Below, in pieces: positions 1 through 64,000 of a stretch of 64,000 nt of DNA; within the stretch, counting starts at the first letter, position 1; each line of letters opens with the position of its first letter. The stretch comes from Apostichopus japonicus (lineage: Eukaryota; Echinodermata; Holothuroidea; Aspidochirotida; Stichopodidae), in the NCBI RefSeq assembly GCF_037975245.1, contig NC_092568.1, positions 17,813,001 to 17,877,000 of the forward strand. The letters are read 5' to 3'. The notes under the pieces are model-generated. The model ran no database searches. It was given only the letters and a program-made list of their open reading frames with translations, and was not told where the DNA came from. The position numbers and the translations under genes were made by a program.

Positions 1-45
1 TTTTTTGTGGAGGTCAAAGGTCATTTTGGGTCACTGGGGGCACTC

Positions 46-847
46 ACCGAGCCGTGAACATCAGTTCAAGCTTTAAAGAGCATTTCATAGATCTATAGTG
101 TCGAATATCTTGGAAAGTTGGAACAGCTATAGAAGACATTATTAGCACGCAAACATTTCTTAGACGGCAGCATATCATAAGTAACTTCTATGTCGTCTTC
201 AATAATATTTCCCTCACAAAAAAAGATGATGCAACGGCTACGTCCTTCCGCTTACTCAGTAAAGTATGTTTGCTTGAACTAGGGAGGAGGCTGCTACCGT
301 TCGAATAGTTACGTGTACGTTAATCTTTATGCTCAAACGTACTTACAGCGTTAATGCTCGTAAAATCTTACGAGATGGTTACCAGAAAGTCAGAAGAGAG
401 AACATCATGCCGTCACGCTGTGATGCCTCAGTGATGTAATCATGTTGGTGATCATGGCATCTCTTCATCATTCTTTATCAGACTCCCGAAGGAGCTGACA
501 GGATAATAAAATCCCCTCTGATAACATTAGGTAATCGGTTGACGGCGTTGATATAAGGTTTGCAGTACCTTTTACAATTAGTTGTAAAACTTAAGCATCA
601 CTGTACCCTGAGTACGCATTTAGTACAATTGTCAGTAAACCTTAGCAATATTTAGCAAAAATTAATGTAAAATATTCATTTTCTAGCTCAAGAGATATAG
701 CGTTTTTCTGTGATTGCTCATAAACTATGTTTCATTGCTAAAAGTCACGGTACAACCTCCTTATGAATATGTATATATTTCAGGAAAACACCTACCTTTT
801 TTTATATCGTTTTATGTCCTGAATATCAAGTGAGACAATTAAATGTA
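46..847 (+). repeat. Left arm of a long inverted repeat (~0.8 kb)
   Basis: This stretch reappears in reverse complement at about 6150-6966. Matching landmarks include the segment around 65-130 (counterpart near 6880-6950), the block around 150-200 (counterpart near 6800-6860) and the block at 730-830 (counterpart 6155-6270). The arms differ by scattered substitutions and small indels, so the duplication is not recent. No coding frame is visible in either arm. The arms could be long terminal inverted repeats of one decayed DNA element or two independent insertions of one repeat family. Confidence 0.75.
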
Positions 848-1808
848 GGTATGTATGTATGTAGTTTAGATCCTCCTGCAAGCAGGAACTCGCGAAGGAG
901 CCATTATTGGCTTATCAAAGCCGCAAGCTGACAGAAGTCAGTCTCTTGCATGCATATTTAACGTCCATGATTATGAATTGTCAATTGTCAACAACTCTGT
1001 AACTGGACGACATACGTTCATTTTGGAGTCACTCGAACTCGGGACCTTATGATTGAAAGGCACCGGCGAGCCGTTGTTGATGCTCAAACACCTTTGTTGA
1101 TGTTGATGTCTCTAAAACAAAAGAAATGATCATCGACTTAAGACAGAAGGGAAGGTTGATATGATTAAAATAAATCTCAAATTTTGAATGGAAGCATTAC
1201 CTATAAAGTATAATGCCCTGCTGTGGTAAAACCGTTAATATTGAACATTATTGATGTATTGTGATTGCTTATCTTATGTCTGAAAGGACTGACAGTTTCA
1301 TAAACATAAACATTTTGTTTTTCTCTTGTGTGTTTAGAAAGGAACTCCTTTCTATAATGTTAATAAATGCAATACAACACAGCACTGCAAAATGAGAATT
1401 CAATTAAACTTTTGTGCGAACGTACAATACTCCAATTGGGGCATGGTATCTTTATGCATTCATATCACATTGTTTTGGAACAATCTTGAACTCTTAAGTA
1501 TTATTTCGACCCAAGAATAACCAGGCTGGCGTGGTGGCCTGAACGGTAGGAAGACAGCACTGCACGTCGGTGTTTGTTGTCAGGCTGTGTGAATCGCGCC
1601 GATCGGATGACAGACACTGCTTTGTTTACAATGGCATCGCCAAGGTGGAATTTTTATATGGGCCTAGGATCCCAATTCCATATCCTCCATCAGTTCGCAA
1701 AAGCATCCGGGAGATTACGTTGAGAGTCCGGCCTTCGGGCCAGAAGTGAGCCAGCTGACTTGCAATGGAGGGCTCACGTCGATTTCGGACTGGGTTGATA
1801 TTCAACGT

Positions 1809-3532
1809 CAGTGGCGTCACCAGACTTTTCAGTTTGGGGGGGGGGCACAGGGGGCACCAGCATTTGATGGGGGGCACTTAGGTGGATACGGATCGCCGTC
1901 CTGGGGGAGGGGTCTAAGGGGAGGGGGTGCCCCCTCCAGGCGAGGCAGAACGGGAAAATTATTGGGGGGGGGGCTAATGTGTAGAGACTATCTAAGCGGA
2001 GCGCCACCATCGGTTGGCGCGGAGCGTACAAGAAATTTTTGGGTTTTTCAAACCCCCAGATGGCCGGAAACGGCACTTCCCGAGTGTTTTATGCTACGAA
2101 TACCTAGCCCTAAAATATGGGTCTCAAGCCTGCAATTTCTCAGATTGCACGTAAAAGTCTGTAAAAACATTGTAATTTGTATATTCGATGGTGTTTTAAG
2201 AGAGTAGCTATTACTCGTAGTGTACTCGCAAAGACGTTTTTGAGTGTAGTAAGGGGTTGTTGGAGAACTGGCTGAAATGAAGCAAGTCATTGGCCTAAGA
2301 CGAAGTTGTGTTGCCCTTACCGGTACTCACACTCACTGCTTCCACTTTTCACGGGGCGTGAAGACGCGGTTGGGGTGACAATGTGGTCTATAGCCAGGGG
2401 ACGGGCCGAGGGTCCCCCCAGCATTTACTAAAATTATTACACCTATATAGTATACGTGTGCATCGGACAGATCGACAAGTATGCATTGAAAAATGGGCAG
2501 ATGCACGTTTCGGAGCCTTGGTAGATATAGGGGGGGGGGGGCTTATCATGCATTTGCCCCCTCAACTTTTTCATTGGGGGAAGCCCCCCGGTTCCGCCGC
2601 CACTGCCCCCTCCCCTTTGGAAAATTTTCGCTTACGGAGGATGGGCTAGATGCAAAATGCTGCCACATTTGATGCTAAATTCGATCTGAAGATATCTCCA
2701 GAAATTGCTATTTTTGAGGTAATGATTTTAACAAGGGGCAGAATTTTGCAGAGGATATGAACCACATGCTGTCGATATTATGCCTAACCCTATATCAATA
2801 GAACCTACATTTGTTGAAGTAATGTGTGCATGACCCCCGACTCCTTTCTTGTCTTTCTCGTTTTCGCCCATTATCTGTTAAGATGTAACAGGTTCCAGCA
2901 TCGTTATTGGCTCCTATCAGGGATCTCACCATGCAATCCAAAGTTTGATCACACATCGAGTATGGCTCAGTATGCAGGTGTGAACATTCGTCATTTGTTC
3001 CTACAAGCATCTAACCTCAAATGACCTCTGCACCCCCTACACAACAGGGTTAATATATGGGTCCACAAATATAGGCAAGTATGGTGCCTGCGGACCCTCA
3101 CATTCTCACATTTCGTCAGCTCCTAACCTGTCAACCTCAGACGAAGGCAACATATTGCAGTACCCTCCCTTCTCACAGTCATGTAGCTCGCGAACCGGAC
3201 GTGTATATCCGCTGGTATGGCGTGAGCACTGACACATTCAATGTAAATATCGACACCTGTTGTGATGGCGCAGGTCACGACTTCGATACCCGACGTTCAA
3301 GGATAAACTTTTTCATTTTTTCGCAGCTCATTTGAAGAAAATACGAATTACTGTGCTTCTTTGTCCTTATGAAAAACCAACTCAGATGATGGGAGTTGAA
3401 TATAACAAAATATATATATATTTTTTTACCAACCCAAATCTCAGATGGGGGGGGCACTCGGGGGGGCACTGGGTTTTCCAGGGGGGCACGTGCCCCCCTG
3501 GCCCCCCCCCCCCCCCCTTGGCGACGCCACTG
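1809..3532 (+). mobile_element. Non-autonomous hAT element (outer), 1724 bp, exact 8-bp TSD
   Basis: The left end reads CAGTGGCGTCACCAG and the right end, reverse-complemented, reads CAGTGGCGTCGCCAA. The 8 bp before the left end (1801-1808) and the 8 bp after the right end (3533-3540) are both TTCAACGT. CAGTGGCG-type termini with 8-bp duplications are typical of the hAT superfamily. There is no transposase frame, so it is non-autonomous. It is interrupted by a second element at 1937-2605. G-runs flank the interior near both ends. Confidence 0.85.
1937..2605 (+). mobile_element. Inner hAT-like element nested in 1809-3532
   Basis: It starts CAGGCGAGGCAGAACGGG and ends with the complement of CAGTGGCGGCGGAACCGGG. 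It lies inside the motif tgccccctcccctttgg, which is uninterrupted in the related element near 22240. The flanks repeat gccccctc if the last G of the element is shared with the target. It carries the hairpin core (about 1990-2030) and is a close copy of 22925-24007, but lacks the 388-bp element that interrupts that copy. Confidence 0.75.
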
Positions 3533-3844
3533 TTCAACGTTCAGTGAAACCATGGCCTCGATAAGGCGTAATCTCTTGTTAATTTTAGCTTTCTGTCTTC
3601 AATTTTATAATACAATAATTCAAATTAATTATTGCCTTTTTCATTCATCTTTTTCTCGCTAAGTAATCACAATTTATTTAAGATTAAATTTATGCTCATG
3701 TCTGCCTAGGTTCGATTCCCCGCCGAAGCACTATTTTATTTTATTTTATTTTGTTATCATTATTATTTATTTATTGGGTTGTTGTTAATATCTGCATGTC
3801 TATACATGGTGTTTTAAGTTTGTTTCGCTTTGTTTGTTTGTCTG

Positions 3845-4180
3845 TTTTTTGTAAGGGGGGGGGGGGTTGTTTCTATTTGGTATTTTGTTTCACGTAAACA
3901 CAGTAGGTCATTGCAATATTTTGCACAACTTGTCAATAGAAACCGATCGGAACTTAAGACCTGAGTAGTAAATTTGATTTCTGTCTCGCTCGTCGCCTTT
4001 CACTTGAAATTTTAATGAAAGTATACATAAGGACGAAAACTGTACCTGCAAAAGAAATGCTTCTTTTGTACAGTGTAAGGCCACCGCGACTTCTTTTCTG
4101 ACAAGCTTGATGATATTTGTTCTTCGGGAATGCTGTGTCATTACTTAGCCTTTATATTATAAACCGTTAAGTGTGGAAAC
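3845..4180. other. Intergenic, no gene recognised
   Basis: Contains a G-run (about 3856-3867) and ordinary AT-rich sequence. The short open frames here show no family resemblance. Confidence 0.5.
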
Positions 4181-4271
4181 AGCTATGCTCCTGTTAGAAC
4201 AACTTCACAATTCTTAAATGCTGATTTACTGAGGCAGGCGTTTGAAAGACAGTGTGATACAAACAGGTACG

Positions 4272-4440
4272 CAGGGGCGTAGCGAAGGGGTTTTTGTTGG
4301 GGGTGTGGAGAATTTGATTTGCCGACGGATCTGGAAGTGGTGACTGAAATGGGGGAGGGGTCTAAGGGTAGGGGGTCTACCCCTCCCCCTTTGGAAAAAT
4401 TAGTTTGAACGTCCTTAGATGCAATCTGGTGCATATTTTA
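4272..4440 (+). mobile_element. Fragment of a hAT-like element
   Basis: Begins CAGGGGCGTAGCGAAGGGG, a hAT-type terminus, and then carries the gggaggggtctaagg / ccctttggaaaa block shared with the elements at 1809 and 22164. No matching right end or target duplication was found. A weak candidate, CCCCTCCGCTAGTC, lies near 4885-4900. Confidence 0.5.
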
Positions 4441-7040
4441 AGTCAAATTTGGCACGGAAGAAGCTCCCGTTCTCCTTTTTCTATTCAGCTTTCCTTCTTT
4501 CTTCCCCTTCCGCTCTCTTCACCTTTTCTCCTTTTGCCGACAGACCCAAAATTTTACTTTACTTAATGTGTACAGCAGAAGACTACTGTGTTGGTTGCAT
4601 GCGGCAGTTTAGTTTTGAGTGCCGTGACAATATGTCAGCATGGTACGGTGGCTTAACAGGGACAAAGGAAAGAAAAACTGTGTCCCCAAATCTCACAATG
4701 TTGACTTTTCATCTCAAAATATTGCCTCTTTTTATTCCTTCAAAATTTGGACTTTAAAAGATCCAAAAACAAAAGTCCAAATGTAGCCTATAATGGCTGG
4801 CATTACACAGTGCCCGTGAAAACGCCAGCTCTTTTGTATCAAGCAATATCCGATGACAAGCTGCCACCCCTGCCCCCGCCCCCCCCCCCCTCCGCTAGTC
4901 AAACATTTTTAGTGACGACACTGATGTCGAAATTTGGAATTTATGTCCATGAATACCACATAACAAACTCAAGTGAAAGGGTAAAGGATAACTGTAGGTA
5001 TAAATTAATTTTGATTTGTTGCAGACTATTAGAAAACACTTCTATACAGTTTGCCAGTATTTCTATACCACTTTTACATTTGAGAAAGGTCCCTTTAAGC
5101 TTCATGTGAGCCTCGTATAGTGGCTGGAATACTTCTAAGAGCACACATGTCATTACAGGTCAGTTGCTCAGATGCATTACGAAACTCGATAGGATTAGAC
5201 ATGAGACTTTGATGGCTTAACAAAAATGTTTACAATCCATTATAAATTTGTCAGTAACAAATAGTGTTGAATGTCATAAAAGGTGTTCTGTTGTTTATAT
5301 GGAGTTAAAATGAAAAGTTTGATCTTTCATAAAATTTATGTCAATGGACTGCACTTCAGTTACGTCTTCGTTAATTTATCCTTAAAGGAGCATTCCAGAG
5401 ATTAAGCATAGTTTAAAGGTGAATCCGGAATAACGATAGATGTAGTATGCAATTCCATTTTTTTCTCTCCCTTTTTCGTATCTAATAACCCACGGTTGTT
5501 ATTTCTATTTGAATTGGGTTATACGTAGGTATTATAAAAAAAACATTGCTTGAACATTGGACACCCATTCAAATCGCCATCCCCACCTCTCTAACCCTTC
5601 CCTACTGGTAGGTGAAGTTTGAGAGCCAAATATTTTCAGTCGCAAATTTAGTGCCTTTCAAAATATGTTGTACAAGAAATGAATCACTTATAAGTCATTG
5701 TAAGTAGCCAACCAAACGGCTAATATCGATCTTGAAAACTTTTCTTTTTCAAATGACTTTTGCCTTCCACCCTTAATATCCCAATTCGCTTTATAGTCGA
5801 TAAGCAGAAAATCACGTGGTATTGAACAAAAGCACTGTTACTGAACATACACTGTACACGCTGGAGGAAGCATCATACCTAAATGCTCGCTAAGAGCTTC
5901 CGTAATTTCTATCTTTTCCTGTTGTGTACACATACACAATATCGTTTGCACGTTGTAATGCACAGTGTGACTCACACGCTCAGTGTACGTTATTGCGCAA
6001 TGAATTTAACCACGTGTTATGGTAAATATTTTCCCAGTTGTACATTACAACTACGTCACATGTAATCAAAGGGTGTCAAATGTTCGTTTTTTTACCTTTT
6101 CGAATGTTTTCCTGTTTCTATAACATATCTTTAGTGTTTGAACAGAAACATTTAATTTTTCACTTGATATTCAGGACAAAAAAACTATATCAAACAAGGT
6201 AGGTGTTTTCCTGAAACATATACATATTCATAAGGAGGTTGTACCGTGACTTTTAGCAATGAAACATAGTTTATGAGCAATAACAGACAAACTATATATT
6301 TCTTGAGCTAGAAAATGTAAAGTTGTCATTAATTTTTGCTAAGTATTGCTTGGGTTTACTGACAATTGTACTAAATGCGTACTCAGGGTACAGTGATGCT
6401 TAAGTTTGACAACTAATTGTAATAGGTACTGCAAATCTTATATGAACGCCGTTAAAACGTATCAATGATTGTTATCAGAGGGGATTTTATTATCCTGTCA
6501 GCTCCTTCGGGAGTCTGATAAAGAATGATGAAGAGATGCCATGATCACCAACATGATTACATCACTGAGGCATCACAGCGTGACGGCATGATGTACTCTC
6601 TTCTGACTTTCTGGTAACCATTTCGAAATCTTTTACGAGAATTAAGGTTGTGTGTGGGTTGGAGCCTAAACTCGGAAGTTAACTACCCGAACGCTTTGAG
6701 TAGCAGCAAACCTCCCCAGTTAAAGCAAGCACACTCTACTGGGTAAGCGGAAGGATGTAACGTTATGTCATCTTTTTGTGAGTGAGATATTTTTGAAGAT
6801 GACATACAGTAGAAGTTACTTATGAAATGCTGCCGTCTAAGAAATGTTTGCGTGCTAATTATGTCTTCTATATAGCTGTTCCAACTTTCCATGATATTCG
6901 ACCGTCACTAAATCTAGGAAATGCTCGTTAAAGCTTGAACTGATTTTCACGGCTGCAGTGAATGCCTAAATGTTATTCCATTGTTTATAAATTCTAATAA
7001 CGCGATCTAACCATGTTCTTTAATCATAATATAAAGAAAA
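4441..7040. other. Intergenic repeat-rich stretch, no gene
   Basis: Apart from the terminus at 5382 and the inverted-repeat arm at 6150-6966, nothing coding is visible. Open frames are short and compositionally biased. Confidence 0.5.
6150..6966 (-). repeat. Right arm of the long inverted repeat
   Basis: Reverse-complement partner of 46-847, with the arms about 5.3 kb apart. Similarity stops near the sequence just after 6966 on one side and near 6150 on the other. No clear target-site duplication is visible at the outer edges, so membership of a single element is an inference. Confidence 0.75.
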
Positions 7041-7055
7041 GAGCACCCATGGAAG

Positions 7056-7669
7056 GGGACAAACTAAAACGAATGACAGCGAATGACCGAATGACAATTG
7101 ACTTTGTACAGGGTTAATTATCACTTGCGAATGACAGCGAATGACAGCGAATGACAGCGAATGACAACGAAGGACAGTGTTGAGTGGAGATAGAATGATC
7201 AACGGAGTGGAGTAAATGCGGTTATTGGTTTTCTGCGCAAAAATGATTTGAGGAAAATCGCATGTTACGTGGTTGCAGGGTTTTGGTGTAATTTGAAACC
7301 ACAGGGAAAGTTTTTGTGTGAGAATGCGCTTGAGTGCTGTGCTTTTTACCTCTGTAGATTTATATAGAAAGATAACTGAAGCCGTTTCAAGATTATAGTA
7401 TTGTTAGTTTCTAACAATTAATATCGGAAAAATGACGTTAAATTTACTTTTTAAAATCAGACTTACAATTTCGCTTACTATAAGGTGCGTTTTTATCTTG
7501 TCCGTACTTTACTAGATCTAGATATCCACGAAGTCTGAACTGTGATATCCGGTTGAAGCAAATGTCTGTGCTGTCATTACTGTCATTCGTTTTAGTCAAC
7601 GCAATTTTTTAGTGTGTACAACATATTGTCATTCGTTATGTGTAACGCAATTGTCATTCGTTTTAGTAA
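7056..7669. mobile_element. Short TIR element with arrays of GAATGACA at both ends
   Basis: The left end carries ACTAAAACGAATGACA followed by repeated GAATGACA units (7071-7180). The right end carries the same motif in reverse (about 7570-7668). Flanking direct repeats, CACCCATGGAAG at 7044-7055 and CACCCCCATGGAAG at 7670-7683, look like an imperfect target duplication. There is no coding frame. The inverted terminal arrays resemble transposase-binding subterminal repeats. Confidence 0.5.
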
Positions 7670-7699
7670 CACCCCCATGGAAGATATATGCAACACCAT

Positions 7700-10135
7700 T
7701 TAGACTGAGGAAATAGACAACGATATTTTTGGTGTCCAATTGTTTCACTTCAATGCACAACACTTGACAGTAATATAATTTCACAAAATTCATAATTAAA
7801 GACAAATACTCATTGCATGGTTTATTTTCTAAGCTCCATTGTAAAGATACATCTACGCTGAGTGATAGTACTGAACTTCTAACATTGCTATATCCAGAGC
7901 CAAATTATTATCCAACACTTAGGTGAGGTCAATGCAATGCCCCAAAGGTGAAGCTGACCCACATTCAAGGGGTCCCTGTGAACACTTCCTGGCCAGAAAT
8001 ACGAGCATTCTATTCTGAGTTGGTCCCACGAAACTTAATAAATATACAGGAGGGGGTCGGGTGGGGGGGTCAGGGGAGGGAGAACAAAGTAATTGGTACC
8101 GCACGGCCCCAGAGGGTGGGTGTTCATTTGACACTGTCCACACCATATAACAGATATAAGTGGGATTGAGCATGAAACAGAACATATTTGCCATCATAAT
8201 TCCGCCTTACACATGACCCATGTTTTTTTCTGGCGCAAGTATTTTCTGTTTGTGGAATTCCATAATTCTCTTGGTGGTTATGTAAATCCAATGAACACTG
8301 TATTCAGCCATCTTAAAGGAAACAAACCTTGTATGCTTACGTTTAATTCATTCTGTTACCCCAGCAAGCTGACCCATTTGAGTCAACTTTGCAGTTTATA
8401 AGTATGAGCTGGATCACCAGCTGCCCTTTGCTTGAAGACTACCATCTCCCAGGGTATCAACTTGACCCATGCTGTTAATGACCCCAGTTTGCAGAGTTCA
8501 GAAGGGTCAATTGACATAGGGACACCACCAGAGTAAGACCTGTGTAATAGCAACTGTACCCAGCTCACTTGTTAATTCTATCTAGAATCACGGTCATATC
8601 TAGTTATCATCCTGGTGGCTACATTAATCTTGGTCCACTCTCCACATCCGTTCCGTGAAGGAACATACTTTTTCTCCGTAATCCTCATGAAGGCCTTCAC
8701 ATTTCATATTCTGACTCTCTTTGATTTTTAAATCTGCAAGGTCAGGCATTATAACCTCCTACTCATCATATTACCTGGATTATCAAAAACTGTGAGACTC
8801 TGTGGTACTTCGGACCTGCCAATTCTTGACCTCATCAGATTCGCACCTGGACTTGATCGCGTTAATTTGAAAAAAACATTTCGGCCTATACGGATGGGAT
8901 TACTCGCGTTTACCTGAAGCAAGCCAACCCCGTCTGCTATCCTACCAGTCACCAGAGGCTCAAGCACCCAGTCAAGGTCCGAGTAACCAAAAACCCGGGA
9001 GTCACTGATCCGTGCAACCAGTTCATTTAATAAAGCCCTCAAGAAAACAAGTCTTCCTTCTTTTGTTTTGTTTATTTGTTCTGTTGTGTTTTAGCTCTTC
9101 TGCTACTATGTAACAATTCCCATATGTACCACTTTATATCAAACATATTCCACTTCCTGTACATGAATGGGCCAACTTGTGTTTCAATAAATGAAATGCA
9201 CTATTAACATGGTGCATTTGTTTACAAGCTACATGTATATGTAACACAGTGCATAGTTTAACAAACTTTCATATTTATGTATTAATAACACAGCTGCCTA
9301 TGTCTGTAGACCATTACAAGCAAAACACCGAAATGGGGTTAAGGTTTTAATGAAGAAGTACATCGAACCTTGTGAGTAGTTTCAACAAATTTATATGTTA
9401 CCGTTACACAATATGCATTGATTGATCTTTTAATATATAATAATAATCATATTCTATGTTACGTGGCAAGAAATTCAACCACCTGGCTCACTAAACCATG
9501 GCTAGAGGTAAAATTTTAATCTTGCATGATATTTTATAGTTCATGAAAAAAGAAAATATTGAGTGCAAGTAAAAATGTTTGCTCTTCCGGCTTTCAAGAT
9601 ATTCACTCTTAAAATATGCTAAACTCTGGAATGCTCCTTAAGGCTTTTTATAAAGATTAGGATGTGGGATCCTCAGTTCAGGACTAAATATTAATGTAAA
9701 TCCATTCTTTTAACTTTACATAAACAAGAGAGCACCATTGAGTGACATTCAACAACCATTTTCCCTCGACAAATTTACATGTCTTGAGGCCGCGAAAGTC
9801 TTATGTTTTCCCACTGTGTTTTGTGTTGCATCTGATGAACTGACCTAAATGTCTGTATATTAGCCTTTATAGTCCAGTCACTTAAGTTAATGACCACCAC
9901 TTGTCTAAAAAGTCATTTCTCAAAATGAAAAGTGTTATATAAATCCAACTGAGGGATTCAAACTTCATCAGGTCCATTTTCAGCAAGTAGCACCAGAAGG
10001 CATCTCCAACGAGAAGATCAGGAGAATTTGACGGTGTGTAGCTGTTAAGTTTGCGTATAGGATCAAGTGAGATTTAGAAGATGCTTGACAGGGCCAATAA
10101 TGATCATCATTCTCCATCTTTCGCAAAGTAACATC
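7700..10135. other. Intergenic region 3' of the HAO gene
   Basis: No exon of a recognised gene. A 97-residue frame on the minus strand at 8749-9042 has no family resemblance I can name. The region probably includes the HAO 3' UTR just below 10136, but I could not place a poly(A) signal with confidence. Confidence 0.4.
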
Positions 10136-10206
10136 TTATAACTTTGATGCATGGTTTGGTAAATATCTTATCACTGATTTCGGTATTTCCTGTGCATTGG
10201 TACAAC
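10136..10206 (-). CDS. HAO1/HAO2: HAO exon 8 (stop codon, peroxisomal SKL)
   Basis: Acceptor CCCACAG precedes 10206. Encodes the last 22 residues, [12 protein letters not shown] then [10 protein letters not shown], and the stop TAA at 10138-10136. The phase fits exon 7 exactly, and the PTS1 ending confirms the exon although its sequence is otherwise poorly conserved. Confidence 0.88.
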
Positions 10207-13200
10207 CTGTGGGCAAAATGGAAATATTTAACTGAGTTATATACGCAGTTCCAATGACTCGATCGGTAATGTCATCAGTGAGTTGAGTTACATGCCACCA
10301 GAGCAAGTTGGATCTTGATAAAGTTTTCTGTGCTACTAGACAATAATATCCCGTAATAAAAAGTATAAAAATTTGAAGATTTCGAATTTGAAGTTTTTTA
10401 TAGTTATTAATATGGATATGTAAAAGTGTCTGGGTGAAGAAATGTTGAATATTGAATCAAATTCCCCTGACTACTGTACTTCCTAACTAACATTCCCTGA
10501 AACTTTGTTGAAGTTGATATCATCTGATCAACAAAACTAACCGGCCAGCAGCATGGCAGTACTGCAATCATCTGTTGAACAAATTAACCAAGTAGCATCA
10601 TCTGCTGAATAAAACTATTAAACCAAGGATAATAGTTCAATGGTGACACTGAATTTATCTATTGAACCAACCAATGGGAGATTACCATGGCAGTACTATA
10701 TTTATCTGCTATTATTTAAAAAAAACCTAACCGGCTAACACCATGGCAGTACTGCAATCATCTGTTGAACAAATTAACCACATAGCACCATACATGTATT
10801 GAATTCATCTGCTGAATAAAACTAACCAAGGATAATAGTTCAATGGTGACACTGAATTTATCTATTGAACCAACCAATGGGATAGTGCCATGGCAGTACT
10901 ATATTTATCTGCTAATATTTTAAAAAAACTAACCGGCTAACACCATGGCAGTACTGCGATCATCTGTTGAACAAATTAACCACATAACACCATAGATGTA
11001 TTGAATTCATCTGCTGAATAAACTAACCAAGGATAATAGCTCAATGGTGACACTGAATTAATCTATTGAACAGTTCCGAATACACATATCCATTCCATAC
11101 CTGCTAACGCCATGAAGGGCTTAATTAGTCTGCTAAACAAAACTAACCTGATAGAGCCATGGCAGTACTGAATTCATTTTTGAGCATTTCTAAGACCATC
11201 TTCACTCCTTCCTCACCCTAAAACGAGAAGAAAACAAACAATTCACAATACAAAAGTATAAAGAAGTTTTAACTTCTTCATGTACCAATTTCTAAAATTT
11301 TTGGCAAAGCTGTCGAAATTAATGTTCACTCCTTCACATATTTTCGGTTAATTGGGTATAACCAAAGGGAGGGGGGTACACCATACTCATTAGAGGCTTC
11401 TGAACAGAGCATAGTGCGAATAGAAATATTCACTGACATGGCAGATGCTTGTATGTTCTTTTTTTTTCATATACAAAAAGCAAGCTGTTTAATGGATTCA
11501 TGGTTATCAGATGTTTCAATTTAAAAGGTTTGCAAGTACAGGGAAACATTGGGGGAATATGTAATGCTATCAATGATTTCTTTTCAATTTAAACTTAATG
11601 CAACAGTGAAGCTCATATAAAAGAACAAAACCAAGTTTTGAATGCACCTTGTATGCCAATCCCCAAAGTACCGGCCTACCGATAAACACCGCCCTCGCTC
11701 CGAGAGCCAGGGCCTTCAGGACGTCAGTTCCCTTCCGTACCCCACCGTCTAGGTAAACTTCAACATCAGACCCTTTCACAGCCTCTACGACCTCTGGAAG
11801 AGCATCAATCTAAACAACAAACACAATGTTTTTAAATTATTAGGTGGGAAAGAGCACCTTGGTAAAAAACTGTTTATGACAATTTACAAAGATATGAATA
11901 TTCTATGAGTGAGTTGATAATTCATCAAAATTGAGCTGGCAATGTCTGAAATACAATATTTTTCACACTTTTAGGTAGGAGGAACATCATAAGTAAATGT
12001 TTTACTACAAATGTATGATTTTTTGGGAAGGTGAGTTGATATTTTCATCACAATTAAGTTGAAAAATATGGTTGTTTTCAATCATTATGTAGAAATCTTT
12101 CATTCTGAAAACTTCATCTGACCTCTCAAAGGAGTTTATCATTCATGTGACTCCATGAAGTACAGTATTAACACTAATGCAACAAGCACACAAACAATCA
12201 ACAAAGCTTCTGTTCACCTCTTTTAATATGTTGAAATCAAACATTGTTACAGCAGCAAGAATATTCTTAAAGCTGTCTCGCAAACGTTATGCTAATGGGG
12301 TACAGTGTTTATTCAATGTGGATGGTTGACAAGAGTTATGAGTGACAGTGTTCACAAGTTGCAGGTAACGATACACAGGCCAGTACGCAGAGGGATGTGA
12401 CAGGTACATTCACACCACACCTCCTCACCGCCCCTCCCTCTCGCACCCCTGCTGAATGATTCAACCAGTAGAACACATATCAATATGCAACAGACCACAG
12501 TGTAGATCTAGTAACGCACAATTAATAGTTTTCTAATATGCAAAGAGACTTACTGTACCCAGTACGCCATCTAGCTGCCTTCCTCCGTGATTGGAAACAA
12601 TTATGCCAGCGACACCGTTTTCAACGGCAAGCTCAGCATCACTGCCTGTAAGAGAGAGACAATCAAGACTGAGGATAGGATCTATCTTAGATGTAGTGAA
12701 TTTATGGGAGTGTTGATGTTTGAGACGTGTTGTGGTAGGGACATTGTGGGCTGTGATAATTATCTCTAACCAAGATAGTTCTGGTTAAAGGCAGACTTTG
12801 TGGTACGAGTACAACAGCATGAGCGTGAGTAAAAGGAGAATACACTTATCATATAATTTATGAGTACCAGTACACGGCTCCAAGCCTGAGCACAAATACT
12901 TCATTTTGCAAGTATCTATGCTAGATTCCAATATATACCACCTATAAGTACAAATCCATTCCATACTACAAAGTACAGGCAGGTATAACACTAGCATATA
13001 TGGTATGAGTAACGAATCCATACTACAAGTACAGGCAGCTATAACCCTAGCGTATGAGTAAGAATCCATACTACATGGTACAGGAAGCTATCATGCTAGC
13101 GTATGAGTATGGATTCATACTAATAGGTAGAGGCAGCTATAATGCTAGTGTAGAGAATAAGTATGGATCCATACTACAAGTACAGGCATCTATAACCCTA

Positions 13201-16200
13201 GCGTATGAGTACAGATCCATACTACATGGTACATGCAGGCAGCTATAATGCTAGCGTATGAGTATGGATCCATCATACTGTACAAGGTACAGGAAGCTAT
13301 AACGCTAGCATATGAGTATGGATCCATACTACAAGGTACAGGCAGCTATAATGCTAGCATATGAGTACTGATTTATACTAATAGGTACAGGCAGCTATAA
13401 CGCTAGTGTATGAGAATGAGTATTGGATCCATACTACAAGTACAGGCAGCTATAACCCTAGCGTATGAGTACAGATTCATACTAATAGGTACAGGCAGCT
13501 ATAACGCTAGTGTATGAGTATGGATCCATACTACAAGGTACAGGCAGCTATAACCCTAGCGTATGAGTACGGATCCATACTACAAGGTACAGGCAGCTAT
13601 AATGCTACCATATGAGTACGAATTCATGCTAATAGGTAGAGGCAGCTAAAACGCTAGTGTATGAGAATGAGTATGGATCCATACTACAATTACAGGCAGC
13701 TATAACGCTAGCATATGAGTACTGATTCATACTAATAGGTACAGGCAGCTATAACGCTAGTGTATGAGAATGAGTATGGATCCATACTACAATTACAGGC
13801 AGCTATAACGCTAGCATATGAGTACTGATTCATACTAATAGGTACAGGCAGCTATAACGCTAGTGTATGAGAATGAGTATGGATCCATACTACAAGTACA
13901 GGCAGCTATAATGCTAGTGTATGAGTATGAATCCATACTAATAGGTACAGGCAGCTATAACGCTAACTAGTGTATGAGAATGCTTTCCCACAAGTAGAAA
14001 AATTAAAAGAAAGACAATCATTCTGACTAGACATTTTTAATGCTTTAAATGATAATTTGTAGAAAATTCTAACCTTTTTTCATTAGCAACATGACTCCAT
14101 TTCCCCTGCTTTGCCCAAACAGAGGCAGTGCATCTTGATGTTTGTGGGAAATCTAAACAGACACAAACATACACCTCACTTATCCTTATTTACTTGAACT
14201 CCTACGTGGTATGGTTATTAGATATCACCAAACACCATTCCAACCAACACCACTTCAGTCAATACCATTCTAACACCATTTTTTGGGGGGTCACAGAAGG
14301 AAACTACCTACTCTATTGTTCTTTACCTGAGAGAATGCCCTTAAGGACAATTGGAAGCTTTGTGATAGTTTTCAGCCAACCTACATCTTTCCATGTTACT
14401 GCCGGAGAAATCTGAATAGGTCCATACAGGTCCCCCTTTGTGTTAGAAGAATTTTCATGCTCCAAATTTGGAAGTCTGAAACATGGAAAACAACAAGTAC
14501 ATTTTAGGCTATATGACTCCAATATAATCAACTTTTTTCTAGCATCATCCCTTCATATTAAGTTGTGCATACACTTCCATCTATATTAAAATTTTCATAA
14601 AGTGAACTATAGTGACTATTCCCTCCCGGTGGTTTCTGAACAATATCAGAAAAGCTGAATTTCTTAATTGCAGCTGTAGGCATTGATTTTGGCAACTCAC
14701 TGATTTGTTGCATATCATCAATGCAATCCACCCATGTCAGTGCAAATTTCAAGTTGAGATATATGGCATTAACCATTTGTACTTGATGACCTTTGTTGAC
14801 CTTTGGTCCCCACCAAAAATAATAGGCACCCTAAGGATCTCACTAATGGGGAAAGCCACATACTCTCTTCATAACAACATTCCCCTTGTTCAGATGTAAT
14901 GTGTATCAGGTTTTCACATTTTGACCTCGGTTGACCTCTGATGTCTATCAAAGACTTGTTGCGTATTACAAGGCTGAACTATGATGTAGGTACATACTTT
15001 CTTGTAGGGATTGCTCTGTTGACCCCTGCTAATGTTGGCCTGCTCATCAAGAACACCAAACGTGTACACATTACGGGCAAGCCATACGCCAAGTACAACA
15101 TTCCCATTCTTGAGATATCGTGGTCAAAAAATAGGGTTACAACACATTCACATTCTCACACGCACAAGCATGCACTGCAAGTAACCAAACTGAGTGGATA
15201 ACAATTTCTGGTTGTTCCCAATAGTCCAGACATTGGAAAAGATCAATGATTTGAGTTGTTTACAAAAATGCTCATACTTATGTTTGAGATCTTGGTATAT
15301 TTTTTATTCAACAGTGTATTTATTTGAATGTCACATGTGTGTGTGTGTGTGTGTATAGAGTGAAAGATATCCAATACATAAATGGAAGTGTCTGGTCACA
15401 CCTACTGATCATACATGCTTAAATCTATTTACATAAGAATATCCAATATGAGATTGATATTACTTTGAACTCAATTCAAACAAATACACAGTAGTACCTC
15501 ATAATACAGGACTGAGGTTGCTTGTAGTAACTCTCACAAGCTGGAATTATACTTATTCAGTATTTGGCTCTACGTGGTTAATTTGCCTTGAAAGGCTGTA
15601 CTGTTTATACGCTACTCAACAACATGTACAGTTTTGATTTGTCCAACCATATGTTTAGTCATCTCAGACCACTGGATAAACCTCAAAGGGTGACTCGCGC
15701 AAAAAGAAACGTCTAATGCCGGTAATTTGACCTAGTTTCGTATGAGGTGTAACAGTGTTAAAAACTACCATCGATCCCAGAAAATACACACACAGCTTGC
15801 TACCCTTGGTAATTAGACACTAGTGTACAGTCAGTACATACAGATGCGGTCAATACCCACAGCACAGTATACAAACGATACAGCGATGGACATCTCAGGT
15901 CCAGCTAAAGATAACAATTAAGGTATCAGGTTTCATTACTGTCTGCATTTTGTAGCGACACAAACAAAACGTCACTTGCAAGCAACAGAAAGTTAACTTT
16001 TTCAGATGGCCGCACGCGGTTTGGGGCGAGTCTTCAATGCCTTTAAATCACTTTTTGAGTTTGTATATGTATGTATGCAGTTCACATGGCAAATCTGGTT
16101 GTTATCATTTCAAATAAACAAAAACAAAGTCGAATTTTTTCAAAATTTCCCAGTTTGCCTTTACATACGGTTAATACTGCTATGAATTTACAAAAGTGTC

Positions 16201-19200
16201 TCAGCGTAGAAGATGTCGAGAACTGAATGAAATCTTCAATGACTTACTACGCGTTTTTAATTTGGTTTTTACAGAAAAGAGAACGCAGACATGATAGGTT
16301 TGGTGATTCCTTGAAACATTTTACATTAATTAATACATTTTTATGAACTAGTTTATGACAGTTAGACCATTGTAGCATACAAGTGACCAGCAATGTTTTG
16401 CACTAATTTGGACCTAGCCATATCATAACATGAGGTTCATCTAAACCTTAAAGGCATTGAAGACTCGCGCACAAAGAAACGTCTCATGGCGGTAATCTGA
16501 CCTAGTTTCGAATGAGGTGTAACAGAAGTGACAGTTAGACACCACCATCAATCCCAGAAAATACACACACAGCTTGCTACCGTCAGTAATTAGACACTAG
16601 TGCACAGTCAATACATGCAGATAGGGTCAATACCCACAACAGTGTACATAGCAGTCCATCTACAAAAAAGATAACAAGGTATCACCTTTCATTACTGTCT
16701 GCATTTTGTAGCGACACGAACAAAAATTTCACTTGCAAGCAACGGAAAGTTAACTTTTTCAGACGGCGGCACACGGTTTGGAGCGAGTCTTCAATGCCTT
16801 TATGTCAGATCTCCCAGTACAACGATTTATTACATGAATCATAATATTTTGAAACCATGCATAAAACGTTAATCCCAATTTTGATGTCATACAGTATGTA
16901 GTTCAGTAATGTCACAATTATAACTATTGAAATGACAAATCATGATCAAAGGAAACCACCCAGACCTGATACTGCTGTCAACTTTGAATCCATTTCTTAA
17001 ATCTGCCAATCTTATCCCGACGACGGGAGTATCGACCGTCACGACCAACGCTTTGTATCCGGCTTTCTCGGCACGCCTGACAATGGTCTCCGTCAGCCTT
17101 CTATCTTTAACGATGTAGAGTTGAAACCAGTGCAAGCAGTTGGGAGAAGCAGAAATCACATCCTCCATGCTTGTGGTGGACCAAGAACTCAATATCATGC
17201 CCGACTGCAAAGAGGCAGCAGCTAAACATTTCGAGAGAAACAAGAACGAACGGGGAATTTAGTGCTCGAATTTTGTAATATAGTGGTCTCGTAGGCTCTG
17301 AAAGTTCCCTTACAAAATACTATCATTCATTTGTACCAAAAAAATGCTGTACATCTTTGCACTTGTATACTAGCAATTTGCCCATTTTGCATAGCATTTT
17401 GCGATGCGATTCCCAATGAATTATTCCCTGACAGTAATTTACTATGTAAGTAGAACTACATTTGGAAAAGAACAATAAATTTTTTGGCTAGAATGGGACT
17501 TAGATCCGTGACCTCAGGGGTTTGTAAAAATGAGGTCACCGATTCAAATCCCACTCTAGCCAAGAAAAAATTCCTTGCTCTCTTTTTCATATTTTTACTC
17601 TGTTTATAGCTCCATGGTGTAAGTGAGAAGTTTCTGATGAACAAATGTACTTTTTCAGAGTTAAATCAATATAATACTGGGAAAGATGCAGGTATAGCAA
17701 CCAAGGCAAAACGAAACTAATCATGTTCTGTTAACCAGCAGGCTGGCGCTCTGCTGATCTAATGTGCAGTTTTTCTCAGTGCCAAATAAACCAGCAACTC
17801 ACTGTGCACTCCTTAACAACGTTTAGTGTCTAGTTCATAGACTACTGCATGGATTAACAAACTATTTGAGGCAGCTCAGTATAATAAGTTAATTAAACGA
17901 CTGGCATATATTCTATACTCATTCAGGTCACTTGTATATATTTTCCATAACATACAACTTCCCCGAGGTCACCTATGTCATTTGAGATATACCCAAACCA
18001 CCAAGTAGGAGAGAAGTATATTCTCTCTCACGCATATTGAATGTGTTTTATTATTATGTCTCACCCTGTACTGAGCCGGGATTCTGACACTCCGACAGAA
18101 AGGGTACTTAGATAGGAGGCCTTTGAGCCATATCAGCCCACAAAAGACTTCAATCCAGCTTTCAATAAAATATCAGACACACAACCTTGCACTCGTCAGG
18201 TATGCACACCCCTTATGACCTTAGGCTCAAGGCTGACCCTACCTTGCCCCTCTGCAACAACCAATCTTTCTTGGGTGGCTCTCATATGAAATTAAAACGA
18301 GAAACAAAGTCCTATCAGGTATCACTCACCTTTAGCAGTAGCTATTTCACCCTCTGGATGAGCAAGTGAATGCATCGCTGTTGGAGCGATTGCCACAGGG
18401 AATGATAATTTCCTACCAAGAATTGTGGTAGACAAATGTCTCTCCGACACATCTTTCAATAACTGTGGACACAGTCTTATCCTAAAAGTAAAGATGGTAT
18501 AAATTGGGCAATTGAACCAGCATCTAGGTCGTATCATGATATTAGGTGCACCATTTAGTCACAATCCGTTATCAGAACTGGACGATTTTTGATAGTCTGC
18601 ATTAAAACAGCATTGCCTCCTGCACTACAGTCCATCCATCCATATATAACTGTGGTCAAGTTGGTGCACAGCCTGATTATGGCCTACCTGGACTTTAAAG
18701 CCATGACAAACCTCCCAGTGGTAACTTGCCAAACAAGAACCAGAAAACTAGAAAGGAAAGGGGGCTTAGTGATCCTTGCCAGATTTTGTATGAGCTGTCA
18801 TTTAAGTGTGCATATAAGGTTCGAGTATCCACATAAGGACCAACAAAGTCCTTATGTGGCGATACGAGAGTATCCACATAAGGACCACAAACTGCGTTAG
18901 TCCTTACGTGGCGATATGAGAGTATCCACATAATGACCAAAGAACTGCGTTAGTCCTTATGTGGCGATATGAGAGTATCCACATAATGACCAAAGAACTG
19001 CGTTAGTCCTTATGTGGCGATATGAGAGTATCCACATAATGACCAACGAACCGCGTTATTCCTTATGTGGCGATATCCACATAATAACCAACGAACTGTG
19101 TTAGTCCTTATGTGGTGATATGAGAGTATCCACATAAGGACCAAGTGGTTCGTTGGTCATTATGTGGATACAGCTCTCATATCACCACATAAGGGCTTAT

Positions 19201-19835
19201 GCGGTTCGTTGGTCCTTATGTGGCGACATGCGAGATCCCCACATAAGGACTTGTGAATATTGTCGGTATTGGCGTCATTATGTGGCAGTGTTAGGATTGC
19301 ATGATAAGTAAAATGTTCTTGGTCATAATGCGGAGGTGCTGTTACTGGTATTAGTGCCACGTAAGGACTTAAATTGTTCTTGGTCATTATGTGGCGATAA
19401 CTTAGGTTTAATATTTTAATGCTTGTCGGTTTTGCCGTTCCATATTATTCAGGCCTAAGTTTGAAAACATGATATAGTCTAGGCCTATAGCTAGTCCTGG
19501 TTTAGAAATATTGAATTATATGCCAATGCCAGGGGTTTTAGCATAATGTTGTTTAAACAGTTGGTATACATATCCGGTCACTGATTCTAAATTAGTTCCG
19601 TTTTTTGCAAGGGCTGTGTAGTCACTACTAGACTTTATAACTTCTTAATCTTTCTTTGTAAGGCCTAGGGAAAACATTGTTTAGTTCTGCAGTTTCTCTA
19701 CCTTTGAAATGATTCAACGTTTTCATGCAGAGTCTGCTCTGAATTTGCACCTGTGGCATAGTAATCATAAACTGACTTCCCTAACATCCGTTTAGAATAC
19801 TTTTCCAGGTCATCAAGGCACACAATGGAGTTCAT
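10136..19835 (-). CDS. HAO1/HAO2: Peroxisomal (S)-2-hydroxy-acid oxidase (HAO1/HAO2 family), complete gene, 8 coding exons
   Basis: FMN-dependent oxidase converting L-2-hydroxy acids such as glycolate to 2-oxo acids plus H2O2 in peroxisomes. The exons join in phase at 19835-19702, 18481-18330, 17221-16966, 14475-14327, 12645-12554, 11809-11648, 11217-11148 and 10206-10136, giving 361 residues (human HAO1 370, HAO2 351). Family residues are in place: YDYY with catalytic-site Tyr25, SSW (Trp109), QLYI (Tyr131), TVDTP (Asp159), Arg166, LKGIL (Lys226), SNHGGRQ (His250, Arg253), LDGGVRKG (282-288) and GRP (306). The C-terminus is SKL, a type 1 peroxisomal signal. The loop at about 170-205 is roughly 10 residues shorter than in HAO1. 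Similarity is mixed: GILSG and IIVSNHGG look like HAO2, while the SSW block looks like HAO1, so I do not assign one orthologue. All introns are GT-AG. They carry satellites and MITEs. Confidence 0.95.
10522..11174. repeat. ~50-bp satellite in HAO intron 7, derived from the exon 7 boundary
   Basis: About 13 monomers of 30-67 bp, usually near 50 bp, in a four-monomer higher-order period of roughly 190-205 bp. Consensus monomer: ctg(c/t)tgaa(t/c)aaaactaacc, then a variable linker, then ccatggcagtactgaattcat. The last monomer (about 11130-11174) is the end of exon 7 with its splice donor, read on the other strand. Confidence 0.85.
11148..11217 (-). CDS. HAO1/HAO2: HAO exon 7
   Basis: Residues 316-338 and the first base of Gly339, [16 protein letters not shown] then STAMALSG. 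Acceptor TTTTAG, donor GTTAGT. Its last ~30 bases plus the donor match the monomer of the satellite that follows in intron 7. Confidence 0.92.
11648..11809 (-). CDS. HAO1/HAO2: HAO exon 6
   Basis: Residues 262-315, in phase 0 at both ends, with the FMN phosphate-binding motifs [12 protein letters not shown] and [12 protein letters not shown]. Acceptor TTTAG, donor GTGCAT (a weaker donor). Confidence 0.94.
12554..12645 (-). CDS. HAO1/HAO2: HAO exon 5
   Basis: Residues 231-261, with the catalytic motif [10 protein letters not shown] (proton-abstracting His250, substrate-binding Arg253). Acceptor TTACAG, donor GTAAGT. Confidence 0.93.
12985..13985. repeat. Minisatellite in HAO intron 4, ~20 copies of a 48-56 bp unit
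   Basis: Units share aggcagctataacgctag and agtatggatccatact. The latter is a perfect 16-bp palindrome. Units of about 48 and 55 bp alternate in the right-hand half, so there is a dimeric higher-order period near 104 bp. There is no protein frame. Confidence 0.9.
14327..14475 (-). CDS. HAO1/HAO2: HAO exon 4
   Basis: Residues 181-231. Encodes the variable loop 4 region and then [19 protein letters not shown] with catalytic-site Lys226. Acceptor TTTCAG, donor GTAAAG. Confidence 0.92.
14720..15190. repeat. Dispersed repeat with TTGACCTTTG/TGACCTC motifs in HAO intron 3
   Basis: Contains several complements of AGGTCA half-sites, for example near 14789-14806 and 14923-14939, in the same style as the repeats at 29740 and 51770. 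Family assignment is by motif only. Confidence 0.5.
15682..16046. mobile_element. MITE, copy 1 (TTAA-type, TIR ending in GAGTC)
   Basis: The left end reads AGGGTGACTCGCGC (diverged) and the right end GGGCGAGTCTTCAATGCC followed by TTTAA. The interior matches the copy at 16448-16802 closely from the conserved CGTCT block to the right end. It lies in HAO intron 3. Confidence 0.7.
16448..16802. mobile_element. MITE, copy 2, with intact terminal inverted repeats
   Basis: The left end is TTAAAGGCATTGAAGACTCG and the right end CGAGTCTTCAATGCCTTTA, which are inverted copies of one another. The TTAA at the left edge suggests a TTAA-targeting superfamily. Copies 1 and 2 lie in direct orientation in HAO intron 3, about 400 bp apart. 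Confidence 0.75.
16966..17221 (-). CDS. HAO1/HAO2: HAO exon 3
   Basis: Residues 96-181, with SSW, WFQLYI, the TVDTP strand and RLADLRNGF. Acceptor TTTAG, donor GTCTGG. The reading frame continues past the donor, so the exon end was set by phase with exon 4. Confidence 0.92.
17479..17572. repeat. Hairpin of two inverted tRNA 3'-half-like segments
   Basis: The arms 17479-17518 and 17532-17572 are reverse complements with a short loop. The right arm, gaggtcaccgattcaaatcc then cactctagcca, looks like the T-arm and acceptor 3' half of a tRNA, including a degenerate B box. There is no complete tRNA. It lies in HAO intron 2 between exons 2 and 3. Confidence 0.65.
18330..18481 (-). CDS. HAO1/HAO2: HAO exon 2
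   Basis: Acceptor TTTTAG precedes 18481 and donor GTGAGT follows 18330. Residues 45-95, including the FMN-binding strand [10 protein letters not shown] and [10 protein letters not shown]. Confidence 0.93.
18826..19398. repeat. 53-bp satellite with hairpin units and an orientation switch, HAO intron 1
   Basis: Units start gagtatccacata and contain both ccacataaggacc and its complement ggtccttatgtgg, so each can fold on itself. Around 19130-19160 the array flips orientation (gttcgttggtcattatgtgg). From about 19245 to 19398 the units become degenerate. Confidence 0.85.
19702..19835 (-). CDS. HAO1/HAO2: HAO exon 1 (start codon)
   Basis: ATG at 19835-19833. Encodes residues 1-44 and two bases of Arg45, beginning [16 protein letters not shown] and including the active-site [11 protein letters not shown]. 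Donor GTAGAG follows 19702. This start gives the N-terminal length usual for the family. Confidence 0.92.
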
Positions 19836-20375
19836 GTTGGAACTGTCTCTGAGATTTTTAACGTTAGATATACGCCAACCGTAGACGTGGACTGGTGTAA
19901 CAACGTAACAAATAGTAAATCAATTTAGCTGGATGCAAGTTATCTGCAGAGCTTTTTCGGTGATCATGGATATGGACCTTGGACTATGTGACTTAGTCGC
20001 GATGTCAATACAATGAAGTGACCATGACAATAAGCGGAAATCTGCTAACACCGTCGCCGAAACATTTGCGCTGATAAGCCAGTGACGGTACCGTAAAAAA
20101 TGTGCTGAGTTTTTTACTTTCTTCACCACCATCGAGGGAGGAAGTGAAAGTTGATATATGGCTGCTAAGTGTTCTAGAACACAAAATACTTTTGTTCACA
20201 ATCACAAATGTCGCACATTTTTAGGCGTTATATTATAAGGTAATCAATAAACGCTAGCGAACTAGGGAACTGGTCCGTCGTAGAGTTGCATTCACAATAA
20301 GGCCTACATAGATCCATTGCAATCGGTGCACCGGTCCACAACAATAACAATCCGAAGTTGTAGGCCTACTATTCA
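19836..20375. other. Upstream region of the HAO gene
   Basis: Expected to hold the HAO 5' UTR and promoter. No TATA box or other signal stands out, and the short frames show no family resemblance. Confidence 0.4.
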
Positions 20376-21072
20376 CAGGCGCGTATCCAGGATTTTCTAA
20401 CCCGGGGGGGGGGGGGGGCGCGAATTACTATCTAAGCGGAGCGCCACCATCGGTTGGCGCGCAGCGTACAAGAAAATTTCTGGTTTTGATACCCCCCAGA
20501 TCACCGGAAACGGCACTTCTCGGGCTTGAAATGACCAACCAGATGTACACTTTTTGCCTGAGAACCAAGTATTTCCTAATAGTTTTTTTTTCCATCCATA
20601 ACCTTTTTGAAGATTGTCAACCCGGCACACGTCATGTTCGACCTGATCGCATCTCCTGTGGGTCTTTGCTTTTGTAGGTGATTCTACGTCGCGGCCCACA
20701 ATACCCGTCAGCCCCACTTTTCAAGGTTTGAGGCCCCAAATTTGTTCAGAATTTGAAAATTCACATTTCTCGTGAATAAACTCACTTGAAAACATACCCA
20801 TAATGTTGTACAAAATGTCATCTATGGACAACCAATATAGAAAAACTTCCTTGAACCCCTAACAGACCGGTCAAAATTGCACGAGTAGAGGGAAGTGTGA
20901 TGCAGAATGTTGGTGAAGGAATTTTCGAAAATTCAGACACAGTTAATTTATTGCTGTAGAAATATTAAACCTCTTATAACGGCTATTATAAAACTTGGTT
21001 GAAGGAAATGAAAAAATAGCAGATATTTCCTTCAACCGAACACTACACACATAGGCGTAGGAGGCGCGGCGG

Positions 21073-21446
21073 CAGTGGCGGAGCTAGGGGTATTGGTCAG
21101 GAGGGGCGAGAATGGTCTGTAGGGGCGCTTTCGACACTAAGCGGAGCGCCACCACTGGTTGGCGCGTAGCGCACAGACAATTTTTGAGTAAAGGTACTCC
21201 CTAGATCGCCGGAAATGACCCTTTCAGGGCCTGGCTAATTTGCAGATAAACGAAGAATAGGGTGTCATCGCCAAATGACACCAACAAAATGTGAGAAATG
21301 TCAATAAGTAGATGAGAGCGCAATAAAAAAGTCAATAATCTAGAATAAGTAAAAAGTGGTAAAGAGCTGAAAAAGGCGCCAGCAGTCCATTTGAGTCCGT
21401 CAGGGGGGGCATCCGCCCCCCTGACCGTATGGACGCTCCGCCACTG
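21073..21446. mobile_element. hAT MITE, 374 bp, exact 8-bp TSD
   Basis: Termini CAGTGGCGGAGC and GCTCCGCCACTG. The flanking 8 bp are CGCGGCGG on both sides (21065-21072 and 21447-21454). It carries the hairpin core near 21135-21172 and is a homologue of 23248-23635. Confidence 0.87.
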
Positions 21447-21799
21447 CGCGGCGGGGGTGCAGCCCCTAATTCGCCATTACTAATGTAAAAGAAACTTTTG
21501 ACATAATTGGACCTCCATGCTTTTTATACATCTACATGAGACATGTCGTTGTTTACATTAGCATCCCGCGGTATACTGCGCAATTTGAACGGACCGTACG
21601 GTACATGATGGCATGCGATGTAATAACCGATGCTTGCTTATATGATATTGACAATGACACGTTGAACGCGCTTTGCGCGCGAAAATTTTTGGTTATTTTT
21701 TCAGGCAAGTCGGACAGTTTTGAGGATTTTCATCCTGGAACGCCATTTTCATGCTCACTGATATGATGTGATATCTGCTGTTTGCGTTACAAATTCAAA

Positions 21800-21960
21800 C
21801 AGGCGCGTAGCGAGGAATTTGCCAAGGGAGGGGCGAAGCCTGTAGGCAAATTATCTAAGCGTAGCGCCACCATAGGTTGGCGCGAAGCGTACAAGCAAAT
21901 TTTGGCCGAAAATGTCTCCCAGATCCCCGGAAATGACACTTCCCAGGCCTTGTAAGTTTT
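21800..21960. mobile_element. Left end and core of another hAT-like element
   Basis: Starts CAGGCGCGTAGCGAGG, followed by the hairpin core tctaagcgtagcgccaccat and cggaaatgac. No right end was identified. Confidence 0.55.
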
Positions 21961-22924
21961 ATCTAAGCACTTTCTATTTTGAAATTACTTAGCGATATCA
22001 TTTAAAAAAAATGCTGAATGGGGGGGGGGGGGGGCGGTCGCCCCCATCCCAAAATGCGTCATGTTCCCCGACGACACGGTCGAGTTCGAGACCAGCCACA
22101 GTTGGTTTCATAGCACAATTCTACACACGCGTTATGATAGACCATATATAGTATATATATAGACACTGGCGGATCCAGGACCTTTGTTTGGGAGGGGCCA
22201 AAGTGGCATTAGAGTGATATGGGGGATTGGTCTAAGGGGAGGGGTGCCCCCTCCCCTTTGGAAAATTTTCTATTGCTGAATGCCCTCAGATGCAATTTGG
22301 TGCGACAAAAGTGTACAATAGTGATGTTAATTTACTTCTAAAAAAATGTTTCCCAGGTGTAATTTTTTAAAATATTTATAAAACAAAGTTGGGATCATCT
22401 TTCTCAAAAATTTTATTTCTCATAGGTTATAGGTTTCTTACAACCAGCCTGTAACTGCAAAATGGTGTTAAACTGTAAATCCTCATGCTCATACATTTAC
22501 ATAGCTCCCAACTCTTGAGAAGGCAAATGCTGGTCCATGCCACGAATCGCCGTCCTGGGGGATGGGTATAAGGGGAGGGGGTTTTGAATAGTAGGTGATA
22601 ATTCATTCTTTCCCTTGACATGAAAATGTTCGCTGCTCGCCCCAATGAAAAGAAATATAGGCTAATTTGAGGTTCAAATGATGCTGTAAAGGAGGTTTTA
22701 TACTCTATTATGCTAAATGCTAAAGAAATGATGGTTGCTAAGTCAAAATTTGATGGCAATTTTTTTATGTATACTTGACAATTACAATGCGGTTTTTTTT
22801 CGGACGCTTGTGCGGGTCAGCGGGTTTGGGTGTTGGAATGCGGGTCTAATTCCCGCGAATCGCGGGTCAGTTGTGAGCTCTGCATTTAATTTTAAACCAG
22901 AAAACGAAAAGGTTTAGACTATTC

Positions 22925-24007
22925 CAGGCGCGGCGGAACGGGAAAATTATGGGGGGGGGCGGCTAATGTGTGGAGACTATCTAAGCGGAGCGCCACCATC
23001 GGTTGGCGCGGAGCGTACAATAAAATTTTAGGTTTTTTCAAACCCCCAGATGGCCGGAAACGGCACTTCCTGAGTGTTTTATGCTGCGAATACCTAGCCC
23101 TAAAATATGGGTCTCAAGCCTGCAATTTCTCAGATTGCATGAGAAAGTCTGTAAAAACATTGTAATTTGTATATTCGATGGTGTTTTAAGAGAGTAGCTA
23201 TTACTCGTAGTGTACTCGCAAAGACGTTTTTGAGTGTATAGTAAGGGCAGTGGCGGAGCTAGGGGTATTGGTCGGGGGGGGGGGGGCACTTTCGACACTA
23301 TCTAAGCGGAGCGCCACCACATGTGGTTGGCGCGGAGCGTACAGAAAATTTTTGAGTAAAGATACTCTATAGATTGCAGGAAATGACCCATTCCGGGCCT
23401 TGCTAATTTACAGATAAACGGAGAATAAATAGGTGTCATTGCCATTTTGTCGGAAAATTACACCAACAGAATATGACAAATGTCAATAGGTAGATGAGAG
23501 CGCAATAAAAAAGTCAATAATCGCGAATAAGTAAAAAGTAGTGAAAAGCTGAAAAGGGCGCCAGCAGTCCCTTTGAGTCCGTCAGGGGGAGAGGGGTTGC
23601 ATCCGCCCCCTGATCGTATGGACGCTCCGCCACTGAGTAAGTGGATGTTGGAGAACTGGCTGAAATAAGGCAAGTCATTGTCCTAAGACGAAGTTGTGTT
23701 GCGCTTACCGGTATACTCACACTCACTGCTTCCACTTTTCACGGGGCGTGAAGACGCGGTTGGGGTGAAAATGTGGTCTATAGCCAGGGGACGGGCCGAG
23801 GGTCCCCCAGCATTTACTTAAATTATTACACCTATATAGTATACGTGTGCATCGGACAGATCGACAAGTATGCATTGAAAAATGGGCAGATGCACGTTTC
23901 GGAGCCTTGGTAAATATTGGGGGGGGGGGGCTTATCATGCATTTGTCCCCTCAACTTTTGCATTGGGGGGGCTAGAGCCCCCCCCCCCCCCGGTTCCGCC
24001 GCCACTG
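22925..24007. mobile_element. hAT element, level 2 of the nest
   Basis: Left end CAGGCGCGGCGGAACGGG, right end complement CAGTGGCGGCGGAACCGGG. Flanks are gactattc (22917-22924) and gactagtc (24008-24015), an 8-bp duplication with one mismatch. It is a close copy of 1937-2605 and carries the hairpin core near 22980-23020. It is interrupted by 23248-23635. Confidence 0.85.
23248..23635. mobile_element. hAT MITE, 388 bp, level 3 of the nest
   Basis: Termini CAGTGGCGGAGC and GCTCCGCCACTG. Flanks are agtaaggg (23240-23247) and agtaagtg (23636-23643). The paralogous copy at 1937-2605 shows the uninterrupted site agtaaggggttgttgg at 2248-2263. Homologous to 21073-21446. Confidence 0.88.
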
Positions 24008-24499
24008 GACTAGTCTACCACTGCTATTCCTCTCGATTTTTTAAATTTCCAATCATATGATTTAGCGGATGTTCGGAAACACTTTTTGGCTCACCTTTGG
24101 GGGGGCCATGGCCCCCCTTGGCCCCCCCTTGGATCCGCCAGTGTATATAGATCATTAGTGAGAGAGGAAAATGGAAACGTCAAAAAAATGGAGTTGTCGG
24201 TGTAAGGGGTAGGGTGAGGCACACTTTTACGAAATCATTGATCCGTCACTGGCTACCCTTCAGCGCTGTAATGATGTCACTGTTCCTCTTTCTCTTCCCG
24301 GTGTCTTCGCGTTTTTCTTTTACTCCCTCCTTTTCTCCTTCTTCTCTCTTTCTTCTTTTTCTTTTCCCTTCCTTCCTCTCCTCCTCCTCTTTTCCCCCTC
24401 TTTTTTCCTTTTTTCTTCTCTTTTTTTTTCTCTCCTCTTTTTCTTACCCGGGGGGCGCGCGCCCCCAACGCCCCCCCTGGATACGCACCTGATTCACTT

Positions 24500-25570
24500 A
24501 AACTCATCGTAATCCTTCAAATGACGCTCAAATGTTGAATCTCTTCAAAGCAAGTTGAACATTGATGCTAAAAATGTTTCCAATTGGTGCAAGAATAATA
24601 AAATGGCAATCAATAGCCTACTAATAAAACCAAATCAATGTTAATATGTTCCAGACAACGCTATGATAATCTACGGAGACAAACAAATATTTCCGTGAAG
24701 ATAAATGATATCGTATTAGAGACTTCTGATACAAAAAAAACTTTTAAGAGTCAGAATTGATGCTGCACCTGACATGGCAAGCTCAGATTGATTATATAAG
24801 TAATACTATTAGTACAAGTTTAGCTCTTTTGCGAAGGATTAAACAGTATATAGACACTCCCATGTGCATTCTGTATTATAATGGATACATTCTTCCAATA
24901 CTTGACTACTGCTGTCTAGTACGTTTGGGGATCTACCACTGCCCATAATACTGATAGAATTATTAAATTACAGAAAAGTGCTGCACGAATTATTTTAAAT
25001 GCTACATATGAAGATTGTTCAAGTGATGTATTTGCCACGCTGGGGTGGAAGACTTTTGACAGACACGTAATGTATAGAAGGTTAACTATATGGTATTCAA
25101 ATCAATTAATGATCAAGGACCGGATTACATGAATGAGATGTTTAAACCAGTTACAAACATTCATAATCACAATCCAAGATCGTCTACTGCAAGAAACCTG
25201 TACATTACAGGCGGACACACTAGTTTTTGTAACAACCGTTTTTCATATGCATCATGTGCCGCAAAAGACTGGAACAAACTAGATCAAAGAGTATAATCAG
25301 CAATAAATCTAGTTTAAACGCCTATAGTATCTGATATTGTTTAGGTCTACGTGACTTTTATTTTTACCAAATATCTTAATTTGTTTTACTCTGTACACGT
25401 TTTAACTAATTTATTAAGCATTATTACTGTATTAATGACTAAGTTAAATTTCCATACATTTTATATTATTATATGTCTTATTATAGAGGGCCTCGTGGAA
25501 GATTAGCTATTGCTAAACGAGCTACCCTCTTAAAATAAAGTTTAAATAAAATAAATAAAAAATAAATTAA
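24500..25570 (+). pseudogene. LINE (non-LTR retrotransposon) reverse transcriptase 3' end, decayed
   Basis: Successive frames resemble the C-terminal end of a Jockey/CR1-like reverse transcriptase: an N-proximal piece around 24530-24640, then WQAQIDYISNTISTSLALLR and ILPILDYCCLV (24757-24925), then KLQKSAARIILNA (about 24965-25003), then a segment at 25090-25296 with SYASCAAKDWNKLDQRV. The frame shifts between pieces. The element ends in an A-rich tail with AATAAA at 25535-25570. It is a 5'-truncated, inactive copy. Confidence 0.8.
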
Positions 25571-26259
25571 GTTTTTGTGTACCAAATATTAGTATATAAC
25601 TGGGTACGTAGGGTATATCTGACAAGTAGGACACATGAAGGTTCCGTCCAACTCTACAAATTAGTTTGGTGCATCATCTGCGGCGCAATTTTGACTTGTT
25701 ATGTCGACATATGACTTGTTATGTCGCTATCATCGATATCTCTGCTTATTTTTTATTTATTTTTTATTTATAAAATTCGTGATATGAAAAGGTAGACGGA
25801 TTATGGGATATATGCAACAAAAATTTAATTTAATTGGGATAGCACATGGCTAATGCATATATAATGCAAAGGATATAATTTGACACAGACTATTCAAATT
25901 ATCATAACAATTACATTGTTTACATTTATCCTAATCATCTTGCCTATTCCAAACAATTTCAAGTATTGGTCTTAACCTTTTGGGATGATCGAGCGCATTT
26001 TTGGGAGACCAATGTAGATTATTTCATTTTCAGGTACATACTGTAACTTGTTCGTACCGTCAGAGCCACCGTAGTGCAGAGTTACCGTTCACCGTGAATG
26101 TTAGTCAGGGTTTTCACTGTCATTGTACTAACAAATTCTCATTTCCACATACATTAAATATGTAGGTCTATTACGTGAAACTATGTAACAGTTGGTTCAA
26201 CATTGGCTAATTTTGGCGAACCCATAGACATTGAAGTAGGAAGAACGACCTTCTTGAAG

Positions 26260-26452
26260 ACAAAGAAAAGCCAACTACATGTCAATCTCACAGTTTGAAT
26301 TATAAAATTCCTCAAGCTCAAAAGAACTGTTATAAATATTCGCTTTTTCCTCGCACCATTCCTCAGTGGAACGCACTCCCACCTGATCTGAAATCAGCAC
26401 CAAACACCGCCTCCTTCAAGTTAATGCTGGGAAGTCAGCAGCACCATTAGCC
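26260..26452 (+). pseudogene. Second LINE reverse transcriptase C-terminal fragment
   Basis: One frame reads SHSLNYKIPQAQKNCYKYSL followed by FPRTIPQWNALPPDL and TASFKLML and then a stop. This is the typical terminal segment of CR1/Jockey-like LINE proteins (pattern FFPR.I..WN.LP). It is too short to classify. Confidence 0.75.
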
Positions 26453-29400
26453 AACTTGAGGACTGCACGTCAACAGCCACATCAGGGGCGATTTGTGCAG
26501 TATTACACCAAGACCAAGACCAATGACGTCATGCGATAGAAGCAGCATAGGAATTTTAGTACTTAACTAGTGTCGTCTGCTCAGCTGCTGCTGTATTGGT
26601 ATTCACTGGACCCTGGATATAGTTAACCTAGGTCCCTAAACCGGCTTCGTATGACGGTCCTTTCGGATGCGATATGACTAAAGCCTAATGACAACAATTA
26701 TAACTACCTCGTTTTACTTAAAACTGTATCCCCAATGATAGATCCACATGCCAGAATAACATTAGATGACGGGTTTGATGTCCTGGGCTAACAATTCAAT
26801 ACTAGGAAAATAGGCTTAGCCTAACTTAGGCATATTTATGTAGCCCTTGGTCTAAGTTAGGTTAGTAAGTATGGTATGTAACTTCTGGACGGTAAGTTTA
26901 CTCAACTTTGATTTTAAGGCCTAATGATATTCACTAACCATGTTCGGACAAAGCTTTGTAGGCAAACGACACGCTCAAGCCACTACTCTTGCTAACATCT
27001 CATCCTTTGATGACTATAACTGCATGATTGTCAGACATACATAAAACATTTTGGACTCTCGACCACTTCATAAGGTGGGATCTGTTATTCTGCATAAACT
27101 ACCATCCACTGTGCAATATTAAACTTAAACCGAGAACTGCATGCACTGACTAATATGGAAGTATTACACAAAAGTATATAGTTGTGTGTACGAAGGAAGG
27201 GGATGGCAGGGGGGGGGGGCGAGGGGGCGAGGGGGCGAGGGTTGCTTTTTCACGGCATTTCCAGGGACAACTATATGACACTATCTGAGTGGAGCACTAA
27301 AATAATGCAATCAAGAAAATGTTTGCTATGTGCCACTCAGAAACCGGAAACTTAAAGTTGCATAAAACACTCCGATTGCTCGAGTGATTAGAGGCGAAAA
27401 AAATGTTTTCAAAGTTAGTACATTTATAGCTACTCAGCTGGTTGCCATAACATGACTAGGTTGTTATGAAAAGTACACATACTCTTTCGTAAAAACGGGT
27501 AAAAATTCATTTTCAAAGTTGAATGCACAATGTATGTATGAAGACGAACAATTGATCTGTCATTTTGCCGTACAGAGTTCCTTTATAGAGTATAAAGGAT
27601 AGGGTTCCTTTCTCATGATGAACTAAATATACGGCTCTGTTAACAACTCCCTGCTTCAATGCTGTCAATGACGGTGGTACACTGTGTCAACGTTCTTCCC
27701 AGTTCAAGTTCTATGGTGTATACAAAACATCGTTTTGCTGCAGATTGTCTTCTCCTCAAATTTTGGTGCTAGTGCTCTTGGACCTTGTCAGTAAGTTACT
27801 GACCAAGGTGACCTAAACTTAACAACACCACTGCTTGTAGAAGCACCACAGAGCTATAAATCAGCCTAAGTGGATTCTGAACTGGTAAAAAATATACATT
27901 TAAAATGATGTAGATCTACAGTAGCCTACCGACGAACCTAACCTTGACTAATATTAGGCCTAACATACTACATAGTTAGCAGTACACTACTAGCAGTACA
28001 TAGGCCTACCACTTACCAGTACCAAGCAGTAGTCTAAGTGTGTTTAACGGCACAGTTGCAGTGCAACCAATGTTAAAAGTAAACGTCTTATCTCCATACA
28101 GTCAATGCAAAAGAAAATATGTCGTGCAAGATGGAGAACTGTTTGACTATATTTTGGACTAAGTGCTGAGAGACTTGAGCCTGAGAGACTCATCAAGCCA
28201 TAGATGAAATATGTGTGTCTGAAGGGATAGTATATTGACAAAAGCTAACCTTGATTTCTCTAATGTACTCCTTAACGGACGTTGCACTACCCTCAACAGA
28301 ATGGTGGCGGGACCCTGTCCCATAGCATAGGCTATGTAGTTGTTTCTCCCTGGGTTGTCGTGTAGGTTGGAACAAGTGTGGCAACTGCCTGTACGACTGT
28401 GTACATAGGTGTTCTTGTGTGACAACTCTGTGAATTGAAACATTGTATAAACTGGTAATTATTGCAGGATGTCAGAGTAGCTGCGTTCCACGATTATGTA
28501 ATGGCTATGCTATAAAACTAGTGGTAATTTGGTGGTATTAGTTTTAGATGCTGTACTGTATCCGTACCAAGTAAATTTAGGTAGGAATTAGCAAATAATT
28601 GGACGCACAACAAAAGTCCAGTACAGTAGAAGAACACCGCGGTTCGCTCTCGCTAACATAGCAGAACTAGAACTGTGCTGTTTCTAAATGACCAGCACGT
28701 GTTGAAGAAGCTAAGTAGTGGGTGCATATCTCTGAGCAGACGACAACAATAGAAGATGGAAGCTTAATATGACGTAAAGTGTAATTTGCATAAGGGGGCA
28801 TAAAGGTATATAAAGTTCACCACATCTCCATACATCCCACCTTAACAATCAAATTGTGCAAAATAATGAGATGCATTATACTATCTTATTGTAGTGTATT
28901 GCACAAAAAGATAAACATGTATTTGTCAAATATACTTGTAAAAACTTGGAGGGGATATGGCAAGGTTGTTAAAGCTGACTCCAGTGTAGTAGGGGGTTAT
29001 GGTGACACCCCCACCCCATAAAAAAATGGTTAGATGTGAAATGGTGCATTCTTAGGCATATTTAGGCTACAAATTACTTTCATTCTTAGATCACATACAA
29101 GGTTGGGCTATAAAACTAGTTTAATTTTTGTGTGTGCGGGTGTTGGGTTGGGGGGGGGGGGTTGTGGGGGAAAAGAGAGTTAAAAAGGGAATCCGAGCCT
29201 ATTAACCTGTTGTTGTTCCGTGACGGTCGGTAAAATAAGCGTTACATCAGGCATATGTAACTGATGATCGTGTTAGTAAACATCAGTACAACGCTAAATG
29301 AACCAACGATCAGGTAAATAAGCACCAGAGCAATGATCGAGTAAAAAACACAAGAGTACCATCCTTGCTGAACAGACAATCAGACTGTGAATAGCTCCCA

Positions 29401-29730
29401 CCTACTGAAATTGGGTGTGAGGTTGCAAATGAACTTAACAGGACCTTGCTTTGTGCAGTCCGTAATTTCTGTAGTGAATACACCCCACCTACTGAAATTG
29501 GGTCTGAGGTTTGCAAATGAACAAAACAGTACCTTACTTTTGTGGGGGTCTTAATTTCTGTATTGAATTAAATAGTTGAAAACTTGCTTATTACGGGCAA
29601 CCAAACGATTGAAACCTTTCTGATTCCTTGCCGAAGGCAGAAGGAATCTATGCGATGGTGAAGGCCATGTGTGTAACACATAAATGCTCTACCTTTCAGA
29701 AGGATAACTGGGGTACATTTCATTTTGGTA
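26453..29730. other. Intergenic, no gene confirmed
   Basis: Contains G-runs (about 27210-27240, 29140-29160) and a tandem pair of tctgaggt/acctactgaaattggg segments (29396-29510). A 94-residue minus-strand frame at 28159-28443 with a possible donor (AAG then GTTAGC near 28250) was examined but has no recognisable family. Confidence 0.4.
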
Positions 29731-29739
29731 CTTAGGTTC

Positions 29740-30500
29740 CCCTTAGGTAGCTTGGAATTGTTGTTGGTATTGGTCAAATGTCATTTGAGGTCAGCACAAG
29801 TCAAAGTCTGAAAACAAAATATCACAAGAAGTAAAAGGTGCAGAAAGTTCAAACTTGGTGTGTAGCTTGTCATTGGTGAGAAGAAGACATGTAGTGTTTT
29901 ATATGAATGTTGAAGGTCATTTGAGGTCAACAGAGGGGGAAAATGTGAAAATCTTGTAAACATGATAGAGCAAGGAATATAAATATATTTGGCATGTGGA
30001 TTTCCTGTAATTAGTTCAGGGAACCCTATTGATTGTGGTGGAGTTCAAAGGTCACTTGGGGTCAGCACTGGAGAAAATGTGAAAATATTGAAAGAGCTAT
30101 ATCCTCAGCACAAGAACATGAAAGCAGCTCATATTTGCATGGTATGATAGCCTTGTGTATTGTATAGTTTGAACAAAATTTGATGTAGGTCAGAGTTCAT
30201 TTAAGGCACCAGGTGTCAAAAACATGAACACTATGTAAATTTATACGATTTTTCCAGATAGAAAACTGCAGTAGCTGCTGTGTATGGCTAAGGCTTCTCT
30301 ATAATGAGTACAAGAACCCTATTGTTTTTTTTCATAGGTCATAGGTTCATCAGAGGTTATACTCTGTACATTTTAAACATGGCATCATAAGATGGGCAGT
30401 CTCATCAGATGTCATATTGGCATATGACTTTCCTATAATGAGTGCAAGAGCCCAGTAATACGTTGTGAAGGTCAAAGGTCATTTGAGGTCAGCAAGTGGA
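29740..30500 (+). repeat. Dispersed repeat rich in AGGTCA half-sites
   Basis: Loosely periodic units of about 150-200 bp contain ggtcatttgaggtcagc followed by gtgaaaa and tgtaaa blocks. A perfect DR1, AGGTCAAAGGTCA, sits at 30469-30481, followed by another half-site at 30486-30491. Related units occur at positions 1-40, 45700-46080 and, inverted, 51770-52230. Confidence 0.7.
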
Positions 30501-31411
30501 AAGTGTTAAAACCTGAAAAGTGCTGTGGCTGGATAAATTTGTTTTCAAATCATGGTTGGTTTAAGGCTAGCAGAATTCAATCCCTGAAAACCTTTCTTCT
30601 TAGTTAGCGATGTTGTCAGTAACTAGCGTTTGGTTTCAGCATGGCATTTTGTGCCTTTTAATGATATTGTTGTTACAAAACTGAGAATGATTTGTATTCT
30701 TAAGAACCTAGTTGGTAATTCCTGAAGGTTTACACCATGTCAGGGTATTATTTCATTGCTCTCACTATCTTGGTACACATTCATGTTCCCACCATACTTA
30801 ATTGGTATAGGTATAAGATGCTATTTAAGATGTCATTTGTCAACTTGAGTCAGAAATTACTGCACAATATCTTTAAACTGCTCGGAATTCTCAATATTAA
30901 AGACCTCAGGGATTTACCTTGACACAGAACACTCCACCTTATTCCATTACAGTTGCCCATATTAGTGCTTGTTATTTCAACAAGCACATTAAGTGGCAAC
31001 TATTTGCCCAAATATGATTCTGATTGAAGGTCATTTGAAGTCAACAGAGGTCAAAGTCTGAAAACCTTGTAAGCTTTCAACTCATCCATATCTTTGATAA
31101 ATGTCTCTTCTGTGTCAGGATTTGTTTGACCTTTTTTCCTCCTAGCAAATGGCAAGCTTAACTGGCATTTGGCCAGTAAATAGCCTAAATTTTGAGGCCT
31201 TAATAATGTTCTTCAAAGCTGTTCAGTTCATATATACAATTTGAATGATTTTTTAAAGTATGATTATGATGATGAATTGGTGTAACTGTATGAGAAAAAT
31301 TGTTAGATTTACTTTCTATGATTTCCATTTAAGTGTCTCGTTCTATTTCCATTTCAGCTAAATTTGAACTCGTGGTCATATTCCATCTTCATTGTCATTG
31401 GGTGGGGGAAT

Positions 31412-32334
31412 ATGGATTACCAGAGGAACACAGCTCCTGACGAAGGGGTCCACGACTCATGCTACGAGATCTCGGAACATTCGAATAAAATAACAAACGG
31501 TTTACACAGCTTATGGCAAAACAGGCAACTCTGTGACGTTGTTTTGAAAGTCCAGGGACACACCATCAATGCTCATCGAGCGGTCCTCTCCAGTGGCAGT
31601 CCCTATTTCTTTGCTATGTTCGTAGGAAATCTCTGTGAAACTCAACAGGAAGAGGTGGAACTGAAATCTGTCGAGAAAGATGCGCTCGAGGCTCTGGTCA
31701 AGTACATTTACACGGGAAGGATTCATATATCACACCGTAACGTTCAAGCTCTCCTTGCTGCTGCTAATTTAATTCAAATGAAAGATGTGAAACAACTCTG
31801 CTGTGACTTTTTGGAGCAACACCTTGACACAACCAATTGCCTTGGGATAACCCATTTCGCTGAGACGCATGCCTGTGATCAGTGGGCCGTCACGGCAAGG
31901 AAATTCTGCGCCCAACATTTTGAGGCCCTGAAATATGCCGACGAATTCCTCCAACTGGAAAGCGACAACCTGAAATCTCTGCTTCTACAGGAAGACCTAG
32001 CCGTGCCCTGCGAAGAATCTGTTCTGGCAACGCTTCTCGTTTGGGTCGAATTTGATCAAAGACAGAGGGTGGAGCACCTAGAGGAACTTCTACGGTGTAT
32101 CAAATTACCTCTGATGACATTATCGTCTTTACAGAAACAGTTAGAGTCAAACAAATACCTTCAAAGCAACGGTGCATGCTTAGAACAGTTATGTAAAGCA
32201 ATTCACTACCATCTGAATCCAGAGGAGAGGATTCAGTGGCGAGTCAGTTCTCCGTATATGTTTGTACCAAGGGAGCCTCCAAAGAGGATGTGTGCTGTCG
32301 GTGGCAAGAATGGTCTGTTTGCAACTTTAAAAAG
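31412..32334 (+). CDS. KLHL exon 1 (BTB, BACK, start of blade 1)
   Basis: ATG at 31412. The donor GTACAG follows 32334 after two bases of a codon. The open frame continues past the donor but loses similarity. Ends in the blade 1 segment RMCAVGGKNGLFATLK. Confidence 0.92.
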
Positions 32335-33689
32335 GTACAGTAGTGTTGTGTCGTCTGCCGGTAGCAGAGCCCATAATGGTTAATTGTGGGTTTTTTTAAG
32401 TACGATACTGTTGATCTTAAAGACTGAGATACAGTCATAGCCGGTTCTTCTCCCTGCATTTGAAGTTGGTTTTTCACCTCATTCACAATAAAATAGATAG
32501 TAACCTGCAACTGTACTGTCTAAATTGGTAGGTACTGTAGACTGTTTTATAATAAATACTGTCATAACAGTAGATCCTTATACGTGTGGAAACATGTTCT
32601 TTTGACAGGTTGTCTCCCTTGTTCCGTCAAACAAATACCTTGCTTAAATTTATATTGTGGCGATCTCTTGCTATCCTGCTTCATTTCCTTATCCCTCTTT
32701 CCCCAGTGCCCCATTACCCCCGCCCCCATTCCCCACTGAAGAACAGAAAGGAATTTCTCACCAGTTTGTTTATATTGTAATTGAAACTCTGTTTGCATCG
32801 TTCACCATGTACATCACAAGCCAAAGATCACAGATTGTGGTAAACATTTGAAGATTAAAATCTAAGGAACAGAACTGGGCTGAGGCAAATTAAAGGAATT
32901 ATTCATGAGTTCAAGGCTGTGGAGTAGGAATGTGACTGTACCTTAGAATTTAATTCTTTTCTAAGAGACTTGTGTTTCCTTGATGTTAATAATAGATAAG
33001 TTTCTTTAAAAGAAGGACTATACATGCATAATTATATAGCCTTCTTTTCTTCACGAATAAATTAACGCTCCCCGATATGGTTTGTTTTCCTCTTCCTCCT
33101 CCTTTGTTTTTTTTCCCTTCAGTTTTGAAATATGTAGTTCAGAGCACACCGAATGGAAAGAGGCGACACCACTGAACTGTCGACGGCAAGAATGTGCGGC
33201 AGCGGTCGTCAATAAGTGTCTCTACATCATTGGTGGCATCAAATGCTACACCAGAAATGGCACCACTTTCCGCCGGCACGATAACAGCGTCGAGAAATGG
33301 ACTTCGAAATCCAAGTCATGGATTTCGGTGGCCAAGATGAGCAAATGCAGAAGTAACCACGGAGTAGCCGTGCTGAATGGAAACATCTATGCAATGGGTG
33401 GTTATGACGGACAGTTTTATCTAAAGAGTGTTGAAATGTATTCACCCTCTAAGGACGTGTGGACTCCAGTGGCATCCATGACGAAGAGTAGAAGTATCTT
33501 TAGCGCCGCATCCCTGGATGGGAAGATCTTTGCTCTGGGGGGCTACGGACCTAATTACCTTAGCAGGTAATGTCATGAATTGTTCAAAATGGTTAGAAGA
33601 AAACAACACCGAATCCAAATATGAGTATAGATGTAACATCCTCCTTGCTCCAGTTTTGATTAATTTCTGGTTTGGAACCTGGGGTTGAT

Positions 33690-33724
<35 letters not shown>

Positions 33725-35533
33725 TATATATGTGTGTGTGTGTGTGTGCGTTTGTTTTTCTATCCGACCGAGGACTTGAACAAAAGAATTTCAGGTCCTC
33801 GGTTGTGATTTCTAAAGAATCACCACGTCCTCGGAAGAATTCTATTGTATGGGGTATTGTTAAGTTTAGGGTACGTGGATTTGAACAATGGAAAATACAA
33901 TGGGGTCCTCGGTCTGAGTGAAACACAAACATGTGTGCACATGTGTGTGTGTATATTCAAGTGTGTGTTTTACAATGCATACTTTTTCTTTGTAGTTTTT
34001 TTTTTCTTTTTTAGTTTGCACAATTTTGACACTTTTCAGCCATTTCCTACATATTTTTATATCAATATTTTTTTACTTTTTAGATTTCTTACATTTTTTT
34101 GCATATCTTAACATATTTATCATAAATTCCTTACTCATATTTAATACAGAGCAGGAGGAACGTTATGATTTTAATGTGTAATATTTTTATAGATTGGCTG
34201 AATAAATAAATGAAGTGAATGAATGCATTTGTATGCATGTGACACTTTCTTAGCTTGTTTACACCACATTTCAACAACTGCAGCATGAAACAACAAGAAC
34301 AACAGCAACGCTACTAGTAAGCATTTGATTATGCAACTATGGATATGTTTTTAATGCTACTATGGACACATGTCCTGATAACAAAAATGCATGACATTTG
34401 AGTTTATCTCCCCAGATCAGAAATGCTTATCCCACAGACGCATGCTCAAGTAGACGATAAAGTTTGAATTTTCAGGATGACTAGAACGGTTGAATGTCTA
34501 ACTTTTAAGCAGTTGGTCTTACTATTAATGAATCTTCTCATGAATCTTTTTCCTCAAATTTTCTATTGATCATATATTTTTTTGTTTTACAGTGTGGAGA
34601 AATACATCCCAGAGAAAAATTTATGGCAATTGGTTTCTGCTATGACCCACCCAAGAATAAACTTTGGAGCAGCGGTAGTGGACAACTTTATCTACGTTGT
34701 AGGAGGCCATGATGGAGCTACTCACCTCAAGAGTGTGGAGAAGTATGACCCTCACCAGGATAAGTGGTACCCAGTGACACCCATGACACAAGCAAGAACA
34801 GGTACGTCAGGACCACAGGACCCCTCTTAGGGCTCCCATTATAAAAGCTAGTCGTGTTCATTCGGTATATTTTGATGATTTTCTCAGTGTTATTCACATG
34901 AGGCCCAAAATAGTGCTGTTCATTAGCCAAGGCCGTTGAAATTTCCATCTAATACCATGAAGGAGAATGTTTCCAAGTTTTCTGATTGGCCTTTGTCTGT
35001 GATCAGTCGTAAACATAAAAAAGCGTCTGGGTGACGTACGTTTACAGTGGCATGCAGAAAATAACGATTAAATACAATGTTTATTTGGTGAAAATTAAGA
35101 AGAATTAAGAAGTGAAGAATTAAGAAGAAAATTAAGAAGAAGTTTTGATTGCAATGTTAATTTCATTAATACTTGGTAAAAATGCCCTTTGAAATACTGG
35201 AGGAAATACTCAGCAGTGTACCTCATATCGTGCAATGAACTTTGGACATTTGTAACAACGTTGTAAAAATTTCTTGGATGTAAGTCTATAGTTAGGAAAT
35301 TATTCTGTCTGCCACTTTCAAGCTGTTTTTTTAGTCAACGTTTCTCGTTGAATTCTTATCTCTTCGTAGGTCTCGGCGTAGCGGTCTTGGATGGATGCAT
35401 CTATGCAGCGGGCGGCCACTCTGGGTCAGTTTATCTCAACGAAGTTGAATGCTACAACCCAGTTTACAACTCGTGGACCCTCGCGACCAGCATGAACAAC
35501 TGCAGGTGTAACTTTGCATTTACATCTTTGTAA
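31412..35533 (+). CDS. Kelch-like (KLHL family) BTB-BACK-Kelch protein, complete, 4 coding exons
   Basis: Probable substrate adaptor of a cullin-3 ubiquitin ligase. Exons 31412-32334, 33123-33566, 34593-34801 and 35370-35533 join in phase to 579 residues, the usual KLHL length. The BTB domain (about 25-130) has LCDVVLKV and HRAVLSSGSPYFFAMF. The BACK domain follows (about 135-245, starting FLEQHLDTTNCLGI). Six kelch blades run from about 293 (MCAVGG) through IIGG, AMGGYDG, ALGGYG, VVGGHDG and AAGGHSG. The short tail NCRCNFAFTSL resembles the first strand of a kelch blade and would close the propeller. The ATG at 31412 was chosen. An acceptor at 31354-31355 implies a 5' UTR exon upstream. AATAAA near 36440 could be the poly(A) signal. 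The exact KLHL orthologue is not resolved. Confidence 0.93.
33123..33566 (+). CDS. KLHL exon 2 (blades 1-4)
   Basis: Acceptor CCCTTCAG ends at 33122 and donor GTAATG follows 33566. Encodes the rest of blade 1 (EHTEWKEATPLN), all of blades 2 and 3 and half of blade 4. Confidence 0.93.
33683..33748. repeat. TA/TG microsatellite in KLHL intron 2
   Basis: (TA)n followed by (TG)n, about 65 bp. A related TG-rich stretch is seen near 33930-33970. Confidence 0.9.
34593..34801 (+). CDS. KLHL exon 3 (blades 4-5)
   Basis: Acceptor TTTTACAG, donor GTACGT. Starts SVEKYIPEKNLW and ends in MTQARTG. In phase on both sides. Confidence 0.93.
35370..35533 (+). CDS. KLHL exon 4 (blade 6 and stop)
   Basis: Acceptor CTTCGTAG. 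Encodes LGVAVLDGCIYAAGGHSG through NNCRCNFAFTSL and stop TAA at 35531. An alternative donor (AG/GTGTAA) within NNCR is possible, but no convincing further exon was found before 39000. Confidence 0.85.
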
Positions 35534-38500
35534 CAATTTTACAAGAATTTAATATGTTTTTAAAATTTAAACAGACAGAGAAGCATGCCTACTGTCTGTT
35601 TGTGCTTTATAGAATATGACTTCAGAAATCAGTTTAAGAGATTCTTTAGAGCTCCTACAATGGAACTGTTAACAAGTTATATAACACCTCATTGTTCTTG
35701 CCGTGGCAGCAGACAACTGGCAGCTTGGGTGAAAGTTATTGCTTATAGTTGCCACAAGACACAGGGCCAATGGTGTGAGAAAGTTTGTAAACAAAGGGTC
35801 TAGGCTTGGAATATCAAAAAGAACTCTACTAGTAGTTGAAACAAGACACTGAGCTATATTACGATGAAGTGCCTTTCTCAACCCACAGAGTGTGGCAAGC
35901 GTATAGTGGAAGCAAACGCAATGTTAGCCGAAAGCAAAGATAAGTATTCCCATCGACTGTGGCTCGATTAAGTTAACTTAGTCTTTGTATTCAACTCGAA
36001 AACTGATTCCTTGTTATGCAGATAGATGTTTAAAATATCAATACACAAAATCACACCATGACTATAGATTCATATAAATGTGATGATATTCTTTATCCCA
36101 GCATTGAATTTGGACATGCCCTTTATGAGCAGATATTTAATATCCTTAATGCACAAAGGGTCATATTTTACTATGCCTTCTGATTAGATTGATTGGAGGT
36201 CTCTTTGTCTAAGCTACAACAGTATATGTGCATCAATATTCATCCATATCATAATCCTGTTAAAAATGTACAGTAGTTCACTATTTACCTTGCTTGTCGA
36301 AAATTTCATTTATCATAATCCAGAAAATGTGTCGCTATTTGACTCTTGTCTTTGTTTGAGCTTCTTTGAGACTAGTCTTCCCAAGTATCTTGCCATAATT
36401 CATTCAATATTTGTTTGATAATACCACAACACTTTTCTTTAATAAACCAGTTTTGCCTTTTGGATGTATGTGTAGGTAATTATTTATATGTTACATAGCA
36501 TAGTAAAATGCTATGCAATGTGTTCAGATTGTTGCACATATGCAATGGTGTGTAGTAGTTTTTCCACATAGAACCACATAGAAGATATCAGAAGCACTAA
36601 ATGTATTCCATCATATATATATATATCTAATAAATTAATAAAGATCAACACACCAGAAAAATTCTATGAAGTTTAAAACTGATAGGAAAATTGTTCCTGC
36701 TTTTCTGAAGAAATGTGCTTGTTATTACAAATGTTATCTTCACTGATTTAATTTCATATAAGCCACTCCTGATGCGAATTCTAGAAGGGATAAACTCACT
36801 GATAGAAATGTATCTGAAATACCCATAAGAGAAAGTGACTATATGCGTAGAGTTAAGAAAATATTTACTTGTTGAAATCTGTTGCCTAAACTTTACTTTT
36901 CTTCATTAGGAACTTGAAAGGTGTTGTCACATGACCCTCCTAATAATTTTCACAACAATGATTTAATCTGGCTCTGCTACCCCCTCCCCTTCCTGTGCTT
37001 CCTTTCTCAGTCTCAAACCTTTGGAGGGGTGGGGGGGGGGCATGTCCCTGCTGCTATTTGAAAGGAATGGCAAAAATCAAATGTGGAGCACAAACAACTT
37101 TTACTTGTTGATGCAGCGCAGGTTGGCGGTGTATTCTTCCAGTCTGTGTTACTTACCATAGAAGCATCTAAGAAAAGAACCTGTATTACATGGGTTGCAT
37201 ACAGCAACTAGTGAACATGTCATAAACTCTAGAAATATTTCTAGTATACAAAGAGAGATTCTGGTGACATACTCTGTGACACAAACAAGGCAGACCAAAT
37301 TTTGTTCACTGCTATTTGAAACCACTTCTCAATCTTGATCCAAGTTGAGGTAAAATATGATTGTTTGAAGATAATTTTGGTTTAGCTAGATGAATATTCA
37401 TCATGTTGTGTCAGGATGTGACTCCCTAACTTTGGCTTCTCTCTATTGGTCCAAAGTATTACAGGAGACTGACATTGATGTTTAAACTATTTATTCTAAA
37501 TAAAATAAAACTGTTAGTAAACTTCTTATCCTACTAAAGAGCCTGTGTAGGAGAATGTGTAGAAGTAAGTTGGCCAGACGTTTCGATCCTAGCAGGATCT
37601 TCTTCGGGGGGGCGGGGGGGTTAGCCTCTGATGGATCAAAACGCTAGGATCAAAACGGCAGGCCAACTTACTTTTACATAAACTATTTATTAACGCCCTT
37701 GTTTACAATCACGATTCTGATGGTGCCCTCTGGTTATCATTTTTTCCCACGCATCACTTCACAAAATGTATCACCTTGGATGGTACAAATCATTAAGTCA
37801 TGGCAGATATTCTTTACAAGATTGGCTTTGCCTTCTATATTCCTTATTCAGTCTCCACCTTACTCCTGCCCTCCCCACCCCTGTACGACTATAGGAAGTG
37901 TGTGGCTAAGTTAAGTGTAATGTTTGTGCAATTGTTCTTACTGTAATTATTTGTAAGTGGTGAAATGCAACACTGGAGAAGATGAAATTTAATTTTTTTT
38001 TTCAGATGTTTTTGTAGTGACTATTAATACATGATTTTATATGTCTTTTGTATTTGTACCAATTGAAATTGATGTAATAACTCATGTGGAATATAGACAC
38101 AAATAACCATATTTATTTGATGAAAACAGCAAATAATTCAAGTTAACACAAATGACAAACTTATTTTTCTCTTATTTCTCCTTATTTTATTCTGTGTGCT
38201 TTGTGCATGAATACAACCTTGAATTACCATCTCTTTTCTCAATTTCGATCATTTGATGATAATGACAAACTCGTGAAATCATGATTGGAAGACACTCTGA
38301 TGTGTGACAGAAATCGACACGTATCAAAATTAATCCGCATCTGTTAATTTAATTCGACATTGGTCGGTCCATGACTTATGGCACTCCAGGTACACTATAC
38401 ATTCAAGGTCATTCCATATTAGGATGCTCAGGGTTTTACGTAACCGTTTCTGGTCAGACCACATTCCTAGTAACACAAATCAATGGTAGAATTATCCTCT

Positions 38501-39654
38501 TCAGCAACTTCACTGTAAGTCATCTGATCGATGGAAACATTCTGATGAAGACAGGAGAAAAATAAGTATAATAGTTGACAAAAGCTCAATGACTGCAGTC
38601 ATGAATAAGACAACCAGGAAATCACAGTAAGACGGTTAGTTATTTTTTCTAACTCCCCCCCCCCCCCCACCTCCTTGCACACGTCACTGTATGCAGAAAT
38701 AATTGTTAATTTCAACACAATGAAGTTTGAGACAGGAAATGCTTCATACTAGGCATTTCGCCTGATAAAGTGTCACTACATATTTCAATGTAAGCCTAAT
38801 TAATTATAATCATAAATAACAAGTGCCGTCACTTTCTGACACCCCGAGAATATATTTGCTGCTTGTGTCAGTTAATATTTATTGTCAAAATAAATTAGGA
38901 CTAATTACAAGTCTTGATAGGGTAGGACAACATGTTCTCACTTAGATCTGAACATTATATTACTCAAATTATTCGACTTGTATGGTGTGTATGCTACACC
39001 GTATATTTCATCGACGGTACAGGTGGCGGGAACATTGTAATATGGTTTACTGAATGGTAAACAACCCGCCTATCGGCCGCCTAAGCTTATGGTCTATATC
39101 ATTGGCTAATGCGTATCGCCCAACAACCTATTCAACTATCCAATTAATTTCACCGTGTCTGTCCTCGGTTTGCCGTTGCAAGTTCCATCGTATAAGACTT
39201 CGATATTATTAAATTTGTAACACAATACTAAGCGCAGTGACCGCTAATTTTGAAACTGAAATTTGTAATATTCTTATTCGGATGCGCTGTTCAACTTCAA
39301 CTTCAACTTCAAGACAGTTGCTTCGTTAGGTTCAACCAACGTTAAGCCTAACTTACTTTACAGACAGCTATGTAGGATATGGTCTAACTTAGCCTAACCT
39401 GTCACTGTCCATTATATCGTCTCCTACTTTTACCAATAAATATCAATGTAGCCTCTACCTTGGGAAAATGTAAATACTAGATGGTGTTGCAAGTGACACA
39501 CAATAACCAGCTGGTCTAATGACAAAGTTACGCTAGTAGTAGTACTACTAGTACTGAGGTCACCAAGCTACAGTATAGTCAAGTACTAGACTAGTAATAG
39601 TATTAGTTACGTTAACCTACTAGATTACCAGTTTAAGACTAGACAAACGTTAAT
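35534..39654. other. KLHL-NSL1 intergenic region
   Basis: Probably holds the KLHL 3' UTR at its start and the NSL1 promoter at its end. The only clear structure is an imperfect inverted repeat at 37565-37675. No extra exon was found. Confidence 0.45.
37565..37675. repeat. Imperfect inverted repeat
   Basis: The left arm, taagttggccagacgtttcg then atcctagc, is matched in reverse by the right arm ending in gcaggccaacttac. The spacer holds a G-run. It could form a hairpin. The family is unknown. Confidence 0.6.
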
Positions 39655-39828
39655 ATGTCAAGTATGGAAAGTGAAAATAGTGATGAACTGAAGAAGAGTA
39701 ACACCATAATTTGCTGCTGTAGTAAATCTAACATTGAACAGGCTAACAGAAGGGTCTGCCTGAAAACAGTTTTCACAGATGTCAATGATGATGAGCTGGG
39801 TGAACGGTTGCGAAAAAGGTTTGAAGAG
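39655..39828 (+). CDS. NSL1: NSL1 exon 1
   Basis: 58 codons from ATG to the donor GTAAGG, phase 0. Encodes an acidic, Cys-rich N-terminus (IICCCS) and the start of the first helix, ELGERLRKRFEE. Confidence 0.82.
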
Positions 39829-42800
39829 GTAAGGTTTCGATAATGCAGCGATAAACTAGGTCTATTTTAGGCGAGGCAGTTTTGTAGTTGTGCCTAGCCT
39901 ATACTTGGTAAATGCTGTAACACAGAACAAGACCTTAATGTAACTTTAAAAGTGCATCCTTTAGCCTTGAATTGATGTTAGCCCTGGGGCCTAATTACTT
40001 TATCCTGAACAAAGCATAAACAACCAAATACTAGGCCTAGCACTGTTGTTCTTTGCCATATTACACCAGTGCCCATTTGAAAATGAAGTACTTAAATGTT
40101 TGATATACTTCTGGTTGTCCTTAACTTTCACCTTTATAGCCAAATGTGCAAAAAAGTTTGCAGAAAGAGCAATGAACGCTATGCAACAAATGTGCCCACA
40201 AAGGCCATGGCTCAGTATATTTGAGTCAAACAGATATGAAGGCTGTATTGAACTCTGAAGAATAACATTTATTAACAAATGATTTAATTTTAAATGTATG
40301 AATGTAGGCTATTTTAAAATCTATTGTTATGAATTTAGAAAAGATGAGCTTGTGTCAACTATCATCTTATTTCTATCCTTTGTCTTAACAGATTTATAGT
40401 AGTGCAATTCATGAGAATGTTTCCATCAATCAAAAGACTTGGAGTGAAGTTGCGGAAGAGGATAATTCTACCATAGGTATGTGTACAGAAGGAATGTGGT
40501 CTGACCAGGAACAATTACATGAAATCCTGATCATCCTAGTATGGAATGACTTTAGAGTGTTTAAATGAGTGACCAATATTTGAACTTTGTTACATTTTTG
40601 GTGGCCAGTACTGATGAAAGTTTCTCTCAATTTTGTCATTAAAGTATTCGGTATCTTTGCTGAAGAAATAGTGACACTTGTCAAGATTTGCAAAGTTTTA
40701 TAGCAAAATTTCTCAGCTATTATTTTCAACATGCATTATGTTCATTAGTGTTGCCAACATGCATCATGTTCATTAATCTTGGCCACATGCACACTAACTA
40801 AATTTTAATACTCCAAAAACAAATTCTATCGTGCTTCCACATTTCACTACATACATTTCACTACATATATTTATTAAATTGTATATTTTTTTTGTAACTG
40901 TTTTAAATTGGTTTTGTTAACAACTGTTTTAAATTGTATTTTTAGTTTATTGTTTTAGATTATTTATTTATTTATTTTTATTTAATTGTTTTTGGCTGTT
41001 TTTAGGGTTTTTTCTCTGTAAAGCGCTTTGAAGCTTTTGCATATTGCACTATACATTTTTTTACATTATTATTATGATTATTATTATTATTATCATGATT
41101 ATTATCATTATTATTATTATATATCCTCTCTCGCTGCCAGATTTTGATCCGGTGGATTCGAGCCTGAAGGAGAAGATGGATGAGAAGATCGTTGAGTTGG
41201 ACGATCTGATCGTAGAGACGAGTGGCAAGAGGAAGATGATACCACCGCAGACAGCCAGGCAGTTAGCAAAGTTGATGAAAGCCAAGCGGAAATCAAGCGT
41301 AAGTTTCGCAGAGGTTACGTAAGAACTTGACAAAGGTGTATGGTAAACAAGTAAAGGCTCTTATACAATGTTTTTATGTGATAGGATAAACAAGCCTTTA
41401 TGTCAACTGACTGGAAGGTCCTCAAACTGTGGGTTGCGAGTCTGCGACACAAAGTTGGGTCACAAAAAATAATTTGTGTCAGGTTTTACAGGATTTTTCC
41501 AAAAGTTCACAAATTGATTTTTCGGCAGTTTCTTGGAAACTTGCCAAAGTAGTTCAATGAAGGAGTTCATTATGTTTATAACATCAAGTCCTTTGTCCAA
41601 CTTAGCTCCCGTGCATTCTGAGCATCGTTTCTGAGGGGTTGGGGTCTGGTGGGTAGTGCCTCAGTCCTAACATGATAGCGATTCCCACATCGGGGAAATT
41701 TAAATTAACAATTTCATTGTTAGGTATATTCTCTTTCTCATTTCTTTTTCTAGACAAATAATCACCTCACTGTCATTCTGTAAATATGGCCATTTGAGGT
41801 TTCACCACCATATACATATAACTACAGCCTATTATCATTATATGGCAATAATTACTATTTGTCCAGTATTTGTCCAGTATTTGTCCAGTGTCAGTCCTAA
41901 AAGTTTGCAGACCACTCATCTTAGTTACCTTACAAATATAATATGCTGCCCCCTCCACCCCTCCCTCCATCCATCCAATCTTTAATTCAGCCCTCTAAAA
42001 ATATATGAATAACATGTTAGAAGTGAAAAACATTTTCTTCTTATTATTATTTTTAAATTTATTTTAGGTATTTTCGATGCAGGCTCCTGATAACAAGCCA
42101 TCGTTGACCCAGAGGTTACCTTTAGATGAGAAGGGTAAGTAATTGTGGTGATACAGACTTCTCTGGCATCACTCTCATCTAAAATTCTTATTGTTTAACC
42201 CTACGACATATGGTACATGAACGGTCCGAATACAAACGGTACCACCTTAACGTTTGGAAGTACACAACAAATTCTTCCTCCCCGAGATATTTCCATATGA
42301 TATTTTTGCTCCCTTCAGTTGGAATAATACTGAAGGTTAGAAACCTCTAGGATAAAACATATGAATATCCTGGAGAATTTATATCAGTGACCTGAACAAT
42401 ACAATCCAGATAGTAACACTGAGTTGTTCTATCTCTGAGGGCGCTAGATAGAATCCTATTCTTGGCCGATAATTTCGCTGCTCTGTCAACTTTGTCTATG
42501 ATTTCCTTGTCGGTCGCCTGTCGTTAAGTCACCATTCAAAAGATATACACAAAACTCAGAAATGTCGCTTGAGTAATCACTTACCTACTACTTTCTGGTG
42601 TACAGTAGAACTGTATTGTAATCCCTGGTTACACGTTATTGCGTGAATACCATGAAATCTGCCCTGGTATCTGCCTCCCCACCATGGTTAAAACTTTGGA
42701 TCCCCAGCAGCTAAGAGCTGGATAGCTCGGTTGATGGAGCCTAGGCCTTGTATGCCAGTCACTGGTTGGAATCACATTCTTGCAAATAATTTTCAAGCTT

Positions 42801-44807
42801 TCCTGTTCATCCAAAAAGTCTCAAGCAGCCAGTAGTTTCCCTTAAGATTAACGACAATAGGAAATAAAGTGTCCCAATTATAATATATGCTAATTAGATA
42901 AGATCTATCATCTTTGAAATAATGTAGGGTCAATGCTAAGTGTTGGAAATTTGAGAAGCAACAGACCCATGGTTCACACAGGGAATGGAAAATGGATAAA
43001 GTATGGAAAAGGAAAAACCTCTCTACTGGGCTTCAGCATGTCATCTTGGGTGTTCATGGCTCTTCAAGTATCCCTCATCGAACAAAAAAATGAACAAAAG
43101 TGGCTAGGCTACAAAATTGCAAGAGTTACAATTGTTAGGCTTACTATAAATATCTAAGCAGTTGGTCATCATTCTAGGGTGTAGACTCTACACAGGCATG
43201 AGACTCTTCCGCGGAAACGCGGATTTCCGATTTTTTTTTTTTTTCATTTTCGCGTTTTTTCTTGTAATTCGCGTTTTTTCTTATTTTTTTATTTTTTAAA
43301 TTTTTTTATTTATTTATTTTTTTTGCCGAACATGCTGTACTGTGAAAGGAAGGAACACCGAATTTGACCAGTGGTGGAATCAAGTAGCACAAAGCAAGGA
43401 AAAAAGCCTTTTTTTGGTTCAAAAAATGCTAATGGATAAATTATACAAGCAGAAATTCCACACTTTTTTGGCGAGTTACGTGATGTGATAGATTCCACCA
43501 TTTTGCATCTAAGCCCTCCTTACCTGACAAAAAAATTCTAAAGGGGAGGGGGACTCCCCCTCCCCTTAAACCCCTCCCCCAGGACGGCGATCTATAAATT
43601 TCAGATTTTTTTTGTCCCCGTCTCAGTCTCATCCCTGTCTACAGTAAAACTGTTAGACACGTTCTGGTGGCAAAAATGTTTGGTATTTCAGTTTGTTGAA
43701 ATGTGTGGGGACCGTGCAGACAACATTGTCTCCTTGGTCATCACAACACCAAGGGGGAAAACAAAACTCTTATCTTGTAGTGTACCGTTTGGCAAGAGAA
43801 ATGATAAGTTGCAATGTAACTGAAAGGCATTTATTTTGAGGTTCCCATTTGCTTGATCCTAGTCAGTATTTATTTCGTTTTTAATTGATATATGGTTGTA
43901 TTGTCTTCCTTTCTTCAATTTTGAAATTAAGTGATATATTATCATGTCGTTTTATTTCTCGTAGAACTGGTGAGGCACAGGGAAAAACTAGAAGCCTCCT
44001 GTAAAGGATTTGAATCATCTTCTAAGGTGAGTGTTGCTGTGATGTAACAGCATCTACAAGATATCAACTGTAATTCCTACAGTATGTAAAATCCCACAGT
44101 TTTCTATTCCATTGTAAGGATTTGTGCTATTAGACACACACCTGTGTCCATGATCAATTTCAGGTAAACTAGCCTAAAAATTCTAAAATTGCATAGCTCC
44201 ATGAAATGTGTATTTCTTAGGTGTATCACAAAATTTGAAAAGAATGCTTGTCTGCGGCAGGCGGGAGGTTTTGTTAAACAGCATTGCAAACATCGTCCCT
44301 AAGAAGTAATGTTCAAAAGAGATATAAAAAATTGCCGAAGTTGCGATTTTTGCTGTCACGTGTAATTTGACTTGCTGAAGTCTTTTAACTTATAAGTGAA
44401 CATGAAAACATGTAATACCTTTCCCATGCAATGAGAAATTTCCTTTCTGGTTGTGTCCTTGAAATGCAAGTTGATGTATGTATATCCTGTATGGATCTCA
44501 CACTGGTTCATTTAGTATTTTTTTTTTATTATTCCAGTCTTTACCAGCAATGGAGGACAAAGTGTCCAGACTTAAGGATGCTCTGTCATTGTCAAACTCA
44601 ATGGCCAGTAGCTACACATACAGAGTCTTGCAAAAACCTCTCCCGGATGAAGCCTTACTGGCAACTTCGCTGACTCCTCTCAAGAAGAGATTAGAAGAGA
44701 CGCCAGAATCGAGGACGACCAAAAACCCAGAAGTCGCAGAGAAAGTAAGACGTGGACATCCCATCAACAGGTACCATCTGAGGTCAGCGACTCCAAGCAA
44801 AGACTAG
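39655..44807 (+). CDS. NSL1: Kinetochore-associated protein NSL1 (Mis12 complex subunit), 6 exons
   Basis: NSL1 is a coiled-coil subunit of the Mis12 complex that links centromeric chromatin to the Ndc80 complex. Exons 39655-39828, 40392-40476, 41141-41298, 42068-42134, 43965-44026 and 44538-44807 join in phase to 271 residues (human 281). Resemblance to human NSL1, from knowledge of that protein: AIHENVSINQKTWSE (exon 2) matches the AVQENISINGQAW region, LDDLIVETSGKRKMIP (exon 3) matches the IIVDIATKRKQYP region, and RYHLRSATP near the C-terminus parallels the basic Ndc80-binding tail. Exons 3, 5 and 6 have long charged helical stretches with leucine heptads. The ATG at 39655 opens a frame with upstream stops. 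The assignment is strong on motif order but rests on recognition, not alignment. Confidence 0.86.
40392..40476 (+). CDS. NSL1: NSL1 exon 2
   Basis: Acceptor TTAACAG, donor GTATGT. Encodes the most conserved NSL1 signature, SSAIHENVSINQKTWSE. Confidence 0.88.
41060..41121. repeat. ATT microsatellite just before NSL1 exon 3
   Basis: (ATT/ATG)n runs to about 20 bp from the exon 3 acceptor, inside the usual branch-point window. Confidence 0.9.
41141..41298 (+). CDS. NSL1: NSL1 exon 3
   Basis: Acceptor CTGCCAG, donor GTAAGT. Encodes the coiled-coil segment KEKMDEKIVELDDLIVETSG followed by KRKMIPPQTARQLAKLMKAK. An ATT microsatellite ends 20 bp before the exon. Confidence 0.9.
42068..42134 (+). 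CDS. NSL1: NSL1 exon 4
   Basis: Acceptor TTTTAG, donor GTAAGT. 22 codons plus one base, VFSMQAPDNKPSLTQRLPL then DEK. Confidence 0.82.
42712..42780 (+). repeat. tRNA-derived SINE head (tRNA-like, degenerate)
   Basis: gatagctcggttgatggagc fits an RNA polymerase III A box and D-arm, and ggttggaatcac fits a B box about 40 bp later. The acceptor stem is not complete, so this is a SINE relic rather than a tRNA gene. It lies in NSL1 intron 4. Confidence 0.5.
43512..43600 (-). mobile_element. Inverted hAT-like fragment in NSL1 intron 4
   Basis: Complement of the atcgccgtcctgggggaggg and ctccccttt block seen at 1890-1935 and 22545-22575. No termini are visible. Confidence 0.55.
43965..44026 (+). 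CDS. NSL1: NSL1 exon 5
   Basis: Acceptor TCGTAG, donor GTGAGT. Encodes LVRHREKLEASCKGFESSSK. Both junction phases match. Confidence 0.83.
44538..44807 (+). CDS. NSL1: NSL1 exon 6 (stop codon)
   Basis: Acceptor ATTCCAG. 89 residues ending in the basic tail RRGHPINRYHLRSATPSKD, stop TAG. Confidence 0.88.
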   Translation, partial: SLPAMEDKVSRLKDALSLSNSMASSYTYRVLQKPLPDEALLATSLTPLKKRLEETPESRTTKNPEVAEKVRRGHPINRYHLRSATPSKD

Positions 44808-45462
44808 ATAAAGCCAAACATTGGGACAGAGATATGAAATATGGCTTGACAGTAGTCTGATAATCTGTTAAGGTCATTTCAAACTGGACATAAGATCTTG
44901 TTTTGTTACACCTCTTGAAGTTGGATCCAGTTTGCTCCAGGTTTGAGTATTATTGACTATAAAGGAATGCTTACAAAACTGCAAGCCTGTATTCCGTTTA
45001 TCTTCTACTGTTTTATGAAGTTGAGGACTTCTGCTGTGTGAACTTTTGACCTACATATCTCAAATTGTACACCCAAGTTCAGTATATGGTACTCATGCAT
45101 ATTCACGTATAGATAAATCGGCTAGGCTTGTTTATTTCCTGTACATTTCATATATTCCAAAATGTAAATCGTGTGGACTAGTTTCTTGCATCTTACATGT
45201 GTCATTAAATTGCTGTAGGCCTGGGGTATACCCGTGCTGATGCTCATATTGGAAAGTACATGTCATCCCACAGGTCATATTAATGAGGCTGCTCTGGACA
45301 GGGAGTGAAACATAACTAGCTGCTGTTAATGTGACAACAAGGCACGTGTGAGTGATATGAAGCATGGTAACATGTAATATCTTGTACATTAAATTACATC
45401 AAATCAAATATCCAGAAATGCTGGCAGTCTTCCAAAACTAGTCGATCATCAAGAATTTGTGA

Positions 45463-46232
45463 TTAAAGGGACAGTCGGATAGCTGATGATGTTCCATTAT
45501 TAAAATGCTGTCGATTTTATGCATCTTTAGATTCAAACCACTTCCTCATAGCATATTGTACGTTGAAGATATGAATTTTGGTTACTTCCATAGGCAGGGA
45601 AGTAACCTATGCAGTCAAGTTGGCAGGTGCATGTGTGTGTGTGATGGCCTAGCCTGTAAACAAGCTATCTCCAGGACCTGAATATCAAAGGAGCTCATGT
45701 ATGCATGGTAGGATAGCTTGATGTAGTGTACAAGTCTTGCACGATTTAGTGAAGAGTTCATTTAAGGTCACGAGGGGTCAAAACTTGAAATCCTTGTAAA
45801 TATGATACCTCCAAATGGGAACTTCATTGACTCTCATATTTTGCATGTGGCTTCCATGTAATGAGCACAAGATGGATGGGAGGTCTAAGGTCATTAGGGG
45901 TCAGCAGAGGGAAAACTGTGGAAATCTCAAAAATGCTGTATCTCCAGATTCGGAACAACAAAGGAGCTCATATACGTGTGGTATGATCACCTTATTTAGT
46001 GTAAAGATTTTGCACAATTTGGTGTAGGTCAAAGGTCATCAGAAGTCAAACCCTGAAAACCTTGTAAGCACAATATTTCAGTCAAAATAAGTTCTATGCA
46101 ATCAATCAATCAACCATTACTTGAGTTTAGGGTCAAGATATCAAGATGGGGGTATCCAACTCACAGTGTGGAATGTTTATCTTTTCTATTAATATAAGAG
46201 TCACGTTGTCCATCACTGGAGTATCCCTTTAA
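45463..46232. mobile_element. Possible TTAA-flanked element carrying AGGTCA repeats
   Basis: The left end is TTAAAGGGACAGTCGG and the right end, reverse-complemented, TTAAAGGGATACTCCAG. The shared TIR is short (TTAAAGGGA.A.TC). The interior includes ggtcattaggggtcagc units and a perfect DR1 at 46026-46038. It begins about 650 bp after the NSL1 stop. Confidence 0.45.
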
Positions 46233-49200
46233 GACTTGTTTCTGATAATGTATCTATCAGTGAGCACACTATACAGGATACAGATGTAGATGGTTGTAGC
46301 TAGTTTTGTCTAGTATTTCTCAGTTTCACAGAAATGACATGTTTCTGTTTGAATCAGCACGGTTCGAGAGTAGGTTCGCTGTTGAATTAAACATTAGGGA
46401 ATCATGGAGGATTGATACCTTAGTCAATTGCATTTGGGATCTAATGAGCTGATCGAATGAAACTAAAAGAAGGTAAATAAATAGCAGGCTGTGATGATTT
46501 GGCATAGTGGGGCAGGATGAGAATAAAATCCACACATTTGCTTTTGGACTATGAGTAAGTATAACTATGCTTAATGACATGCAGCACTTAGCGATAGTTT
46601 TACTACTGGGTCACACCATTTCCACTGTGGGTAAAGTAAGTGGCAGCTACCACACCTATAACATAAAAATTGCTATGGGAATTTAACTTGACCCAAATCA
46701 CTTTTAATGGGGAACAAAACCATTCATAGTTTGTGCACACAAATTTAATTGTTGCCTGAGAAATCATTTGAGGGAGAATGCCAGAAACATGAGAACATTA
46801 GCCAGCAAACTAACCTGCCAATGCAGGAAGTAGTTTTGAAATATTTCTCTAAGACTTTGATTTGTTTCTAGTAGACCTAATTGATCAAAGGGCAGTCTAT
46901 CAGGAAACGGAATTGGCATGTGAAGACGCTGTTCAGAATTTTCGAGCAGTTGCCGAATGTCGCAGATAGGTTTTCATAGCCGTTCATGGTAATGTAATTT
47001 CAACAGTATGGTGAGAGATAACCACTGCCCTGAGAACGAAATGATAACAGAAAAGTGGTTTGCCACACAGAGGAAGCTGGATTGAATAACAGCAGATATT
47101 CATACCTAGCATCTGGTGTCGGTGTTGATGGTTGGTGTCTATATCACCTGTATGAAGCTAGTTATGAAAGACACAGGGTTAAACTGAAAGCCCGTTCTTT
47201 TTATTCCAGTTGATTTGTCATTTTTTCTGACCAAGTTAAGTTTAGAAGACTAACCTTGAGTCTTAAAGAAACATGTCTTTATGTGAGGTGAATTGCAGCA
47301 TTTTCTCTATTAATGGTGGGGGATGGCAGCCTACCACATTGTGGCAATGTCAAATGTAGCCTTTGAAGTCTCCAGTATTTTATTCACTATTGCATTGCAA
47401 GATAAAATTTTGTATAATTTTTATATCTTTTATTCGTATGATGCCCAATTTGTACTTGATTTCAGTGGATTACTTTGTGAATGATATTACTACTTATCTG
47501 CTTATCTATATTCAAAATGTATTGAAAATGTATTGTTTTGCTAACAATAGTATTTTTTTTGTGTTAAAAAAAGACAGTCACTTTACAAGGTAAAGTTGTC
47601 GGAAGAGTCCTGATAGTTGTTCACTGAGCTGTAGTACAAGCCTCCCCCAAAAGAAAATAGCACACCTTTATCTGTAGGCTACATACAGTCAGTGTTTTGA
47701 TCATGCTTACGAAAGTAAGGCGTGTGTAGTTTGTATGGTTGAAATGCTTCCTGTCTATGAAGCAATCAAAAACATGTGACTTTCAAGTAACCTGCCTTCC
47801 ACACAGGATCAAAATTTATATTCTCTGCCAAGAAAATCTGGAAATTTATGCCAACGGTATAAATGATATTTTTAGGGTACTGTAGGTATTCAAGGGAGAA
47901 TGGATTTTGTATTTAAAATTAAAATGATCGCTCATACGATACTTGCAATTTTGAGCCTTTCAAGATTTTTAATCTTCTGCCATGATTCCTTTATGAAACA
48001 GACTGCAAGTCACATGAATCGAACAGTTTAAATTGTAATTTTCCAATTACTTGTTCATTATCAAAGCTAACATTTAATATCCTGCTTCTAGTTCGTAGCT
48101 CAATTCTCCTTTTCTTTTTCTTTTTTACTACTTTTTGCTTCTTGTGTACACAACGGCAAACCTGCCTGCTGAGACAAGCTTATCGAGCCAAGAACTGCGC
48201 ATTCAAAATGTCAAAATAGTAATGTTTGCGGAAGGAGAATTGGTAAAGGTTGGCAAACCTCTTCCCAAATTTTTGGCAAGAGATATTGAAGTCATCTAGT
48301 GGTTTCTTAAAACATTTGATCAAGAAAGAGTTGAGGTTAAATTGTGAGTAGATTATCTCATATCCGTCTTGCCCTTCCATAAGGTGATGATCAGAGGTCC
48401 CTGATTTTCCAGGACAGACAACCCCCTTCCCCACCCTCCCCCCTCTGGATTTCATGTCCTGTCCCTGTATTAAAGATGTCCCCAGAAATGTCCTAGAATT
48501 ACATGTACTGTTACCTGAATCTTTACAAGTACCTCAGGAGATATCCAAACTTTGTTTAAAATTTAAATGCCCTGAATAAATTAAATTTGAAACCTGGGTT
48601 GGCCTTTGTGCGTAGAGACATAAGTATGCCTGAACGTAAGGTGTGATTATTTACAACTGGAAACATTCACCACTTGGAAGACAAAGGCAACCAGGATCAT
48701 GATTTCTCCCACATTTGTGGTCGCTTTACCGTCGTTAAAATAACTGCTGATTATTATTGTCATTATTACTACAAAAGGAAGCCTCCGATCTTACCTGCAG
48801 CAGAATTGGTATTCATATTTCATTAAGTGCTAAAAGTAGCAACTGATCAGGAACTTTAAAATCTATGGCAGTTTGAGGGTTATTTTCTATATAAGGCAAT
48901 TTATTTTAGGGCAATTTTTATATCATTTAGGTGTACGCATACCTGGGAAATGACGTTTTGAGTGATTTTTGACTTTTCATTGAAATTCAAGTTATTCCCA
49001 CACATTGAGTAGTAAGTTTAATTTAATACTCATTAAAATAATTAAGTTATCATAGTGGCATGAAATGTGTTGAAGTTTCCCATAAAATATTTGTATAAAT
49101 TTGCAAATGATGACCATTAATTTGAGTTTCTAGCATATTATTTTTAGAACTTTTCAACATTTGATTGTTAAAATCCACATTTAGAAGCAAACCCCAAGTT

Positions 49201-49560
49201 TGTTTATCTTTGCCAAAGAGTTGTATGGTAAGAACTAGTATCTCTGCAGAGTTATAACATGTTCATCACTCGATTACAGGGCTCGAATCATTGTAGACTT
49301 TCTGTAATGAGGACATACTGGTTGAAACTAACAGCATTCATTTAAATATCACACCGAGTCACATTTGGCAACACTATATCACAGGCACTAGAATATTCAA
49401 GGAAATTAAAACTAGATACCTCTTCGGTATCGAATATGAAAGGAAAATTAAATTACACCACTTGTCACATGCTCCATTGTTTCGTTGGCAAATATACTCT
49501 ATGCAAATTGTGTGTTTATATTGCGGTATAAACACAAGAGTACATACGATTTTTATAACC
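46233..49560. other. Intergenic, no gene seen
   Basis: AT-rich. A motif tttctcccacatttgtggtcg near 48713 recurs near 54778, a dispersed repeat of unknown family. No exon-like frames. Confidence 0.45.
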
Positions 49561-49574
49561 CTGTATGCTAATTC

Positions 49575-50215
49575 TCTGCACATTCAACATATACAAGTAT
49601 GCTCCATAGAACTTGTTTGTTGGGGTATAAACTTGTAATAGCCTTCCAGTTCATATAATGCTTTGTATGCAAATATACTCTAACGAGCTTGTGAACAATA
49701 TACTCCATAGAGCTTGTGTATTGAGGTATTAACTTGTGAGTACACTGGAGTACATATTTTACTTGTATACAAATATACTCCATAGAGCTTGTATACAAAT
49801 ATGCTCCACAGAGCACAATACAGCTTGTGTATTGAGGTATTAAATTGTGAGTACATTGGAGTACATATGTTGATTGTATACACATATATACTCCATAGAG
49901 TATACACATATACTCCATAGTGTACAATAGCTTGTATACAATATGTACAAGCTTGTGTACAATATACTCCATAGAAATTGTTAACAAATATACTCCATAG
50001 CGCTTGTGTATTGAGGTTAAAACTTGTGAGTACACTGGAGTACATATGTTGCTTGTATAAGCGTACATATACTCCATTGAGTATATATGTGTAGAATAGC
50101 TTGTATACAATATGTACAAGCTTGTGTACAATATACTCCATACAGCTTGTGTACAAATATACTCTATAAAGCTTGTGTATTGAGCAACTTGTGAATACAC
50201 TATAGTGTTCATATG
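49575..50215. repeat. Minisatellite with tactccatagagcttgtgta units
   Basis: Units combine tactccatagagcttg, tgtattgaggtattaacttg and gtgagtacactggagtacat in varying order. Because few units contain stops on the minus strand, long open frames (about 200 residues) arise there. These are repeat artefacts. Confidence 0.85.
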
Positions 50216-51769
50216 TGTGTATTACACTGTATGTTGGTTCTCTGTATGCTTGAAGGGATTGATCAACAATAAATACAAACAAAATTCAATTATCTTGTTG
50301 ATTACAATTTATTGTTTCATATTGATAAAATTCTTGTTTATAGATACTGTACAAAATTACTCCAGCATCATATATAATCATTAAAAATATTTGTACATTC
50401 CTGTTTCAACTGCACTGATGTTCGTTTTAACATCTTAACGCTTTTTAAAAAAAAATACGATAGAAATTTTACTCGCTTTTCCTCAGTTCAACAATGATTT
50501 CCAAAAATATCCTTTTTGTAATAGAAAAGTTTTTTTGAGTCACAATTGAGTTGAAATTGGCTGTAAAAATCCCAATGTTGAAGCAGTTATCATCATTCTT
50601 AATTTTTTTAAATTTTTTTTTATCTCTAAATGAGTGAAATCAAAGAGAACAATGGAATGACATAATAAATGATCTGTATAAAGGAAATTAAAGTTGAACG
50701 TCATACTAACAAGTCAGTCTCAACTCCATTACCACTGGAGCATGGTGAAGGGAAAATATACAAACAACCATCAAATTCAAGCTTAGTGCCATGGCTTAGC
50801 CATCTACACTAATAGTAATCAATTGCCTGCCTCCCTCCCTCCTTACCCCCCCCTCCCCACCCCATCCCTCCCTCCTCCAAGCAGAATGACAAACTGTTAC
50901 TGAGAGAATGGAAAATTCAATTTTTCAAATTCTGCCAAGAACATACACGAAAATGACACAGAAACTTGAAGACACCCAGTCATAAGTCATCTGCAAATAA
51001 ATAATGGAATTGAAGTAAAAAAGAACATCTCAATTGAGATAACTTTCACAACATCACCGATATCACTGATCATCACATCACTGATAACAGTGATACTGTT
51101 TACAAATCATACAGAATGAAAAAACTTGTCGTGTACTTTTGCAACACATTTCTGTCGATAAACCCTACCCATGCAATAACTACTTTTCTGTCGGTAAACG
51201 AGTGAAAAGCTTTGAACATTGACGAAGCTGAAAATACGACAAATTTCAACAACTCTTGAATAGACTGCCTCCGCGAGGAATAGAGAACAATTTCACACGT
51301 CGTTGTACATTGTTTAGTGGAATAAATCAATTCCCTTTTTTTAAGTGAACAAAAGGCAGCATTTCATTTCACAGCAGAATGGATTACTTTTTGTAAAGTA
51401 CAGCACTCAAACCAAAAATCCAACTATCAATAAATGTTTAATAATGTGAATAAAAGTATACATTTGGTAAAGGAACATTGAATAAAAGTTTGTATATATA
51501 CAGATGTAATCAACCAAAGATTCTGCATTTACAAGTTCTTTTACAGCCTTGAATGTGCTTTTGAACAACCCTATTCAGCTCAACTGCACATTTACACCAG
51601 CAGTACATAAAAGGAAATGAGCAAAAAAACTATTAAAAAAAAAACAGGAAGCCAGTTAACTTTTTGATTCTTGCCATACAAATTGCTCAAATTTCAAAAT
51701 ACTATTACTATCTGACTAATGGAGAGCAAGTGATTTAAACTGGTCCAAGAATTAAGGGAGAAAACACCA

Positions 51770-52230
51770 TGTGTAAAGGTTTTCAGACTTTGATGCCTGT
51801 TGACATTATGTAACCTTTGATTTTTTCCTTCTATAGGATTCTTGCACTCACCAAGCTGGATCTACATACTTAAAATTAAGTTCTAGTAAGATGTAATTCT
51901 TGTGTTCTTGTGTTTACAAGATTTCAGACTTTCATATATTAACGCATTTGAACTTTGCATTTGAACCGCATTTGAATTTGCATTCACTGCATTGCATTCA
52001 CCGCATTTGAACTTTGACCTGCACCAATTTCAATTTGGGTTCTTGTACTCAACAAGCTGAATCTGCATACCATGTCTGAGTTTAACAAACATGTACTATC
52101 GAGTTATCTTGTTCACAAAGTTTTCAGGCTCTGACCTCTGTTGACCCCAAATGACCGTTGAACTTTACAGAAAATAAAACGTTTCTTGTACTCTATAAAA
52201 CGGATCCACATACCAAGTATATATGAAATT
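51770..52230 (-). repeat. Inverted copy of the AGGTCA-rich dispersed repeat
   Basis: Contains tgacctctgttgacccc, ttgacctgc and atgaccgttgaac with aagattt/gtttacaag blocks, the complement of the motif order at 29740-30500. Confidence 0.65.
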
Positions 52231-55200
52231 AATCCACAATTACCTTTTTGAGTTACGGTGTTTACAAGCAAGTGTCACCTACATACATACATGCACACGC
52301 CATCACAACTGCATAGATTCCTTTTTCATCTGGCAAGGAATCAAAATAAACAAAAAAAGAAAATAATGACAGTACCATTCTTGCCCTACGGGGCGTTAGA
52401 AACAAGCCTTCGTGACTCAGAAGGAAGCTAAACCTAAAGCCCACCAGATCTAGGGGCCAAATTAGGAAATGTGAGGCCAAGCAACTATGTTGAATGTTTC
52501 CTGAAAGTAAAAAAAAAAATGCACTGTTGGCATTTCATTTGCCCATTAGTGCCAATTCACATCGGTACATTAAAGAGATCCAACTGGTTGTGAACTACAT
52601 AGAAGCATTGAGTAACAATTACCCCCCCCCCCCCCTCCCTCCTTCTTTCCCCTCCTCATGTCTGTTCTCTTTCAAGAAACTTTGTCAATTTTGAGGAAAA
52701 ATTTAAGAATCGTTTGTATTTGATTTGCCTTTTCCGAGTCAAACTGAGCTAACCATCTGGTTAGTTACGAGCATTGGTCATCTTTTCTAATGTGTTTACA
52801 CTCTTTTCATTCAAAATGTTGATGTTATCACTGGAATATCCTTAACATTAAAGATTTTTCCTGCAGCTTAATACCTATCGATGGAAAACCCCCAATACCG
52901 TTATAGAACTCGAAACCGTTTAATCTCCAACACCAAGTGACCTTTCCTCCAAAGTTTATCAGACCTTTTACTGTCTGACCCCATGACTTCTGTGTAAACT
53001 TTGCCTAATGATCACAAGATTAGATGTCATAAATCCAGCTAAAGACTTTTCCTTTCTGTTCCTGTTTCCTTCAATAAACACCTACTATCCTACCCTCAAT
53101 CTTTCACTTGACAAAGTTATATCTTTCATTCAATTAAAGAACATTTCTATTTTGCAGAGACTTTGTGCGAATATATTTGGCAAAATATTCGATTCAAGTA
53201 CGGCAATCTCAATGTTACCGTGTAGAGAAACCTTTCTTAGCCTTACTCTGTAAGGGATGGCACAAGATACAGTGTTGGCAACCTTTCATTACTTTACAGT
53301 TCAACATTTCTCAAAACTTCCCTTCCCTCTCTACTTTGCAACAACATACCGAAAAATAGTTCCTCTTTGTTTTGTGTGCAGAGATAACAAGGAAACATCT
53401 CTGTAACACATGCACTCCTAGAAAACGTTTTAGTTTTCATACATGTATATTTTAAAAACATGTAGTGGGCGTTCCCAAAAGGAAGCAATCGTACACTCTT
53501 CCATCCACCTCTCTTTGCTAAACATCCATTAAAGTTCAAGTGTAATGAGCTTAAAGAATATTTCAAAAAAAAAAAAAAATCCTTCACTTAATTAAGAAAG
53601 ACTATATTGAAGGGAGTGATGATTTTTAACTCTCTAAATTTCCATCTTTTGCTATGATTAAATTCAAAACCAACTATATAGCATAATTAGTTAAACAGGA
53701 TACAACGTTAATTATTTGTTACTGCTTTTAGTACTGAAAGGGTTAACTTTATACATGGCCTTTGTTGATAATACATTATTTCCTTGTACCATGGATTTTA
53801 ACATGCATACCGTAAATACCGCGAAAAATGATTTAAATTAATTCAAATGTCTTCTCAGTTCTAATGGTGTACAGACTTACAGCACAAATGCAAATATGAT
53901 ATAGTGTGATAATTAGATACAGTAAATATGGAGAGGAATGAGGGTTTTTAATTTGGTCACTTAATGGATAACACATACAGTAAGATGAGTGGTTTTGTCC
54001 ACTGCCAAACTTGAATCTCACAAGTGGTCAATCAATCGTTGGTCCTGCTAACTACTGCTCAATAATGAGAGTGCAATTAATATGTTTGTCAAGCTTGAGT
54101 GGCTGTCCTGTCACCAAAAATTCCTCTTCCCATAAAATCTGGTAAAAATTTTACTTGACATTACAGAGAGTGAAATTGCTAACTTGCTAAATGTGTATAT
54201 ATGCAGGAGTTTGATCCAAACAAAATATGAACATTCCAGTATTTTATACCACACTTCATAAAAGCTCAAGTTTTGCTCTGAATTTCTGTTTTACAAAATC
54301 AAATACAATCTAAAAGTTCTCTCCTGGTATTCTGGTAAAAAATAATGACAGTATAGTTAAGTGAATGTTAACCACTGATTTCAACCAGTCACTCTGTAAT
54401 CTGAAACGGACTGAACTTCTTGTCCCACAACTCTGGAATGCTCATGTAATGTTTTTATAATATCATAACTAATATTAACTAATATTATGACAGCTCCTGA
54501 GAGACAGGCCTAAAGTGTTAATTAATGTTAATCCATTGTTTAAAAAAGTTTAGTAGCTAAACCAAAACATGTTCTGTTCAACTTCAAATGTCATCATTAC
54601 AGTTAAGTATTATGTTTTTCCTATTGAGTGCTAAGCTGGGTTTTTCATTCAAGAGCAATCTACAGTTTTCACATCTGAAATAACTTTCTAAATTGGAAAA
54701 GATTCCAAATTTGAGTTATAAAATCTTGAATTGGAAGCCACCCGACATGAAAGTGGTAATCCATAAGCCCTTGTGGGTTTCTCCCACATTCGTGGTCGCT
54801 TAAGTATCATAAAAAAAAAACTTGCCTGATTATTATTATTACTTGTTAGTACTGTAGTTCAAATAGTAATGGGACCCGTCAAAAAATCAGCTATGCTTTA
54901 TATTTTGCATTCAGGCGCTCACCATATAAGAGAAAAATATGCTCAAATAATTTGACTTCAGCTCTGCGTCACAAATCCCTTCATTGAAATAGTTTAGCAA
55001 ACCAGGATGCAATATCCTGTATGTTACCCTCGGCTCAGGGAGACATTTTAACGAACAGCGAGTGAATTGCTGCTGTAAAACTTAGATAAACTGTACTATA
55101 AGTTCATGTTTCTCATGCCAGTCGCGATTCTGTCCAAACCAGAATTTACACTAACTCACTCACTCACTCACTCAGGCTGAGTTGTAAATTACTTGACATT

Positions 55201-58200
55201 TTGGCAAAATTTTGGGAATATTTTTTAGGTCTGTTTATGGGCAGATAATCACCGCCTTTGTGTGTGTTTGAATTAGAGATTATGACACATTTAAAACTAC
55301 ATTCACAAAGAAACATGATGGCTTGGAATGAAAGGAGCGGTACCTAATGGCTCTTAGTAAAATATTTGAAGGCCGACTCTCACCTATCAACACTTTACAA
55401 GGTGTAGAGTTTGAAATTCTATAGAAACAAAACCTAACAGATGCAACCACCTTAGGAGTCATTTGAAAAAGCTCTTTGTAATTTACAAAAGTCTTTTATC
55501 AAGTTCAAAAACACTTTTTCAGTTATAGATGGCGCCAAACTAGTAACAAATTATAATGTTCCATCCTATAATATTATTTCTACAAAGCAATATTAATAAA
55601 AATGTATATTTTGATGATTATAACAATATGAAAAGAATATATATATAAACGACTGAAACACATGGAAAAGGAAACTTCATCACTCTAGGGTTAACTTCTG
55701 TATGTACATCTCAGAATAGTGCATCTTATGGTCACTATAGCCAATCTTTAACGAATCCAGCGTACTTTCACCTACTTTGCGTAATTACGTGACGTTGCCA
55801 TCACTCACCAACGAACTTGTCAGACATATCCCAGCGATATATAATAGTTATGGGGAAAATTTTAATAAGACAAACTTGTCCACTGTGTGTGATCACAGAA
55901 TGATGAACATGTGAAATTGAGGGACTTTGTACTCTAGAGGCACATCAAAGGTGCACTATATAAAGCCAAATTTATCACCAAACTAGACCTGCTTCTGATC
56001 TTTGATAAAGGCTTGACTTACTTTATTTCAACGATGATTTTATCTTACATCTGATCAAGTAGCAGAATGCTATGCCAAGAAAAAAGGCATGCAGTAGCTT
56101 TGATACACAAAACCTTGGAATTTTTCCGTATTCTTACGAAGAGGAAAATTGGAATAAATTTTGGTATCTTATGACGAGAACTATTCAGAAATTGCCCCAA
56201 ACTGTTACCTGGTAACTGCAAAATGTGAAAACACTACATTATACCCTGCGTTAAGATCCAATCTACAAAACGAAGATTATAGTATTTGATGATGAGATTT
56301 CAAACTGTTCTGATCTGATGATATAAAGCACTAAATATATTAGACATTGGATTTGCTCAATTTTAAATTCAATTTTTTAAAAAACCAATACATAAAGGGA
56401 GGTTAAACATAAAACCTTTATAATCTATGAAATTGAAAAAGGAAATGAAATATCTTTACTATATGTGACATCAGCTTACATATATGCGGCTCTGACAAAA
56501 TTAAAAACCCCTTTAGTTGCATTATTATGGTTGTAAAGAGGAAATGGATTGTGTTTCCTATGGCAGAAATTAGTTATGTAAACAGTTTATTGTTCATTTT
56601 TTCTTGGAACCTCATGGTTGAAGCCACGTCCTGATATCAATGGTTTCAAATGGGAATGTATGAAAAAGTTTGGTGGAATCTTATCAAATGTATAATCTGG
56701 CAACAGAGTGCAATGAGATTATCAAATTGCATAAGAAGTAACAACATAACTTTTTCTCTATCATGTAAGCTTGAAATCTTTTACATACATCCAAAAGAGG
56801 TAAACATCCTTGCAACCCCACCCATTTTTAACTTGAAATGAGCTTCAAAGGCGACACAAACCTAACCATCTTTCATTTGTCAATGTGATAGAGGTAGTTC
56901 TGTCATTGACAGCTTCACCAATACAGCTATGAAAAAACATATTCCATTTGGGAAAATATCACATTTCAATGTCCTTTCACACAAACACGATTGAAGGCTT
57001 GATCAAGTCTAAATACAACTTGTGCTGTATTTATTTTTCCTTTATTTTTTTACAATGTTTATTATCTGTAGAATGGAGGTTTTGCCATTGCTGAATGTAT
57101 TATATTGTACAGGCTGTTAACATAACCTAACCTTATCACAGGTGTCAATCGTGTCACCGCTGTTAGCTTTTTACCTTCAAAGTATGAAGACGGTTTTAGA
57201 TCCTTGCGGCTCTATGACATCACAGAAAGTTACAAAATGAAAGCTCCCAGAATGGACTGTTACATTAGGATATCTCTCATTTAGGGAACAAGATTTTTGT
57301 CAGCTGTATTACCCTGTTTTGGGGAAGTTTGTTCTTCTCAAAAATCCCTTTCATACCTTTCATACACAATAAAGACGATATTTGGGTTCCTGTTTCCTTT
57401 AAGTATAGTGGTAAATCTGACAAATCTGCCATCAGCTATCAAATTATCCTTTGTACATCATTATTACATTCATTTGTTAAGTACACCGTAAACTAGATAG
57501 ATCTAGCTACTGACAGTTTAGAATTACCTGTGTTGTCAATGGTTGTGTATCTAGTAACCTCTCATTGACTGTACAGTGTAAACACTAAACAGCCTAAGGA
57601 TGATTGGCTAACATTCCAACAGTACAATGTACACAGAGTCCAGTATTGACAAGTTATTGGGCAAGTTTGCACAAGCATTGATAGCATTCCACACTGCATG
57701 CCAAACTTGGATCATAAATCTTATGGTACAGTAATTGTCATTGGCTACCACAGAGTAGGAGAGTCATTGTCAAGCACACTGTATTGAAACTAAGCCTTTG
57801 GGTACGGTTTACAATAACAAAAGTACCTTTTAAATCCAGAACTTTAGGTTTCTTTAGGAACTTTACAGTAGGTTTCTGGCCACAGCTTGTGTCCTTGTGC
57901 ATTGATGCCAACGAGAGACAGCATTACAATGCTATGTAACTTAGCATCACAGTACAGAACTTGTAGGCAACACTGGAGCTTAAACCGAAAGCTATAAATT
58001 CCACTTTATAGACTTTACATACATGTACAGATTCTGCATTTTAAAAAGGAGGAGGATTTTATGCCTCAGAAAACGAAAAAAGTTCTCCAGTTGCCACTTG
58101 ATTTACAACTTGAACAGAACTGCACATGCTATCCCCCAATATCAAAGATTATCTTGATAAAGGGTTTCTACAAACACAGCCTCAGCAGGTCTGATGAGTC

Positions 58201-58824
58201 TATAATCTCTACAGAGTTTAATACCTGAACTGATAAGCTCCACCTCAAATGCTCCCATTATGGTAGGAAGCCTCCTCCATGTAAATTGAATGGGTTGTTT
58301 TACAGGGGTGTGTCAAAGGAGAGGATTGACGATGCTTGTCTAGTGTCTGGTGATACTCACTTTAGTTTGCAAGTACTTGGTCAGAGCCTGAGATCTTCCT
58401 AAGGCCCCCCCCCCACCCCCCAATAAAAACATTTCAACATATATTCTTGTTACGTACTAGATTCAAAATAATCAATAGAAAAGATAGCACACAAATTTCA
58501 TTTAGTTGCAATCTTAGGCACATGCTAACAGAAGGGTACAGGTTATATATAATTTAACACATAAGAAGAAAGGAATTTGGAGACAAAAAATATTCAATAC
58601 GTATCAAACGATCAGGCACTTAAATTTTGACTCGATGCGAAAAACTATCTCTCGCTCACATTTTGACGCAACTTTAAATACGATTTCAGCTTAACTGCAT
58701 ATACTGCAATTGTAAGAAAATATTAATTACTTATAATTATTCATGCATGCATACACAAAGGAGTAGATTGATTTACATATTTAAACCTTCTTCACCGACA
58801 TTTAAAAAAAACAAAAAGAAAACA

Positions 58825-58851
58825 CACATATATATATATATATATACAGTA
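58825..58851. repeat. TA microsatellite
   Basis: A short (TA)n run following an A-rich stretch. Confidence 0.85.
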
Positions 58852-59116
58852 TACAATATCCCTGGCAGTTGGCAAAAAAATGGGGCAATGCCGAGTTTCA
58901 AAAGTGAGAAGAAATATATTGCAGCTGACAAGTACATATATCTAACATACATGTAGTAACACCGACTACCTCTGAACTAAAATTTGAGATCTTGATATCA
59001 AACTGCACTCATTCAGAATGCTTAATTAGACGTATCAAACAATCAGTGCTAAATTAGCAACACGTAATATTTTGTTGTGGACAAAAAGAGTGCTGCTGTA
59101 CGGGCACCGTTGAGTG

Positions 59117-59335
59117 TCACTGAACAACGCAAAGACTGTTACCCTTGTCGTGACTGGCTGCTTTGGCGAAGCAGATGGCCTCCATCCACTCCTGTTGATC
59201 CGATTGGCTGCCTGCTTGTACAATCAATGTTCTCCTTCTCCCTCTTGGTTTCAATTTGAATGTATTTGTCTTCTCATCAATCTGGCAGTTGGCGATTCCT
59301 GTGCCACTCAGTGGAACCTTAAATTTCTTGTTCAT
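59117..59335 (-). CDS. PH-CaaX protein exon 2
   Basis: Acceptor CAAACAG precedes 59335. Begins MNKKFKVPLSGTGIANC and ends KGNSLCVVQ then TGA. The first codon is ATG, but phase 0 continuity with exon 1 completes the PH fold, so it is an internal exon. Confidence 0.87.
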   Translation of the reverse strand: MNKKFKVPLSGTGIANCQIDEKTNTFKLKPRGRRRTLIVQAGSQSDQQEWMEAICFAKAASHDKGNSLCVVQ

Positions 59336-61021
59336 CTGTTTGATTAAAAATAGGAGAGACTAAATAGTTTTGAGATAACGACGACTACATGACATTTGAC
59401 TTACTTAGTTTTTGATGTTATTTAGCAAACTTATTCTTAAAGGAATATACTTAGAATTATTTCAAAACCAGCTTCCGTCAAGTATCGACTAGTTGATAAA
59501 TTAAACATCAATTTGCTCATTTTTGTTTTGTTTTTTGGAAAAGGGCTAGGGGTAAGGTGTACATTGTCACAATAATTTGACAGTACTTAGGAAACTTGCT
59601 TAAACTGTAAGAGATATTTTTTTAGGCCATTATGAAGGCATCAATTTAAGCACCTTTAGAATGGGATGCATAACTATTTGCTCTGTTAATATATTCTTTC
59701 ATTTTGCTTTTAAATTATACAAAGCCATGACAAAAAATTGCACTAAATGGTCTTTGTTTATAATTAGTACAACAAACTGATTAACAAACTGCAAATATGG
59801 GAAGAGCGAAGCTGATATTGTATAACAAAATCATGCATACATGTGCAAAATGGTCATGTTGCTATCTAGACAAATTTATTAAGATTCATACTGTATATAG
59901 TAAACTCTGTTTTTTTTATGAACAGAACCTTACTAAAGTTCAATATGATAAGCTTATAAATGATAAACAAAATACACAAATTATCAATGGCATTCCCCCG
60001 AATTCAAACACTAATTTATTTCTTTACTACTAGCTTCCAAAAAGTGGGGGGGGGGGCACAACATCAGAGGAGCACTTTCTCATTCCACAACCACCACTCG
60101 TTATGCTATAAACTGATACACACTGGCCACAACACTGAAATATATATGTGTTAGTATGCTATCAATACTATTTATTGAGATTGTTTATATTGTTAACCCG
60201 GATGCTACAAAAAAAAATATGGAATGCCATTTTAAAAATAAGGAAAGGAATAAAAATAAATAATTAAAGTAAAATATTAAAATAAAGGCTTAACACATCC
60301 AAAAGACAGTTCTTCATCAATGGGGCACATTTTATTTGTCAGTTTGGCACATTTGCTACTTTGGAAAAAGGGGGGGGGGGACACGTACCCCCAATCCCCC
60401 GGCTTCTAACCCCCTGCTTTAAATTAAAGAGAGTATTAAGAGGAGGATATGGGCAGGCAGGCTGGAAGGTCGCATCATAATGAAAGTGTAGACTAGGGTC
60501 AAGCAAAAAACTTTGAATACAAGTGGCTCTAAAGTTAGAGTAAGCTTTCTTGTTATAATATAAGATTAGCATATGACATGTATACATTACAAACGTAGCC
60601 CACGATACAATTTTGTGCACATTTCTGTTATGACTGAAGCTGCTTTATGCCGGATTAAATGTTATATGCCTTACAATTAGTTTAATGTGTAGGTTACTGA
60701 CAAAAAACACGAACGTAAAGAAACAGTATGTGAATAACTATTAAATGTACGAAAGCCTAAGCTAATAATATCCCTAAGTAATATGTACTGTAAGTACTGT
60801 ACCTCAGCTGTTTCTCCATAAACGAGCTCAGTGCCGTCGAGGCTAAACCATTTCTTTTTCCACTTTCTCGAAAACATACTTTTCTTCATCAGCCATCCTG
60901 ACTTTTTTAAATCAAAGTCTTCGGTTAATCTACTAGATCCATCGCTGTGAGAATTACATCTACATTCCGAGGAGTTCGACGATGATGTTCCGCCTTCGAC
61001 AAGTGACTCCGCGTCTGCCAT
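59117..61021 (-). CDS. Small PH-domain protein with C-terminal CaaX box, complete, 2 coding exons
   Basis: Exons 61021-60803 and 59335-59117 join in phase 0 to 145 residues. Residues 1-38 are Ser-rich and acidic. The PH domain runs from about 39 to 135: KKSGWLMKKSMFSRKWKKKW opens it (strands 1-2, strongly basic, a likely phosphoinositide site), and the C-terminal helix is SDQQEWMEAICFAKA with the invariant Trp. The last four residues are CVVQ, a good CaaX prenylation motif, so the protein is probably held at membranes by both lipid binding and prenylation. The PH opening resembles evectins (PLEKHB), but there is no transmembrane tail, and I do not assign an orthologue. The ATG at 61021 is the first in the frame. 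The upstream in-frame extension lacks ATG. Confidence 0.82.
60803..61021 (-). CDS. PH-CaaX protein exon 1
   Basis: 73 codons from ATG to the donor GTACAG. Starts MADAESLVEGG and ends WFSLDGTELVYGETAE. Confidence 0.85.
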
Positions 61022-63200
61022 TTTACTTCCAATTTTGATTGTAAACAATTTATACCAGGCCCTGTGTAATATCGTACAACAGATGCCGCAGGGTTACAGT
61101 TATAGTGAATTAGTGAATATCGCTGTGGTATGTGTTTATATGGTGTGACAATGAGTACTGTAGTAGCGTTATTGTGACGCAGAATCCTCACTCTGCTTGG
61201 CTACCTTTCAATCATGAACGAACTATAAAATCGGGTACAAAATTATAAAACGAAGACTAGCAACGCAGGCTAGTGCTAACTTTGTAAACATCGGTCGATC
61301 GATAAATTGTCCTTTCAGATTAAAGTCCGTGTCTAGTACCATTGGCCATGCTATAAGAGCACCAACTTCGATAAATGATTAAACAAAAACGGGAGCATAA
61401 TTTATTCATTAATGAATGGTTCTGTCTGTTTGAGTCCTTTTTATTGCTTTTACGGTAGAGTTAGAAACATGTAAGAGCTGCTTTGAAATGATATTTATAC
61501 ATGATATAATTGCAGCTCTCTGATTCGTTACAGCTTTCCGTATGCACAAGTCGCGTGCTTTTGATATGAATCTGAACAAAATTAGATCTGTCATGCGGAA
61601 ACCACAATGACACCATGCAAATGCAAAAAATGCATTGTTAGTCTAAGTTTAGTTAGAAATCACTCATTTGTCTACCAAAGTAGAAGTGATATATTTCTCG
61701 GATTAATATGACTACGTTTCACGTTGATTGTAGCTGGACTTTGTTCACATATGAAGTGAAAACATGACAATACCTTAAACAACAATCATGTAAGACAACA
61801 TGCATATGTGTGCAGAGAACTAATTTAACTATCGAAGTAAGTATACGTTGGATGCCTAATATAACAACGCATAAAGTAGAACGATGCGCAAATCACGTTA
61901 AGTTATTCGAGACAGTCCACTATTTAACTTGCATAGAAAACTTAAATCTACTCTTTGAATTATTATATAGTGCAGGAATAGCATAGGCCAAATCTGCATG
62001 TTATCAGAGCAATGCATGAATGGTCAATAATAAATCACGGTAATAAGAAATAAACTATTGCATGTCGAATGATTTGTAATAAAGAATTAATTATGGGTTA
62101 TGAAAAGATGTGTTGATAATTTACACGCCAAATATATGCAGGTTCCATGTTTGCTATAAACAAACATTTAAATAATGTGCTATAAGTTGTCAATGTTGTA
62201 ACAACAAACTGATAATGATATATATTGCTATGACAAAATATATTTTGCCAGCATTACTGCAGGTAATAAAGTTGCAAATAACTTTGTTATAAAATTAATA
62301 ACTTGCACAGCAAATCGAAAAAATGTTTATTTGCATACAATGTTTTGGTTTGTTGGTTGAACCTTAATGAGTTTCTTGTTTTAGTTTTCTCTGTCAATCT
62401 TTCTTAACGATTTGTGAGTAAATGATTAGTCACGGTTGATCCTGCAATCGGTCTAACATGAGGCTTTCATTCTCTGCTTTGCATACACCGTGGTGTATGG
62501 TGTAGACAAGCTTGGAACACTCGATGCCGTATTAGGTAAGGTAAACCTTGACTGACTACAACACGCCACAAAACTCGTTGGCCACAGGTCCAGACCGAAC
62601 CACGAGCGCACTGTTAGTGTCAACTGTACTTGAATCAGTTTAGCGAAACAAAATACTGAGCGTACTATCGTCAGGGAATGAAAATGAACATCCAAGGTAA
62701 TTCTTACTGAATCTTGAAAGTAATGTACAACATAAGATATTGCTCTTCAATAATTGTTTTAATAGTACTTTTATTGCATGTACCAGAATCACGAAATTCT
62801 AATCTAGGCTAATCAGTAACCACATTATGATTCTGACTCATCTTAGAACCAGTTTCCACTTCTAAGTGATTCACCAATTTCACCGAATCACGTACATGTG
62901 TGTTAAAATGTTACATTTTAACATCCTTATTGGCACGTCATATCCATGAAACTTTGTTGGCCTTCAAGCCTAAAACATGGTTGATACTGTGGCAGCAATG
63001 TTCTTGGGGGAGTAAAATGACACAGGTCTTATGCTCACCCCTTTATGTATAGTCAGGCCTCCTGTAATAATTTGTTTGGGCTTTGACTCAAGTTCCTTTA
63101 ATCAGTATGATCATGCATTAGGTATGAATGATATTTATACGTTGGGCTATAGTAGAAATATCAAAACCACCCAAAAACTGAGTTAAGATAAGCACATATG
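61022..63200. other. Upstream of the PH gene, no further gene seen
   Basis: Expected to contain the PH gene promoter. AT-rich. The short frames (for example 62453-62695, minus) show no family. Confidence 0.4.
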
Positions 63201-63211
63201 AAAATATTTGT

Positions 63212-63900
63212 AAATAAGACTCGCCCAAAACTGCATGCCGTCCTCTAAAAAAAGTTAACTTTCTATTTCCTGCAAGTAGATAATTTTTTGTAGCTAGACA
63301 ATTATGCAGACAGTAATGAAACATGACACCATGTTATTTGTAGCTGGACCTGAGATGTCCATCGCTGCTATACATACACACTTCTGTGGGTATTGACCGA
63401 AGCTGTATGCATTGACTGTACACTAGTGCCTAATTACTGTACGAACGGTGTGTAATTTCGCTGTAAGCTTGCAGTGCTACCCAAGTATGCGTGCGCCCGG
63501 TGTAGAAATACAAAATCATGAACGGTAGAGATCCTCTGATATGTAATTGCAAAAAATTTTGAAAACAAATGTGATGCCCACTGATGGAATCATTGACTGC
63601 CTAAATCAAGCGGTATCGGTACGCCCATAAGAGCATACAAATATGTTTTCTGTGTATCAGTGTGTACAACAGTGTTCAGTAAACCTGAGTTGCGAAATAA
63701 CAACACACGCCATAGGCTCCTACTGTAGCGGCAATGCAGTACTTTATACATTCTGCAACTAGCACTGTTGTATACTGTACACTGGAGTATTGACAGGGAT
63801 CGATGGTGGTGTCTAACAGTGCTGTTACACCTCGTTTGATTTAGGTCAGATTACCGGCCCCAGACGTTTATTTTGATGCGCGAGTCTTAAATCGCTCTAA
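63212..63900 (-). mobile_element. Third copy of the GAGTC-ended MITE, inverted and longer
   Basis: Begins agactcgccc and ends gcgcgagtctt. The middle matches the 15682 and 16448 copies in reverse, including the tgtgggtattgacc and cactagtg blocks. It has about 300 bp of extra sequence near 63440-63760. Confidence 0.65.
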
Positions 63901-64000
63901 AGCACCATGTACGCCTAGCCAATTTGCCCAATGCTCAGTAGGCCTACATTTTATGTGTGTGATAATCACATTCAAAATCAGTTTTGAAATTTTTCGAAAA

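Follow-up and report, generated by a model that had tools for sequence, protein, structure and literature searches.

The HAO gene and its seventh intron

The window, a 64,000-nt stretch of Apostichopus japonicus contig C8 (NC_092568.1; 17813001 to 17877000), contains on its minus strand a gene that looks like a hydroxyacid oxidase gene (HAO), i.e., an echinoderm enzyme gene. The protein joined from the predicted exons, some with approximate edges, aligned with the PDB chain 2w0u_A, hydroxyacid oxidase 1 (419.7 bits, E = 9.2e-125), which we take to be the human enzyme. HAO exon 7 (11148 to 11217, minus strand; 70 nt) encodes 24 protein letters, the last codon being split, and aligns to PDB hydroxyacid oxidase 1. 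Its authentic donor, CAG|GTTAGT, begins at 11147 on the minus strand and opens intron 7 (10207 to 11147, minus strand; 941 nt). Exon 8 (10136 to 10206, minus strand) encodes (G) and 22 further letters that finish with SKL before the stop, the SKL end presumably being a PTS1 peroxisomal signal, and a single open frame runs across the joined exons 5 to 8. The exon 7 end reads AMALSG, which is also found in PDB hydroxyacid oxidase 1, and judged by this shared wording the exon end is old.

HAO belongs to a family that is expanded across many contigs, with several members on contig C21; a query consisting of HAO exons 6 and 7 gave 21 matches in the genome, two each from the HAO gene and its duplicate (see below). 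Besides the array in intron 7, a satellite with an ~49/103-bp period and an unlike sequence was identified in intron 4 (12960 to 13965), and another array, with a 53-bp unit, is located between two upstream HAO exons (18847 to 19144), so that three ~50-bp arrays reside in one gene.

The exon 7 junction is a monomer of the intron 7 array

The junction monomer (11130 to 11177, minus strand) consists of the last 30 nt of exon 7 and the first 18 nt of intron 7, including the authentic donor. A hidden Markov model (HMM) was built from 10 intron monomers, the exon copy being left out of training, and the exon junction (11177 to 11130) matched all 47 of its positions with E = 5.9e-10 in a search of the window. 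This independent, full-length match agrees with the initial annotation, in which the end of exon 7 plus its donor had been described as one monomer of an ~50-bp array. The search produced 12 array matches: the exon junction, ranked fifth, and 11 intron units, 10 of which had served for training. The best match in the window beyond the array had an E value of 7.6. Tandem units therefore span the exon-intron boundary, the array beginning on its exon side with the junction as a complete monomer. When the exon-junction 50-mer was compared with the remainder of intron 7 by Smith-Waterman alignment, 11 matches with scores of 24 to 56 were obtained; nine scored above 35, the highest maximum among 500 single-base shuffles, and one more equaled it. 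The likeness between junction and array corresponded to a z value of 11.3 against shuffles.

The intronic array (10524 to 11129, minus strand) is composed of 12 units, 11 of them found by the HMM and one (11129 to 11063) doubtful, which is in line with the dozen or so decayed junction copies proposed earlier. The array was also said to fill intron 7, which is an overstatement, as it occupies 624 of the 941 intron bases. It was absent from the listing of Tandem Repeats Finder at a score of 50. Some copies still read exactly GGTTAGTTTT, as had been noted: the authentic junction and three intron copies do so, giving four matches in the window (shuffle mean, 0.13).

Could an ordinary intron minisatellite resemble the exon end by chance? 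The Smith-Waterman match at 11126 to 11099 scored 24, which is at the chance level of the shuffles. The doubtful unit, located directly past the junction, gave no HMM match, which leaves 67 nt between the junction copy and the first firm intron unit, beginning at 11062. However, the junction matches a profile made from intron units only, over its full length, and it has the z value of 11.3 against shuffles; on the HMM test and the shuffles we reject chance similarity, to which we attach a negligible probability.

Higher-order structure and decay of the units

The array has a period of four monomers, or ~202 bp. The higher-order units H1 (10862 to 11062, minus strand), with monomer types A-B-C-D, and H2 (10659 to 10861, minus strand) share 95.0% identity across 201 aligned positions, and a partial unit, H3 (10524 to 10658, minus strand), with an A, a truncated B, and a C monomer, is 90.8% identical to H1 and 93.1% identical to H2. 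The A units carry a 5-nt insertion. The donor GT is kept in the A, B, and C units of the C8 array, and the D units have AT.

When ten intron units were read in the exon frame, STAM was kept in five: STAMALS (10908), STAMVLAG-stop (10963 and 10761), STAMVIS (10705), and STAMLLAG-stop (10571). Two further units read NTSMVLCG-stop (11010) and NTCMVLCG-stop (10808), and the exon reading was not kept in the three A units (11062, 10861, and 10658). The intron units retain 20 to 24 of the 30 exonic letters. Among the 11 intron units, 234 of 329 monomer letters in the exonic half were like the exon copy versus 159 of 192 in the intronic half. This count drops the truncated unit at 10601, and the latitude in aligning the short end may contribute to the difference. 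A simple exon-copy model does not predict that the exonic half is the less exon-like of the two.

A decayed duplicate on contig C15

An ~3-kb region of contig C15 (6400155 to 6403117) is 85.2% identical to positions 13339 to 10312 of the window. The duplicate begins inside the intron 4 satellite and ends before exon 8, and DNA that is 89% like window positions 3531 to 4271 adjoins its breakpoint (locus L022, C15:6394001-6404000). In the duplicate, the GT of the exon 7 donor has become AT. Apart from a D monomer and a single spurious match, a tblastn search over 25 kb at C15 gave exons 5 to 7 only, and exon 8 was not found within 6.1 kb downstream of the copy (score of 29 versus a null mean of 30.9). 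On these observations, we reject a functional C15 copy. The junction of the duplicate still had a z value of 10.0. The higher-order units of the C8 and C15 loci are 90.8% to 95.4% identical, so the array very likely predates the duplication. The two arrays, which are paralogous and come from one assembly, differ in their units.

Distribution of the repeat in the genome

The genome searched comprised 671 Mb. Counts from the DNA search, which passes over very common words, are lower bounds, so that the pattern searches carry the most weight. Two DNA searches, one with the array and one with the far end of the C15 array, gave matches in C8 and C15 only. Patterns for the C (26 nt), A (34 nt), and B (31 nt) units, allowing up to three mismatches, were found in five, five, and three places, respectively, all in C8 or C15, and the reversed-control patterns of the same units had zero matches in the genome. 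With up to two mismatches, a 21-nt core of the exon and D copies had six matches; the two HAO loci account for four of them, and two lie outside these loci. Both of the latter gave weak HMM matches (best E values, 0.032 and 0.06), and we read them as chance matches rather than true repeat copies, a hand estimate giving ~2 as expected. At C16:15687023 there is a single core. At C3:7232436 (L055:292-468), three cores lie within a separate three-copy, 59-bp array that has an ~20-nt core in common with the HAO monomer, the rest being unlike by eye. Five cox1 matches were also seen on contig C29 (14745 to 31219), apart from C35; these may be nuclear mitochondrial copies or an assembly matter.

The initial annotation named a satellite spread widely through the genome as the outcome that would speak for invasion of exon 7. 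Such a distribution was looked for and not found: at the sensitivity used, the repeat is restricted to C8 and the C15 duplicate, plus the two weak core places, and the many unlinked copies of a dispersed satellite or a transposon-borne repeat were not found in the genome.

In five paralogs that could be placed, exon 7 has a homologous end whose residues differ (e.g., ALALSG or TMALCG), and the donor position is the same. None of the five exon 7 donors is accompanied by an array (z values of -1.8 to 2.0 versus that of HAO). The closest paralog reads FNLALALSG where HAO reads FSTAMALSG, and at its locus (L024) we identified neither a monomer HMM match nor monomer-like nucleotides.

These comparisons bear on the direction of copying. 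A satellite could have been present first, in the intron or arriving from elsewhere, and could have replaced the end of exon 7 through gene conversion or invasion. Consistent with this, the ST codons are common to the array and the HAO exon, whereas PDB hydroxyacid oxidase 1 has RL and the closest paralog has NL at this place; since ST differs from both, some exchange from array to exon is possible. However, the searches outside HAO DNA gave only the two weak core matches, and family members that have no array share the homologous exon end and the position of the donor, which makes a satellite-first origin improbable. The exon junction is most likely the source of the array, as originally proposed: the confinement of the repeat to HAO DNA, the age of the exon end, and the array-free paralogs make exon to array the better direction, which we infer from paralogs and PDB proteins.

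Boundary arrays of the kind called mirages in amphioxus were also searched for at other exon edges. None was above z = 2.2 at eight other HAO boundaries (exons 4 to 8), the five paralog donors, and 56 P450 edges. The P450 sample covered 28 loci (28 of 96 matches), with guessed splice positions, stops in some loci, and 900 nt on the intron side, and the best E value of the monomer HMM in these loci (113,457 bases) was 0.2. Mirage formation as a general habit of the genome was thus not seen at the sampled HAO, paralog, and P450 boundaries. Given z values of at most 2.2 elsewhere, compared with those at HAO exon 7 and in its C15 copy, the array appears to be a single event among the sampled boundaries rather than a genome habit.

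Predicted decoy donors

The junction copies are plausible, by sequence, as the decoy donors that had been predicted. Donor sites were scored with a generic matrix. The strongest candidate decoy, CAG|GTATGG (11095 to 11103, minus strand; GT at 11100), scored 9.11 versus 7.91 for the authentic donor and is located inside the doubtful unit; all other array GT sites scored 6.29 or less. A TAG follows the authentic donor directly in frame, and read-through to any decoy would therefore yield a protein that stops at AMALSG and lacks exon 8 with its SKL. The distance from this stop to the new junction would be 42 nt for the decoy at 11100 and 115 to 601 nt for the five other decoys at the junction position (11027, 10933, 10826, 10731, and 10541). 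Escape from mRNA decay usually follows a 50- to 55-nt rule, under which only the decoy at 11100 would escape.

The array might accordingly be maintained because its decoys regulate HAO, above all through 11100, which would give a protein without SKL, or through mRNA decay. The stop distances are compatible with such a role, and the six array GT sites scoring at least 4 correspond to 9.7 per kb versus 5.9 per kb on the minus strand of the window. However, the matrix is a generic one, and 45 of the 3,803 GT sites on the same strand score at least 8; two of the six array sites (10793 and 10685) are off the junction position, the best decoy lies in the doubtful unit, and the D monomers have AT in place of the GT. 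In addition, according to the authors of the amphioxus work, Adh3 data and their globin reverse transcription-PCR suggest that mirages leave regular splicing undisturbed (PMC3087553). We consider a regulatory role of the decoys unlikely. Its most specific form is less likely still: the site at 11100 would be a switch yielding a stable HAO mRNA that ends at AMALSG without SKL, placing part of the enzyme outside peroxisomes, while use of the farther decoys would result in mRNA decay; enzyme site and dose would be tuned by the array, with unit number as a heritable dial.

Proposed origin of the array

The reading that we prefer, with a probability of roughly 0.78, is that the HAO exon 7 junction was tandemly duplicated, that the units diverged, that a four-unit block was copied, and that the C15 duplicate arose last, the whole being a neutral by-product. 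A short tandem duplication would have taken in the final 30 nt of HAO exon 7 together with ~18 nt of intron 7, donor included, and this stretch would have been repeated downstream in the intron. These first units would then have diverged before the ~202-bp block of four was copied again to form the higher-order array. Later, a 3-kb piece containing exons 5 to 7 and the array would have been duplicated to another contig, where it decayed. Slippage or unequal exchange would account for the array, and its decoys would be silent, the spliceosome mostly staying with the authentic first donor. As counterpoints to this scheme, the A units are without an exon reading, the unit that follows the junction has no HMM match, and exchange with the array could have altered part of the exon as it now reads.

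Comparison with known boundary repeats

The HAO array is a genuine repeat that was made locally and is of a type known before from amphioxus, where two reports place mirages in Adh3, the globin genes BflGb6 and BflGb9, TnC, and PGBD5 (PMC3087553; PMC3902484). As in the mirages outlined there, the tandem units run across an exon-intron boundary and many carry a splice signal (PMC3087553; PMC3902484): GT is present in the A, B, and C units, and the exact motif is retained in the three intron copies. The ~50-bp HAO unit also falls within the 10- to 72-bp range given there for the Adh3 mirage (PMC3087553; PMC3902484). Unlike the BflGb6 units, for which 81% to 100% identity is given, those of HAO keep only two-thirds to four-fifths of their exonic letters. 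The HAO array further differs in its four-unit higher-order period, and it is known from one assembly. Mirages have been reported in cephalochordates and the host here is an echinoderm; since taxon range is no mechanism, we call the HAO array mirage-like rather than an amphioxus mirage. The mitochondrial code also points to an echinoderm: cox1 on contig C35 fits conserved motifs if AAA is read as Asn (code 9), and a nad4L-like frame follows it, both being echinoderm traits. The GFP family gave no match in this genome, but it was equally silent in all 14 control genomes and so carries no weight for the taxon. No echinoderm case of such repeats was among the matches listed from the titles and abstract beginnings of open-licence literature.

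A minisatellite with multiple splice donors was reportedly described in IFI6 by Turri et al. in 1995; its unit is 12 bp. In human IFI6 (6-16), two downstream repeat units are reported as used donors (PMC4526556). The HAO array is similar in that a tandem repeat at an exon end offers extra donors (PMC4526556), whereas its unit is ~50 bp and diverged and its decoys are predicted from sequence. Tandem repeats that lie at exon-intron boundaries within human segmental duplications are likewise minisatellite expansions, but they are recent and variable, reside in primate duplicates, and are coding in about half of the cases, whereas the HAO array is diverged and intronic. The dual-specific AG|GT sites of the UBC tandem repeats provide another parallel, as both the authentic HAO donor and the decoy at 11100 read AG|GT (PMC10809524). 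However, the other GT-bearing junction positions of the C8 array read CG|GT or TG|GT and lack the AG.

Junction-seeded minisatellites have been proposed as a source from which new introns and alternative donors arise, with cases from amphioxus and human. The diverged echinoderm array, with its higher-order structure and a duplicate whose donor is now AT, illustrates the appearance of an aged array of this type, and it allows one to ask if a dozen or so near-copies of a real donor are passed over by the spliceosome.
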